From Modestobacter sp. Leaf380 (GTDB taxonomy: Bacteria; Actinomycetota; Actinomycetes; Mycobacteriales; Geodermatophilaceae), in contig NZ_LMQC01000001.1 in assembly GCF_001424485.1 (NCBI RefSeq), positions 501,755 to 565,754 on the forward strand: a stretch of DNA of 64,000 nt. Reading direction: 5' to 3'. This document shows, piece after piece, positions 1 through 64,000 of the stretch (position 1 is its first letter; each line of letters starts with the position of its first letter). The position numbers were made by a program, and so were the translations under genes. The notes under the pieces were generated by a model that saw only the letters and a list, made by a program, of their open reading frames with translations, made no database searches and was not told the origin of the DNA.

Positions 1-1
1 G

Positions 2-655
2 GACCCCGACGGCTGGTCCCCGCCCTGGTCGACGGTCACCGCGCTGCTGGAGCGCGTGCCGGCCTGCGTGGTGAAGGTGGCGCCCGGACTGGACCACGAC
101 CGGGTGCCGGCCGGGATCGAGGCCGAGTGGGTGTCGGTCGGCGGGTCGATCGTCGAGGCGCTGTTGTGGGGCCACGGCCCGTCGCAGACCTGGCGGCGGG
201 CCACCCTGCTGCGCGCCGGCGTCCGGCACGAGCTCACCGCCGACGCCGACCCCGGCCGGGCACCGGTCGCGGCCCCCAGGGAGTGGCTGCACGAGCCCGA
301 CCCCGCCGTCATCCGGTCCGGGCTGGTCGCCACCGTCGCCGCGCAGCTCGGGGCCACGCTCGTCGACGAGCAGATCGCCTACCTGACCTCCGACGCCCCG
401 GCCGACTCCCCGTGGGTCAGCTCCTACCGGGTCACCGACGTGCTGCCCTTCGCCGTCAAGCGGGTCAGGGCGCTGCTGCGCGAGCGCGGCATCGGCAGCG
501 TGACGGTGAAGAAGCGCGGCTCCGCGGTCGAGCCGGAGGCGCTGGTCAAGCAGCTGCGCGGCAAGGGCGACGGGCACGCGGTCGTCGTCGTCACCCGGGT
601 GCTCGACGTCCCGACCGTGCTGCTGTGCGAGCCCCTCAGACCGAGACCGTCGTGA
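2..655 (+). CDS. SAM-dependent methyltransferase with THUMP-like domain, C-terminal part
   Basis: The reading frame is open from the first bases of the window, so the N-terminal part, including any SAM-binding motifs, lies outside. The visible 217 residues resemble the C-terminal half of actinobacterial class I SAM methyltransferases carrying a THUMP-like domain. Typical stretches are the EAEWVSVGG block, [13 protein letters not shown] and [18 protein letters not shown] followed by VTVKKRG. The substrate of this family is not known to me; a nucleic-acid (RNA) target is inferred from the THUMP-like fold. It converges on tsaD, and the two coding ends overlap by 20 bases. The assignment rests on remembered family resemblance. 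Confidence 0.72.
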
Positions 656-1676
656 CCTGCAGGGAGCTGTCCGCGCCCAGGTCCGGCGCCGAGGGCGCCA
701 CCCCGGCCTCGACCAGCCGCGAGCCCAGCGCCGCGACCATCGCGCCGTTGTCGGTGCACAACCGGGGGCTGGGCACCCGCAGCACGATGCCCGCGGCGTC
801 GCAGCGCTCCTGGGCCAGCGCGCGCAGTCGGCTGTTGGCCGCCACTCCCCCGCCGATCACCAGGTGGTCGACCCCGTGGTCCCGGCAGGAGCGGACCGCC
901 TTGGCGGTCAGCACGTCCACGACGGCCTCCTGGAACGCCGCGGCGACGTCGGCCACCGGCACCGGCTCCCCGGCCCGCTCCCGGGCCTCGACCCAGCGCG
1001 CCACCGCCGTCTTCAGGCCGGAGAACGAGAAGTCGTAGGGGGCGTCCCGGGGGCCGGTGAGCCCGCGCGGGAACGCGATGGACCGGGGGTCGCCGTCGCG
1101 GGCGGCCCGGTCGATGGGCGGACCGCCCGGGAAGGGCAGGCCCAGCACCCGGGCGACCTTGTCGAAGGCCTCCCCCGCGGCGTCGTCGACGGTCTGGCCC
1201 AGGGGCTGCACGTCCTGGGCCAGGTCGGGCACCAGCAGCAGCGAGCTGTGCCCGCCCGACACCAGCATCGCGATGCTGGGCTCGGCGAGGCGCCCGTGTT
1301 CCAGCTCGTCGACGGCGACGTGCGCGGCCAGGTGGTTGACCCCGTACAGCGGCACGTCGAGGGCCAGCGCGTACGCCTTGGCCGCGGCGACGCCGACCAG
1401 CAGCGCGCCGGTGAGCCCCGGGCCGCTGGTGACGGCCACCGCGTCGACGTCGGCGAACCCGACGCCGGCCTCGGCGAGCGCCGCGTGCACGGTGGGGACC
1501 ATGGCCTCCAGGTGTGCCCGGGAGGCGATCTCGGGGATGACCCCGCCGAAGCGCTCGTGCTCGGCCATGGACGTGGCCAGCGCGTCCGAGAGCAGGGTCT
1601 GGCCCCGGACCAGGCCGATGCCGGTCTCGTCGCAGCTGGTCTCGAAGCCGAGCACCAGCGGCCGGCTGTCAGCCAC
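636..1676 (-). CDS. tsaD: tRNA N6-adenosine threonylcarbamoyltransferase TsaD
   Basis: TsaD transfers the threonylcarbamoyl group from TC-AMP to A37 of ANN-decoding tRNAs (t6A). It works in the cytoplasm with TsaB and TsaE, both encoded just upstream. The 346-residue length is normal. The N-terminus [13 protein letters not shown] and the metal-binding HLAAH motif near residue 115 are diagnostic of the Kae1/TsaD ASKHA fold. Later GGHSSL and the [13 protein letters not shown] phosphate-binding stretch are present. The GTG start at 1676 overlaps the rimI stop by eight bases, which suggests translational coupling. It is the last gene of the minus-strand series. Confidence 0.95.
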
Positions 1677-2106
1677 GCTTCATCACCACCGCGTCCTCGC
1701 CGCTGTTGGGGTAGTAGCCCGGGCGCACCCCGATGGGCACGAACCCGCGCCGGGCGTAGAGGCCCTGGGTGGCCTCGTCGGTGGCCCGGACCTCCAGCAG
1801 CACCACCGGGCTGCGGGTGTCGGCCTCGGCCAGCAGCGCGTCCAGCAGCCGGCCGCCGATCCCCTGGCCCTGGCGTGCACCGGTGACCCCGATCGTGGCG
1901 ACGTGGGCCTCGTCGGGGTAGGCGATGAGCCCGGCGTAGCCGACCAGCTCCTCGCCGTCGACGGCCACGGTGTAGCTGCGGGTGTCGGTCATCGACAGCT
2001 CCTCCAGGTACATCGCCCGGGTCCAGGTGTCGGGGGCGAAGAGCTCCTCCTCCAGCCGCATGACGGCGGTGAGGTCCTCCCGGGTCATCGCGCGCAGCTC
2101 GATCAC
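1669..2106 (-). CDS. rimI: ribosomal-protein-alanine N-acetyltransferase RimI (GNAT)
   Basis: This is a GNAT-fold acetyltransferase of 145 residues, normal for RimI, which acetylates the N-terminus of ribosomal protein S18 in E. coli. The acetyl-CoA-binding signature [11 protein letters not shown] and the C-terminal [17 protein letters not shown] are visible. The GTG start is chosen because it overlaps the tsaB stop as GTGA (2106-2103), and the protein then begins at the expected GNAT strand ([11 protein letters not shown]). It sits between tsaB and tsaD, the usual bacterial arrangement. The acetylated target in this organism is not shown by the sequence. Confidence 0.9.
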
Positions 2107-2729
2107 CGGGTCACCGGCTTGCGGACGACGTTGGGCACCGCGTCGGGGCGGCGCAGGTACAGCGGCACCAGCGGCGCCGCCGGGTGTGCCAGCAGCGGCG
2201 CGGCCGTGCGCAGCAGCCCCGCGGTGTCCACGTCGGCCGGGGTGACGTCGCGCCCGAGCCGCTCGGCGAACCGGACGTCGCCCACGACCGGCAGGTCGGG
2301 CAGCTCGACGACCTCGGGCCGGCCGACGGAGGGCCCGGTGAGCGGTGCGCCGTCGGCGTCGTAGGCGCGCCAGTGCACCTCCTTGCGCCGGGCGTCGGTG
2401 ACGACGACCCGGGCACCGGAGCCGACCGCGTCCAGCGAGCACACGCCGTGCACCGGCAGCCCGCGGGCGTCCCCGAGCGCCGCGGCGGTCACGATCCCGA
2501 CCCGCAGGCCGGTGTAGGGGCCCGGGCCCAGCCCGACGACCAGCGCCCCGACGTCGGCCAGGGTGACCCCGGCCCGGGCGAGGACGGCGGTGACGGTGGG
2601 GCTCAGCAGCTCGGCGTGCCGGGTGCCCGAGGCCTCGGCGGCCTCGGCCAGCACCCGGCCACCGGGGCCCGGCTCGCCGACGCCGACCACCAGGGTCGGG
2701 GTAGCGGTGTCGATCGCCAGGGTGAGCAC
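2103..2729 (-). CDS. tsaB: t6A complex dimerisation subunit TsaB
   Basis: TsaB is the non-catalytic ASKHA paralogue that pairs with TsaD in t6A synthesis. The N-terminus LTLAIDTATPTLVVGVG and the GLGPGPYTGLRVGIVTA stretch are characteristic. The protein is 208 residues with a GTG start at 2729, the only plausible start next to the conserved first strand. Longer in-frame extension upstream is arginine-rich and looks like non-coding frame. The start is 11 bases after the tsaE stop, and the stop overlaps the rimI start. Confidence 0.92.
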   Translation of the reverse strand: MLTLAIDTATPTLVVGVGEPGPGGRVLAEAAEASGTRHAELLSPTVTAVLARAGVTLADVGALVVGLGPGPYTGLRVGIVTAAALGDARGLPVHGVCSLDAVGSGARVVVTDARRKEVHWRAYDADGAPLTGPSVGRPEVVELPDLPVVGDVRFAERLGRDVTPADVDTAGLLRTAAPLLAHPAAPLVPLYLRRPDAVPNVVRKPVTR

Positions 2730-2740
2730 GACGGAGAAGG

Positions 2741-3730
2741 CTAGTCGGCGGCCGGGGCCGGGACGGAGGACTCCTCGACGTCGGGCAGCTCGCGTGGCCA
2801 GGCCCCGGGGGTGCCGGCCAGGTCCCACAGCTCCGGCAGCAGCGCCGGCCAGACCGGCTCGGTGGCGTCCGCGAGCTCAGCACGGGTCCACCAGCGGTGC
2901 CCCAGGACGGTGCGCTGCTCGTCCTCGGTGAAGCCCACGGTGGACACCGCGAACGCCGGCACCCGGACGACGTGGAAGGCGTCGGCCTGGTCGACCAGCA
3001 CGTCGCTGTAGCCGTGCACCACCTGCCGTCGGGCCAGCGGGCCGGCCACGTCGGCCCGGTCCACGACCAGCCCGGTCTCCTCGGCGACCTCGCGGACCAC
3101 CGCGGTGACCTCGTCCTCGCCGTCCTCGATGCCGCCGCCGGGCGTCATCCACCAGCTGGCCGCCGGGTCCTGCGGGTCCAGGCCGGTGTCGCTGTCCCGG
3201 AACAGCAGGACCCGCTCCTCGCCGTCGTCACCGCGGGCCAGCAGCAGCACCCGCACGGTGGCGCGGGAGCGGCGCGGGCGCGGGTCGGCGGCGGCGAGCC
3301 GGGCGGTCCAGGACGGGCCGTGCGGCACCAGCACCGCGGTCCGGACGTCGTCGTCGGCCCGGTCGAGCTGCACGACGAGGTGCTCGTCGGCGAGCTGCTC
3401 GACCAGCCCGTGGCCCCACTCGACGACGGTGACCGCCTCCTCGGCGGAGGCGTCCAGGTCCAGGTCGTCGACGTCGGCGACCGAGCCGAGCCGGTAGGCG
3501 TCCACGTGCACCAGCGGCAGCCGCCCGCCGCGGTGCACCCGGGCCAGCACGAACGTCGGGGAGGTGACCGGGCCGGGCACGCCCAGACCCGCACCGATGC
3601 CCTGGGTGAGCGCGGTCTTCCCGGCACCCAGCGGTCCGGACAGCAGCACCAGGTCCCCGGCCCGCAGCAGCCCGGCGAGCTCGACGCCGAACGCGCGGGT
3701 GTCGGCAGGGGTGGCCAGCACCCGCCTCAC
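2741..3730 (-). CDS. tsaE: TsaE ATPase fused to a C-terminal NUDIX hydrolase
   Basis: This 329-residue protein is about twice the usual TsaE length. Residues 1-150 are TsaE, the P-loop ATPase that drives the TsaB-TsaD cycle: Walker A GPLGAGKT (32-39), TSPTF (56-60), HVDAYRL (75-81) and the EW pair (104-105). Residues 156-325 are a NUDIX domain with a perfect box at 199-221 (G-x5-E-x7-REVAEETGL). No stop separates the two, and the joint (about 149-157) is a short Pro/Arg linker. The GTG start at 3730 overlaps the upstream stop as GTGA. The NUDIX substrate is unknown. A second internal GTG start at residue 159 or 161 cannot be excluded. Confidence 0.88.
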   Translation of the reverse strand: MRRVLATPADTRAFGVELAGLLRAGDLVLLSGPLGAGKTALTQGIGAGLGVPGPVTSPTFVLARVHRGGRLPLVHVDAYRLGSVADVDDLDLDASAEEAVTVVEWGHGLVEQLADEHLVVQLDRADDDVRTAVLVPHGPSWTARLAAADPRPRRSRATVRVLLLARGDDGEERVLLFRDSDTGLDPQDPAASWWMTPGGGIEDGEDEVTAVVREVAEETGLVVDRADVAGPLARRQVVHGYSDVLVDQADAFHVVRVPAFAVSTVGFTEDEQRTVLGHRWWTRAELADATEPVWPALLPELWDLAGTPGAWPRELPDVEESSVPAPAAD

Positions 3731-4341
3731 CGGCCGACCTCGGCGGCGATCGTCGCCAGGTCCTCGACCAGCGCGGCCCGGGGGGCCCCACGCGGGCCGA
3801 ACCGGATGGCCGCGCTGGGGTGGTAGGTCACCCACACCCGGCGGCCGTCGACCTCGTGCGCGCGGCCACGCGCCTGCCCCAGCACGGTCCCCGGCCCCAG
3901 GAACCACTTCGCCGAGGACAGCCCCAGCGCGAGGACCGCGGGCGGGTCGAGCAGGTCCAGCTGGCGGCGCAGCCAGCCGCTGCACCGTGCCACCTCGGGG
4001 CTCTTCGGCGTCCGGTTGCCCGGGGGACGGCACTTGACCACGTTGAGCACCGCGGTCTCGGCCCGGTCCAGGCCGGCCTCGCCCAGCAGCTGGTCCAGCA
4101 GGGCCCCGCTCCGTCCCACGAACGGCCGGCCGGTCTCGTCCTCGGTCGCGCCGGGGGCCTCGCCGATGATCGCCAGCCGCGGCCGACCCGAGACCGGGAC
4201 GTCGCCGACCACCACGTGCTGCCGGGCGGCGGCCAGCTCCGGGCAGGCGGTGCAGGTCGAGGCGGCGGCGGCCAGCGTCGGCCAGTCCATGACGGCGGCG
4301 CGCTCGGTCAGCTCGAGCGCGACCGGGTCCGGGGCCCTCAC
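3727..4341 (-). CDS. family 4 (Fe-S) uracil-DNA glycosylase
   Basis: The protein excises uracil from DNA to start base-excision repair. It carries the family 4 signature GEAPG (60-64) followed by GRPFVGRSGALLDQLL, then NVVKCRPPGNRTP and the catalytic-site HPSAAIR. Cysteines C30 and C33 (C-x2-C), one in KCRPP and one in RCSGW fit the four ligands of the 4Fe-4S cluster. The GTG start at 4341 overlaps the hydrolase stop as GTGA and gives 204 residues; the internal ATG at 4290 (Met18) is an alternative. It ends in another GTGA overlap with tsaE. Confidence 0.9.
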   Translation of the reverse strand: MRAPDPVALELTERAAVMDWPTLAAAASTCTACPELAAARQHVVVGDVPVSGRPRLAIIGEAPGATEDETGRPFVGRSGALLDQLLGEAGLDRAETAVLNVVKCRPPGNRTPKSPEVARCSGWLRRQLDLLDPPAVLALGLSSAKWFLGPGTVLGQARGRAHEVDGRRVWVTYHPSAAIRFGPRGAPRAALVEDLATIAAEVGR

Positions 4342-5567
4342 CGGGACGCCCGCTGTCCGGCGCCGACCCGGCGCAGCAGCCGGGTGATCGCCGCGGTGAC
4401 CTCGGCGGGACGCTCCAGGGGCACCAGGTGCCCGGCGACCGGGACGACGACGTACTCCTCGGGGCCCGCGCCCAGCTGCTCCATCCGGGCCACGATCCGG
4501 TCGCTGTGCCCGCGCGGGATCATCTTGTCCTCGTCGCCGGTGAGCACCAGGACCGGGATGCGGGTCAGCGGCTCCAGGGCGGCGTCGGCGTCCAGGCCGG
4601 CGATGGCCGGGTAGAACTCGGCGATGACGTCGACCGGGGTGCCGGCGATCATCGCGTCCACGTAGCGCACCAGCGCGGGGTCGACGTCGTCCCCGGCGAA
4701 GGACAGCGCCTTGACCGCGGCCGAGACCAGGTCGCGGGCGATCCGGCGGGTGCGCTCGGCCCACTGCGGGCGGTGGCGCATCGTGTACGCCGCGATCGGG
4801 AAGACCGCGGTGCGGACCCGGGTGAGCACGTGCGGCAGCCCGAGGTCCAGGTCGGCGAGCCCCCCGCTGGACGTGGACAGCAGCCCGACGCCGACGACCC
4901 GGGGGCCGAACAGCTCGGGCCGGTGGGCGGCCAGGGAGAGCACGGTCATGCCGCCCATCGAGTGCCCCAGCAGCACCACCGGCCCGCGCGGGACCCGGGC
5001 GTCCAGCACGCTGGCCAGGTCCTCGGCGAGCTGCTCGATGGTGGAGTGGTCGGCGGCCCCGCGGCCCGAGGAGCCGTGCCCGCGCTGGTCGTAGAACACC
5101 AGCCGGGCGTCGGGCCGGTGCCCGTTCCCGGTGGCCAGGGTGGCGGCGAGGTCGCGGCGCTGGAAGGTCCAGGAGGCCATCGACAGCGAGTACCCGTGCA
5201 CGAAGACCACGGTCAGCGGCGCGTCGCCCGGGCCGATCTCCTCCACCGACAGCAGCACGCCGTCGGTGGTCTGCACCAGCGCCGTCCGGTCGGGCTCGCG
5301 GCTGCCCGCGCCGAGCGGGTCGTCCTCCCGCTGCACCGCCGCCGGGCGGTCGGTGGGGTCGACCGCGGCGGGCAGCTCGGCACGCTCGGCGGCCGGACCG
5401 AGCTGGGCGGCCGCGACCCGTCGTCCGGCCGCACGGGTGACGGCGACACCGACCGCGGCACCGGCAGCGGCCAGCCCGACGACCCCGCCCAGGATGCCGA
5501 CGGTGCGGGGCGTGGGGTGCGGCACCGGGATGGGCGCCGGGCGCCGGTGCGGCGGCCGGGCGCTCAC
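4338..5567 (-). CDS. alpha/beta hydrolase with N-terminal membrane segment
   Basis: A 409-residue alpha/beta-hydrolase. The proline-rich start is followed by a hydrophobic helix (VGILGGVVGLAAAGAAVGVAV, about residues 20-40) that may be a membrane anchor. The fold shows the oxyanion loop HGYSLSMASW, the nucleophile elbow GHSMGG, an acid in LTGDEDKMIP and the catalytic histidine in AGHLVPLERP. The substrate is unknown. The GTG start overlaps the alr stop (GTGA) and the stop overlaps the glycosylase gene. A hydrolase between alr and tsaE is a common actinobacterial arrangement, but its role there is not established. Confidence 0.85.
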   Translation of the reverse strand: MSARPPHRRPAPIPVPHPTPRTVGILGGVVGLAAAGAAVGVAVTRAAGRRVAAAQLGPAAERAELPAAVDPTDRPAAVQREDDPLGAGSREPDRTALVQTTDGVLLSVEEIGPGDAPLTVVFVHGYSLSMASWTFQRRDLAATLATGNGHRPDARLVFYDQRGHGSSGRGAADHSTIEQLAEDLASVLDARVPRGPVVLLGHSMGGMTVLSLAAHRPELFGPRVVGVGLLSTSSGGLADLDLGLPHVLTRVRTAVFPIAAYTMRHRPQWAERTRRIARDLVSAAVKALSFAGDDVDPALVRYVDAMIAGTPVDVIAEFYPAIAGLDADAALEPLTRIPVLVLTGDEDKMIPRGHSDRIVARMEQLGAGPEEYVVVPVAGHLVPLERPAEVTAAITRLLRRVGAGQRASR

Positions 5568-6703
5568 GCCGGCACCCCGGCCGTGCCGGTGTACGAGCGG
5601 GTGAAGCGCCCGCCGACCCGGGTGACCAGCTCGTAGTGGATGGTGCCCAGCGCCGTCGCCCAGTCCTGCGCGGTCGGCTCGCCGCGGTCGCCGGGACCCC
5701 AGAGCACCACCTCGTCGCCGGGGGCCACCTCGTCGTCGCCGACGTCGAGCACGAACTGGTCCATGCAGACCCGGCCGGCGATGGTGCGCTGGGAGCCCGC
5801 GGCCAGCACCCGGGCGGTGTTGCCCCCCGCCCGCGGCACGCCGTCGGCGTAGCCGACGGGGACCAGCGCGAGCGTGGTGTCCGCGGCGGTGTGGTGGGTG
5901 TGGCCGTAGGAGACCCCGGTGCCGGCCGGCACCCGCTTGGTCAGCGCGACCCGGGCGCGCACGGTCATCGCCGGCCGCAAGCCGTACTGCGCGGGGTCGC
6001 CCTCCAGCGGGTCCAGCCCGTAGACGGCGACGCCGGGGCGGACGGTGTCGTACCAGGTGTGCGGCAGCGCGATCGTGGCCGCGGAGTTGGCCAGGTGCCG
6101 GCGGGCCTCGGTGAGCCCGGCGGCCCGGGCCAGCGCGGTGGCCTCCTCGAAGACCGCGACCTGGGCGGCGATCGTCGGGTGCGTCGGGGCGTCGGCGTAC
6201 GCCAGGTGGCTCCACAACCCGACGACGACGACCTCGCCCTCGGCCTGCGCCCGGGCGGCGGCCGCGACCAGACCCGGCCAGTCGGCCCCGGTGGCGCCCT
6301 CGCGGGACAGCCCGGTGTCGACGAAGAGCTGCACCCGGGCGGTGCGGCCGGTGGCCCGCGCCGCGTCGACGACCTCGGCGAGCGCCCACTCGGCGTTGAC
6401 CGACAGCTCGACGTCGGCGGCGAGCCCGGCGGCGTAGTCCTCGCCCGGGCCGTGCTGCCAGGACAGCACCGGGGCGGTGACCCCGGCCGCCCGCAACGCC
6501 AGCGCCTCCTCCAGCACGGTGACCCCGAGGGCGTCGGCGCCGCCGGCCAGCGCGGCCCGCGCCGCGGGCACCAGCCCGTGGCCGTACCCGTCGGCCTTGA
6601 CCACGGCCATCAACGGCCGGCCGGCCCGCTCGCGCAGGGCGGCGGCGTTGGCCGCGATCGTGTCCAGGTCGACCACGACCTCGGCCCTGCTGTGCTCGCT
6701 CAC
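5564..6703 (-). CDS. alr: alanine racemase
   Basis: Pyridoxal-phosphate-dependent racemase that makes D-alanine for peptidoglycan. The PLP lysine is K36 in AVVKADGYGHG, and the second-domain tyrosine lies in GVSYGHTHH. LWSHLAYAD and RPGVAVYGL are also typical. At 379 residues the length is normal. The GTG start at 6703 is chosen because residues after it match the conserved AEVVVDLDTIAANAAALR. It lies 55 bases after the nnr stop. Confidence 0.95.
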   Translation of the reverse strand: MSEHSRAEVVVDLDTIAANAAALRERAGRPLMAVVKADGYGHGLVPAARAALAGGADALGVTVLEEALALRAAGVTAPVLSWQHGPGEDYAAGLAADVELSVNAEWALAEVVDAARATGRTARVQLFVDTGLSREGATGADWPGLVAAAARAQAEGEVVVVGLWSHLAYADAPTHPTIAAQVAVFEEATALARAAGLTEARRHLANSAATIALPHTWYDTVRPGVAVYGLDPLEGDPAQYGLRPAMTVRARVALTKRVPAGTGVSYGHTHHTAADTTLALVPVGYADGVPRAGGNTARVLAAGSQRTIAGRVCMDQFVLDVGDDEVAPGDEVVLWGPGDRGEPTAQDWATALGTIHYELVTRVGGRFTRSYTGTAGVPA

Positions 6704-6758
6704 GTCGCCCAGTGTCCCAGCACCCTCCGCCCGGGCCCTGCTCCCGGGCCCCGGGCCC

Positions 6759-8189
6759 TCACGTGCCCGAACGCAGGCGGTGCAGCGTCTCGGGCAACCG
6801 GCGGACCAGGTCACCGGCGATCAGCGGGCCCCCGGCCGCGGCGAGCTGACCGGCCCGGCCGTGCACGTGGGCGGCCACCGCGGTGGCCTCGGTGGCGTCC
6901 AGCCCGGTGGCCAGGAGGGCCCCGGTGATCCCGGCCAGCACGTCGCCGGTGCCGGCGGTGGCCAGCCAGGGCGTGCCGGTGCCGTTGACGAACGTCGTCC
7001 CGTCCGGCCCGGCGACGACGGTCGCGTCGCCCTTGAGCAGCACGGTGACGCCCAGGTCGACGGCCGCGGCCCGGGCCGCCCCGATCCGGTCGCCGCCCAG
7101 CTCCCAGCCGAACCGGGTGAACTCCCGGTCGTGAGGGGTCAGCACGGTGGGCGCGCCGCGGCCCCGGGCCAGGCCGGGGTCCGCGGCCAGCAGGGTCAGA
7201 CCGTCGGCGTCGACCACGACCGGCAGGTCGGTGGCCAGCACCTCGGCCAGCACGCTGCGGGCCTCGTCGTCGGTGCCCATCCCGGGACCGACCACCCAGG
7301 CCTGCACCCGCCCGGCACCGGCAGGGCGGCCCGCGGTGACGATCGCCTCCGGCCAGGCCGCCCGCACCCCCTCGGCGGCGGTGCCCGCGTAGCGGACCAG
7401 ACCGGGTCGGGCCCGCAGCGCCGCTCCGGTGCAGAGCACCCCGGCGCCGGGGTAGGTCGCCGAGCCCGCGACGACGCCGACCACGCCCTGGCTGTACTTG
7501 TCGTCTCCCGAGCCGGGCTCGGCGAGCCGGTCGGCGACGTCGCCGTCGGTGAGCTGCCGGGCCGAGGGGGCCGGCAGCCGGAGCCCGATGTCCACGAGGT
7601 GCACCGTGCCCGCGTACCCCCGCCCGGCGCCGACCACGAGGCCGGGCTTCACCGCCCCGAAGGCCACCGTGTGCTGGGCCGGGAACGCCTCCCCCTCGAC
7701 CGCACCGGTGTCGGCGTCCACCCCGCTGGGCAGGTCGACGGCGACCAGCAGGCCCGGCCCGGCCACCGCGGCGGCGATCGCGGCGGCGGCGTCGGCCCGC
7801 AGTCCCCCGCGCCCACCGATGCCGACGATGCCGTCCAGCACCAGGTCCGCCCGGTCCAGACCGGCCTCCTCGAGGCTGGTGGTCACCCGCCCACGCGCCC
7901 CGCGCAGGGCGGCGAGCCCGGTCCCGTGCGCCCGGTCGGGGGCCAGCAGCAGCGCGGTGACGGCGGCCCCGCGACGGGCCAGCAGCGCACCGGCCCACAG
8001 CGCGTCGCCGCCGTTGTCCCCGGCGCCGACCAGCAGCACCACCCGCAGGCCGTGCGCCCGGCCGGTCAGCCGCAGGCACACCGTGGCCAACCCGGTCGCC
8101 GCCCGCAGCATGAGCGCACCCACGGGCAGCGAAGCCAGCAGCGGCGCCTCCGCCGCCCGCACCTGGTCGGCCGTGTACAGCCCGGTCAC
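6759..8189 (-). CDS. nnr: bifunctional NAD(P)H-hydrate epimerase / ADP-dependent dehydratase
   Basis: Repairs hydrated NAD(P)H. The N-terminal epimerase (YjeF_N, about residues 1-215) shows [14 protein letters not shown] and the [13 protein letters not shown] stretch. The C-terminal ribokinase-like dehydratase (about 225-476) shows [12 protein letters not shown] and the anion-hole motif [15 protein letters not shown]. The 476-residue length fits the fused bacterial form. The GTG start overlaps the acpS stop as GTGA. Confidence 0.94.
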
Positions 8190-8560
8190 GAGTCCGCCTC
8201 GGCGATCACCACGGCCGAGGCGATGCCCCCGTCGTGGCTCAGCGACACGTGCCAGGACGTGACTCCCAGCTCCTGCGCCCGCCGGGCCACCGTGCCCCGG
8301 ACCTCCAGCAGCGGACGGCCCCGGTCACCGACCACCACCTCGGCGTCGTGCCAGTGCAGGTCGCCGGGGGCACCGAGCGCCTTGGCCAGCGCCTCCTTGG
8401 CCGCGAACCGCGCGGCGAGGGACTCCCCCGTCCGCTGGGCGCCCGAGGGCGTCACCTGCTCGGCGGCGGTGAACAGCCGGTCGCGCAGCCCCGGCGTGCG
8501 CACCAGCGAGGCGGCGAACCGCTCCACCGGGCACACGTCGATGCCGACCCCGACGATCAC
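8186..8560 (-). CDS. acpS: holo-[acyl-carrier-protein] synthase
   Basis: Transfers 4'-phosphopantetheine to acyl carrier protein. The magnesium-binding aspartate (D8) is in [13 protein letters not shown], and the second signature is [14 protein letters not shown]. At 124 residues it is the normal AcpS size. The GTG start overlaps the glmS stop (GTGA), and the stop overlaps the nnr start, so the three genes are one translationally coupled unit. Confidence 0.94.
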
Positions 8561-10419
8561 TCCACGGTGACGGACTTGGCCAGGTTGCGGGGCATGTCGA
8601 CGTCCAGGCCGCGGGTGTCGGCGATCTCGCAGGCCAGCACCTGCAGCGGGATCGTCGTGACGACGGGGGCCAGCAGGGTCGGCGTCCGGGGCACCCGGAT
8701 GACGTGGTCGGCGTAGGGCAGCACGTCGTCGTCGCCCTCCTCGGCGATGACGATGGTGCGCGCCCCGCGGGCCCGGACCTCCTGGATGTTGGACACGACC
8801 TTGCCGTGCAGCGACTCCCGCCCGTGCGGGGACGGCGCGACCACGATGACCGGGGTGCCCTCGCCGATCAGCGCGATCGAGCCGTGCTTGAGCTCGCCGG
8901 CGGCGAAGCCCTCGGCGTGGATGTAGGCCAGCTCCTTGAGCTTGAGCGCACCCTCCAGGGCCACCGGGTACCCGACGTGGCGGCCCAGGAACAGGATCGT
9001 GGACTCGGTGGCCAGCGACCGGCCCAGCGCCCGCACGTCGTCGAGCCCGGCGAGCACCTGGGTGACCTGCTCGGGCAGCTTGCGCAGCTCGGTGACGACC
9101 GCAGCGACCTCGTCCTCGTACTTCAGCCCGCGGACCTGGGCCAGGAACAGCCCGACGAGGTACACGGCCACCACCTGGGTCAGGAAGCCCTTGGTGGAGG
9201 CGACGGCGACCTCGGGTCCGGCCCGGGTGTAGAGCACCGCGTCGGACTCGCGCGGGATGGTCGACCCGTTGGCGTTGCAGATGGCCAGCACCCGCGCCTG
9301 CTGCTCCTTGGCGTGCCGCAGCGCCATCAGGGTGTCCATGGTCTCCCCGGACTGGGAGATGACCACGACCAGCGTGGAGCGGTCCAGCACCGGGTCCCGG
9401 TAGCGGAACTCGCTGGCCAGCTCGACCTCGACCGGGATGCGGGTCCAGTGCTCGATGGCGTACTTGGCGATCATGCCGGCGTGGTAGGCGGTGCCGCAGG
9501 CGATCACGAAGACCTTCGTGATCCCGCGCAGGTCCTCGTCGGAGATCCGCACCTCGTCCAGCACGATCTCCCCGCGGTCGCCCAGGCGACCCAGCAGGGT
9601 GTCGGCGACCGCCTGCGGCTGCTCGGCGATCTCCTTGAGCATGAACCAGTCGTAGCCGCCCTTCTCGGCGGCCTCGGCGTCCCAGTCCACCGAGTAGGCC
9701 AGCGGCTCGACGACCGTGCCGGCGAAGTCGGTGACGGTCACCCCACGGGTGCGGTGCAGCTCGACGACCTGGTCCTGCCCGAGCTCCAGGGCGTTGCGGG
9801 TGTGCCCGATGAACGCGGCGACGTCGGAGCCCAGGAAGTACTCTCCGTCCCCGACGCCGACGACCAGCGGGGAGTTGCGGCGCGAGGCGACGATCGTGTC
9901 GGGCTCGGCGACGTGGCTGGCGACCAGGGTGAAGGCACCCTCCAGCCGGCGGGAGACCACCCGCATCGCCTCGGCGAGGCGGCCTCCACCCTCGGGCAGC
10001 GTCGGGTAGACCGCGGCCAGCAGGTGCGCCACGACCTCGGTGTCGGTCTCGGAGGTGAACTCGACGCCGGTCGCCTCGACCTCGGTGCGCAGCGCGGCGA
10101 AGTTCTCGATGATCCCGTTGTGGATCACCGCGACGGTGCCGTCGGCAGAGGTGTGCGGGTGCGCGTTGCGGTCGGTCGGGCCACCGTGGGTGGCCCAGCG
10201 GGTGTGCCCGATGCCGATCGTCGAGGGCGGGAGCGCCTTCTCGGCCAGCTCCTTCTCCAGGTTCGCGACCTTGCCGGCCTTCTTCGCCGTGGCCAGCGCC
10301 CCGGCGGCCAGGACGGCGACCCCGGCCGAGTCGTACCCGCGGTACTCCAGCCGGCGCAGGCCCTCCAGGACCACGTCCAACGCGTTCTGAGGACCGACGT
10401 ACCCCACGATGCCGCACAT
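8557..10419 (-). CDS. glmS: glutamine-fructose-6-phosphate aminotransferase (isomerising)
   Basis: Makes glucosamine-6-phosphate from fructose-6-phosphate and glutamine, the first step to UDP-GlcNAc. The catalytic Cys2 (MCGIVGYVG) opens the class II amidotransferase domain (about 1-240). Two SIS isomerase domains follow, with [12 protein letters not shown] and SQSGETMDT visible. The C-terminus LAKSVTVE is the conserved sugar-binding tail. The length of 620 residues is normal. The 85-base gap to glmM holds an 8-bp inverted repeat (10459-10466 with 10480-10487) but no glmS ribozyme that I can recognise. Confidence 0.97.
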
Positions 10420-10504
10420 TCCAGCCAGGGTACCGGTGCCCGCCCGGACGCCGGCCCCGCTGCAGGACCCCGCGGCGAGCCTGCAGCCCGTACGGGTGAC
10501 GCCC

Positions 10505-11857
10505 TCAGACGGCCGCGACGACCTCGGCGAGCCGCTGGGCGACGGCGTCGGCCTGCTCCTGGGTGGGGGCCTCGACCATCACCCGGACCAGCTGCTCGGT
10601 GCCCGAGGGACGCAGCAGCACCCGGCCGCTGTCCCCGAGCTCGGCCTCGACGTCGTTGACCGCCCGGGCGACGTCGTCGCTCTCCACGACGGCGAGCCGG
10701 TCGCTGACGGGCACGTTGACCAGGACCTGCGGCAGCTTCTGCACCACCGACGCCAGCTCGGCCAGCGACTGGCCGGTGGCCGACATCCGGGACAACAGGG
10801 CCAGTCCGGTGAGCAGGCCGTCCCCGGTGGTCGCCCAGTCCAGGAAGACCAGGTGGCCCGACTGCTCGCCACCCAGCGAGAGCCCGCGGGAGCGCAGCGC
10901 CTCGAGCACGTAGCGGTCCCCGACGGCGGTGGTGGCCACGGTGATGCCGGCGTCGCGCATCGTGTGGTGGAAGCCCAGGTTGCTCATCACCGTGGCGACG
11001 ACGGTGTCGTCCACCAGGTTGCCGCTCTCGTGCAGCGCCAGGGCGCAGATAGCCAGGATCTCGTCGCCATCGACCAGGTCGCCCCGGGCGGTGACGGCCA
11101 GGCAGCGGTCGGCGTCGCCGTCGTGGGCGATGCCGATGTCGGCCCCGGTCCGGGCGACGGCGGCCTGCAGCGGTCCCAGGTGGGTGGAGCCGATGCCCTC
11201 GTTGATGTTCCACCCGTCGGGCTCGCCGCCGATCACGTGCACGGTGGCACCGGCCCGGCGGTAGACCTCCGGGGCGCAGCGCGAGGCTGCCCCGTGCGCG
11301 CAGTCCACGACGACGCGCAGCCCGGACAGCGGCTGCCGCAGCGCCGACAGCACGTGGTCGGTGTAGTCCTCGGCGGCGTTCGGCAGGTCCCGGACCCGGC
11401 CGACCCCGCCACCGGTGGGCCGGTGGTCGGGGGCGTCGGCAGGGGTCAGGTGGCCGGCGATGCGCCGTTCGATGGCCGCCTCGACCGCGTCGGGCAGCTT
11501 GTGCCCGCCGCGGGAGAACAGCTTGATGCCGTTGTCGGGCATCGGGTTGTGACTGGCGGAGATCATCACGCCCAGGTCGGCGCCGGTCCGACCGGTGAGG
11601 AACGCGACGGCCGGGGTGGGGACGACGCCCACCCGCAGCACCTCGGCACCGGCGCTGGTGAGGCCCGCGACGACCGCGGCCTCCAGCATCTCCCCGCTCG
11701 CGCGGGGGTCGCGGCCGACGACCGCGACGGGACGCGAGGTCCCGTCGCGGTCGGCGAGCACGCTGGCGGCAGCACGTGCCACCGAGAGGGCCAACTCCGG
11801 CGTGAGGTCGGCGTTGGCCCGACCCCGGACGCCGTCGGTCCCGAAGAGGCGACCCAC
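10505..11857 (-). CDS. glmM: phosphoglucosamine mutase
   Basis: Converts glucosamine-6-phosphate to glucosamine-1-phosphate. [15 protein letters not shown] at the N-terminus, the phosphoserine loop [15 protein letters not shown] near residue 100, the metal loop HDGDADRC and the C-terminal [14 protein letters not shown] are all present. The protein has 450 residues. It follows rpsI after 11 bases and precedes glmS, the usual actinobacterial order, so cell-wall precursor supply is tied to ribosomal protein expression. Confidence 0.97.
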
Positions 11858-11868
11858 GGACTACCCGG

Positions 11869-12300
11869 TCAGCGCTTGGAGTACTGGGGCGCCTTGCGCG
11901 CCTTCTTCAGGCCGTACTTCTTGCGCTCGATGACCCGGGGGTCACGAGTCAGGAAGCCGGCCTTCTTGAGGGCCGGACGGTCCTCGGGCTCGACCTCGAT
12001 GAGCGCGCGGGCGATCGCCAGGCGCAGCGCGCCGGCCTGCCCGGAGACGCCGCCGCCGTTGAGCAGCGCGACGACGTCGTACTGCTCGCCCTTCTCCAGG
12101 ATGGTGAAGGGCTCACGGATGAGCTGCTGGTGGACCTTGTTCGGGAAGTACTCCTCGATGGTCCGGCCGTTGAGCTTGAACTGGCCGGTGCCGGGGAGGA
12201 GCCGGACCCGGACGATGGCCTCCTTGCGGCGGCCCACCGTCTGGATCGGGCGGCCGTCGGCGTCGGTCACGGTCTGGGGCGCCGTCATCGGGGTGGTCAC
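11869..12300 (-). CDS. rpsI: 30S ribosomal protein S9
   Basis: Small-subunit protein of the 30S head whose C-terminal tail reaches the P-site tRNA. The core begins at [18 protein letters not shown] and ends in the conserved [17 protein letters not shown] tail. It is 143 residues, including a non-conserved N-terminal extension of about 18 residues. The GTG start overlaps the rplM stop (GTGA). An internal ATG at residue 5 (MTAPQ) is a possible alternative. Confidence 0.97.
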
Positions 12301-12740
12301 TGGGACACCTGCTTGATCTCGTAGGTCTGGGGCAGCTGGGCCTGGTGCGGGTGCTCGGGCCCGGCGTAGACCTTGAGCTTGGAGAGCATCTGCCGGCCCA
12401 GCGTGTTGTGCGGCAGCATCCCCTTGACGGCGCGCTCGATCACGCGGTCGGGGCGGGTCTTCAGCTCGTCGCCGACGTTGATCGCCCGCAGACCACCCGG
12501 GTAGCCCGAGTGGCGGTAGGCGATCTTGGCGTCGCGCTTGGAGCCGGTCAGCGCCACCTTGCCCGCGTTGATGACGACGACGAAGTCGCCGGTGTCCACG
12601 TGCAGGGCGTACTGCGGCTTGTGCTTGCCGCGCAGGAGCTGCGCGGTCTGGCTGGCCAGTCGACCGAGCACCACGTCGGTGGCGTCGATGACGTGCCAGG
12701 CCCGGGTGATGTCACCGGGCTTGGGGCTGTATGTGCGCAC
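12297..12740 (-). CDS. rplM: 50S ribosomal protein L13
   Basis: Early-assembly protein of the large subunit. [32 protein letters not shown] and [12 protein letters not shown] are the family signatures. The GTG start at 12740 begins [11 protein letters not shown], as in other actinobacterial L13 proteins (147 residues). The 131 bases upstream (to 12871) must hold its promoter or leader; I see no convincing -35/-10 pair there. Confidence 0.97.
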
Positions 12741-12871
12741 GGGGGCCCACTTCCTCGTCGTCGGGTGGCTGGTGGATCGCCTCACCGAGCACGGGAGACC
12801 GATCAACAGCGCGCGTGCACCAGCCGGCAGCGCGCGCCAACGGAGAACAGTACCAGCCCCGCCCCGGCGGC

Positions 12872-14101
12872 TCAGCCGTCGATGAGGTCGCGCTGGCGCG
12901 GGAGCAGGTCGTCCATCTGGGCCGTGTCGTCGATGGCGTCCAGCCCGGTGACGTCGACGCTGGCCAGGTAGGACCCGTACCCGACGTAGCAGCGCTGGTA
13001 GAAGCTGCCGCCGCCACCGTCGAAGGCGAAGCACGGGGCCTCCGGCAGCGCCGGCAGGACGAAGGGCGCCCCGCCGAAGGCGGTGGCCTCCAGCTGGGCG
13101 AAGCCCAGGTAGGCGGCGTTGGACTGCGCGGAGCTGGGGAAGGCGTACAGCGCCACCGCGAAGTCCAGCCCCAGCCCCTCGTCGGTGGACTGCTTGGCGA
13201 AGAAGCCGCTGAGCCCGTTGGTGGTCAGCAGCTCGCGCTCCACGACCGGGTCGATGGCCAGCCGCAGGTAGCCCTCCAGGTCGTAGGTGCCGGTGAACCG
13301 GTTGAGGTCACCGGGAGGGTCCAGCGCGAAGGCGGCCAGGCCCAGGTGGTCGTTGGGCAGGTCGGGCACCTGCGCCTGCGGGGTCGGGGTGAAGGTGGCC
13401 AGCAGGGCCAGCTGGTCGGTGAGCTGGCGGGTGATCAGGTCCGGCCCGCCGCCGGCCGGGGCGTCCAGGTAGGCGTAGGCCAGCAGGCGACCGGTGGGCA
13501 CCCAGGCCTGGATCGTGTCCACGGAGCCACCCGCGGAGTCCGACCCGCCGGTGGTCTGCGCGGCGGTGACGCCGAGGCCGGTCAGCTCGACGGGCTGGTG
13601 GTCCCCGGCCTCGAAGTCCAACGCGATCTCGTTGAGGGCGGTGGCCGCAGCGACCGCCGAGTCCGGGTCCGACACCTCGGCGACCAGGGTCAGCGTCCCG
13701 TTGTTCGCCGCGTCCTGGGCGCAGTTGCCCCAGCCGGCCACGAAGCCCCACCGGTCCAGCTCCTGCTCGACCCGGCCGTCCCCGAAGTAGAGGGAGTCGA
13801 CGCTGCGCGCGGTCCCGAAGGGCCCGCTGGGGAAGCAGGAGTCGGTGCGGTCCGGGCTGGTGCTGGCCGCCAGCGACGTCACCGAGGCCAGCCGGCGGGC
13901 CTCGGCACCGGTGCCCGGCCCGACCTCGGGGGCCGGGGTGACCTGCCCGGACGGGGCGGCCGTGGTGCTGGGGGCGGCGGTGTCCGAGGGCGGCGCACTG
14001 GTCGGGACGGCGCTGGCCGTGCCCTCGACGGTGGACGAGCAACCGGCCAGCAGCGTCACGGCCGCGACGGCGGCGGTCGCCAGGACCCCCCGCGTGCGCA
14101 C
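12872..14101 (-). CDS. secreted lipoprotein of unknown function
   Basis: A 409-residue protein with a type II signal peptide: positively charged start, hydrophobic stretch and lipobox LLAGC with the lipidated cysteine at residue 21. A Ser/Thr/Pro/Ala-rich linker (about 25-65) leads to an extracellular region. It contains cysteine pairs (for example in SCFPSG, GNCAQD, PCFAFD and QRCYVG) that could form disulfides. Both halves of that region contain a stretch ending in a GFxxGW- or GFF-like motif and an A/L-rich helix, so a duplication is possible. It starts two bases after the carbonic anhydrase stop, so the two are probably co-translated. Mycobacterial-type lipoproteins of similar layout exist, but I cannot name a family with confidence. 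Confidence 0.78.
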
Positions 14102-14103
14102 GG

Positions 14104-14589
14104 TCAGACCACCTCGCGCAGCGCGCCGGTGGTCACGTCGTAGACCGTGCCGCGGACCTCGTGCGAGAGCAGGTAGGGCGTGGCCCGCAGCAGCCGCAGG
14201 GACTCCCGGACGTCGTCGTCGACGTCGGTGAAGGTGCGGCCCACCCACGGCGGCCGGTGTCCGGTCGCGGCCTCCACCAGGTCGGCCAGCCCGGCGTCGT
14301 CGGTCTTCTGCATCCCGCAGTCGGTGTGGTGCACCAGCACCGTCTCGCGGGTGCCCAGCAGGTGCTGGGAGATGGTCAGGGACCGCAGCGTGTCCTCGGT
14401 GACGACGCCACCGGCGTTGCGGATGACGTGGGCGTCCCCGACCTCCAGGCCCAGCAGCGGGAACAGCGGCATCCGGGAGTCCATGCACGCCACCACGGCG
14501 ACGTGCCGGGCCGGGCGCACCGGCCGGGACCCGGGGAACTGCGCCACCCAGGCGGCGTTGGCGTCGAGGATGCGGTCGATCTCGGTCAC
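14104..14589 (-). CDS. beta-class carbonic anhydrase
   Basis: Interconverts CO2 and bicarbonate. The zinc ligands are Cys35 with the Asp-Arg dyad (CMDSR, 35-39) and His88/Cys91 in HHTDCGM. VIRNAGGVVTEDTLRSL is also conserved. At 161 residues it matches the short actinobacterial type (M. tuberculosis Rv1284-like). The lipoprotein gene follows after two bases. The start at 14589 lies only 81 bases from the divergent moeA start, so the two share a short promoter region. Confidence 0.9.
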   Translation of the reverse strand: MTEIDRILDANAAWVAQFPGSRPVRPARHVAVVACMDSRMPLFPLLGLEVGDAHVIRNAGGVVTEDTLRSLTISQHLLGTRETVLVHHTDCGMQKTDDAGLADLVEAATGHRPPWVGRTFTDVDDDVRESLRLLRATPYLLSHEVRGTVYDVTTGALREVV

Positions 14590-14670
14590 CGGGGCAACCT
14601 ATCGACCCCCGGGCCCCCCGTCACGACGGCCACCGGGCCGCCCGGGCCGCCCGCGGGTGAGGATGGTCCG

Positions 14671-15876
14671 GTGCGCACGGTCGAGGAACACCAGCAGGTC
14701 GTCGCCGCGCTGCTCCGGCAGCCCGGCACCGAGGAGGTGCCGCTGGCCCACGCCGCCGGCCGGGTGCTGGCCGAGGACGTGACCGCCGCCGTCGGGCTGC
14801 CCGTCTTCACCAACTCCGCGATGGACGGGTACGCCGCCCGCTGGGCGGACGTCGCGACCGCCTCCGACGACGCCCCGGTCCACCTGCCGGTCGCCGCCGA
14901 CCTGCCCGCCGGTCGCACCGACGTGCCCGACCTGGCGCCCGGCACCGTGCACCGCATCATGACCGGCGCACCGATGCCCCCGGGCGCCGACGTCGTCGTC
15001 CCGGTCGAGCGCACCGACGGCGCCACCGACACCGTCAGGATCAGCAGCGCCCCGGCCCGCGACACCCACGTCCGGCACGCCGGGGAGGACATCGCCCGGG
15101 GCGAGGTCGCGCTGTCGGCCGGCGTCGTGCTCGGGTCCTCCCAGCTGGGTCTGGCCGCCTCGGTGGGCCGCTCGACCGTCGTGGTCCGCCGGCGTCCCCG
15201 CGTGCTGGTCCTCTCGACCGGGACCGAGCTGGTCGCCCCGGGCGAGCCGCTGGCGCCGGGGCAGATCTACGAGTCCAACTCGCTGCTGCTGGCCACCGCC
15301 GTCGAGGCCGCCGGCGGCGAGGCCCGCACACTGCACTTCGTCCCCGACGACGTCGACCAGTTCCTGTCCACCGTGCGGGCGGAGCTGGCCACCGCCGACC
15401 TGCTGGTCACCAGCGGCGGGGTCAGCATGGGCGCCTACGAGGTGGTGAAGGACGCCTTCGGGGCGCTGGGCACCGTCGAGTTCGTCAAGGTCGCCATGCA
15501 GCCCGGCGGCCCGCAGGGCTGCGGCACCGTGGACGGCGTCCCGGTGGTCACCCTGCCCGGCAACCCGGTGAGCTCCTTCGTGTCCTTCGAGGTCTTCGTG
15601 CGGCCCGCCCTCCGCGCCGCGATGGGCATCACCCACCCCCAGCGGCTGCGCACCACCGCCCGGCTCGTCGGCCCCCTGGTCTCCCCCGCCGCCCGCCGCC
15701 AGTACCTGCGGGGCTGGTTCGACGCCGGCGAGGTGTCCCAGGTCGGCGGGCCCGGCTCGCACCTGGTCGCGCACCTGGCGCGCGCGAACTGCCTCGTCGT
15801 CGTCCCCGAGGACGTCACCGAGCTGCCGACCGGCAGCGAGGTCGAGGTCGTCCTGATCGAAGGAGCCCTGCAGTGA
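14671..15876 (+). CDS. moeA: molybdopterin molybdenumtransferase MoeA
   Basis: Inserts molybdate into adenylylated molybdopterin, the step after Mog. The 401-residue protein shows VFTNSAMDGYA, the MTGAPMPPGADVVVPVE stretch, STGTELVAPGEPL, TSGGVSMG and LPGNPVSSFVSFE, all MoeA signatures. The GTG start at 14671 gives VRTVEEHQ, the usual N-terminal helix; in-frame sequence further upstream reads through the carbonic anhydrase gene and is not conserved. The stop overlaps the moaC start (GTGA). Confidence 0.94.
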   Translation: MRTVEEHQQVVAALLRQPGTEEVPLAHAAGRVLAEDVTAAVGLPVFTNSAMDGYAARWADVATASDDAPVHLPVAADLPAGRTDVPDLAPGTVHRIMTGAPMPPGADVVVPVERTDGATDTVRISSAPARDTHVRHAGEDIARGEVALSAGVVLGSSQLGLAASVGRSTVVVRRRPRVLVLSTGTELVAPGEPLAPGQIYESNSLLLATAVEAAGGEARTLHFVPDDVDQFLSTVRAELATADLLVTSGGVSMGAYEVVKDAFGALGTVEFVKVAMQPGGPQGCGTVDGVPVVTLPGNPVSSFVSFEVFVRPALRAAMGITHPQRLRTTARLVGPLVSPAARRQYLRGWFDAGEVSQVGGPGSHLVAHLARANCLVVVPEDVTELPTGSEVEVVLIEGALQ

Positions 15877-16343
15877 GCACCGGATTCACCCACCTCGACG
15901 CCGCCGGCGCCGCCCGGATGGTCGACGTCACCGGCAAGGAGGTCACCGCCCGGGTGGCGACGGCGGCCGGCCGGGTGCTGGTCAGCCCCGAGGTCGTCGC
16001 GCTGCTGCGCGGGGAGGGCGTGCCCAAGGGCGACGCGATCGCCGTCGCCCGGATCGCCGGCATCGCCGGGGCCAAGCGGACCCCCGACCTCATCCCGCTG
16101 TGCCACCCGGTCGCCCTGCACGGGGTCACCGTGGACCTCGAGGTCACCGACGAGGCCGTGGAGATCACCGTCACCGCCCGCACCGCGGACCGCACCGGGA
16201 TCGAGATGGAGGCCCTCACCTCGGTCGCCGTCACCGGGTTGACGGTCATCGACATGGTCAAGGCCGTCGACCCGCGCGCGGTCATCACCGACGTCCGGCT
16301 GCTCGCGAAGTCCGGCGGCAAGAAGGGCGACTGGACCCGATGA
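15873..16343 (+). CDS. moaC: cyclic pyranopterin monophosphate synthase MoaC
   Basis: Second step of molybdenum cofactor synthesis, making cPMP from the MoaA product. LIPLCHPVALHG carries the catalytic histidine, and the conserved block RTGIEMEALTSVAVTGLTVI follows. The length is 156 residues. The GTG start has an AGGAG site nine bases upstream and overlaps the moeA stop (GTGA). MoaA, which supplies its substrate, is not encoded in this window. Confidence 0.96.
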   Translation: MSTGFTHLDAAGAARMVDVTGKEVTARVATAAGRVLVSPEVVALLRGEGVPKGDAIAVARIAGIAGAKRTPDLIPLCHPVALHGVTVDLEVTDEAVEITVTARTADRTGIEMEALTSVAVTGLTVIDMVKAVDPRAVITDVRLLAKSGGKKGDWTR

Positions 16344-16828
16344 CCCTCCCCACCGGCGCCCGCGCCGTCGTCGTCACCGCCTCCAACCGGGCCTCGGCCG
16401 GGGTCTACGAGGACCGCTCCGGCCAGGCGCTGGCCGCCGGGCTCCGCGAGCTCGGCTTCGCCGTCGAGGGCCCGCACGTCCGCCCCGACGACGTCGAGGC
16501 CCTCGCCGCGGTGCTGCGCGAGGCCGTGGCCTCCGGCGCCGACGTCGTCCTCACCACCGGCGGGACCGGGCTCACCCCCACCGACGTCACCCCCGAGGCG
16601 ACCCGGCTGGTGATCGAGCGGGAGGCACCGGGCATCGCCGACGCCGTCCGCCGGTACGGGCAGCCCGCCGTGCCCACCGCCGTCCTGTCCCGTGGGCTCG
16701 CCGGCACCGCCGGGCGCACCCTGGTGGTCAACCTCCCCGGGTCCACCGGCGGGGTCCGCGACGGGCTCGCGGTGCTCGGGCCGCTGCTGCCCCACGTGGT
16801 GAGCCAGCTCCGCGGCGGCGATCACTGA
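16340..16828 (+). CDS. mog: molybdopterin adenylyltransferase (MogA/MoaB)
   Basis: Adenylates molybdopterin for MoeA. The MoCF-fold motifs TTGGTGLTPTDVTPEAT and LPGSTGGVRDGL are visible, and the 162-residue size fits the stand-alone enzyme. The ATG start overlaps the moaC stop as ATGA. The gene converges on fdhD, with which it overlaps by seven bases at the 3' ends. MogA and MoaB are hard to tell apart by sequence alone. Confidence 0.9.
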   Translation: MTLPTGARAVVVTASNRASAGVYEDRSGQALAAGLRELGFAVEGPHVRPDDVEALAAVLREAVASGADVVLTTGGTGLTPTDVTPEATRLVIEREAPGIADAVRRYGQPAVPTAVLSRGLAGTAGRTLVVNLPGSTGGVRDGLAVLGPLLPHVVSQLRGGDH

Positions 16829-17673
16829 GCCGGGAGCACCAACCGGCGGGTGTGGCTGTAGACGTTGCACCCGTCGCCGCGGAGGAAGCCGATCAGCGTG
16901 ATGCCGGTGGACTCCGCCAGCTCCACGGCCAGCGAGCTCGGCGCCGACACCGCCGCCAGCACCGGGACGCCGGCCATCGCGGCCTTCTGGGTCAACTCGA
17001 AGCTGGAGCGCCCGCTGACCATGAGCACGTGCCCGGCCAGCGGCAGCCGCCCGGCACGCACCGCGTCCCCGACCACCTTGTCCACCGCATTGTGCCGGCC
17101 GACGTCCTCCCGCAGGGCCACCAGCTCGCCCTCGGCGGTGAACAGGCCCGCGGCGTGCAGCCCACCGGTCCGGTCGAACACGGCCTGAGCCGCACGCAGC
17201 CGGTCCGGCAGCGCCAGCAGCGTCGCCAGCGTCAACCGGGTCTCGTCCCCGGGGACGTCGAAGACCGTCTTGGTGCGGATCGCGTCGATGCTGGCCTTGC
17301 CGCAGACCCCGCACGAACTGGTCGTGTAGAAGTTCCGGTCCAGCGCCGTGTCCGGGGCCTCGACACCGGGCGCCAGGTCGACGTCGACCACGTTGTAGGT
17401 GTTGCGGCCGCTGTCGTCGACCGAGTCGCAGTAGCGCAGCGAGGAGACGTCGTCCAGGGACCGGATGACGCCCTCGGTGGCCAGGAACCCGTGCACCAGG
17501 TCGAAGTCGTCGCCGGGGGTCCGCATGGTGACCGCGAGCGGCGTCCCGTCCAGCCGGATCTCCAGCGGCTCCTCGCTCGCCACGGTGTCCGGGCGGGTGA
17601 CGTGCTGGTCGCCCCGGATGCGCAGCACCGGTGTCCGGCTGGTGACTCGTCCCACGCGGACGACCGTACCCAC
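16822..17673 (-). CDS. fdhD: sulfurtransferase FdhD for formate dehydrogenase maturation
   Basis: FdhD passes sulfur from a cysteine desulfurase to the molybdenum (bis-MGD) cofactor of formate dehydrogenase. The catalytic pair is in SSCGVCGK, and FLATEGVI, REDVGRHNAVDKVVG and SGRSSFELTQKAAMAG are typical. The length is 283 residues from the GTG at 17673; a nearer GTG (VGRVTSR) is possible. No formate dehydrogenase gene is in the window. The 24-base gap to the divergent mobA start means the two promoters overlap. Confidence 0.94.
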   Translation of the reverse strand: MGTVVRVGRVTSRTPVLRIRGDQHVTRPDTVASEEPLEIRLDGTPLAVTMRTPGDDFDLVHGFLATEGVIRSLDDVSSLRYCDSVDDSGRNTYNVVDVDLAPGVEAPDTALDRNFYTTSSCGVCGKASIDAIRTKTVFDVPGDETRLTLATLLALPDRLRAAQAVFDRTGGLHAAGLFTAEGELVALREDVGRHNAVDKVVGDAVRAGRLPLAGHVLMVSGRSSFELTQKAAMAGVPVLAAVSAPSSLAVELAESTGITLIGFLRGDGCNVYSHTRRLVLPAQ

Positions 17674-17697
17674 CGTCGGCCACCTAGCGTCTGCCCC

Positions 17698-18312
17698 GTG
17701 GACGAGCAGGCACCGGACGACGACCGGGCGGGGCGGCTGCCCGCCTACGCCGCCCTCGTGCTGGCCGGTGGCCGCGCGGCCCGGCTGGGCGGGCAGCCCA
17801 AGCCCCAGCTGCAGGTCGGTGGGCGGTCGATGCTCGAGGCGGTCCTCGCCGCCGTGGCCGACGCCGACGAGCGGGTCGTCGTGGGCCCGCCCCAGCCCGT
17901 GCCGACGGGGGTGACCGTGGTGCGGGAGCAGCCCCCCGGCGGCGGGCCGGTACCCGCGATGCGCGCGGGTCTGGCCGCCGTCACCACCGAGGTGGTCGCC
18001 GTCCTCGCGGCGGACCTGCCGTTCCTCACCGCCGAGGTGGTCAGGGCCCTGCGCGAGCGGCTCACCGGAGACGGCGTCCTGGTCGTCGACGCCACCGGCC
18101 GGGACCAGTTCCTGCTGGGGGTCTGGCGCACCGCCGCCCTGCGCGCAGCCGTCGCCGACGTCCCCGGCCCCACCTCGGTACGGGCCGTGCTGTCCCCGCT
18201 CGCCGTCCGCCGGTACCGGCCCGACCTGGTGCCGGGCACCCCGCCGCCCTGGACCGACTGCGACACCCCGGCCGAGCTGGGCCGCGCCCGGGCCGCAGCA
18301 CCGCCCGCCTGA
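17698..18312 (+). CDS. mobA: MobA-like molybdenum cofactor guanylyltransferase
   Basis: A 204-residue nucleotidyltransferase of the MobA fold, expected to attach GMP to molybdopterin. The N-terminal nucleotide loop is LAGGRAARLGGQPKPQL (about 22-38), followed by REQPPGGGPVPAMRAGL and the metal-binding AADLPFL. The usual Asp-Lys of the loop reads Pro-Lys here. It lies between fdhD and a putative oxidoreductase, consistent with bis-MGD formation for a formate dehydrogenase. Another NTP-transferase activity is possible. Confidence 0.75.
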   Translation: MDEQAPDDDRAGRLPAYAALVLAGGRAARLGGQPKPQLQVGGRSMLEAVLAAVADADERVVVGPPQPVPTGVTVVREQPPGGGPVPAMRAGLAAVTTEVVAVLAADLPFLTAEVVRALRERLTGDGVLVVDATGRDQFLLGVWRTAALRAAVADVPGPTSVRAVLSPLAVRRYRPDLVPGTPPPWTDCDTPAELGRARAAAPPA

Positions 18313-18386
18313 GCCCCGGCACCCGCCGACGAGCGGTGTGACGCCGGGCGCTGACTGCCCGACCGCCCCCGGGGTACGTGTCCCCC

Positions 18387-19052
18387 ATGCGCATCGTCAT
18401 CGCAGGAGCCCACGGACAGATCGCCCGACGCCTCACCCGGCTGCTCACCGGACGCGGGGACACCGTCGTGGGCATCGTCCGCAACCCCGACCACACCCAG
18501 GACCTCACCTCCGACGGCGCCGAGCCCGTCGTCCTCGACCTCGAGCAGGCCTCCGTCGACGACGTCGCCGGCGTCCTCCGCGGCGCCGACGGGGTGGTGT
18601 TCGCCGCCGGCGGCGGACCCGACAGCGGCACCGCCCGCAAGGACTCCGTCGACCGCGGCGCCGCCGTGCTGCTCGCCGACGCTGCCGAGGCCGCCGGTGT
18701 GCGCCCCTACCTGCTGGTGTCCTCCGTCGGTGTGGACGCCGTCGCCGACGGTGCCACCCCCGAGGGCATGGGCGAGGTCTTCGTGGCCTACCTGCGCGCC
18801 AAGCTCGCGGCCGAGCAGGCCGTGCTCCCCCGCCCCGCACTGGACGTCACCGTCGTCCGACCGGTCACGCTCACGGACGACCCCGGCACCGGCCGGGTCG
18901 AGCTCGCCCGGCACGTCGAGCACGGCGAGGTCACCCGGGACGACGTCGCAGCCGTCCTCGTCGCCCTGCTCGACGACCCCAAGACCGGTGCCGTCGTGGA
19001 GCTGCGTGGCGGCGACGTCCCGGTGGTGGAGGCCGTCGCCGCCGTCGTCTGA
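18387..19052 (+). CDS. NAD(P)H-binding protein, atypical short-chain dehydrogenase
   Basis: A 221-residue Rossmann protein. It starts with the dinucleotide-binding loop IAGAHGQIARRLTRLL, then VFAAGGGPDSG and LLVSSVGVDAVAD, and ends with the VRPVTLTDDPGTG region. It resembles the SDR_a5/YwnB-type NAD(P)H-binding proteins, which lack the classical YxxxK active site. Substrate unknown. The ATG is preferred over an in-frame GTG nine bases upstream (18378); no strong ribosome-binding site decides between them. The 74 bases before it (18313-18386) show no other feature. Confidence 0.8.
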   Translation: MRIVIAGAHGQIARRLTRLLTGRGDTVVGIVRNPDHTQDLTSDGAEPVVLDLEQASVDDVAGVLRGADGVVFAAGGGPDSGTARKDSVDRGAAVLLADAAEAAGVRPYLLVSSVGVDAVADGATPEGMGEVFVAYLRAKLAAEQAVLPRPALDVTVVRPVTLTDDPGTGRVELARHVEHGEVTRDDVAAVLVALLDDPKTGAVVELRGGDVPVVEAVAAVV

Positions 19053-19066
19053 GCGTGGCGCAGCGG

Positions 19067-19849
19067 TCAGTCGTCGTCGCGGCGGGCCCGGGTCACCCGG
19101 GTCCGCGCGGCGAGCTGGTCCTCCGGCGGGTAGTCCACCCGGATGAGCGTGAGCCCGCCGGCAGGTGCCACCGGCACGTCGTCGGCCCGGCTGGTGCGGC
19201 TCAGCAGCGACGCCGGCCAGTCCGGTGGGCGCCGCCCCTCCCCCACGGCCAGCAGCCCGCCGACCAGGCTGCGCACCATCGAGTGGCAGAACGCGTCGGC
19301 CGACGCCGCGACCGTCACCAGGTCGCCGTCGCGCACGACGTCCAGGTCGGTGAGGACCCGGATCGTGGTCGCGCCCTCACGGCGCCGGCAGAACGCCGCG
19401 AAGTCGTGCTGGCCCAGGAGCAGCGCCGCCGCCACCCGCATGGCCGGGACGTCGAGAGTGCGCGGCCAGCCCACCGTGTCCGCGCGCCGCAGCGGAGGAG
19501 GGCCGGCGACCGCATCGGTCAGCCGGTAGACGTAGTGCCGCCCCAGGGCGGCGAACCGGGCGTCGAAGTCCCCGGGCACCACCTGGGCCGAGGTCACCGC
19601 GATGTCACCGCTCAGCACGCCGCGCAGTCTGCGCAGCAGCTTGGGCTGGTGCTGGGACCACAGGTGGGCCGGCAGGTCGGTGTGGGCCACCTGACCGGTC
19701 GCGTGGACACCGGCATCGGTGCGCCCGGCGACGGTCAGCCCCACGTCGTGCCGCAACACCATCGCCAGGGCCAGCTCGAGCTCTCCCTGCACGGTGCGCT
19801 GGTCGGGCTGCCGCGCCCAGCCGTGCAGCGCCGTGCCGTCGTAGGACAC
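19067..19849 (-). CDS. truA: tRNA pseudouridine(38-40) synthase TruA
   Basis: Isomerises uridines 38-40 in the tRNA anticodon stem. The catalytic aspartate is in [29 protein letters not shown] and [11 protein letters not shown] are also diagnostic. From the GTG at 19849 the protein has 260 residues. The conserved first strand continues in frame upstream ([11 protein letters not shown]), so the true start may be a few codons earlier. No ATG, GTG or TTG lies in that stretch, only a CTG at 19855. It follows rplQ, the usual order. Confidence 0.9.
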
Positions 19850-19865
19850 CCCCAGCCGGACGCGG

Positions 19866-19899
19866 ACGAGCCCGCCACCGGTGTCGGTGGCGGGCTCGT
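19866..19899 (-). terminator. perfect 15-bp hairpin between rplQ and truA
   Basis: Bases 19866-19880 and 19885-19899 are perfect inverted repeats around a GTGT loop. The hairpin begins 27 bases after the rplQ stop. No U-run follows, and the stem lies within 20 bases of the truA start. It could be a terminator, a read-through attenuator or a processing signal. Confidence 0.65.
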
Positions 19900-19925
19900 C
19901 GGCCGTGCTGTGGTTCAGCGCTGCG

Positions 19926-20651
19926 TCACTTCGGGTCGGGCTGGGACTCCCCGCCGGGGGCGGCGTCGCCGGTGGTGGCGGCGTCGCCCACCTCGGCGGC
20001 GTTCACCTCGGCAGCAGCGGCCTCGGCGACCTCGGGCGAGAGGGCGTCGTCGGCGACGACGACACCGTTCTCGGCCGTGGGCTGCGCGTCGGTGGTGTTC
20101 TCGTCCTGGACCTCACCGTCGGGGGTGAAGACCTCGGTCGTGGTGGCCTCGGCGTCGGCCTGGTCGCTGGCCTCGTCGGCGATCTCCTCGCTGGAGGCAG
20201 TGACCTCGCCGGCGGCGGAGGCAGCCCCGGCCCCGGCCGCGAAGCGGGTGCCGCGAGCGCGCTCGGCCTCGCCGACGGCCTGCTGGCCGACCGTGAGGGC
20301 CTCGACGAGCTCGATGACGGCCATCGGCGCGTTGTCGCCCTTGCGGGGGCCGACCTTCGTGATGCGGGTGTAGCCACCGGGGCGGTTCTCGAAGCGAGGA
20401 CCGATCTCGGCGAAGAGGTGGTGCACGACGTTCTTGTCGCGGACGGTCGTCATGACCTGGCGACGGGCGTGCAGGTCGCCCTTCTTGGCCAGCGTGACGA
20501 GCTTCTCGGCCAGCGGACGCAGCCGCTTGGCCTTGGTCTCGGTGGTGGTGATCCGGCCGTGCTCGAACAGCGCGGTGGCCAGGTTGGCCAGCATCAGCCG
20601 CTCGTGCGACGGAGATCCGCCGAGGCGGGGGCCCTTGGTGGGGGTGGGCAT
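19926..20651 (-). CDS. rplQ: 50S ribosomal protein L17 with long acidic tail
   Basis: Large-subunit protein near the exit tunnel. Residues 1-118 are canonical L17 ([51 protein letters not shown]). The remaining 120 or so residues are an Ala/Glu/Thr/Asp-rich, low-complexity tail with no predicted fold, making the protein 241 residues instead of about 120. Tails on L17 are known in actinobacteria, but this one is long. It ends the alpha-operon part of the cluster. Confidence 0.96.
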
Positions 20652-20793
20652 GTCGATCCCTTCTCAGGCCGCCGGAGAACTGTGCCGGCCGCGCGTCTTC
20701 TGATGGGTGGTGCTCCGGTCCCGGTGGTCCGGGGTGCCGGCGGGACCCCGCCGACGACGGCCCCGAGGGGCAGTCGCCGGCGGAGTCCGTCGA

Positions 20794-21858
20794 TCAGAGC
20801 TGCTCGGTCTCCCGGAAGTCGCCCTCGGTGTACTCCTGGCCGTCCGCGTACTGCGTCTCGCCCGGGAAGCTCTCGTCGTAGGTCTCGTCGTAGCTCTCCA
20901 CCGAGGTGGGGACGAATCCGGGCGGGCTGTCCTTGAGCGCGAGGCCCATGGCGGCCAGCTTCAGCTTGACCTCGTCGATGGACTTCGCGCCGAAGTTGCG
21001 GATGTCCAGCAGGTCGGCCTCGGAGCGGGTGACGAGCTCACCGACGGTGTGCACGCCCTCGCGCTTGAGGCAGTTGTAGGACCGGACGGTGAGGTCCATG
21101 TCCTCGATCGGCATCGAGAAGTTGGCGATGTCGGCGGCCTCGGCCGGGCTGGGGCCGACCTCGATGCCCTCGGCGTCGACGTTGAGCTCGCGCAGCAGGC
21201 CGAAGAGCTCCACCAGGGTCGAGCCGGCGGAAGCGATCGCGTCACGGGGCTCGATGGAGGGCTTGGTCTCGACGTCGACGACCAGACGGTCGAAGTCGGT
21301 GCGCTGCTCGACGCGGGTGGCCTCGACGGCGTAGGTCACCTTCAGCACCGGGGAGTAGATCGAGTCCACGGGGATCCGACCGATCTCCTGGCCGGGCTGC
21401 TTGTTCTGGGTGGCCGGCACGTAGCCACGGCCACGCTCGACGACGAGCTCGATCTCCAGACGGCCCTTGGCGTTCAGGGTCGCGATGTGCAGCTCGGGGT
21501 TGTGCACCTCGACACCGGCCGGGGGCGCGATGTCGGCGGCGGTGACCTCACCGGGGCCCTGCTTGCGCAGGTACATCGTCACCGGCTCGTCGGAGTCGGA
21601 GCTGACGACCAGGCCCTTGAGGTTCAGGATCAGCTCGGTGACGTCCTCCTTGACCCCGGGCACGGTGGTGAACTCGTGCAGGGTGCCCTCGATGCGGATG
21701 CTGGTGACAGCGGCGCCGGGGATCGAGGACAGCAGGGTGCGGCGGAGCGAGTTGCCGAGGGTGTAGCCGAAGCCGGGCTCCAGCGGCTCGATGACGAACC
21801 GCGAGCGCTGGGCGTCGATCGTCTCTTCGGTCAGGGTGGGGCGCTGTGCGATGAGCAT
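20794..21858 (-). CDS. rpoA: DNA-directed RNA polymerase subunit alpha
   Basis: Scaffold subunit for RNA polymerase assembly. The N-terminal dimerisation domain (about 1-230) has [23 protein letters not shown]. The C-terminal promoter-binding domain (about 250-320) has [17 protein letters not shown] and [14 protein letters not shown]. An acidic tail ([16 protein letters not shown]) follows. The length of 354 residues is normal. A 142-base gap separates it from rplQ and contains only short weak hairpins. Confidence 0.98.
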
Positions 21859-21915
21859 GTGGTTCTCCTCCAGGTCCGCCGGCGACCGCTATATGACGCC
21901 GAGGGGGATGGTGCC

Positions 21916-21947
21916 GGCGGGACGGACATCTGTCCGTCCGTCCCGCC
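21916..21947 (-). terminator. hairpin between rpsD and rpoA
   Basis: An outer 8-bp stem (21916-21923 with 21940-21947) encloses a 5-bp inner stem, with a 4-base bulge on one side. It lies in the 136-base rpsD-rpoA gap, about 48 bases after the rpsD stop, with no U-run. It may act as attenuator or processing site rather than full terminator. Confidence 0.45.
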
Positions 21948-21994
21948 GTCGTGCTGCCGCGTGGTGCTGCGGGTCGTTCAGTGGTGCAGGTGCG

Positions 21995-22621
21995 TCACTT
22001 GGAGTACAGCTCGACGATCAGCTGCTCCTGGACGGGGGTGTCGATCACCTGACGGGCCGGGATCGAGTGGACCAGCACCTTGAGCTGGCTGCTGATCACC
22101 TCCAGCCACGCCGGGACCGGACGCGAGCCGGCCTCGGCCTGCGCCACCTGGAACGGGACCATCTCGACGGACTTCGCAGCCACCTCGACGATGTCGTTCG
22201 CGGTCACCCGGTAGGACGGGATGTCGACCTTGCGGCCGTTGACCTTGATGTGGCCGTGACGCACCAGCTGGCGCGACATGTCACGGGACTTCGCGAAGCC
22301 GGCGCGGTAGACCACGTTGTCCAGGCGGGACTCGAGGATCTGCAGCAGGACCTCACCGGTCTTGCCCGACTTCTTGTTGGCCTCTTCGTAGTAGCCGCGG
22401 AACTGCTTCTCCAGCACGCCGTAGATGCGACGGGCCTTCTGCTTCTCACGCAGCTGCAGGAGGTACTCGCTGTCCTTGGTGCGACCGCGACCGTGCTCAC
22501 CCGGGGGGTAGGGACGGATCTCGATCGGGCACTTGGCGGACTCGCACTTGCTGCCCTTGAGGAACAGCTTCATCTTCTCGCGCCGGCACAGGCGGCAGTC
22601 GGCTCCGGTGTAACGGGCCAC
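21995..22621 (-). CDS. rpsD: 30S ribosomal protein S4 (zinc type)
   Basis: Primary 16S rRNA-binding protein of the 30S body. The N-terminus carries four cysteines (C9, C12, C26, C31) for a zinc site, so this is the zinc-containing form. The S4 RNA-binding domain is seen in SRLDNVVYRAGFAKSRDMSRQ followed by HGHIKVNGRKVDIPSY. The length is 208 residues. In other bacteria S4 can regulate its own operon; the rpsD-rpoA gap contains a hairpin that could matter for this. Confidence 0.98.
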   Translation of the reverse strand: MARYTGADCRLCRREKMKLFLKGSKCESAKCPIEIRPYPPGEHGRGRTKDSEYLLQLREKQKARRIYGVLEKQFRGYYEEANKKSGKTGEVLLQILESRLDNVVYRAGFAKSRDMSRQLVRHGHIKVNGRKVDIPSYRVTANDIVEVAAKSVEMVPFQVAQAEAGSRPVPAWLEVISSQLKVLVHSIPARQVIDTPVQEQLIVELYSK

Positions 22622-22662
22622 GGTGGTGTCTCCCTGTTTTTCTAAGAGTCAGGAGCGTCGGG

Positions 22663-23067
22663 TCAGACCCGGCGACGCTTCTTGGGGCGGCAGCCGTTGT
22701 GCGGCTGGGGGGTGACGTCGGAGATCTGCCCGACCTCCAGGCCCGTGGCCTGCAGGGAGCGGATGGCGGTCTCGCGGCCGGAGCCGGGACCCTTCACGAA
22801 GACGTCGACCTTCCGCATGCCGTGCTCCTGCGCCTTGCGCGCGGCGCTCTCGGCAGCCATCTGCGCCGCGAACGGCGTGGACTTGCGGGAGCCCTTGAAC
22901 CCGACGTGGCCGGCCGAGGCCCAGCTGATGACGTTCCCCGTGGGGTCCGTGATCGACACGATCGTGTTGTTGAAGGTGCTCTTGATGTGCGCCGCACCGT
23001 GAGCGACGTTCTTCTTCTCCTTGCGGCGCACCTTCTTGGCGCCTGCCGCGCGTGCCCTGGGAGGCAT
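22663..23067 (-). CDS. rpsK: 30S ribosomal protein S11
   Basis: Platform protein lining the mRNA exit. [20 protein letters not shown] and the C-terminal [20 protein letters not shown] are invariant family features. The 134-residue length is normal. It lies 41 bases before rpsD in the order rpsM-rpsK-rpsD-rpoA-rplQ. Confidence 0.98.
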
Positions 23068-23111
23068 GACTCTCTTCTCTGTTCGTGGCCTGGGTGGAGC
23101 AGGGGTGGAGC

Positions 23112-23149
23112 GCCCGGTCGCCCCCTCTGCGGGGGCACGACGACCGGGC
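23112..23149 (-). terminator. bulged hairpin between rpsM and rpsK
   Basis: An outer 9-bp stem (23112-23120 with 23141-23149) and an inner 5-bp G/C stem (23121-23125 with 23131-23135) surround a TCTGC loop, with a 5-base bulge. It starts 17 bases after the rpsM stop, inside the operon, and has no U-run. Confidence 0.5.
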
Positions 23150-23165
23150 CGAGGCGCCTAGGCCC

Positions 23166-23540
23166 TCAGCGGGCCTTCTTCTTGCCGGCGATGGTCTTGC
23201 GCGGGCCCTTGGACGAACGCGCGTTGGTCTTGGTGCGCTGTCCGCGCACGGGCAGACCGCGGCGGTGACGCAGACCCTGGTAGCAACCGATCTCCACCTT
23301 GCGGCGGATGTCGGCAGCGACCTCGCGTCGCAGGTCACCCTCGACGCGGAAGTGCTCGTCGATGTAGTCGCGGAGCTTCAGCAGGTCCTCGTCCGAGAGG
23401 TCCTTGGCACGCAGGTCCGGGCTCACGCCCGTCGCCTCCAAGGTGGCCTTCGCCGAGGTCCGGCCGATGCCGTAGATGTAGGTGAGCGCGATCTCCATGC
23501 GCTTCTCGCGGGGGAGATCGACGCCAGCCAGTCGTGCCAT
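23166..23540 (-). CDS. rpsM: 30S ribosomal protein S13
   Basis: 30S head protein that contacts the 50S subunit and the P-site t[29 protein letters not shown] and the C-terminal [16 protein letters not shown] are typical. The length is 124 residues. It starts 13 bases after the rpmJ stop. Confidence 0.98.
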
Positions 23541-23553
23541 GTCCTGTACTCCC

Positions 23554-23667
23554 TCAGCCCTGGCGCTGCTTGTGCCGGGCGTTGTCGCAGATGACCATGA
23601 CCCGGCCGTGCCGGCGGATCACCTTGCACTTGTCGCAGATCTTCTTGACCGACGGCTGGACCTTCAC
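23554..23667 (-). CDS. rpmJ: 50S ribosomal protein L36 (zinc type)
   Basis: A 37-residue protein starting [14 protein letters not shown] from the GTG at 23667. Zinc ligands C11, C14, C27 and H32 are all present, so it is the zinc form. It lies between infA and rpsM, the standard place. Any in-frame sequence upstream of this GTG is not conserved. Confidence 0.97.
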
Positions 23668-23734
23668 CGGGCCGCCCTCATTTCCTGGTAGTTCGTGGGT
23701 CGCGGCGCCACCGTGTCGGGGCGCACCGCGGAGG

Positions 23735-23956
23735 TCACTTGTAGCGGTAGACGATGCGACCGCGCGTGAGGTCGTAGGGCGAGAGCTCCACGACGACGCG
23801 GTCCTCGGGCAGGATGCGGATGTAGTGCTGCCGCATCTTGCCGCTGATGTGCGCGAGCACGCGGTGCCCGTTCTGCAGTTCCACTCGGAACATCGCGTTG
23901 GGGAGCGGCTCGACGACTCGACCCTCGACCTCGATGGCCCCGTCTTTCTTCGCCAT
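23735..23956 (-). CDS. infA: translation initiation factor IF-1
   Basis: A 73-residue OB-fold factor that blocks the ribosomal A site during initiation. [32 protein letters not shown] and the C-terminal [12 protein letters not shown] are diagnostic. It follows map after a 272-base gap that carries a candidate promoter, so infA-rpmJ-rpsM-rpsK-rpsD-rpoA-rplQ probably forms its own transcription unit. Confidence 0.98.
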
Positions 23957-24130
23957 TCCCTACACGGCCTCCCGATCTGGTGTGCTCCAGTGCTGGTGCA
24001 CTGACTCGCGTGCACCCATGCCGGAGGCACGGGTGTGTGGTGCTGGGTGTCTGGTGCGGGCGGTCTCGCAGAGGGCGCCCGCCGGTGTGCGGCCACAGCA
24101 CGACGACGGACGGCGCGAACGCCAGCGGTC

Positions 24131-24160
24131 ACTGTACCCCGCCAGCCTCAGCCGTTCCAA
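24131..24160 (-). promoter_or_regulatory. candidate infA promoter
   Basis: On the minus strand TTGGAA (24160-24155) and TACAGT (24136-24131) are separated by 18 bases. This fits a housekeeping sigma factor and lies in the map-infA gap. The leader to infA would be about 170 nt; apart from this element I see nothing clear in 23957-24228. Confidence 0.45.
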
Positions 24161-24228
24161 CCCCGGTGCAGGTGACCCCCGCGACCCACCTCGACGGTGT
24201 CGAGGAGGACCGGGGACGGAGGACTGCC

Positions 24229-25032
24229 TCAGGTGCGGGCGGTGATGCCGAAGGGCGCGAGACCCGCCACCCCGCCGTCCTCCGCCGTGAGGACCCAGGG
24301 GCCCTCGGGCGTGATCGCGACGGTGTGCTCGAAGTGGGCGGCCCGCGAACCGTCCTTGGTCACCACGGTCCACCCGTCCTCGAGTTCGAGGGTGTCCGGC
24401 GACCCGACGGTGACCATCGGCTCGATGGCCAGGGCGAGCCCCGGGACGAGCTTGGGTCCACGACCGGCGCGCCCGTAGTTCAGCACGTGGGGGTCCTGGT
24501 GCATCTCGGTGCCGATGCCGTGGCCGCCGTAGTGGTCGACGATGCCGTAGTCGTGCTCGTGCGCCGAGATCGACTCCTCGACGGCGTGACTGATGTCGGT
24601 CAGCCGGCCACCGACCACAGCCCTGGCCAGCCCCGCCCACATGGACTGCTCGGTCGCCGCCATCAGGGCCGCGTCCTCGGCGGAGGGCTCCCCCACCGTC
24701 ACCGTGATGGCCGAGTCACCGTGCCACCCCTGCAGGATCGCGCCGCAGTCGATGGAGATGTTGTCCCCGAGCTCCAGCACTCGGCTGGAAGCCGGGATGC
24801 CGTGCACGATCTCGGCGTTGATCGAGGCGCAGATGCACCCCGTGAAGCCGTGGTACCCCAAGAACGAGGGGATGGCCCCCGCGCTGCGGATGTGGTCCTC
24901 GGCGATGGCGTTCAGCTCACCCGTGGTGACCCCGGGCGCCACCCCGGCGCGCACCGCAGCCAGGGCGCCGGCGACCACCAGCCCCGCCGCCCGCATCAGC
25001 TCGATCTCGTGCGCGGTCTTGATCTGGATCAT
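24229..25032 (-). CDS. map: methionine aminopeptidase type I
   Basis: Removes the initiator methionine from nascent proteins. The metal ligands lie in SIDCGAILQGWHGD, then in HYGGHGIGTEMHQDP and AIEPMV, and near the C-terminus in HFEHTVAIT. The ATG at 25032 gives 267 residues beginning MIQIKTAHEIELM. An in-frame GTG about 55 bases upstream (VSADLLSRLP) could extend the N-terminus. It follows adk, as in most bacteria. Confidence 0.96.
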   Translation of the reverse strand: MIQIKTAHEIELMRAAGLVVAGALAAVRAGVAPGVTTGELNAIAEDHIRSAGAIPSFLGYHGFTGCICASINAEIVHGIPASSRVLELGDNISIDCGAILQGWHGDSAITVTVGEPSAEDAALMAATEQSMWAGLARAVVGGRLTDISHAVEESISAHEHDYGIVDHYGGHGIGTEMHQDPHVLNYGRAGRGPKLVPGLALAIEPMVTVGSPDTLELEDGWTVVTKDGSRAAHFEHTVAITPEGPWVLTAEDGGVAGLAPFGITART

Positions 25033-25099
25033 GCGTCCACTCCACTTCGCCAGCAGCGGCAGACGGGACAAGAGGTCAGCGCTCACGGCTCGACCCCCG

Positions 25100-25726
25100 T
25101 CATCGCCGTGCGGGCTGTCCGGCCGTCCCGTCGTCGTCGGACCCGGCGGCACCTCGCAGCGCCTCCAGGGCACGCCCGGTGACCTCGCCGATCTCGCCGA
25201 TGGCGTCGATCGTCGCGAGCAGCCCCTCCTGGCGGTACCAACCCGACAGCGGAGCGGTCTGCTCCCGGTAGACGTCCAGCCGGTGCCGGACGGTCTCGGG
25301 CTTGTCGTCACCGCGCTGCACGGGCTGACCGTCGACGATCACGACGCGACCCGACAGGCGGCGCACCAGCTCGTCCTCCTCGACGACGAGCTCCAGGACA
25401 CAGTCCAGGTGCTGCCCCAGGTCGACCAGGGAGTCCCGCAGCTGCTCGGCCTGCGCGATCGTCCGGGGGAACCCGTCGAGCAGGAAGCCCGCCTTCGCGT
25501 CGGGCTCGGCCAGCCGGTCGCTGACCATGGCCACGGTGATCTCGTCGGGGACGAGGTCGCCGGCGTCCATGTAGGCCTTGGCCTTCTCGCCGAGCTCGGT
25601 CTTGCCGGACACGTTGGCCCGGAAGATGTCTCCGGTCGAGATGGCCGGGACGCCGAGCTCACCGGCGATGATCTGCGCCTGGGTGCCCTTGCCCGCGCCG
25701 GGCGGCCCCAGCAGGACGACGCGCAC
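25100..25726 (-). CDS. adk: adenylate kinase
   Basis: Interconverts ATP + AMP and 2 ADP. P-loop GPPGAGKGT (7-15), AMP-binding [13 protein letters not shown] and the LID region RRLSGRVVI are visible. The LID lacks the zinc cysteines and is of the short actinobacterial type (208 residues in total). The GTG start shares one base with the secY stop, so the two are coupled. Confidence 0.97.
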
Positions 25727-27036
25727 TACTTCAGGAACCCTTCGTAGTTGCGCTGGTTCAGCTGCGTCTCGATCTGCTTCACCGTCTCCAAGCCCACTCC
25801 CACCATGATCAGCACCGCGGTCCCGCCGAACGGGAAGTTCTGGTTCTGCCCCTCTTGGGTCACCGAGAGGAACAGGTTGGGCAACACTGCCACCAGCCCC
25901 AGGTAGATCGAGCCCGGCAGCGTGATCCGGGAGAGCACGTACTGCAGGTACTCGGCGGTGGGCCGGCCCGGACGGATGCCGGGGATGAAGCCGCCGTAGC
26001 GCTTCATGTCCTCGGCGCGCTCCTCCGGGTTGAACGTGATCGACACGTAGAAGTACGTGAAGAAGACGATCAGCCCGAAGTAGATGGCGATGTGCACCGG
26101 GCTGGACTGGTTGATGACGTAGTTCTCGAAGAACCGTCGCACCGCGCCCGTCGAGTCACCCTGCAGCTGGCTGATGAGCTGCGGGAGGTACAGCAGCGAG
26201 GAGGCGAAGATGACCGGGATGACACCGGCCTGGTTCACCTTCAGCGGCAGGTACGTCGACGTGCCGCCGTACATCCGGCGACCGACCATGCGCTTCGCGT
26301 ACTGCACGGGGATGCGCCGCTGCGCCTGCTCGACGTAGACGACCGAGGCGATGACCACCAGCGCCAGCACGCAGACCAGGCCGAAGATCAGGCCACCGCG
26401 GGTCTGCAGGATCGACCCGCCCTCGGCGGGGATGCGTGCAGCGATCGAGGTGAAGATCAGCACGGACATGCCGTTGCCGATCCCCTTCTCGGTCAGCAGC
26501 TCGCCCAGCCACATGATCACGGCCGTGCCGGCGGTGAGGGCGATGACCAGGACGACGGTGGTCCAGATCGAGTCCGAGGGGATGAGGTCCTGGGCGCAGT
26601 TCGGGAACAGCTGGCCGCTGCGGGCCAGGGCGATGATCCCGGTGCTCTGCAGGACCGCGAGCGCGATGGTCAGGTAACGGGTGTACTGGGTCAGCTTCTG
26701 CTGGCCCGACTGCCCTTCCTTCTTCAGCTGCTCGAAGCGTGGGATGACCACGACCAACAGCTGCACGATGATGCTGGCCGTGATGTACGGCATGATCCCG
26801 AGCGCGAAGATCGACAGTCTCAGCAGCGCCCCACCGGAGAACAGGTTCACCAGCGAGTAGACGTCTCGCTGGTCGGAGGCCTGCGCCTGGTCCAGACAGC
26901 TGTTGATGGCCTCGATGGAGACACCGGGACCGGGGACGCTGGCGCCCAGCCGGTACACGGCGATGATCGCCAGGGAGAACAGGATCTTGCGCCGGAGGTC
27001 TGGCGTCCGGAACGCCGCGGCGAACGCCTGCAGCAC
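25726..27036 (-). CDS. secY: preprotein translocase subunit SecY
   Basis: Channel subunit of the Sec translocon in the cytoplasmic membrane. The GTG start at 27036 gives 436 residues beginning [18 protein letters not shown], the conserved start. Ten hydrophobic helices can be traced, with [19 protein letters not shown] and [15 protein letters not shown] as signatures. It follows a strong hairpin after rplO, so the secY-adk-map unit probably has its own promoter. Confidence 0.97.
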
Positions 27037-27061
27037 GTGCCCTCCCCGAGTCGGTCGTGTG

Positions 27062-27090
27062 AGGTTAGCAACGGGCCGGGAGGCCTCGAC
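27062..27090 (-). promoter_or_regulatory. weak candidate secY promoter
   Basis: A minus-strand TAACCT (27067-27062) could be a -10 box 26 bases before the secY GTG. The -35 position (GTCGAG at 27090-27085) is poor. It is listed because the rplO hairpin lies just upstream and secY would otherwise need read-through. Confidence 0.25.
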
Positions 27091-27180
27091 GGCGGGCTGT
27101 CCCCGGAGGGGAGGCTGCCGTGACGTCGGCGACGTCGTCCCGGTGGTGCCGGTCTCCGCCGGAGGCGGGGCCGGGCAGCA

Positions 27181-27218
27181 GACGACCCCCGGGGCGCAGG
27201 TGCACCCCGGGGGTCGTC
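27181..27218 (-). terminator. perfect 14-bp hairpin after rplO
   Basis: Bases 27181-27194 pair perfectly with 27205-27218 around a 10-base loop. It starts five bases after the rplO stop and has no U-run. It marks the end of the spc unit before secY. Confidence 0.7.
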
Positions 27219-27223
27219 GGCGG

Positions 27224-27667
27224 TCAGATCTGGGTGGTGCTGCCCCCGGCCGCGGCGATCTTCTCAGCCGCGGAGGCGGAGAAGGCGTGCGCGTGCACGG
27301 TGACATTGACACTGCCGAGCTCGCCGGTCCCGAGGACCTTGACGGGCTGGCCGCGCCGCACGGCGCCGACCTCGACCAGCGTGTCCGGGTTGACGGACCC
27401 GCCGTTCGGGAACAGTGAGGCGATCTTGTCCAGGTTCACGACCTGGAAGACGACCTTGTTCCGCGGGGTGAAGCCGGAGAGCTTGGGCAGACGCATGAAC
27501 AGCGGCGTCTGACCACCCTCGAAGCGGGCCGAGACCTGGACACGAGCGCCCGAGCCCTTGGTGCCGCGACCGGCCGTCTTGCCCTTGGAGCCCTCACCAC
27601 GACCCACGCGGGTCTTCTTGGTGTGGGCGCCCGGGGCGGGACGCAGGTGGTGGACCTTCAGAGTCAT
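27224..27667 (-). CDS. rplO: 50S ribosomal protein L15
   Basis: Late-assembly large-subunit protein. [30 protein letters not shown] is the glycine- and basic-rich N-terminal half (split here over residues 6-35), and the C-terminal domain ends [16 protein letters not shown]. The length is 147 residues. It follows rpmD after 13 bases. Confidence 0.97.
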
Positions 27668-27680
27668 CGTCTTCCCCTGC

Positions 27681-27863
27681 TCAGCTGATCTCTTCGACGG
27701 TGACCAGGTGCGGCACCGTCGCGACCATCCCGCGGATCTCGGGACGGTCCTCCTGCACGACGGAGTCGTTGATCCGCTTGAGACCCAGCGAACGCAGCGT
27801 CTGGCGCTGGTTCGGCTTGGTCCCGATCGCCGACTTGGTCTGGGTGACCTTGATCTGGCTCAC
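27681..27863 (-). CDS. rpmD: 50S ribosomal protein L30
   Basis: A 60-residue protein from the GTG at 27863 ([14 protein letters not shown]), with the typical [17 protein letters not shown] and [13 protein letters not shown]. The gene starts one base after the rpsE stop, so it is coupled to it. A longer in-frame start seven codons upstream is not conserved. Confidence 0.96.
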
Positions 27864-27864
27864 G

Positions 27865-28515
27865 TCAGGCCCCCTGTCCCGCACGGGCCCGCAGCATGGC
27901 GGCCGGCGCGACGTCCTCGAGGGGCAGACCGCGGCGGGCCGCGATCTCCTCGGGACGGACGAGGTCCTTCAGGGCCTGCATCGTGGCGTGCACGATGTTG
28001 ATCGGATTCGAGGACCCGAGGCTCTTGGAGAGCACGTCGTGGATCCCGGCACACTCCAGCACGGCACGCACCGGGCCACCGGCGATGACGCCGGTACCGG
28101 GGCTGGCCGGCTTGAGCAGCACGACACCGGCCGCCGCCTCACCCTGCACGGGGTGCGGGATGGTGCTGGCGATGCGAGGCACCCGGTAGAAGTGCTTCTT
28201 GGCCTCCTCGACGCCCTTGGCGATCGCCGCGGGCACCTCCTTGGCCTTGCCGTAGCCGACACCCACGGTGCCGTCGCCGTCGCCCACGATCACCAGGGCG
28301 GTGAAGCTGAAGCGACGACCACCCTTGACGACCTTGGACACACGGTTGATGGCCACGACCCGCTCGAGGAACTGGCTCTTCTCGGCCGGGCCGCCGGGGC
28401 CGCGGCCCCCGCCGTCACGACGGTCGCGGCGGTCGTTGCCGCCCTGACCGCCCTGGCCGCCCTGTCCGCCGCCGGCGCCACCGGCACCACCGCCGCGTCG
28501 CTGTGGTCCTGGCAT
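27865..28515 (-). CDS. rpsE: 30S ribosomal protein S5 with glycine-rich N-terminus
   Basis: Central 30S protein important for decoding fidelity. The double-stranded RNA-binding domain [20 protein letters not shown] and the C-terminal domain [13 protein letters not shown] are canonical. The first 45 residues are a low-complexity GGQ- and Arg/Asp/Gly-rich extension (for example [11 protein letters not shown]). The total is 216 residues, compared with about 166 in E. coli. Confidence 0.97.
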
Positions 28516-28546
28516 CAGAGGTCCCTCTCGATCTTCGTGTCAGTCA

Positions 28547-28963
28547 TCAGAAGTCCAGCCCGCCCTCGCGGGCACCGTCGGCCAGCGCCGCGAGGCGGCC
28601 GGCGTACCGGTTGCCACCACGGTCGAAGACGACGGCGGTGATCCCCGCGGCCTTGGCGCGGTCGGCCACCAGCGCGCCGACCTGACGGGCGAGGGCGGAC
28701 TTGTCGCCCGCAGCGCCCTTCAGGCTGGCGTCCATCGTGGAGGCGTGCACCAGGGTGCGCCCCTGGGTGTCGTCCACGACCTGCACATGCACGTGGCGCG
28801 AGCTGCGCTTGACCACCAGGCGCGGACGCTCGGCGGTACCGGCGACGCGCTTGCGGAGCCGGTTGTGTCGGCGCAGTCGCGAGGTGCGACGCGCGGTGCT
28901 GGCGTCGGTGCCCACGGGCTTGTGCACCCGGGACGCCTTCTCGTTGGTCTGTGTCTGTGCCAT
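28547..28963 (-). CDS. rplR: 50S ribosomal protein L18
   Basis: 5S rRNA-binding protein. [24 protein letters not shown] and [25 protein letters not shown] (read in parts) are diagnostic. The ATG at 28963 overlaps the rplF stop (TGATG); a GTG three bases upstream is also possible. The length is 138 residues, with about 20 extra residues at the N-terminus. Confidence 0.96.
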
Positions 28964-29502
28964 CACTTGCCCGTCTTCCCGACCTTGCGCTTGATGACCT
29001 CGCCCTGGTACCGCACGCCCTTGCCCTTGTACGGGTCGGGCTTGCGGAGCTTGCGGATCTTGGCGGAGACCTCGCCGACCAGCTGCTTGTCGATGCCGGC
29101 GACCCGGAAACGGGTCGGGGCCTCGACGGTGAAGGTGATCCCCTCGGGGGCCTTGATGAGCACCGGGTGGCTGAAGCCGAGCGCGAACTCGAGGTCCGAG
29201 CCGCGGGCCTGCACGCGGTAGCCGACGCCGACGATCTCGAGGGTCTTGGAGTACCCCTCGGTGACGCCGGTGATCATGTTGGCGATCAGAGTGCGGGACA
29301 GACCGTGCAGCGCACGGCTCTCACGCTCGTCGTCGGGGCGCTGCACGAGCAGCGCACCGTCGTCGCTCTTCTCGACGAAGATGGGCTGGGCCACCGTGTG
29401 GCTCAGTGCGCCCTTGGGGCCCTTCACGTTCACCGTGCGGCCGTCGATCGCGACGTCGACCCCACCGGGCACCGTGACCGGGAGTCGTCCGATCCGTGAC
29501 AT
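28963..29502 (-). CDS. rplF: 50S ribosomal protein L6
   Basis: Large-subunit protein at the base of the L7/L12 stalk. [17 protein letters not shown] and the C-terminal [21 protein letters not shown] pattern are typical. The length is 179 residues. It begins 12 bases after the rpsH stop. Confidence 0.97.
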
Positions 29503-29514
29503 CTCGAGCTCCCC

Positions 29515-29925
29515 TTACCAGACGTAGGCGAGGACTTCCCCACCCACGCCCTTCTTGTTCGCCTGCTTGTCGGTCAGCAGACCGGTCGAGGTGGAGATGA
29601 TCGCCACCCCGAGGCCGCCGAGCACCTTGGGCAGTGCGGTGGACTTCGCGTAGACCCGCAGACCGGGCTTCGACACGCGCCGGACACCGGCGATGCTGCG
29701 CTCACGGTTGGGGCCGTACTTCAGGTCGACCACCAGCTCCTTGCGGGTCTGGCCGTCCTTCTCGACGTCGTTGACCTTCCAGCCGGCGATGTAGCCCTCC
29801 TGCTGGAGGATCTCGGCGACCTTGGTCTTCAGCTTCGACGAGGGCATGGCCGCTGCGTCGTGGTACGCCGAGTTGGCGTTGCGGATCCGCGTGAGCATGT
29901 CCGCGATCGGGTCGGTCATCGTCAT
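29515..29925 (-). CDS. rpsH: 30S ribosomal protein S8
   Basis: Central-domain 16S rRNA-binding protein. [19 protein letters not shown] and the C-terminal [22 protein letters not shown] are family features. The length is 136 residues from the first ATG; the ATG three codons in (MTDPIAD) is equally plausible. In E. coli S8 represses the spc operon. Here rpsH follows a 154-base gap with a strong hairpin. Confidence 0.97.
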
Positions 29926-30037
29926 GTGTCGGTCGTGCCTCTCTCACCGCGGTTCCGCACGCGTCTCGCGCGGGCCTCTCGGCGATCGGTGGTGCAGGGG
30001 AGGTGCGGTGCCGTCCGGACGGGTGCCCGGACCGGCT

Positions 30038-30074
30038 CCGGTGCCGGGCCCGCACGAGGCGGGCCCGGCACCGG
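30038..30074 (-). terminator. perfect 16-bp hairpin between rpsZ and rpsH
   Basis: Bases 30038-30053 and 30059-30074 are perfectly complementary around an ACGAG loop. It begins five bases after the rpsZ stop, in the middle of the spc operon, with no U-run. It is one of the strongest stems in the window. Confidence 0.7.
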
Positions 30075-30079
30075 TCAGG

Positions 30080-30265
30080 TCACCAGCTGGACTTGGTCAC
30101 GCCGGGCAGCTCGCCCGCGTGGGCCATCTCCCGGACGCAGATCCGGCACAGGCCGAACTTGCGGAAGACCGCGTGCGGACGACCGCAACGCTGGCAACGG
30201 GTGTAACCCCGCACCTTGAACTTGGGCGTACGAGCCGCCTTGTTGACGAGCGCCTTCTTGGCCAT
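30080..30265 (-). CDS. rpsZ: 30S ribosomal protein S14 type Z
   Basis: A 61-residue short S14 with four zinc ligands in two C-x2-C pairs (C24/C27 and C40/C43). [20 protein letters not shown] and [10 protein letters not shown] are typical. Its position between rplE and rpsH is standard. Confidence 0.97.
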
Positions 30266-30284
30266 GGTGTCTCCTCGTCCCGGG

Positions 30285-30869
30285 TCAGCGGGTCGTCTGC
30301 ACGACGGGCCGGCCGGCGAAGGGGAAGCCCAGGAGGCTGAGCAGCTCGCGACCCTCCTCGTCGTTCGTGGCGGTGGTGACCAGCGTGATGTCCATGCCAC
30401 GCGGGCGGTCGATCCGGTCGACGTCGATCTCGCGGAACATCGACTGTTCGGTCAGGCCGAACGTGTAGTTGCCGTGTCCGTCGAACTGGGTCGAGGACAG
30501 GCCACGGAAGTCGCGGATGCGGGGCAGGGCCAGGCTCAGCAGCCGGTCCAGGAACTCCCACATGCGGTCGCCCCGGAGGGTGACCTTCGCGCCGATGGGC
30601 ATGCCCTCGCGCAGCTTGAACTGGGCGATGGACTTGCGGGCCCGGACGACGGCCGGCTTCTGGCCGGTGATGGCGGTGAGGTCGCGGACCGCACCGTCCA
30701 TCAGCTTCGCGTCGCGGGTGGCCTCGCCGACGCCCATGTTGACGACGATCTTCGTCAGACCGGGGATCTGCATGACGTTGCTGTAGCCGAACTCGCTCAT
30801 CAGCGCCGGCGCGATGTCCGAGCGGTAGTGGGCGAGCAGCCGGGGCAGCTCACGGGTGGGTGCACTCAT
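30285..30869 (-). CDS. rplE: 50S ribosomal protein L5
   Basis: 5S rRNA-binding protein of the central protuberance. [38 protein letters not shown] and [21 protein letters not shown] (in parts) are diagnostic. The length is 194 residues. It lies five bases after the rplX stop. Confidence 0.98.
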
Positions 30870-30874
30870 GGTGA

Positions 30875-31210
30875 TCAGAGGTCCTTACCGGAACGCTTCG
30901 AGACCCGGATGCTGCGTCCGTCCTCGTCCTTGCGGTGGCCGATGCGGGTCGGGGTGCCATCGGAGTCGATGACCATCACGTTGCTCACGTGGATGGCGGC
31001 CTCCTGCGTCACGATCCCGCCCGACTGGGCGCCGCGCTGACTGGTGCTCACGCGGGTGTGCTTCTTGACGCGGCCGATGCCCTCCACGAGCACCTTGCCG
31101 GTCTTGGGGAAGGCGGCGATGACGCGGCCCTTCGCCCCCTTGTCCTTGCCGGACAGGACGACGACCTGGTCGCCCTTCTTGACCTTGAGAGACGGGGTCT
31201 TCTCAGCCAT
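30875..31210 (-). CDS. rplX: 50S ribosomal protein L24
   Basis: Assembly-initiator protein with a KOW motif in [30 protein letters not shown] and [16 protein letters not shown] are also typical. The ATG at 31210 gives 111 residues. A GTG at 31216 overlapping the rplN stop as GTGA would add two residues and fits the style of this genome. Confidence 0.96.
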
Positions 31211-31212
31211 GG

Positions 31213-31581
31213 TCACAACACCTCCGGGGCGAGCGAGATGATCCGCATGAAGCGCTTGTCGCGAAGCTCACGACCGACGGGCCCGAAGATGCGGGTCCCA
31301 CGCGGGTCGCCGCTGTCGCGGATGATGACGGCTGCGTTCTCGTCGAACCGGATGTACGAGCCGTCGGGACGACGACGCTCCTTCACGGTCCGGACGATGA
31401 CGGCCTTGACGACGTCGCCCTTCTTGACGCCTGCGCCCGGGAGGGCGTCCTTCACGGTGCCGACGATCACGTCGCCGATGCCCGCGTAGCGCCTACCCGA
31501 GCCGCCGAGAACACGGATGCACAAGATCTCCTTGGCACCGGTGTTGTCGGCGACGCGCAGTCGCGACTCCTGCTGGATCAC
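31213..31581 (-). CDS. rplN: 50S ribosomal protein L14
   Basis: Large-subunit protein at the 30S interface. [17 protein letters not shown] and [24 protein letters not shown] (in parts) are near invariant. The length is 122 residues with a GTG start. It is the first gene of the spc unit, separated from rpsQ by 205 bases holding two hairpins. Confidence 0.98.
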
Positions 31582-31659
31582 AGCTCTGCTCCTGAATCTG
31601 TCTGCTCGGTGACCGCCGGGTCCTGGTGGTGAAGCGGCGGTCGGGACTCACGTGCGACA

Positions 31660-31681
31660 GCCGGCGGCTCTCGCCGCCGGC
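31660..31681 (-). terminator. 9-bp hairpin in the rpsQ-rplN gap
   Basis: Bases 31660-31668 and 31673-31681 pair perfectly around a TCTC loop. It is the second of two hairpins between rpsQ and rplN and may lie in the rplN leader. Confidence 0.4.
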
Positions 31682-31734
31682 CGTCAGGTCCCGGATGGGG
31701 CACACCCTCAGGTGCGCCAGTCGTCCAGAGTACG

Positions 31735-31774
31735 CGCGGCCACTCCCCCGGTCATCACCGGGGTCGTGGCCGCG
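31735..31774 (-). terminator. two-part hairpin after rpsQ (end of S10 unit)
   Basis: A 9-bp outer stem (31735-31743 with 31766-31774) and a 7-bp inner stem (31746-31752 with 31757-31763) are separated by a 2x2 internal loop, with a CATC apical loop. It starts 12 bases after the rpsQ stop. This is the same operon border as S10/spc in E. coli. Confidence 0.65.
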
Positions 31775-31786
31775 ACGGACTGGTTC

Positions 31787-32086
31787 TTACTTGGCCTTCT
31801 CCACGACGGACACCAGGCGCCAGCGCTTGGTGGCCGAGGTGGGGCGCGTCTCCATGATCTGGACACGGTCGCCGATGCCGGCGGTGTTCGCCTCGTCGTG
31901 CGCCTTGAGCTTGCTGGTACGGCGCAGCACCTTGCCGTAGAGCGCGTGCTTCACGCGGTCCTCGACCTCGACGACGATGGTCTTGTCCATCTTGTCGCTG
32001 ACGACCAGGCCCTCACGGACCTTGCGGTAGCCGCGCCCGGCCAGGCCGGGACCCGAGGCGACGGCCTCGTTGGTGGTCTCGCTCAT
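31787..32086 (-). CDS. rpsQ: 30S ribosomal protein S17
   Basis: Primary 16S rRNA-binding protein. [25 protein letters not shown] and [20 protein letters not shown] (in parts) are characteristic. The 99 residues include about 20 extra at the N-terminus. The start overlaps the rpmC stop by four bases. Confidence 0.97.
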
Positions 32087-32316
32087 GCCACACCCTCGCT
32101 CGGTGCGACCGACAGACCCAGCTCGCGCTCGCGCATGATCGTGTAGATCCGGGCGATGTCGCGGCGGACGGTCTGCAGTCGCCGGTTGTTGTCCAGCTGG
32201 CCGGTGGCCACCTGGAACCTCAGGTTGAACAGCTCTTCCCTCGACTCACGCAGACGCGTGGCGAGCTCGTCCACCGAGAGCTCACGGAGCTCCGGGGCAG
32301 TGAGGCCGGCAGCCAT
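32083..32316 (-). CDS. rpmC: 50S ribosomal protein L29
   Basis: Tunnel-exit protein that contacts trigger factor and SRP in other bacteria. The two-helix pattern [18 protein letters not shown] and [20 protein letters not shown] is clear. The ATG at 32316 shares one base with the rplP stop (77 residues); the GTG one codon earlier is possible. Confidence 0.96.
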
Positions 32317-32732
32317 CACACCTCTCCTTCACGGGTGATGAAGCGGCACTTCATGGGGAGCTTGTGGATGGCGCGGCGCATCGCCTCGCGGGCGATGGGC
32401 TCGTCGACACCGGACAGCTCGAACATGATGCGGCCGGGCTTCACGTTGGCGACCCACCACTCGGGCGAGCCCTTGCCCGAACCCATGCGGGTCTCGGCGG
32501 GCTTCTTCGTCAGCGGACGGTCCGGGTAGATGGAGATCCAGACCTTGCCGCCACGCTTGATGTGGCGGGTCATGGCGATACGAGCGGACTCGATCTGACG
32601 GTTCGTCACGTAGGCGGGCTCGAGAGCCTGGATCGCGTACTCGCCGAAGTTGATCGCGGTGCCGCCCTTGGCCCGACCAGTGCGGTCGGGACGGTGCTGC
32701 TTGCGGTGCTTGACGCGACGCGGGATCAGCAT
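32316..32732 (-). CDS. rplP: 50S ribosomal protein L16
   Basis: Large-subunit protein near the A-site t[48 protein letters not shown] (in parts) and the C-terminal [14 protein letters not shown] are diagnostic. The length is 138 residues. It follows rpsC after three bases. Confidence 0.98.
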
Positions 32733-32735
32733 CTG

Positions 32736-33656
32736 TCAGCCCTCCGTGGTCTCGGCACCCGCGGCCTGCGCGGTCGCGGTGCCCTCGGCGCCGACGGCCT
32801 CGCCGACGCTCTGCGCGGGAGCGGCCTCGACCGTGGGCTCCACCGTGGTGACGGCGGCGTCCTCGGCGGGCTGCTCAGGGGCACCGGTGCCCGGGGCGGC
32901 CGCAGCGCGGCCGGCCTCGGTGCCACCGGCGGTGGTGCCGGTCGAACCCGACCGGCGCGGACGCTGGGCCCGCTCGCGACGCTCCTGGCGCTGGGCCAGG
33001 GCCTGCAGGGCCTCGCGCTCGGCCCGGGAGCCGCTCGCGTCACCCTTGTAGATCCAGACCTTGACGCCGATCCGTCCGAAGGTCGTGCGGGCCTCGTAGA
33101 TGCCGTAGTCGATGTTCGCGCGCAGCGTGTGCAGCGGCACACGACCCTCGCGGTAGAACTCCGACCGGCTCATCTCCGTGCCGCCCAGACGCCCGGAGCA
33201 CTGGACCCGGATGCCCTTGACCTGCGGGCTGCGCTGGGCCGACTGCATGGCCTTGCGCATCGCACGACGGAAGCTGACACGGCTGGAGAGCTGCTCGGCG
33301 ACGCCCTGGGCGACCAGCTGCGCGTCGGACTCGGGGTTCTTCACCTCGAGGATGTTCAGCTGCACCTGCTTGCCGGTGAGCTTCTCCAGCTCGCCGCGGA
33401 TGCGGTCGGCCTCGGCGCCACGACGCCCGATGACGATGCCCGGGCGGGCGGTGTGGATGTCGACGCGGACGCGGTCACGGGTGCGCTCGATCTCGACCTT
33501 CGAGATGCCGGCGCGCTCCATGCCCTTGCCCATCAGCTTGCGGATGGCGACGTCTTCCTTGACGTACTCCGCGTACTGCTTGTCGGCGAACCAGCGGGAC
33601 TTGTAGTCCGTGGTGATGCCCAGGCGGAACCCGTGCGGGTTGACCTTCTGACCCAC
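32736..33656 (-). CDS. rpsC: 30S ribosomal protein S3 with long C-terminal tail
   Basis: 30S head protein at the mRNA entry. The KH domain with [17 protein letters not shown] and the C-terminal [26 protein letters not shown] (in parts) are canonical. The last 90 or so residues are a low-complexity Ala/Glu/Thr/Gly/Pro-rich tail, giving 306 residues against about 233 in E. coli. Such tails occur in actinobacterial S3. Confidence 0.97.
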
Positions 33657-34132
33657 TAGCGGGTCCCTCCCTTCGAGTTGGACTGCGTCGGCTGCCCGGT
33701 CTGGGTGGCCGGGCCGGTCTGGCCGGTCTGACGGCGGGCCTTGCGGGACCGCAGGGCCAGCTCGGCGCTCGAGGCGACCTCACTGACCTCGACGGTGATG
33801 TGCGCGGTCCGCTTGTTGATGCGGAAGGCGCGACCCTGGGCCCGCGGACGGATCCGCTTGAGCGTCGGGCCCTCGTCGACGTAGGCGGCGCTGACGACCA
33901 GCGCGGCCGGGTCGAGCTGCAGGTTGTGCTCGGCGTTGGCCACCGCCGAGGCGACGACCTTGGCCACGGGCTCGCTGGCCGTCTGCGGGGCGAAGCGCAG
34001 CAGCGCGAGCGCCTCGTCTGTGGGCAGGTAGCGGATCATGTCGATCACGCGACGCGCCTTCATCGGGGTGACGCGGACGAACCGGGCCGTGGCCCGGGCG
34101 ACCGGTGCGTCGGTCCCCAGCTGGGAAGTCAT
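33656..34132 (-). CDS. rplV: 50S ribosomal protein L22
   Basis: Protein whose beta-hairpin lines the exit tunnel. [32 protein letters not shown] and the hairpin [19 protein letters not shown] are typical. A Gln/Thr/Gly-rich tail of about 25 residues brings it to 158. The start shares one base region with the rpsC stop side; rpsS precedes it by 20 bases. Confidence 0.97.
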
Positions 34133-34152
34133 CTCAGGTTCTCCTCGTCCGC

Positions 34153-34434
34153 TCAGCCGCGCCGCGACCGGCGGTCGTCCTTGACGTGCCCGCGGAAGGT
34201 GCGGGTGGGCGCGAACTCGCCGAGCTTGTGCCCGACCATCGCCTCGGTCACGAAGACCGGGACGTGCTTGCGCCCGTCGTGCACGGCCATGGTGTGGCCG
34301 AGCATGTCGGGGATGATCGTCGAACGCCGCGACCAGGTGCGGATGACGTTCTTGGTGCCCTTCTCGTTCTGGGCGTCCACCTTGGCGAGCAGGTGGTCGT
34401 CGACGAACGGGCCCTTCTTCAGGCTGCGTGGCAT
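34153..34434 (-). CDS. rpsS: 30S ribosomal protein S19
   Basis: 30S head protein of 93 residues. [40 protein letters not shown] and the C-terminal [12 protein letters not shown] are near invariant. It lies between rplB and rplV. Confidence 0.98.
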
Positions 34435-34457
34435 TGTCTGTCGGCTCCTCTACCCGC

Positions 34458-35291
<834 letters not shown>

Positions 35292-35346
35292 GGTTCCTAC
35301 TCAGTCCCTGTCTGGTCTCGGTGCAGTCGCTGGTCCGCGGACGCCG

Positions 35347-35649
35347 TCAGGCGCCCGGGCCGCCGAACAGCTCGATGCGGTCGCCAGGGGCCACGGAGAC
35401 GATGGCGCGCTTGGTGTCCTTGCGCTTGCCCATCACGGCGCCCTTGGAGCGCTTCCGCTTGCCCTGCCGGTTGATCGTGTTGACGGCGAGGACCTTCACG
35501 TTGAAGACCTGCTGCACAGCGATCTTGATCTGCGTCTTGTTCGCGTCCGGGCGGACGATGAACGTGTACTTGTTCTCGTCGAGCAGCCCGTAGCTCTTCT
35601 CCGAGATGACCGGGGACAGCAGGACGTCCCGGGGGTCGCGGACGCTCAT
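35347..35649 (-). CDS. rplW: 50S ribosomal protein L23
   Basis: Tunnel-exit docking protein for trigger factor and [23 protein letters not shown] and [18 protein letters not shown] are characteristic. The ATG at 35649 overlaps the rplD stop as ATGA and gives 100 residues. The in-frame region upstream is rplD sequence in another frame. Confidence 0.97.
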
Positions 35650-36407
35650 GCCTTCTCCTCGGTGGTCGCGGGTGCCACGGACGGCACCTCGCTGTCGATC
35701 TCGTGGGTCTCGAGGTCGGGCAGCTCGGAGCTGCTCGCGCGGCCCCGTCCGCCCTTGGCGGGACCGGCCACGTACTCGGCGAGTGCGGTCTCGGTGAAGA
35801 CCACCTCGTCGGCACACAGCACGTCGTAGGTGTTCAGCTGGCCGGCCTCGATGAGGTGCACGTGCGGCACGTTGCGCAGGCTCACCCAGTTGAGGACGTC
35901 GTCGCGGTCGAGCACGACGAGCACCCGCTTGGCGGTGCTGATCGTGTTCAGCGCGGCCAGAGCGGCCTTGGTCGAGGGCGCGTCACCCTCGACGAACGCG
36001 GACACGACGTGCACGCGGTCCTCACGGGCCCGGTCGGAGAGGGCACCGCGCAGGGCGGCGGCCTTCATCTTCTTGGGGGTCTTCTGGTCGTAGTTGCGCG
36101 GCTGCGGGCCGTGCGACACACCACCACCCTCGAACTGCGGGGCGCGCAACGAGCCCTGACGGGCGCGGCCGGTGCCCTTCTGGCGGTACGGCTTGGCACC
36201 GGTACCACTGACCTGGGCGCGGGTCTTCGTCGCGTGCGTGCCCTGGCGGGCGGCAGCCAGCTGGGCCACCACCACCTGGTGCATCAGCGAGACGTTGGCG
36301 TTGGCGTCGAAGAGCGCGCCCGGCAGCGTGGCCGTGCCCGACTTCTCGCCGGCCGGCGTCCGGACGTCGACGGTCCGGTCGGTCCGCTCGGTCGTCGTGA
36401 TGGTCAC
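35646..36407 (-). CDS. rplD: 50S ribosomal protein L4 with C-terminal tail
   Basis: Tunnel-lining protein. [29 protein letters not shown] (in parts) is the conserved loop, and [22 protein letters not shown] the globular part. After about residue 215 comes a non-conserved acidic tail ([16 protein letters not shown]), giving 253 residues. The GTG start overlaps the rplC stop (GTGA). Confidence 0.97.
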
Positions 36408-37069
36408 TTCGCGTCACTCCCCACGGCGCCGCCCTTGACCGCGGAGCGGACGAGCAGCAACCCACCGCGCGGGCCCGGGACGGCGCCCTTGATCAGGACC
36501 AGTCCCTTCTCCGCGTCCACCTTGTGCACCTTGAGGGACAGGGTGGTCGTGGTGACCGCACCCATCCGACCGGCCATGCGCATGCCCTTGAAGACACGAC
36601 CCGGGGTGGCACAGCCACCGATCGAGCCGGGCGACCGGTGCTTGCGCTGGACGCCGTGTCCTGCGCCCAGGCCCTTGAACCCGTGGCGCTTCATGACACC
36701 GGCGGTGCCCTTGCCCTTGCTCTTGCCGATCACGTCGACCGTCGCCAGACCGGCGAGGACGTCAGCGGTCAGCTCCTGGCCGACCGTGTAGTCAGCAGCG
36801 TCCTTCGTGCGCAGCTCGACCAGGTGCCGTCGCGGCGTGACGCCCGCCTTGGCGAAGTGCCCGCCTTCGGGCTTGTTCACCTTGCGGGGGTCGATCGCGC
36901 CGAACCCGATCTGGACGGCCGAGTAGCCGTCCACCTCGGGCGTGCGCACCTGGGTGACCACGCACGGGCCCGCCTTGACCACGGTGACCGGCACGATGCG
37001 GTTGTTCTCGTCGAAGACCTGGGTCATCCCCAGCTTCTCGCCGAGGAGACCACGGAATGTGCTCGCCAT
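36404..37069 (-). CDS. rplC: 50S ribosomal protein L3
   Basis: Early-assembly protein whose loop reaches the peptidyl transferase centre. [46 protein letters not shown] and [11 protein letters not shown] (read in parts) are diagnostic. The length is 221 residues, 13 bases after rpsJ. Confidence 0.98.
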
Positions 37070-37082
37070 TGTCTCGGTGCCC

Positions 37083-37388
37083 CTACTGGATGTTGACGTC
37101 GACCGAGGCCGGCAGGTCGATGCGCATGAGCGCGTCGACCGTCTTCGGCGTCGGGTCGAGGATGTCGATGAGCCGCTTGTGCGTACGCATCTCGAAGTGC
37201 TCGCGCGAGTCCTTGTACTTGTGCGGCGAGCGGATGACGCAGTACACGTTCTTCTCGGTCGGCAGCGGCACCGGGCCGACGACGCGCGCTCCGGTCTTCG
37301 TCACCGTGTCCACGATGCGACGCGCCGAGGCATCGATGGCCTCGTGGTCGTATGCCTTCAGCCGGATGCGGATCTTCTGTCCCGCCAT
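37083..37388 (-). CDS. rpsJ: 30S ribosomal protein S10
   Basis: First gene of the S10 unit; S10 also binds NusB/NusG in antitermination. The ATG at 37388 gives 101 residues starting [19 protein letters not shown], with [20 protein letters not shown]. It follows a 125-base gap after tuf with a strong hairpin. I see no convincing promoter in the remaining gap. Confidence 0.98.
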
Positions 37389-37473
37389 CGCCTTGTCTCG
37401 CTCCTGCCGATCGGGTGTTGCTGGAAGACGTACTGGGTCGGTTGACCCGGGGGTTCCCGGGACGACCCGGGGT

Positions 37474-37507
37474 GGTGGGTGGCGGCCAGTCGGGGCCGCC
37501 ACCCACC
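37474..37507 (-). terminator. perfect 14-bp hairpin after tuf (end of str unit)
   Basis: Bases 37474-37487 and 37494-37507 pair perfectly around a 6-base loop. It starts six bases after the tuf stop, without a U-run. Confidence 0.7.
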
Positions 37508-37513
37508 GGGGGA

Positions 37514-38707
<1,194 letters not shown>

Positions 38708-38773
38708 TGGGTTCCTCTCTGAAGTGTGATTCGCAGTCAGCTGCTGAGTCTGGGGTGCGGGCGGGCGCCCGCT

Positions 38774-38806
38774 GGGTCGGGCCGCCTAGGAGCTGCGGCC
38801 CGGCCC
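38774..38806 (-). terminator. 12-bp hairpin between fusA and tuf
   Basis: Bases 38774-38785 pair with 38795-38806 (one G-T pair) around a 9-base loop. It begins two bases after the fusA stop, inside the str operon, without a U-run. It may tune the EF-G to EF-Tu ratio. Confidence 0.5.
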
Positions 38807-38808
38807 GG

Positions 38809-40896
<2,088 letters not shown>

Positions 40897-40962
40897 GGGT
40901 GTTCCTCCTGCTCTGGGTCCTGATCGCGGGGCCCGGGGGTCTGCCCGGGGGCGCCGCGGGGT

Positions 40963-40998
40963 GGCGGCTGGTGGCGCTGGTGGGTGTCACCAGCCGCC
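40963..40998 (-). terminator. 11-bp hairpin between rpsG and fusA
   Basis: Bases 40963-40973 pair with 40988-40998 around a 14-base loop, five bases after the rpsG stop. The remaining gap to fusA also contains a CCCGGG-rich short palindrome. Confidence 0.45.
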
Positions 40999-41003
40999 GG
41001 TGG

Positions 41004-41474
41004 TCACCAGCGGTAGTGCGCGAAGGCCTTGTTCGACTCGGCCATCTTGTGCGTGTCCTCGCGGCGCTTGACCGCGGCACCGAGGCCGTTGCTGGCGTCG
41101 AGCAGCTCGTTCATGAGGCGCTCGGTCATGGTCTTCTCACGACGCGAGCGGCTGTACTGGATGAGCCACCGCAGGCCCAGGGTGGTGCTGCGCGAGGGAC
41201 GGACCTCGATCGGCACCTGGTACGTGGCGCCACCGACGCGACGGCTGCGCACCTCGAGGGCGGGCTTCACGTTGTCCAGCGCACGCTTGAGGGTCACGAC
41301 CGGGTCCGTGTCGTTCTTGGCCCGGACGCCCTCGAGGGCGCCGTAGACGATCGCCTCGGCGATGGAGCGCTTGCCGTCGACGAGCACCTTGTTGACGAGC
41401 TGGGTGACCAGCTGCGACTGGTACACCGGGTCGACGACGAGCGGACGCTTCGGCGCGGGGCCCTTGCGCGGCAT
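41004..41474 (-). CDS. rpsG: 30S ribosomal protein S7
   Basis: 16S rRNA 3'-domain organiser. [35 protein letters not shown] and [13 protein letters not shown] are characteristic. The length is 156 residues from the ATG at 41474, which shares one base with the rpsL stop (TAATG). Confidence 0.98.
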
Positions 41475-41848
41475 TAGCTCTTCTCCTTCTTCGCGCCGTA
41501 CCGGCTGCGAGCCTGCTTGCGACCGCGGACCGCCTGGGTGTCCAGGGAGCCACGGATGATCTTGTAACGGACGCCGGGGAGGTCCTTCACTCGGCCACCA
41601 CGCACGAGCACCATGGAGTGCTCCTGCAGGTTGTGACCGACACCGGGGATGTACGCGGTGACCTCGACGCCACTGGTCAGCCGGACGCGAGCGACCTTGC
41701 GCAGCGCCGAGTTCGGCTTCTTCGGCGTCGTCGTGTAGACGCGCGTGCACACGCCGCGGCGCTGAGGGGATCCCTTCAACGCCGGGGTCTTGGTCTTCTC
41801 GACCTTGTCCTCGCGGCCCTTGCGGACCAGCTGCTGGATCGTGGGCAT
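41474..41848 (-). CDS. rpsL: 30S ribosomal protein S12
   Basis: Decoding-centre protein, first gene of the str unit, 124 residues. Lys43 ([12 protein letters not shown]) and Lys88 ([12 protein letters not shown]) are both wild type, so no classical streptomycin-resistance substitution is present. The 659 bases to the divergent protease gene hold its promoter and a leader of about 320 nt. Confidence 0.98.
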
Positions 41849-42177
41849 GGGTGGCCTTGATCTCCTGCCTGCGCTGGGTCGTGCTGTGGATGAGTGCGGT
41901 GCTGAGTGCCGTGGTGCCTGGGTCTCACTGGTGCTGCTCCCGGGTCCGCCCAGGCCTGTCGTCCGACCCCCGCACTCGGGCGTGTCGCCTCGTGCGTGGA
42001 TCGGCCAGCGGGTGAGCCGGACTCGGTCGCCCCTCGCGCCTGGTGCACCGGGCAGTCAGTCCGCGGCGTGAGCCAGCGGGCTGGAACCCCTTGTGACCAG
42101 GCGGTCCGAGGACCGACCGGGCACACAGGTGCGCCGCGAACGGGAGCAGTCCCAGGTCTCCCTGGGCACGGCTGACC

Positions 42178-42206
42178 ACGATACCCGGGCGGGTGGACCC
42201 GGTCAA
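42178..42206 (-). promoter_or_regulatory. rpsL (str operon) promoter
   Basis: On the minus strand TTGACC (42206-42201) and TATCGT (42183-42178) are spaced by exactly 17 bases, a good housekeeping sigma-type promoter. Transcription would start near 42171 and give a leader of about 320 nt before rpsL. Confidence 0.7.
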
Positions 42207-42421
42207 AGCCGGGTCCGTCACGCCTGCGCTGGGCACCGTGACCGACGTCGTGCACCACCGGTACCCGGAGGCCGGACGTGGTGCGGACGACGGTCCCTGG
42301 GTGCCCGGCCACTGCGAGGGGAGACCCCGGGCAGCGGCCGGCCGGGACCAAACCAGAGGCGACGGTACCCGGCCCCCGGCCCCGTGTCAGGTGACGCGAC
42401 CGCCGGGCCGCCCGATCGCTC

Positions 42422-42444
42422 CTGTCAGACCCTCCCCCTACCGT
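42422..42444 (+). promoter_or_regulatory. RecA-NDp/PafBC-like promoter of the protease gene
   Basis: The sequence CTGTCAGACCC, six bases and TACCGT follow the spacing of the known LexA-independent actinobacterial DNA-damage promoter (TTGTCAGTGGC-N6-TAGGGT). The TGTCAG core and the TAnnnT -10 box match. The protease GTG is 63 bases downstream. Recognition by PafBC is inferred. Confidence 0.5.
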
Positions 42445-42507
42445 CGGGAGTCGAACGGTCACACCGGCCCGGGACCCACCCGGCTGGACCGCCCCCAGGA
42501 GGCCACC

Positions 42508-43485
42508 GTGCACGTCGACTCCGCCCGCGAGCTGAAGGCCCTGCTGTCCCGCCGGCTCTCCGAGGCGCCTCCCGGGTCGGTGGTGGCCAGTGGCGTCCCC
42601 TCGGGCTCGGACTGGAGCGGCGTGGCGCTCGGGCTGACCCCCGTCGGGCCGGGCCAGGTGCACCTCGCGGTCCGGCTGGTGGCCGAGACCGACGCGGCCC
42701 GCGTGCTCGAGGGGCTCGGCGAGGCTGCACGCAGCGAGGTCGACGTCCGGGTGATCGGCCCCGTCCGCCCCCTCACCTCCCCCACACCCGGGCAGCTGCA
42801 ACGCCGCACCCGCCCGCTGGTGCCGGGTCTGTCGATCGCCCAGCGGGACGTGACGGCCGGGACGCTGGGAGGCTTCGTGCGTCGCGCCGGGGCGGGCGGG
42901 CTGCTCGTGCTGTCCAACAACCACGTGCTGGCCGACAGCGACCTGGCCACCGTCGGGGACCCGGTCCTGCAGCCCGGGCCGGCGGACGGCGGCACCGCAC
43001 AGGACCGTGTCGGCGTGCTCACGGCCGCCCAGCGCTTCTCGGCCACCGGCAACCTCGTGGACGCCGCGGTCGCCGCCCTCGACGACGGGGTGGACGCCGA
43101 CCCGGCCGGCTACCCGGGTGGCCCGCTGCTGGGCATCGTCGCTGCCGCGCTGGACGTGGACCCCGACGAGGACGTCGAGAAGGTCGGCCGGACCACCGGC
43201 CACACCCACGGCCGGATCACCGCCGTCGAGGTCGACGGGGTCGGCGTGCAGTACGACGAAGGCGTCTACACCTTCGACGACCAGATCGAGATCGAGGGCC
43301 GCACCGGCTCCTTCAGCGAGGGCGGTGACTCCGGCTCGGTCATCTGGCGCAGCCGGGACCGGGCCGCGCTGGGCCTGCTGTTCGCCGGCTCGACGACGGG
43401 TGGGGCCAACGGCGGGGGCGTCACCTTCGCCAACCCGCTGGCCACCGTCCTGGACGTGCTGGGGCTGGAGTGGGTCGCCGACTGA
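42508..43485 (+). CDS. trypsin-like serine protease without signal peptide
   Basis: A 325-residue protein with an AGGAGG site five bases before its GTG. Residues 105-315 form a chymotrypsin-fold protease. The catalytic triad is His139 (LSNNHVLAD), probably Asp185 (NLVDAAVAAL) and Ser275 (GGDSGS, 272-277), with KVGRTTGHTHGRITAV between. The block PGLSIAQRDVTAGTLGGFV precedes it, as in bacterial trypsin-like peptidases of the NAL1-related type. Residues 25-90 form a small alpha/beta module around GVALGL. There is no signal peptide or membrane helix, so it should be cytoplasmic. The target is unknown. A DNA-damage-type promoter lies upstream. Confidence 0.85.
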   Translation: MHVDSARELKALLSRRLSEAPPGSVVASGVPSGSDWSGVALGLTPVGPGQVHLAVRLVAETDAARVLEGLGEAARSEVDVRVIGPVRPLTSPTPGQLQRRTRPLVPGLSIAQRDVTAGTLGGFVRRAGAGGLLVLSNNHVLADSDLATVGDPVLQPGPADGGTAQDRVGVLTAAQRFSATGNLVDAAVAALDDGVDADPAGYPGGPLLGIVAAALDVDPDEDVEKVGRTTGHTHGRITAVEVDGVGVQYDEGVYTFDDQIEIEGRTGSFSEGGDSGSVIWRSRDRAALGLLFAGSTTGGANGGGVTFANPLATVLDVLGLEWVAD

Positions 43486-43541
43486 CCCGTCCAGCCGGGT
43501 GAGGTCTGGGCAGGACCGCTTCCCGGGTGGACCATGGGTGC

Positions 43542-43778
43542 ATGACCGCTGCCCACCCGGACCGCTCGGCCGCCCGTGCGGCCAAGACCGAGCTCGCCGC
43601 ACGGCTGGCGGCCGAACCCGGCGTCGTGGGTGTGGGGCTGGCACGGCGGGACACCGAGTACGTGGTCCGCGTCGACCTGACCGACAGCGGTGCGGGCTCG
43701 CGCGTACCGGGGACGGTCTCGGGCGTCAGGGTCGTCACCCAGGTGATCGGCGGCGTCCGGGCCCTGCCCGCGACCTGA
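43542..43778 (+). CDS. 78-residue protein resembling a protease-associated module
   Basis: It starts at the ATG at 43542, 57 bases after the protease stop. Residues 15-60 read as helix, VVGVGL (28-33), then YVVRVDL, and near the end VPGTVSGVRVVTQVIGG. This pattern resembles the small module that precedes the catalytic domain in NAL1-like and related trypsin-family proteins, including residues 25-90 of the neighbouring protease. It could be a free-standing partner, chaperone or inhibitor. No cysteines, signal peptide or enzyme motif are seen. A GTG five codons upstream is an alternative start. Confidence 0.62.
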   Translation: MTAAHPDRSAARAAKTELAARLAAEPGVVGVGLARRDTEYVVRVDLTDSGAGSRVPGTVSGVRVVTQVIGGVRALPAT

Positions 43779-43929
43779 CCCCGCTCCCCCGACACCCGCC
43801 GTCCACCACACCCGCTCCACCAGCCCACGCACTCCGCGACACCCGCTCCTGCATGAGCTCGCCGCCGGGAGGAGGCGCGTGTCACAGTGCCGGCAGACGG
43901 CGATCGTCGCCGCCGGCGAGGGGGCACAC

Positions 43930-44970
43930 GTGCGCATCGGCATCCAGGCGGCCTACGCAGGGGACTTCCGGCAGACCGCGAGCGAGATCGCCGACCTCGA
44001 GCAGGTCGGCCTCGACGTGGCGGTCTGCGCGGAGGTGTACACCTTCGACGCGGTCAGCCAGCTCGGCTACCTCGCCGCGGTCACCGAGCGGGTCGAGCTG
44101 ATGAGCGGGATCCTCCCCCTCTACAGCCGGACCCCGGCGCTGACGGCGATGACCGCGGCCGGCCTGGACTTCGTGTCCGGTGGCCGGTTCACCCTGGGTC
44201 TGGGCGCCTCGGGGCCGCAGGTCGTCGAGGGCTGGCACGGCGTCCCCTACGACGCACCGCTGGCCCGCACGCGCGAGCTGGTGGAGATCTGCCGGCAGGT
44301 GTGGCGCCGCGAGAAGCTGGAGCACGCCGGCCCCAAGTACACCGTTCCCCTGCCCGCGGACCAAGGCACCGGCCTGGGCAAGGCGCTCAAGCTGATCAAC
44401 ACCCCGGTCCGGGAGCGCATCCCGGTCATGCTGGCCGCGATCGGCCCCAAGAACGTCGAGCTGGCCGCGGAGATCGCCGAGGTCTGGGAACCCATCTGGT
44501 TCCACCCCGAGCGCGCAGCGGACGTCTGGGGGGACGCGCTGACCGCCGGGCGGGCCCGTCGCGACCCCGCCCTCGGCGAGCTGGGCATCGTGGCCGGTGT
44601 CCCGGTGGCCATCGGCGAGCACGTCGACCACCTGCTGGACGCCGTCCGTCCGGCCCTGGCCCTCTACGTCGGCGGGATGGGTGCCAGGGGGAAGAACTTC
44701 TACAACGACCTCGCCGTCCGCTACGGGTACGCCGAGGCCGCCGCGACCGTGCAGGACCTCTACCTGTCCGGCCGGAAGGACGAGGCGGCGGCCGCACTGC
44801 CCGAGGACCTGGTCCGGGCGGTGTCACTGGTCGGGCCGGAGTCCTGGGTGGCCGAGCGGATCGCCGCCTTCGCCGAGGCCGGGGTCACGGTGCTGACCTG
44901 CCAGCCGCTGGACGACAGCCGGGAGGGTCGGCGGGCGACCGTCGAGACCATGGCCCGGCTCTGCCACTGA
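43930..44970 (+). CDS. LLM-class (F420-type) oxidoreductase
   Basis: A 346-residue TIM-barrel protein of the luciferase-like superfamily, probably using coenzyme F420 or flavin. It begins VRIGIQAAYAGDF, the first barrel strand, and shows SGGRFTLGLGASGPQVVEGWHG and VPVMLAAIGPKNVELAAEIAE-like stretches (read as in IPVMLAAIGPKN). The GTG at 43930 has a GAGGGG site five bases upstream. An earlier GTG at 43879 has its AGGAGG only three bases away and lacks conserved sequence. Substrate unknown. It follows the small protein after 151 bases and may or may not be co-transcribed. Confidence 0.85.
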   Translation: MRIGIQAAYAGDFRQTASEIADLEQVGLDVAVCAEVYTFDAVSQLGYLAAVTERVELMSGILPLYSRTPALTAMTAAGLDFVSGGRFTLGLGASGPQVVEGWHGVPYDAPLARTRELVEICRQVWRREKLEHAGPKYTVPLPADQGTGLGKALKLINTPVRERIPVMLAAIGPKNVELAAEIAEVWEPIWFHPERAADVWGDALTAGRARRDPALGELGIVAGVPVAIGEHVDHLLDAVRPALALYVGGMGARGKNFYNDLAVRYGYAEAAATVQDLYLSGRKDEAAAALPEDLVRAVSLVGPESWVAERIAAFAEAGVTVLTCQPLDDSREGRRATVETMARLCH

Positions 44971-45020
44971 CCCGACCGGTGTTGCGTCACGTGACGCTCA
45001 CGCGGGCGACCCCGGACGCA

Positions 45021-45058
45021 GAGAGGCCCCGCAGACCGGGTGGTCTGCGGGGCCTCTC
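45021..45058. terminator. 17-bp bidirectional terminator between LLM gene and rpoC
   Basis: Bases 45021-45037 and 45042-45058 are perfectly complementary around a GGGT loop. The hairpin lies between two convergent genes, 50 bases after the oxidoreductase stop and 39 bases after the rpoC stop, so it can serve both strands. Confidence 0.8.
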
Positions 45059-45071
45059 CCACGTGCTGGGT

Positions 45072-45093
45072 CAGGCTCCCTGACGGGAGCCTG
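45072..45093 (-). terminator. 9-bp hairpin directly after rpoC
   Basis: Bases 45072-45080 and 45085-45093 pair perfectly around a TGAC loop, three bases after the rpoC stop. It stands in tandem with the larger hairpin at 45021-45058. Confidence 0.55.
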
Positions 45094-45096
45094 CCG

Positions 45097-49005
<3,909 letters not shown>

Positions 49006-49058
49006 CTGATTACCCCTTTCCGGGGCTAGTTCTTCGTTTCTTGAGTCACGAGGTGGTG

Positions 49059-49091
49059 GCCGGCCGGCCCCGGGTCACGGGGCCGGCCGGC
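49059..49091 (-). terminator. 14-bp hairpin between rpoB and rpoC
   Basis: Bases 49059-49072 and 49078-49091 pair perfectly around a 5-base loop. It starts six bases after the rpoB stop, inside the rpoBC unit, without a U-run. Partial termination or mRNA processing is possible. Confidence 0.6.
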
Positions 49092-49097
49092 GGTCGA

Positions 49098-52000
49098 TCA
49101 GACGTCCTCGACGGAGGAGGGCTCACGACGGCTGAGGTCGATGCCCAGCTCCTCGGCGGCCCGGAAGACCTCGTCGTCGGTGTCGCGCAGCTCGATCGCG
49201 TTGCCGTCGGAGGAGAGGACCTCCACGTTCAGGCACAGCGACTGGAGCTCCTTGAGCAGCACCTTGAACGACTCGGGGATGCCCGGCTCGGGGATGTTCT
49301 CGCCCTTGACGATGGCCTCGTAGACCTTCACGCGGCCCAGGATGTCGTCGGACTTGATCGTCAGCAGCTCCTGCAGCGCGTACGCGGCGCCGTAGGCCTG
49401 CATCGCCCAGCACTCCATCTCACCGAAGCGCTGACCACCGAACTGCGCCTTACCACCCAGCGGCTGCTGCGTGATCATCGAGTACGGGCCGGTGGAGCGG
49501 GCGTGGATCTTGTCGTCCACCAGGTGCAGGAGCTTCAGGATGTAGACGTAGCCCACCGAGATCGGCTCGGGGAAGGGCTCCCCGGAACGACCGTCGAACA
49601 GCCGGGCCTTGCCGGTCTCCTTGACCAGACGCTCGCCGTCACGGGTGAGGGTCGTGGAGCCCAGCAGGCCCACGATCTCCTCCTCGCGCGCACCGTCGAA
49701 GACGGGGGTGGCGGTCCGGGTGCCGGGAGCGGCACCGCGGGCGCCGGCGGGGAGCTTCTTGGCCCACTCCGGGTCGCCCTCGACCTGCCAGCCCGTCTTG
49801 GCCACCCACCCGAGGTGGGTCTCCAGGACCTGACCGACGTTCATCCGGCCGGGCACGCCCAGCGGGTTGAGCACGATGTCGACCGGGGTGCCGTCCTCGA
49901 GGAAGGGCATGTCCTCCTGGGGGAGGATCTTGGAGATGACGCCCTTGTTCCCGTGCCGGCCGGCGAGCTTGTCGCCGTCGGAGATCTTGCGCATCTGGGC
50001 CACGTAGACCCGGATGAGCTCGTTCACGCCGGCGGGGAGCTCGTCGCCGTCCTCGCGGGAGAACACGCGGACGCCGATGACCTTCCCGGACTCACCGTGC
50101 TTGACCTTGAGGCTGGTGTCGCGGACCTCGCGGGCCTTCTCACCGAAGATGGCGCGCAGCAGGCGCTCCTCGGGGGTCAGCTCGGTCTCGCCCTTGGGCG
50201 TGACCTTCCCGACCAGGATGTCGCCGGGGACGACCTCGGCACCGATGCGGATGATGCCGCGCTCGTCGAGGTCGGCGAGGACCTCCTCGGAGACGTTCGG
50301 GATGTCCCGGGTGATCTCCTCGGCGCCCAGCTTGGTGTCGCGGGCGTCGACCTCGAACTCCTCGATGTGGATCGAGGACAGGACGTCGTCCTGCACGAGG
50401 CGCTGCGACAGGATGATCGCGTCCTCGTAGTTGTGGCCCTCCCACGGCATGAAGGCCACGAGCAGGTTCTTGCCCAGCGCCATCTCGCCCTGGTCGGTGC
50501 ACGGACCGTCGGCGATGACCTGGCCGACCTCGACCCGCTGGCCCTCCTCGACGACCGGGGACTGGTTGATCGAGGTGCCCTGGTTCGAGCGGCGGAACTT
50601 CAGCAGCCGGTAGGTCTGCCGGGTCCCGTCGTCGGCCATGACGGTCACGAAGTCGGCGGTGGAGTCCTCGACCACACCGGCCTTCTCCGCCACGACCACG
50701 TCGCCGGCGTCGACGGCGGCACGCAGCTCCATGCCGGTGCCGACCAGCGGCGCCTCGCTGCGCAGCAGCGGGACGGCCTGACGCTGCATGTTCGCGCCCA
50801 TCAGGGCGCGGTTGGCGTCGTCGTGCTCCAGGAACGGGATCATCGCGGTGGCGACCGAGGTCATCTGTCGCGGCGAGACGTCCATGTAGTCGACGTTCTC
50901 GGGGGCGAGGTAGTCGACCTCACCGCCCTTGGTGCGGACCAGGACCCGCTCCTCGGCCAGGCGGCCCTTCGCGTCCAGCGGGCTGTTGGCCTGTGCGACG
51001 ACGAAGCGGTCCTCCTCGTCCGCGGTGAGGTAGTCGATCTGGTCGGTGACGGTGCCGTCCTCGACCTTGCGGTAGGGGGTCTCGATGAACCCGAAGGCGT
51101 TGACCCGGCCGAAGGAGGACAGCGACCCGATCAGGCCGATGTTCGGGCCTTCCGGGGTCTCGATCGGGCACATCCGGCCGTAGTGGCTGGGGTGCACGTC
51201 ACGCACCTCCATGCCGGCGCGCTCACGGGACAGACCACCCGGGCCCAGCGCCGACAGGCGGCGCTTGTGGGTCAGGCCCGCGAGCGGGTTGGTCTGGTCC
51301 ATGAACTGCGAGAGCTGGCTGGTGCCGAAGAACTCCTTGATGGAGGCGACGACGGGCCGGATGTTGATCAGGGTCTGCGGCGTGATCGCCTCGACGTCCT
51401 GGGTCGTCATCCGCTCGCGGACCACGCGCTCCATGCGGGACAGGCCGACCCGGATCTGGTTCTGGATCAGCTCACCCACCGTGCGCAGGCGACGGTTGCC
51501 GAAGTGGTCGATGTCGTCGACGCCGTGGTCGGGCTCGCCGGCGTGCAGACGCACGACGTACTCGATCGTGGCGACGATGTCGTCCTCGGTCAGCGTCTGC
51601 GTCGGCTGCGGGACGGCGACGCCGAGCTTCTTGTTGACCTTGTACCGACCGACGCGGGCCAGGTCGTAGCGCTTGGGGTTGAAGAACAGGTTCTCCAGCA
51701 GCGCCTGGGCCGACTCACGCGTCGGCGGCTCGCCCGGACGCAGCTTGCGGTAGATGTCCAGCAGCGCCTCGTCCTGGCCGGCGATGTGGTCCTTCTCCAG
51801 GGTGGCCAGCATCGTGGGCGACCACTGGAAGTGCTCGCGGATGCGGTCCTCGCTCCAGCCCAGGGCCTTGAGCAGCACGGAGACCGGCTGACGGCGCTTG
51901 CGGTCGATGCGCACGCCGACGGTGTCGCGCTTGTCGACGTCGAACTCCAGCCAGGCACCCCGGCTGGGGATGACCTTGGCGGAGAAGACGTCCTTGTCGC

Positions 52001-52595
52001 TGGTCTTGTCCAGGGTCTTGTCGAAGTAGACGCCCGGGGAGCGGACCAGCTGGGAGACGACGACGCGCTCGGTGCCGTTGATCACGAACGTGCCCTTGCG
52101 GGTCATGATCGGGAAGTCGCCCATGAACACCGTCTGGCTCTTGATCTCGCCGGTGGTGTTGTTCATGAACTCGGCGGTGACGAACAGCGGCGCCGCGTAC
52201 GTCATGTCCTTGTCCTTGCACTCCTCGAGGGAGGCCTTGACGTCCTCGAAGCGCGGGTTGGAGAAGGACAGCGACATCGAGCCGCTGAAGTCCTCGATCG
52301 GGGAGATCTCCTCGAGGATGTCGGCCAGGCCGCCGACGGCGGTCTCCGCGTCCTCGGGGGACAGCGTCGCCTTCCACTCCTGGCTGCCGACCAGCCAGTC
52401 GAAGGAGGCGGTCTGCAGCGCCAGCAGGTCCGGGACCTCGAGAGGCTCGTGGATCTTGGCGAAGGAGACGCGCAGGGGCGCGCCCGGGATCTTCTGCGCG
52501 GCCGTGCCGGCGGTGTGCGCGCTGTTCTGGGGGTCGTCCGGGATGATCTGCTCGGTGCTGGTGGTGTCCGTGCTGGTGGGGCTGGAGCCTGCCAA
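49098..52595 (-). CDS. rpoB: DNA-directed RNA polymerase subunit beta
   Basis: Core polymerase subunit, 1165 residues from a TTG at 52595. This start is chosen because GAAAGGA lies six bases upstream and the context (CGCATCTTGGCAG) matches the known TTG start of M. tuberculosis rpoB; a GTG at 52619 would add eight residues. [19 protein letters not shown] opens the conserved part. The rifampicin-binding region (about 420-455: [20 protein letters not shown] and [14 protein letters not shown]) is wild type, so sensitivity is expected. Confidence 0.98.
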
Positions 52596-53011
52596 GATGC
52601 GTCCTTTCAAGGACCTCACGACGTGCGGGCGGTCGGTGCGGGTCGTCCGTCGGCGGTGTAGGCGGCGCTGCTCCCCGACGCCCGTCAGACCACCCGTCCG
52701 AGCAGGTCAGCGCGGGGTGGGCCGGGGTTGTTCCCGGCCTCCCGGGGCGACCCGGATCAGCGGGTGGACGGGCAGAGGGCAGCGCAACAGGTGACCCTAC
52801 CCCTACCGGGGCCCGATGTCCATGCGGGGTCACCGGACCCCACCCCTCCCCGCGCCCGGCCCGGGTCCGGCCCGGGCGGGCGCCCCAGTGGGGGGCGCGG
52901 GCGGGGCCTCACGGGCGGGACGCGGAGGACGCGTCCGCGGTGATGATGCCAGCGACGGGCCCTCCCCCGCACCGCCACGCCGGGCGCGACCGCATCCCGG
53001 GCGCCCCGGAG
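52596..53011. other. 416-bp gap between the mce operon and rpoB
   Basis: No gene is supported. It holds the rpoB promoter (52822-52794) with a leader of about 190 nt on the minus strand. On the mce side I see several CCCGGGC-type palindromes but no clean terminator. An rpoB-directed attenuator could lie in the leader, but none is convincing by eye. Confidence 0.6.
52794..52822 (-). promoter_or_regulatory. rpoB promoter
   Basis: On the minus strand TGGACA (52822-52817) and TAGGGT (52799-52794) are spaced by 17 bases, close to the actinobacterial housekeeping consensus. The predicted start near 52787 gives a leader of about 190 nt. Confidence 0.7.
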
Positions 53012-54025
53012 TCAGCTGGTGGTCAGCAGGGTGAGCTCGCTGATCTTCCAGTCGCCGTCGACCTGCGTGACCGTGACCCGCACGGTCTGGGTGCAGGACT
53101 GTGCGCCGTCGGCGGTGACGGTGCACTCGGAGCCGGCCGGGGCGGCCTGGGTGCCGGAGTTCACCGAGGACACCACGTACTGGCCGAAGACGACCAGGGT
53201 CGCCTGGTCCTGGGACTCGGCCACCTGCTGCAGGCCCACCTCGAGCACGTCGTAGCTGGTGGTCGCCGAGACCTGCTCGTAGGTGTCGATGATCCCGCCC
53301 TGGGACAGATCGGCCTCGTACTGGTCGCGCAGGTCCCCGGTGAGGGCGTCCAGCTTGCGCTGCACGCTGCCCTCGGAGTCCTGGTAGTCGTAGGCGTAGA
53401 CGTCCTGCACGCCTTCGCGGGCGGCGGTGAACACCTCGGCGTCGACGGTGGCCGGGTGGGTGCGCTGCCACAGCAGCCAGCCACCGCCGGCCGCGGTGAG
53501 CACGCACAGCAGGGCCAGCACGAGCACCAGAGCCGGGACGCGGCCCCGCGAGGACGGTCCCGACGAGGACGCTGAGGACGGCGCGGCCGGTGACGACGAC
53601 GCACGGGCCGACGACGCACGGGCCGACGTCGCACCCCGCGTGGTCCGCCCGGCCCGGCGTGGCCCGTCGTCCGCGGCTGCAGCCCGGGCCGTAGCGGCGG
53701 CGGCCGCGGTCGTCGGCGTCGCGGCGGCGGTCGACCGCGCGCGCGGGCTGGGCCGTCGACGTGCGGTGGCCTCCTCGACCGCTCCCGCCGGCGGGGCCGG
53801 GGCCGGGGCTGCGGCCGGAGCCGGAGCCGCCTCGTCCTCGTCGGCCCGGCGGCTGCCGGCCACCCGGGGACGCGGGGAGGGCCGCAGCGCCGGCCGGGCG
53901 GCGCCGGACCTGGGCCGGGGGGTGGGTCGCGGGCGGTCCGCCCGGGTGCCGCCGACGGGCGTGTCGTCCGCGGGGGTGCCGTCAGAGGGGGTGCCGTCAG
54001 AGGGGGTGCCGGTCACGTCGCTCAC
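53012..54025 (-). CDS. Mce-associated membrane protein with disordered N-terminus
   Basis: A 337-residue protein. Residues 1-160 are low-complexity (Pro/Arg/Ala/Ser/Thr-rich, cytoplasmic by prediction). A single transmembrane helix follows (about 160-185, LVLVLALLCVLTAAGGGWLLW), then an extracytoplasmic domain of about 150 residues. This domain has the Mce-associated pattern (ATVDAEVFTAAREGVQDVYAYDY ... VDGDWKISELTLL, in parts) and one Cys pair. Such proteins are thought to stabilise or assist Mce complexes. The GTG start overlaps the previous stop (GTGA). It is the last gene of the mce operon. Confidence 0.82.
   Translation of the reverse strand: MSDVTGTPSDGTPSDGTPADDTPVGGTRADRPRPTPRPRSGAARPALRPSPRPRVAGSRRADEDEAAPAPAAAPAPAPPAGAVEEATARRRPSPRARSTAAATPTTAAAAATARAAAADDGPRRAGRTTRGATSARASSARASSSPAAPSSASSSGPSSRGRVPALVLVLALLCVLTAAGGGWLLWQRTHPATVDAEVFTAAREGVQDVYAYDYQDSEGSVQRKLDALTGDLRDQYEADLSQGGIIDTYEQVSATTSYDVLEVGLQQVAESQDQATLVVFGQYVVSSVNSGTQAAPAGSECTVTADGAQSCTQTVRVTVTQVDGDWKISELTLLTTS
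53981..54010. repeat. two exact 15-bp tandem repeats in the Mce-associated gene
   Basis: The unit GTCAGAGGGGGTGCC occurs twice in direct succession and encodes GTPSD repeats near the N-terminus. A degenerate third copy (GTPADD) adjoins. The repeat is likely to vary in copy number. Confidence 0.85.
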
Positions 54026-54621
54026 CGTCCCGTGATCCCGGACAGCAACCAGCGGTCGCCGTCCTTGGTCAGGTCGACCTGGATGCGGTAGCGCTGCACC
54101 TGGGTCTGCTCGGAGGCACTGCTGGACTGGGTGGACTGGATGACCATGTAGACGGTGGCGCTGTCGGTGCCGGCCGCCCCGACGGCGGCACCCACGACCT
54201 CGGTGTTGACGACGGCCTGGGCGGCGGTGATCTCCTGCCGGCGGCTGTCGAGCTGGTCGACGGACTCGGTCTGCAGGTCCCCGGTGGTGACCGAGCGGAT
54301 CTGCTGGATGTCGTCGTCGAGGGTCACGTGGTCGAAGGAGGCGACGTCGACGATCCCGGCGCGGGCGGCCTGCAGGACGTCGACGTAGTCCTCGGTGCGC
54401 ACCGAGGAGCCCTCGGGCCGGGTGGCCAGCAGCCAGCCGGTCCCGGCCAGCAGCAGGACCAGCAGGACGGCGAGCACCGGCACGAGGGGCAACGAGGCCC
54501 GCCGGCGGTGCCCGGCCGCGTCGGACCCGTCCTCGGGCTCGGTGTCGGTGCCCGCGTCGGGGACGTCGACACGTTCCTCCGCGTCGGCTCCGCGCTCGTC
54601 GGCTCGGGTGTGGTCGGCCAC
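54022..54621 (-). CDS. Mce-associated membrane protein
   Basis: A 199-residue protein with an acidic cytoplasmic N-terminus (1-40). One transmembrane helix follows (44-66, LPLVPVLAVLLVLLLAGTGW), then an extracytoplasmic domain with the Mce-associated signature (EDYVDVLQAARAGIVDVASFDH). The end of the domain is VDLTKDGDRWLLSGITG. The GTG at 54621 is chosen because GAGAGGAG lies seven bases upstream; an in-frame start at 54684 would add 21 poorly supported residues. It lies 107 bases after mceF, and its stop overlaps the next gene. Confidence 0.82.
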   Translation of the reverse strand: MADHTRADERGADAEERVDVPDAGTDTEPEDGSDAAGHRRRASLPLVPVLAVLLVLLLAGTGWLLATRPEGSSVRTEDYVDVLQAARAGIVDVASFDHVTLDDDIQQIRSVTTGDLQTESVDQLDSRRQEITAAQAVVNTEVVGAAVGAAGTDSATVYMVIQSTQSSSASEQTQVQRYRIQVDLTKDGDRWLLSGITGR

Positions 54622-54728
54622 GGGGCGCTCCTCTCGTGCGGTCGGTCGTGGGGTGGGCTCGGGCGGGCCCGTGGCGGCGATCACGCCAGCGCCCGCGTCG
54701 GGGGCGCCGCGGTACCCGGCCGGGCGGG

Positions 54729-56003
54729 TCAGCCGGTGACGGTGGAGAACGGGGAGGCCCGCAGCAGGCCGCCCAGCACGTCCTGCAGCACGGTGGACAG
54801 CGTCCCGCCGCCGGCGGCTGTCCCGCCCTGCGGGCCGGCCGAGGCGGTGCCGCCGTCCCCGCCGATGTTCTGCTCACCGCGGATGTTGGAGCCGCTCTCG
54901 TCGATGCCGTCGGAGGGGTCGGGGTCCACGCCGGCCACCACGTCGCAGCCGACGGCCGAGGTGTCCAGGGCCGCGACGGCCGCGGGGCTGGGCGCGTTGC
55001 CCGTGGAGCTGTAGCCGCTGATGCAGGCCTGCGGGTCGTTGGCGTTGAGGACGAAGCCGAAGTGCGCCCGCATCTGGCCGTCGGGGTCCCGCCGGACGGT
55101 GCTGAAGGCGCCGGTGACGACCTCGGGGTAGGTGACCAGCAGCTGCTCGACGCCGTCCAGGCGGGGGGCCGTGACGTCGTTGAGGACGTCGACGTTGCGG
55201 ATCAGCGAGCCCAGCCCGGGGCCGGCGTCGGTGACCAGCTGCTGCAGCGCGGCACCGGCGTCGGGGGCGTTGACCAGCAGCGCCCGCAGGTCGCCGTCAC
55301 TGCTGACCAGGGTGTCCGAGAGCAGGCGCAGGTCCGCGGCCCAGCTCTGGATGGCCGAGCGGGAGTCGACCTGGGTCTGCAGCACGGTCTGCCCGTCGGT
55401 GATCAGCTGCAGCGTCTGCGGCAGGGACTCCTCGGCGCGGGTCAGCAGCAGGTTGCCGTTGTCGATGAGCCGGCTCAGGTCGTCCCCGGCGCCGGCGAAG
55501 GCGGTGCCCAGCTCGTCGACGAGGATCCGCAGGTCCTCCAGGTCGATGGACCCCACGAGCCCGTCGACGTCGAGCAGCAGCTGCTCGACCGGGATCGGGA
55601 TGGAGGTGTTCTGCACCGGGATGACGGAGCCGTCGGCCAGGAAGGGACCGTCGCCGTCCGGCGGGCGCAGGTCGACGTACTGCTCGCCGACGGCGCTGCG
55701 GTTGGCGACGGCGGCGAGGGTGTCGGCCGGGATCTCCGGGGCGTCCGGGTCGATCTCCAGCTCCACCTCGACGCCCTCGTCGGTCAGGGTCATGTCGCTG
55801 ACCCGGCCCACGCCGACGCCGCGGTAGGTGACCTCGGCGTTGACGAAGATGCCGCCGGAGTCGGTGAACTGGGCGGCGACCTGGTAGCCGCCCCCGAAGA
55901 CCAGCCGGTCCAGTCCCACGTAGCGGAAGCCGACGAAGCTCATCCCCAGCAGGGCCACCAGGGCGAAGGCCAGCAGCTGGATGCGGGTGGTCCGGGTGAT
56001 CAC
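54729..56003 (-). CDS. mceF: Mce-family protein MceF
   Basis: Sixth MCE subunit of the lipid-uptake complex. A membrane anchor (IQLLAFALVALLGMSFVGFRYVG) is followed by the MCE domain (about 38-118: VNAEVTYRGVGVGRVSDMTL, NRSAVGEQYVDLRPP). A long helical region that forms the lipid tunnel comes next, then a low-complexity Gly/Ser/Thr tail. The length is 424 residues. GTGA overlap with mceE. Confidence 0.9.
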   Translation of the reverse strand: MITRTTRIQLLAFALVALLGMSFVGFRYVGLDRLVFGGGYQVAAQFTDSGGIFVNAEVTYRGVGVGRVSDMTLTDEGVEVELEIDPDAPEIPADTLAAVANRSAVGEQYVDLRPPDGDGPFLADGSVIPVQNTSIPIPVEQLLLDVDGLVGSIDLEDLRILVDELGTAFAGAGDDLSRLIDNGNLLLTRAEESLPQTLQLITDGQTVLQTQVDSRSAIQSWAADLRLLSDTLVSSDGDLRALLVNAPDAGAALQQLVTDAGPGLGSLIRNVDVLNDVTAPRLDGVEQLLVTYPEVVTGAFSTVRRDPDGQMRAHFGFVLNANDPQACISGYSSTGNAPSPAAVAALDTSAVGCDVVAGVDPDPSDGIDESGSNIRGEQNIGGDGGTASAGPQGGTAAGGGTLSTVLQDVLGGLLRASPFSTVTG

Positions 56004-57283
56004 GGGGTGGCTCCGCTCGTCAGGCCCGGGATGGCCGGCAGGCCCAGCAGCGTGCTGCCGGTGCCGGCGGTCGGGTCGGGCAGGATCGCGGTCAGGTCGC
56101 CGGGCAGCGTGGGCACGCTGAAGGCCTGGACGCCGGGGTCGGCCGGTGCCGCCGTCGCGGACGGGCCCGCTCCCCCGCCCGGGCTGCCGGCCAGCCCGCA
56201 GGTGTCGCCGACGACGTCGCGCGGGAGCAGGGTCAGCGCCCCGGTGGTCTGGTCCACCACGTACCGGCAGAAGAGCTCCTGCAGGTCCAGGTTCAGGTCC
56301 GCGGTCATGTTGGTGAACAGGCCGTACCCACCGGTGCGCTGGTCGGGGCGGTACTGCAGCGAGCTCAGCGAGGACGCCGGGAACGGGAAGGTGAGCAACA
56401 GGTCCAGGGAGCCGGCCAGGTCGGGGCCGGCGGCAGCGAGCTGGGTGAGGATCGGCTGCAGCAGCTGGAGGTCCGCGACCGTGTCGGCGCCGGCCTGGTT
56501 GACCACGCGGGTGCCGACGTCACCGAGCTGGGCCAGGGACTGCAGCATGCCCACGAGCAGGCCGCGCTGGTCCTCCAGGACGTCCAGGCCCGGGCCGATG
56601 GTGTCCAGGGCCGTCTCCAGCGTGCCGCTGCCGACCGCCAGGGTGGCGGCCAGGGCGTCGACGCTGTCCAGGGCCCGGCTGATCTCGGCCTTCTGGTCGT
56701 CCAGTCCGCCGATGAAGACGTCGAGCTGGTCCAGGGTGTTGCGGACGGCGTCCTCGCGGCCCTCGAGGGCCTGACCGAGCTCGCTGGTGATGGTCTGCAG
56801 CTGGGTGAGCCCACCGCCGTTGAGCACCAGGCTCAGCGCGCCGAGGACCTCCTCGACCTCGATGTTCCGGTTGGTCCGGTCCAGGGTGATCGTGGCGCCG
56901 TCGTCCAGCACGCCGGCGGCGGGCTCACCGCCGGGCGAGGCCAGTTCGACGTACTTCTCCCCCAGCAGCGAGGACTGGCCGATCATCGCCACGGCGTTGG
57001 CCGGCAGCTCGACGTCCCGGTCGACCTCCACGGTGACCAGCGCGGTCCAGTCCTCACCCAGTTCGACGTCGGTCACCTTGCCGACCGGCACGTCGGCGAC
57101 CCGGACCGCGGACTGCGGCACCAGGTCCAGCACGTCGGCGAACTGGATCTGCACCGCGTACGGGTCGTCGCCGGTGTCGGCACCGCCGGGCAGGTCCAGG
57201 GAGTAGGCGCCTCGGAAGCCGCAGCCCGACACCAGGGCGGCGACGGCCAGCACCGCGGCGGCGCGACGGGGCAGGTGGCTCAC
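56000..57283 (-). CDS. mceE: Mce-family lipoprotein MceE
   Basis: The lipoprotein subunit of Mce systems (LprK/LprN type). The signal peptide ends in the lipobox LVSGC, with the lipidated cysteine at residue 21. The MCE domain (VRVADVPVGKVTDVELGED ... QSSLLGEKYVELASP) and a long helical part follow, with a Pro/Thr/Gly-rich end. The length is 427 residues. Both ends overlap the neighbouring mce genes (GTGA). Confidence 0.92.
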   Translation of the reverse strand: MSHLPRRAAAVLAVAALVSGCGFRGAYSLDLPGGADTGDDPYAVQIQFADVLDLVPQSAVRVADVPVGKVTDVELGEDWTALVTVEVDRDVELPANAVAMIGQSSLLGEKYVELASPGGEPAAGVLDDGATITLDRTNRNIEVEEVLGALSLVLNGGGLTQLQTITSELGQALEGREDAVRNTLDQLDVFIGGLDDQKAEISRALDSVDALAATLAVGSGTLETALDTIGPGLDVLEDQRGLLVGMLQSLAQLGDVGTRVVNQAGADTVADLQLLQPILTQLAAAGPDLAGSLDLLLTFPFPASSLSSLQYRPDQRTGGYGLFTNMTADLNLDLQELFCRYVVDQTTGALTLLPRDVVGDTCGLAGSPGGGAGPSATAAPADPGVQAFSVPTLPGDLTAILPDPTAGTGSTLLGLPAIPGLTSGATP

Positions 57284-58518
57284 TGGCCGGCTCCCGGGAT
57301 GGTGGGCAGGCCGGGCAGGGTGGTGATCCCGGCCAGCCCGGCGGAGGGCGAGAAGACCGCGGTGAGCAGCTCCTGCAGGTCGGGCACGCCGTTGGCGTTG
57401 AGGTCGTCGACCGCGCCGTCACCGCCCGGGTCCCCGGAGAGCAGGCGGGCGCAGACCTGGTCGATCGGCGGCAGGCCCAGCAGTCCGGGCAGGTCGCCCA
57501 GGTCCAGCCCGGCCAGCTGCAGCCGACCGGTCTGGCCCAGGAGCTGGCAGACCACGACGTCGGCGTTCTGGCTGCCCAGGGAGTTGTCCCGGGTGTCCAG
57601 CGTGCCGTAGTCGGGGTTGTAGGCGTGCGCGAGGTTGCCGATCGCCGCGGGGGCGACGTCGAGGACCTGGGCCAGGGCCTGGCGCTGCTGCACCAGGGTG
57701 AGGGTGACGGCGGCGAGCCGGTCGACGTTCGTCGTCAGCAGGGTGGTGTTCTGCTGCACGAAGGCCGCGACCTGGCCCAGCGAGGACGACAGCAGGGCGA
57801 TGGCAGCCGCCAGGTCCTCCCGCTCGCCGGCCAGCTGCTCGGCGACGGCGGCCAGGTTGGTGTTGAACTGCCCGACCTGGCTGTCGATGGTGGCCAGCGC
57901 GCTGGTGAAGGTCTGCAGGGAGTCCACGGACCCGAACAGGTCCTGCCGGTTGTCCGACAGCGTCTCCACGGCCTGGGAGAACCCGGTGAGGGTGTCGTTG
58001 AGGGCCTGGCCGTTGCCCTCCAGGTTGGCCGCGCCGGTGCTCACCAGGTCCGCCAGGGCCCCGTCCTCGTTCGCCCCGGTGGGGCCCAGCGCGACCGACA
58101 GGTCGTCGAGGGCGCCGTAGACCTGGTCCAGCTCGACCGGGGTGGCGGTGCGCTCGATGGGCACCTCGGCGCCGTCGGTCATCACCGGGCCGCCGGAGTA
58201 CACCGGGGCGAACTGCACGTACCGGTCGGCGACCAGGGAGGGCGCGAGGATGACGGCGGCGGCGTCGGCGGGGACCTGGTAGTCCTCGTCGACGAGCATC
58301 TCGACCCGCACCCGGTCGCCCATCGGCGTGACGTCGGTGATCTCCCCGACGTCGATGCCCAGCACCCGCACGTCGGACCCCTCGTAGAGGCCGACGGTCT
58401 GGCCGAACCAGGCGGTGACCCGCATCTGACCGGCCGGGCGCAGCACGATCCAGCCCAGCGTGCCCACGAGCAGGAGCGCCGCGGCGGCCGCGACCAGGCG
58501 CTGCAGGCGGCCGGTCAC
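57280..58518 (-). CDS. mceD: Mce-family protein MceD
   Basis: MCE subunit of 412 residues. N-terminal hydrophobic anchor (LVAAAAALLLVGTLGWIVL), MCE domain (VRVLGIDVGEITDVTPMGD ... ADRYVQFAP) and a helical tunnel region are followed by a short Leu/Pro/Gly-rich end. The GTG at 58518 overlaps the mceC stop as GTGA. The longer open frame upstream is the antiparallel shadow of mceC. Confidence 0.9.
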   Translation of the reverse strand: MTGRLQRLVAAAAALLLVGTLGWIVLRPAGQMRVTAWFGQTVGLYEGSDVRVLGIDVGEITDVTPMGDRVRVEMLVDEDYQVPADAAAVILAPSLVADRYVQFAPVYSGGPVMTDGAEVPIERTATPVELDQVYGALDDLSVALGPTGANEDGALADLVSTGAANLEGNGQALNDTLTGFSQAVETLSDNRQDLFGSVDSLQTFTSALATIDSQVGQFNTNLAAVAEQLAGEREDLAAAIALLSSSLGQVAAFVQQNTTLLTTNVDRLAAVTLTLVQQRQALAQVLDVAPAAIGNLAHAYNPDYGTLDTRDNSLGSQNADVVVCQLLGQTGRLQLAGLDLGDLPGLLGLPPIDQVCARLLSGDPGGDGAVDDLNANGVPDLQELLTAVFSPSAGLAGITTLPGLPTIPGAGQ

Positions 58519-59528
58519 GGGGCGCACCCCAGCAGCCCGCCGGTGTTGCCGGCGACCGTGCCGCACAGCACCCCGCCGACGACGCCGGGGACCAGGTTGT
58601 CCACGAAGCTGTCGAACCACCGGCCGTTGCCCAGCGTGTTGGTGAAGACGGTGACGAAGGGCGCCATGTTCGCCACGGTGTCCCCCAGGTCCTGCCGGTT
58701 GCGCTCGAGGATGTCGGTCACCGTGGACAGCTGGGCCAGCGCGGCCTGGTTGTCCTGCACCAGGCCGGCGAGCTGGGTGGCCAGCGTCTGGGTGTTGGTC
58801 AGGACCGAGTCGATCAGCGCGCGGCGCTCCTGGACCTCGGTGAGCAGGGTGTTGGAGTCCAGGATGAGCTGGGTGAACTCGCCGTTGCGGTCGGCGAGCA
58901 CCTGGGTCACGTCCCGCGTCGCCGACAGCAGCGTCTGCAGCTGGGCGTCGCGGGAGGCGATCGTCTCCGACAGCCGGGACAGCCCGGTCAGCGAGGCCTG
59001 CACCTCGTCGGGGGTGTCGGCGAAGGTCTCGCTGAGCACCTCGAAGGACTGCGCGAGCTGCGCGGTGTCGACGTCGTCGATGGTCTGGGCCAGCCCGCTG
59101 AAGGCCTGCACCACGTCGTAGGGCGAGGCGGTGCGCTCCAGCGGGATGCGCTCGTCGGGGTCCAGCTCGGTCTCCCCGCGCGGCACGAGCGCCAGGAACT
59201 TCGCCCCCAGCACCGTCTCGATCGCGATGGCGGCCTCGCTGCGGTCGCCCACGAAGGCGTCCCGGACGCGGAAGGCGACGGTGACCGCGCCGTCCTCCAG
59301 CTGCAGGCTCTCCACCTGTCCGACCTTCACCCCGGCCACCCGCACCGGGTCGTCCACGCGCAGCCCGGCGGACTCGCTGAACTGCGCGGTGTAGACCGTG
59401 CCCCCGCCGATCAGGGGGAGCGACTGCGCGTTGAACGCCAGGAGGACGAAGAGCGCGATCACCGACAGGCTCACCGCCCCGATCGTGACCGGGTTGCGGT
59501 CCCGGAAGGGCCTGGACTCCCGCGCCAT
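58515..59528 (-). CDS. mceC: Mce-family protein MceC
   Basis: MCE subunit of 337 residues. Anchor TIGAVSLSVIALFVLLAFNA, MCE domain (VRVAGVKVGQVESLQLEDG ... GAKFLALVPRGE) and helical part are clear; it ends with VLCGTVAGNTGGLLGC. The ATG at 59528 shares one base with the mceB stop (TGATG). Confidence 0.9.
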   Translation of the reverse strand: MARESRPFRDRNPVTIGAVSLSVIALFVLLAFNAQSLPLIGGGTVYTAQFSESAGLRVDDPVRVAGVKVGQVESLQLEDGAVTVAFRVRDAFVGDRSEAAIAIETVLGAKFLALVPRGETELDPDERIPLERTASPYDVVQAFSGLAQTIDDVDTAQLAQSFEVLSETFADTPDEVQASLTGLSRLSETIASRDAQLQTLLSATRDVTQVLADRNGEFTQLILDSNTLLTEVQERRALIDSVLTNTQTLATQLAGLVQDNQAALAQLSTVTDILERNRQDLGDTVANMAPFVTVFTNTLGNGRWFDSFVDNLVPGVVGGVLCGTVAGNTGGLLGCAP

Positions 59529-60565
59529 CAGCTGCACCCCGCCGATCCGTTGGCCGCCCCGCCGGGCGGCAGCTGGGTGTCCCCGACGACGGGCAGGGAC
59601 ACCAGCCCGGACGCCGAGCACAGGTAGAAGTTGAACCAGCTGCCGTTGACCGCCGTCCGCGTGATGAGGTCGATCTTGGTCGGGGCGAGCTGCAGGAAGT
59701 CCTCCACGACGTCACCGGTGTCGGCCAGGTTGGTGGCCAGGTCGCCCAGGGCGGTGATGTCGGCGGCCAGGGGTGCCCGGGCGTCGGCCAGGAACTGCGA
59801 CGTGGTCACCGCCAGCCCGTCGATGGTCTGCAGGGAGTCGAAGACGGCGTCGCGGTCCGCGGTCAGCCCGGACACGAACTGCTGCAGGGAGACCACCAGG
59901 TCCGACAGCTGCTGGTCCCGCGCGGCGACGCTGCCCACGACGGTCGTCAGGTTGTCGATCACGCTGCCGATGACGGCGTCCTCGTCGGCCAGGCTGTTGG
60001 TCAGCGAGGCCACGTGGGTCAGCAGGCTGGAGATCGTCCCGCCCTCGCCTTGGAAGACCTGGATCAGCTCGTAGGACAGCCGGTTGACGTCGTCGGGGCT
60101 CAGCGCCTGGAACAGCGGCTGGAACCCGCCGAACAGCGTGGTCAGGTCCAGCGCAGGGGTGGTCTGGGCCAGCGGGATGACGTCGTCGGCGGCCAGCGTG
60201 CGACCGGAGGACCCGTCGCCCTCGGTCAGCGCGACGTACCGCTGGCCGACCAGGTTGCGGTAGCGGATGGTGGCCTGCACCCCGGCCGGGAGCGGGACGT
60301 CGGTGGAGACCTCCAGGCCGATCTCGGCGACCGGTCGCTCCCGGTCCTCGCTCAGGCCGATGCTGGTGACCTGGCCGACGCGCACCCCGGCGATCCGGAC
60401 CTCGTCGCCCTCGACCAGACCGGCGACGTCGCTGAACTGCGCCCGGTAGGTGGTCTGCTCGCCGTAGCCGGCGTTCGTGATGGTCGCGATCAGCACGTAG
60501 CTGGCCAGGATCGTCACCATCGCGAAGACGACGAGCTTGACGATCGGCGCGGTCAGGCCCCTCAT
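59528..60565 (-). CDS. mceB: Mce-family protein MceB
   Basis: MCE subunit of 345 residues. Anchor IVKLVVFAMVTILASYVLIA, MCE domain (VRIAGVRVGQVTSIGLSED ... GQRYVALTEG), then helices and a C-terminus with two cysteines (YLCSASG, SAGCS). The start overlaps the mceA stop as ATGA. Confidence 0.92.
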   Translation of the reverse strand: MRGLTAPIVKLVVFAMVTILASYVLIATITNAGYGEQTTYRAQFSDVAGLVEGDEVRIAGVRVGQVTSIGLSEDRERPVAEIGLEVSTDVPLPAGVQATIRYRNLVGQRYVALTEGDGSSGRTLAADDVIPLAQTTPALDLTTLFGGFQPLFQALSPDDVNRLSYELIQVFQGEGGTISSLLTHVASLTNSLADEDAVIGSVIDNLTTVVGSVAARDQQLSDLVVSLQQFVSGLTADRDAVFDSLQTIDGLAVTTSQFLADARAPLAADITALGDLATNLADTGDVVEDFLQLAPTKIDLITRTAVNGSWFNFYLCSASGLVSLPVVGDTQLPPGGAANGSAGCS

Positions 60566-61995
60566 CGGACCATCACCTGCGTGCCGCGCAGCAGCGGCGC
60601 CATGGACGACGCGGCGAGGTCGGACACCTCGGCCGGGGCGACCCCCGTCTGGTAGCCCAGCAGGTTGCGCACGAAGTCCAGCTCGGCACTGCTGCCGGCC
60701 AGGCTGCCGCTCGCCCCGCCGTCGGTGAGCCCGGGCGGGAACGCCGAGGCCAGGGACAGGTCGGTGCCGGCCCCCGTGCCGTCGCGGCCCACGCGGGTGT
60801 CCTCCGAGGGCAGGTCGGTCGGGCCCGTGCCGCCCAGGCAGACCGGGTTGCCGCTGACCGGGTTGTCGGTGGAGTCCACGCCGTCCAGCGGTGGCACCGG
60901 GCAGTAGTACTCGCCCTGGGCCGCGGCCGCGATCACGCCGTCGATGTCGTCCAGGCCCCGGCAGTCGGGCCCGGACACGTCGTCGTAGGCGGGCTGGTCG
61001 CCGGGGGCGTAGGGGTTGCGCGGGGGCAGCGTGACGGTGAGGTTCAGGTTCAGCGCGGGGTCGCCGTCGCCGCCGAAGGCCTCGGTGATCAGCGGGTTGA
61101 AGCGGGACAGCCCGTTCAGCAGGCAGGGGTACTCCGGGGAGTACTCGGCGAACAGGCCGAGCACCGGCCGGGACCCGGCGGCGAGGGAGATCAGGGCGTC
61201 CTCGTTCTGGGTCAGGAAGGAGGCGGCGGTCTGCGCCGAGCTGCCGACCACGGTGAAGGTGCGGCGCAGCTGCTCGGCCTGGTCGGTGACCGTGGTGGCG
61301 GTCACCGAGAGGTCCTCCAGCACCGCCAGCACGTCGGGGGCGGCGGCGTCGTAGGTGTCGGCGACGTCGGCCAGCAGCGAGATGTCGGCCTGCAGCTCGG
61401 GCAGGACGGTGTTGACCTGCTCCACGTAGGCGCCGGTGTCGGCCAGGTTCTCCCCGAGCACGTCGCCGCGCCCGCGCAGCGCGTCGGCCACCGCGCCCAG
61501 GGTCGCGGACAGGTCGGCGGGGTCGACGGCCTGCAGCAGCGGGAGCAGGCCGTCGATGACCCGCTCGAGCTCGATGGCGTTCTCGGTCCGGTCCTGGCCG
61601 ATGACGTCGCCGGCGGCCAGCCGCTGCGGGGTGGGGTCGGCCGGGGGCACGAGGGCGACGAACCGCTCGCCGAACAGCGTCTTGGGCAACAGCCGGGCGT
61701 CGACGTTGCTGGGGATCTGGGCCAGCGCCTCGGGCTCGATCGCCAGCGTGACGACGGCGCCACCCTCCTGGGCCTCGACGGCGCGCACCTCCCCGACGAT
61801 GACGCCGCGGATCTTCACGTCGCTGGCGGTGGCCAGCTGGTTGCCGATGCTGTCGGTCTCCAGCCGCACCTCGACGGCGTCGCTGAACGCCTTCTGGTAC
61901 GTGGCGACCGCCAGGCCCAGCAGCAGCGCGATGACCACCAGGAACGCCAGCCCCTGCAGCCGCTGACGGACCACGGCTCCCCTGCCCCGGCTCAT
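60562..61995 (-). CDS. mceA: Mce-family protein MceA
   Basis: First MCE subunit, 477 residues. Anchor LAFLVVIALLLGLAVATYQ, MCE domain (VKIRGVIVGEVRAVEAQEG ... FGERFVALVPP), a long helical region and a cysteine-containing tail (DCRGLDD, YYCPVPP, PVCLGG). The ATG at 61995 overlaps the yrbEB stop (ATGA). The MCE proteins form a hexameric shuttle across the periplasm for lipids or sterols; the substrate here is unknown. Confidence 0.92.
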   Translation of the reverse strand: MSRGRGAVVRQRLQGLAFLVVIALLLGLAVATYQKAFSDAVEVRLETDSIGNQLATASDVKIRGVIVGEVRAVEAQEGGAVVTLAIEPEALAQIPSNVDARLLPKTLFGERFVALVPPADPTPQRLAAGDVIGQDRTENAIELERVIDGLLPLLQAVDPADLSATLGAVADALRGRGDVLGENLADTGAYVEQVNTVLPELQADISLLADVADTYDAAAPDVLAVLEDLSVTATTVTDQAEQLRRTFTVVGSSAQTAASFLTQNEDALISLAAGSRPVLGLFAEYSPEYPCLLNGLSRFNPLITEAFGGDGDPALNLNLTVTLPPRNPYAPGDQPAYDDVSGPDCRGLDDIDGVIAAAAQGEYYCPVPPLDGVDSTDNPVSGNPVCLGGTGPTDLPSEDTRVGRDGTGAGTDLSLASAFPPGLTDGGASGSLAGSSAELDFVRNLLGYQTGVAPAEVSDLAASSMAPLLRGTQVMVR

Positions 61996-62867
61996 CCTGC
62001 GATCCTCACCGTCGTCGTGGAGCCCCAGATGGCCAGGGACAGGAACAGGTCGATGACCATCACGGCCACGATCGAGAAGCGCACGGCACGACCGACGGCC
62101 AGGCCGACGCCGGCGGGCCCGCCGCCGGCCCGGTAGCCGTAGTAGCAGTGGCTCAGGATGATCACGACGCTGAAGACGAGCACCTTGAGGAAGGACCACA
62201 GCACGTCCTGCGGGGGCAGGAAGAGGTTGAAGTAGTGGTCGTAGGTGCCCGCCGACTGGCCGTAGACCGTCGTGGTGATGGTGCGGGTGGCGAAGTAGCT
62301 GGTCAGCAGCCCGATCACGTAGAGCGGGATGACGGCGACGAAGCCGGCGACGATGCGGGTGGTCACCAGGAACGGCAGCGAGGGCACGCCCATGACCTCC
62401 AGGGCGTCGATCTCCTCGTTGATCCGCATGGCACCGATCTGGGCGGTGAAGCCGCAGCCGACGGTGGCCGACAGGGCGAGCCCGGCGACCAGCGGCGCGA
62501 TCTCCCGGGTGTTGAAGTAGGCCGAGAGGAACCCGGTGAACGCCGAGGTGCCCAGCTGGTCCAGCGCCGCGTAGCCCTGCAGGCCGACCTCGGTGCCGGT
62601 GAAGAAGGACAGGAACGCGATGACGCCGACGGTGCCGCCGATGACGGCCAGCGCGCCGGTGCCGAAGCTGACCTCGGCCAGCAGCCGGAGCGTCTCCCGC
62701 TTGTAGCGCTTGAGCGTGCGCGGGGTCCAGGCCAGCGCGCGCCCGTAGAAGCCGAGCTGGTCCCCGAGGTCGTCGAGCACCGTGAGCGGACGGCGGTAGA
62801 CGGTCGCCACGATCCGGCGGGTGCGGACCTTGACCCGGTCGACGGGTGAGAGGAGGGCCACGGTCAC
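61992..62867 (-). CDS. yrbEB: Mce permease YrbEB (MlaE family)
   Basis: Second permease of the Mce ABC-type importer, 291 residues with five or six hydrophobic helices. The coupling-helix motif MRINEEIDALEVMGVPSLPF faces the ATPase. FTAQIGA and SHCYYGYRAGGGPAGVG are family features. The GTG start overlaps the yrbEA stop (GTGA). Confidence 0.93.
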   Translation of the reverse strand: MTVALLSPVDRVKVRTRRIVATVYRRPLTVLDDLGDQLGFYGRALAWTPRTLKRYKRETLRLLAEVSFGTGALAVIGGTVGVIAFLSFFTGTEVGLQGYAALDQLGTSAFTGFLSAYFNTREIAPLVAGLALSATVGCGFTAQIGAMRINEEIDALEVMGVPSLPFLVTTRIVAGFVAVIPLYVIGLLTSYFATRTITTTVYGQSAGTYDHYFNLFLPPQDVLWSFLKVLVFSVVIILSHCYYGYRAGGGPAGVGLAVGRAVRFSIVAVMVIDLFLSLAIWGSTTTVRIAG

Positions 62868-63682
62868 TGGCCCTTCGGCGGCACGAGCTGGAAGTAGATC
62901 GCGGTGATCACGAAGTTCACCGCGAACAGCAGCAGGAACGTGATGACCACGGCCTGGTTCACCGCGTCCCCCACGCCCTTGGGGCCACCACCGGCGCGCA
63001 GCCCCTTGTAGGAGGCGACGATCCCGGCTATCAGGCCGAAGACCAGGGCCTTGATCTCCCCGGACCAGAAGTCCGCGACCTGCGCCAGAGCGCTGAAGGA
63101 GGCCAGGTAGGCCCCCGGCGTCCCGCCCTGCAGGATGACGTTGAAGAAGTACCCGCCGACGACGCCGACGACCGAGACCAGGCCGTTGAGCAGCACCGCG
63201 ACCAGCATCGAGGCCAGCACGCGCGGCACCACCAGTCGCTGGATCGGCGAGATGCCCAGCACCTCCATGGCGTCGATCTCGTCGCGGATCTTGCGGGCAC
63301 CCAGGTCGGCGCAGATCGCCGAGCCGCCGGCCCCGGCGATGAGCAGCGCGGTGACGATCGGGCTGGCCTCGCGCAGCACGGCGAGCACCGAAGCCGACCC
63401 GGTGAAGGACTGGGCGCCCAGCTGGCGGGTCAGCGACCCCAGCTGCAGGGCGATGACCGCGCCGAAGGGGATGGCCACCAGCGCGGTCGGCAGGATCGTC
63501 ACCGAGGCCACGAACCAGGTCTGCTGGATGAACTCACGCAGCTGGAAGGGCCGCCGGAACACCGCCCGGACGACGTCCAGGGCGAAGGCGAACAGGTTGC
63601 CGCTGGCCTTGAGCGGGCGCAGCGGCGACAGCTTCCCGTCCAGCAGACCCGGCGCCGTCGGCTTCTCGCCGGGTGCGCTCAC
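62864..63682 (-). CDS. yrbEA: Mce permease YrbEA (MlaE family)
   Basis: First permease of the Mce importer. From the GTG at 63682, which overlaps the ATPase stop as GTGA, it has 272 residues. The coupling helix RKIRDEIDAMEVLGISPIQR and SYKGLRAGGGPKGVGDAVNQ are characteristic. A longer in-frame start upstream would read into the ATPase gene and is not needed. Confidence 0.93.
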   Translation of the reverse strand: MSAPGEKPTAPGLLDGKLSPLRPLKASGNLFAFALDVVRAVFRRPFQLREFIQQTWFVASVTILPTALVAIPFGAVIALQLGSLTRQLGAQSFTGSASVLAVLREASPIVTALLIAGAGGSAICADLGARKIRDEIDAMEVLGISPIQRLVVPRVLASMLVAVLLNGLVSVVGVVGGYFFNVILQGGTPGAYLASFSALAQVADFWSGEIKALVFGLIAGIVASYKGLRAGGGPKGVGDAVNQAVVITFLLLFAVNFVITAIYFQLVPPKGQ

Positions 63683-64000
63683 GGACGGCCCCGCGGGTCG
63701 GGCACGACGAGGTCGGCGCCGTCCTCGGTGCGCCACTCGCGGCTGCCGACCGTCGTGGGCCGGTAGCTGCCGGAGTCGGCCAGCGCGAGCAGGTCGGCGG
63801 GCAGGCTGGCCCGGATGGCGTCGGCGGTGGTCGGGTCGTAGGTGTGCAGCATCCGGGCCACCCGCTCCTGCCGGCGGCGGACGGCCTTGCGCTCGGGCAG
63901 GCCCGGGGAGGGTTCCAGCTGCGGGGGCACGGCCTCGCCGCCCGAGGCGCCCTTGGGTCCGACGCCGTTGTGCTGGTCGCCCCCGCGCGCCTCCAGGGCG
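63679..64000 (-). CDS. mceG: Mce ABC-transporter ATPase (MceG/Mkl type), C-terminal end
   Basis: Only the last 106 residues are in the window; the gene continues beyond base 64000. No Walker motifs are visible. The end of the protein (RRRQERVARMLHTYDP, ADAIRASLP) resembles the C-terminal extension of Mkl-type ATPases, and the gene is coupled by GTGA to yrbEA. A Gly/Glu-rich linker lies at the window edge. The assignment depends mainly on position. Confidence 0.7.
   Translation of the reverse strand, partial: ALEARGGDQHNGVGPKGASGGEAVPPQLEPSPGLPERKAVRRRQERVARMLHTYDPTTADAIRASLPADLLALADSGSYRPTTVGSREWRTEDGADLVVPDPRGRP

Follow-up and report, generated by a model that had tools for sequence, protein, structure and literature searches.

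The locus examined here raises the question of whether a trypsin-like protease gene and the small gene behind it form a unit switched by DNA damage, and what part the small protein would play in such a unit. In the window, i.e. the whole 64-kb stretch of DNA that was analysed, the original prediction had placed a 325-residue protease and a 78-residue protein, and the coordinates, lengths and frames of both were found to be correct. The good ribosome-binding site that it described could also be located. The features of the locus are as follows.

41474–41848, minus strand: rpsL, the neighbour 5' of the pair
42422–42444, plus strand: variant of a RecA-NDp/PafBC-type promoter, C-TGTCAG-ACCC-N6-TACCGT, assigned from the motif, a recA-derived matrix and conservation in orthologues
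42497–42502, plus strand: ribosome-binding site AGGAGG, read from the sequence, 5 bases 5' of the protease GTG
42508–43485, plus strand: NAL1-type trypsin-like serine protease gene, GTG start, 325 aa
42508–42792, plus strand: N-terminal module of the protease, about residues 1–95, with a profile-profile match to the small protein
42811–43482, plus strand: protease domain, about residues 102–325, the range of the structural alignment
42922–42924, plus strand: codon of catalytic His139, invariant in 76/76 aligned orthologues
43060–43062, plus strand: codon of catalytic Asp185, invariant in 76/76
43330–43332, plus strand: codon of catalytic Ser275 (GGDSGS), invariant in 76/76
43542–43778, plus strand: free-standing module, 78 aa, a predicted pro-domain-like regulator of the protease, from its conserved 3' position and predicted fold
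43879–44970: oxidoreductase gene, luciferase-like by reading, the neighbour 3' of the pair

The predicted catalytic triad was checked for possible loss in homologues, and His139, Asp185 and Ser275 were retained without exception in the 76 Geodermatophilaceae orthologues that were aligned (L112 was excluded, its start being misassigned). Judged from its sequence, the protease is very probably active. The predicted lack of a signal peptide was borne out by inspection by eye only, in which no hydrophobic signal stretch was visible at the N-terminus, and the protein looks cytoplasmic. The Pfam model Nal1_C (PF25819) matched the window protease marginally, with 26.6 bits against a cut-off of 26.1 (the orthologue L074 scored 24.0, under the cut-off), and structural comparison revealed that its protease fold matches solved NAL1. 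PHROG 20754, annotated as 'protease', matched residues 99–323 (3.5e-34), and NCBIfam gave no match. The N-terminal module, for which the structure model was of low confidence, is present in the aligned protease orthologues. The Pfam family NAL1_N (PF25608) had no match in the window protease and was found in more distant bacterial relatives, over the cut-off in L342 (1e-6) and below it in L341.

The protease is thus a member of the known NAL1-type family, and the kind of enzyme is not new. NARROW LEAF 1 (NAL1), a well-known rice yield gene, encodes a plant trypsin-like serine protease; compared with it, the window protease is bacterial and shorter (325 residues versus 582 in 8has_A), and it has a DNA-damage-type promoter and a free-standing N-terminal-type module. 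The original prediction knew of no described system of this form; what is unusual at the locus is the promoter and the N-terminal module that stands detached next to the enzyme.

Within the family, the protease search and the small-protein search each matched 78 of 112 genomes, including a protease match in G013 that is a distant paralogue and a weak small-protein match in G028 that lies elsewhere in the genome. Both genes were present in 77 genomes, with the small gene 3' of the protease and on the same strand in 77/77, and no genome with a single orthologue of the pair was found among the 112. The pairing that had been proposed for relatives is therefore conserved in every family orthologue. 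The gap between the two genes was 10–211 bases with two exceptions, L089 having a gap of 1,301 bases and L115 genes that overlap by 4 bases (76 loci by the chosen starts, L114 being read separately). By eye, a short GC-rich unit repeated in tandem made up most of the 1.3-kb gap of L089, from a Geodermatophilus. A divergent rpsL lay 5' of the pair in 77/77 and the oxidoreductase gene 3' of it in 73/77. Among the 35 genomes lacking the pair, rpsL could be located in 29 and 26 loci were inspected, 23 of which had rpsL and then the oxidoreductase gene directly, with no match to either gene of the pair; in L311 and L336 the contig ended at rpsL, and 1.5 kb upstream in L330 contained none of the three genes.

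Outside the family, 394 genomes were sampled from the class, the window's own genome among them; at least 32 matched the protease profile and at least 7 the small-protein profile, and misses are possible since few first-look candidates were scored per genome (15 in the small-gene search of f22, the family with Jiangella asiatica). The small gene adjoined the protease gene in 13 of the 16 lowest-ranked named loci (L295–L310), in which the carriers of the pair include Kineococcus, Nocardiopsis, Halopolyspora and an Acidobacteria MAG. L299, also among the thirteen, is a family MAG already counted as L114. The start of the small gene overlapped the protease stop by 4 bases (GTGA/ATGA), an arrangement typical of tight operons, in nine of these 16 loci and in L115, L199, L200, L209 and L217. 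L310 looks alike, but its small gene holds an unread base. Two of the 16 loci, L304 and L307, were without the small gene, and both belong to f22 genomes. In f22 the small gene was found in 0 of 16 sampled protease-bearing genomes at 15 first-look candidates each, and none could be found in the fetched flanks of the protease loci. The pair is conserved in relatives, but the absence of the small gene from the f22 finds indicates that it may not be obligatory for the protease. By eye, f22 loci such as L201, L208 and L214 had the protease near a thymidine phosphorylase-like frame with a cytidine deaminase-like frame upstream, a possible nucleoside salvage setting.

Free modules were also observed beside distant NAL1-type proteases, located downstream in L118 and L341 (a Rubrobacter radiotolerans plasmid). 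In L221, L222 and L116 the module lay upstream, and L224 and L342 (a Rhizobium plasmid) had it on the opposite strand. The module HMM was built with the modules of L118, L221, L222, L224 and L123 included, and the E-values from before inclusion were 4.8e-7 for L118, 1.2e-6 for L224, 0.0018 for L222 and 0.045 for L221. Loci outside the model building gave 9.3e-11 (L341), 1.5e-6 (L116), 2.3e-4 (L342) and 0.0026 (L343). The HMM matches to the module inside the distant proteases were modest (E 0.0007–0.009), and the L341 and L342 proteases, with weak HMM matches and NAL1_N, also have the attached module. No free module was found near L117, L119–L121, L220, L223, L225–L227 or the f22 loci, some of the flanks being short (e.g. 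L203). Pairs of a module and a protease do recur. For two free-standing modules, L122 (E 6e-18) and L123 (3e-20), no NAL1-type protease could be recognised in the flanks that were fetched; the genome of L123 (G009) has a regular pair elsewhere too. On the Rhizobium plasmids (L342 and L343), the NAL1-type protease and the module-like gene lay beside a radical SAM gene and an HEXXH peptide-modification gene, which suggests a peptide-modification cluster.

That the small protein resembles the N-terminal part of the protease, as noticed in the original prediction, turned out to be real, with an hhalign probability of 96.4 (E 1.1e-9). Using wider alignments, the hhalign score was 44.0, whereas 100 column shuffles reached at most 18.8, and the comparison with the N-terminal modules of in-family paralogues was weak (19.4 against a shuffle maximum of 16.9). 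On these profile comparisons, the small protein is homologous to the protease's own N-terminal module. A Pfam scan of eleven small proteins gave no match. The AlphaFold2 model of the small protein had a pLDDT of 88.8, its top fold matches were the alpha-lytic protease pro regions, and the protein appears to be a folded domain, conserved over the greater part of its length. Alpha-lytic protease is a secreted bacterial S1 protease with a signal peptide and a pro region that is cleaved from the same chain. In contrast, the window enzyme looks cytoplasmic and its pro-like module is a separate gene; with no hydrophobic N-terminal stretch seen by eye, it was not placed in the secreted alpha-lytic protease family. 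Since the predicted fold of the module resembles the pro region of alpha-lytic protease in its C-terminal lobe, the module would most likely bind the protease domain in trans, both helping it to fold and inhibiting it, and direct binding of the small protein to the protease is fairly probable.

The role of 'regulator or substrate adaptor' that had been proposed for the small protein can thus be narrowed to that of a predicted detached pro-domain-like module, with the adaptor and subunit roles as rivals. In the same operon, the small protein could instead act as an adaptor for substrates, or as a structural subunit in an oligomeric form of the protease: several NAL1 entries in the PDB hold at least six chains, the protease of f22 apparently lacks a free module, and since the attached module is retained in the aligned orthologues, a free copy would have a different job. 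This is rather unlikely, given that the small protein is closest in predicted fold to pro regions of an S1 protease and that no substrate-binding feature was identified in it. A role as a substrate of the protease or as a peptide precursor, suggested by the annotation of two Rhizobium plasmid loci and by the module matches beside their proteases, is very improbable, as the small protein is conserved as a folded domain and homologous to the protease's own N-terminus, and the neighbours here are rpsL and the oxidoreductase gene. The pro-domain-like reading is followed below.

RecA-NDp promoters are read under PafBC control after DNA damage in actinobacteria, and such a promoter had been predicted in front of the protease gene. 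The pattern TGTC[AG]G-N10-TANNNT had a single match in the 64-kb window, at 42423–42444 on the plus strand, where 0.11 were expected. As 11 of 100 window shuffles contained at least one match, the evidence of the window alone is only suggestive. The full RecA-NDp consensus, TGTCRGTG-N8-TANNNT, had 13 matches in the genome, and the protease site was not among them. The shorter pattern occurred at 29 of the 30 family recA loci returned (from 103 matching genomes) and at the recA of this genome. These 30 sites, which reduce to 15 distinct sequences, were used to build a matrix, so that it derives from family recA promoters and not from an independent motif matrix. Among the recA sites, the classical TGTCGGTG form was found alongside an ACCC form such as TGTCGGACCCCCG, and it is the ACCC form that the protease promoter has. 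The recA-derived matrix gave the protease site a score of 22.5, attained by 0 of 40 shuffles.

When applied to the 250 bases upstream of the protease orthologues, the matrix scored at least 5 bits in 71/77 and at least 0 in 73/77. At 5 bits, the control regions gave 0/77 on the opposite strand, 0/77 and 0/77 on the two strands of the next 250 bases, and 0/76 after the small gene. With 40 shuffles per locus, the score was never reached in 71/77, while L094, L114 and L115 were at background. The strict TGTC[AG]G was kept in 34/77 orthologues, and of the 73 scored sites, 22 had T as the sixth base of the motif and 12 had C. In a site-anchored alignment the motif columns averaged 1.24 bits, compared with 0.11 over the preceding 60 bases and 0.47 over the 30 that follow, a figure that is partly circular because the anchor itself picks the motif. 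A chance motif, which the window alone would not exclude, was ruled out by the control regions, the shuffles and the genome-wide counts. The TGTCGT variant was also considered as a separate regulon; only 2 such sites were found in the genome of the window and 1 in that of G070, and this rarity suggests a drifted version of the protease-type site instead of another regulon. The predicted promoter is therefore conserved at the orthologous genes, but as a variant without the full consensus.

Beyond the family, the strict motif was present within 150 bases in 7 of 15 f22 protease loci and in none of 3000 shuffles. In Kineococcus, TGTC[AG]G-N10-CANNNT was found at 5 of 6 loci against 1 match in 1200 shuffles, and this form is only suggestive, the pattern having been chosen after it was seen. 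No comparable motif could be seen in other pair-bearing outgroups, e.g. Nocardiopsis and Halopolyspora.

In the whole genome, TGTC[AG]G-N10-TASNNT occurred 35 times and the reversed pattern 4 times. Pooling the sites of the full consensus and the TASNNT pattern gave 37, for which downstream frames were listed in two sets, of 32 and 5 sites; 30 were scanned against Pfam, and five of these had no Pfam family. By family or domain, Pfam pointed to RNase HII, NAD-dependent DNA ligase, RNase J, SbcD, UvrD, RecQ-like and XPB-type helicases, thymidylate kinase, HhH-GPD glycosylase, DnaX, exonuclease, ScpA, ClpP and others, and UvrC was recognised by reading. The site could instead be an ordinary or differently regulated promoter of a GC-rich family, the pair serving housekeeping proteolysis unlinked to DNA damage. 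Over half of the orthologues depart from the strict TGTC[AG]G, and a carboxyltransferase, a histidine biosynthesis enzyme and a GAPDH-like frame (the last by reading) also follow such sites. This account has a low probability, since the matrix made from recA alone picks the protease site while the four control regions stay empty at 5 bits, the motif outnumbers its reverse 35 to 4 in the genome and precedes many repair genes, and it recurs upstream of the f22 protease, where the fetched flanks are without rpsL.

The PafA model scored 760 bits in this genome. Beside PafA, one frame had HTH_PafC, WYL and WCX and a second had WYL and WCX; PafA, PafC, the second WYL protein and two proteasome subunits form one cluster. 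The locus thus resembles the PafBC regulon of mycobacteria and other actinobacteria in sharing a promoter class with recA and repair genes in the family and in having PafA and PafC in the same genome, and it differs from the usual regulon sites in that the protease site is a variant. PafBC has been reported to be activated by single-stranded DNA and to act on RNA polymerase (PMC11804915), and it has been linked to DNA damage (PMC6789036). On the motif evidence, PafBC-type control of the pair in Geodermatophilaceae is quite likely.

Taken as a whole, a two-gene DNA-damage unit, in which PafBC would switch a cytoplasmic NAL1-type protease and a detached pro-domain-like module, has about an even chance of being correct. 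In such a unit, accumulating single-stranded DNA would lead PafBC to steer RNA polymerase to the TGTCAG-N10-TACCGT promoter, and the protease and the small protein would be produced alongside repair proteins. The first product would be the cytoplasmic serine protease with its attached N-terminal module and the second a detached copy of that module, which would bind the protease domain in trans as folding helper and inhibitor and so set the amount and duration of active protease. As in alpha-lytic protease, the enzyme would need the module or be restrained by it, which is the most economical account of the pair. The protease would trim or remove specific proteins during or after repair; clearance of damaged or unwanted proteins, or cutting of one regulatory target, are plausible jobs.

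If true, a protease with its own encoded regulator would join the PafBC response, of which mainly the repair genes and the Pup-proteasome have otherwise been described, and this in families that are known to tolerate desiccation and radiation. It would also provide bacterial models for NAL1 with a suggested function for the NAL1 N-terminal domain, and a pro-domain would serve as a separate, reusable subunit inside the cell. More tentatively, NAL1-type proteases with a separately encoded trans pro-domain may constitute a widespread form of regulated intracellular proteolysis in bacteria, recruited in Geodermatophilaceae and some other actinobacteria as an arm of the LexA-independent (PafBC) response, plant NAL1 being a cousin with the attached module only. 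Among the matches listed in the literature (titles and starts of abstracts, with most subscription journals outside the scope), none described a bacterial NAL1-type protease in a DNA-damage response or PafBC regulon.

A defence system and a phage or plasmid origin were also considered and rejected. PADLOC models for defence systems gave no match, and for a phage or plasmid origin only partial, distant matches were obtained, no phage record matching more than 80% of the query. A distantly similar putative serine protease was seen in Alphaspiravirus yamagawaense, an archaeal virus of Aeropyrum (HE681887, 10793–11002). In the family paralogues L119–L121, the NAL1-type protease is fused in one chain to a DNA/RNA non-specific endonuclease (Endonuclease_NS by Pfam in L119 and L120, by similarity in L121).

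Further proteolytic genes were observed at RecA-NDp-like sites in genome G000 (L132, L141, L143 and L229), where two S9 peptidases and ClpP had such sites just 5' of their starts and an M16-like peptidase (by reading) had the TGTCGT variant; proteolysis may belong to this regulon in general. RecA-NDp-like sites were also located at G000:C7:59060–59081 and 62524–62545 (L105, L133 and L190). They precede a Thoeris ThsB-type TIR protein (Pfam ThsB_TIR) and, 3.5 kb on, a metallo-beta-lactamase-fold protein, and the region is a possible damage-linked defence island.
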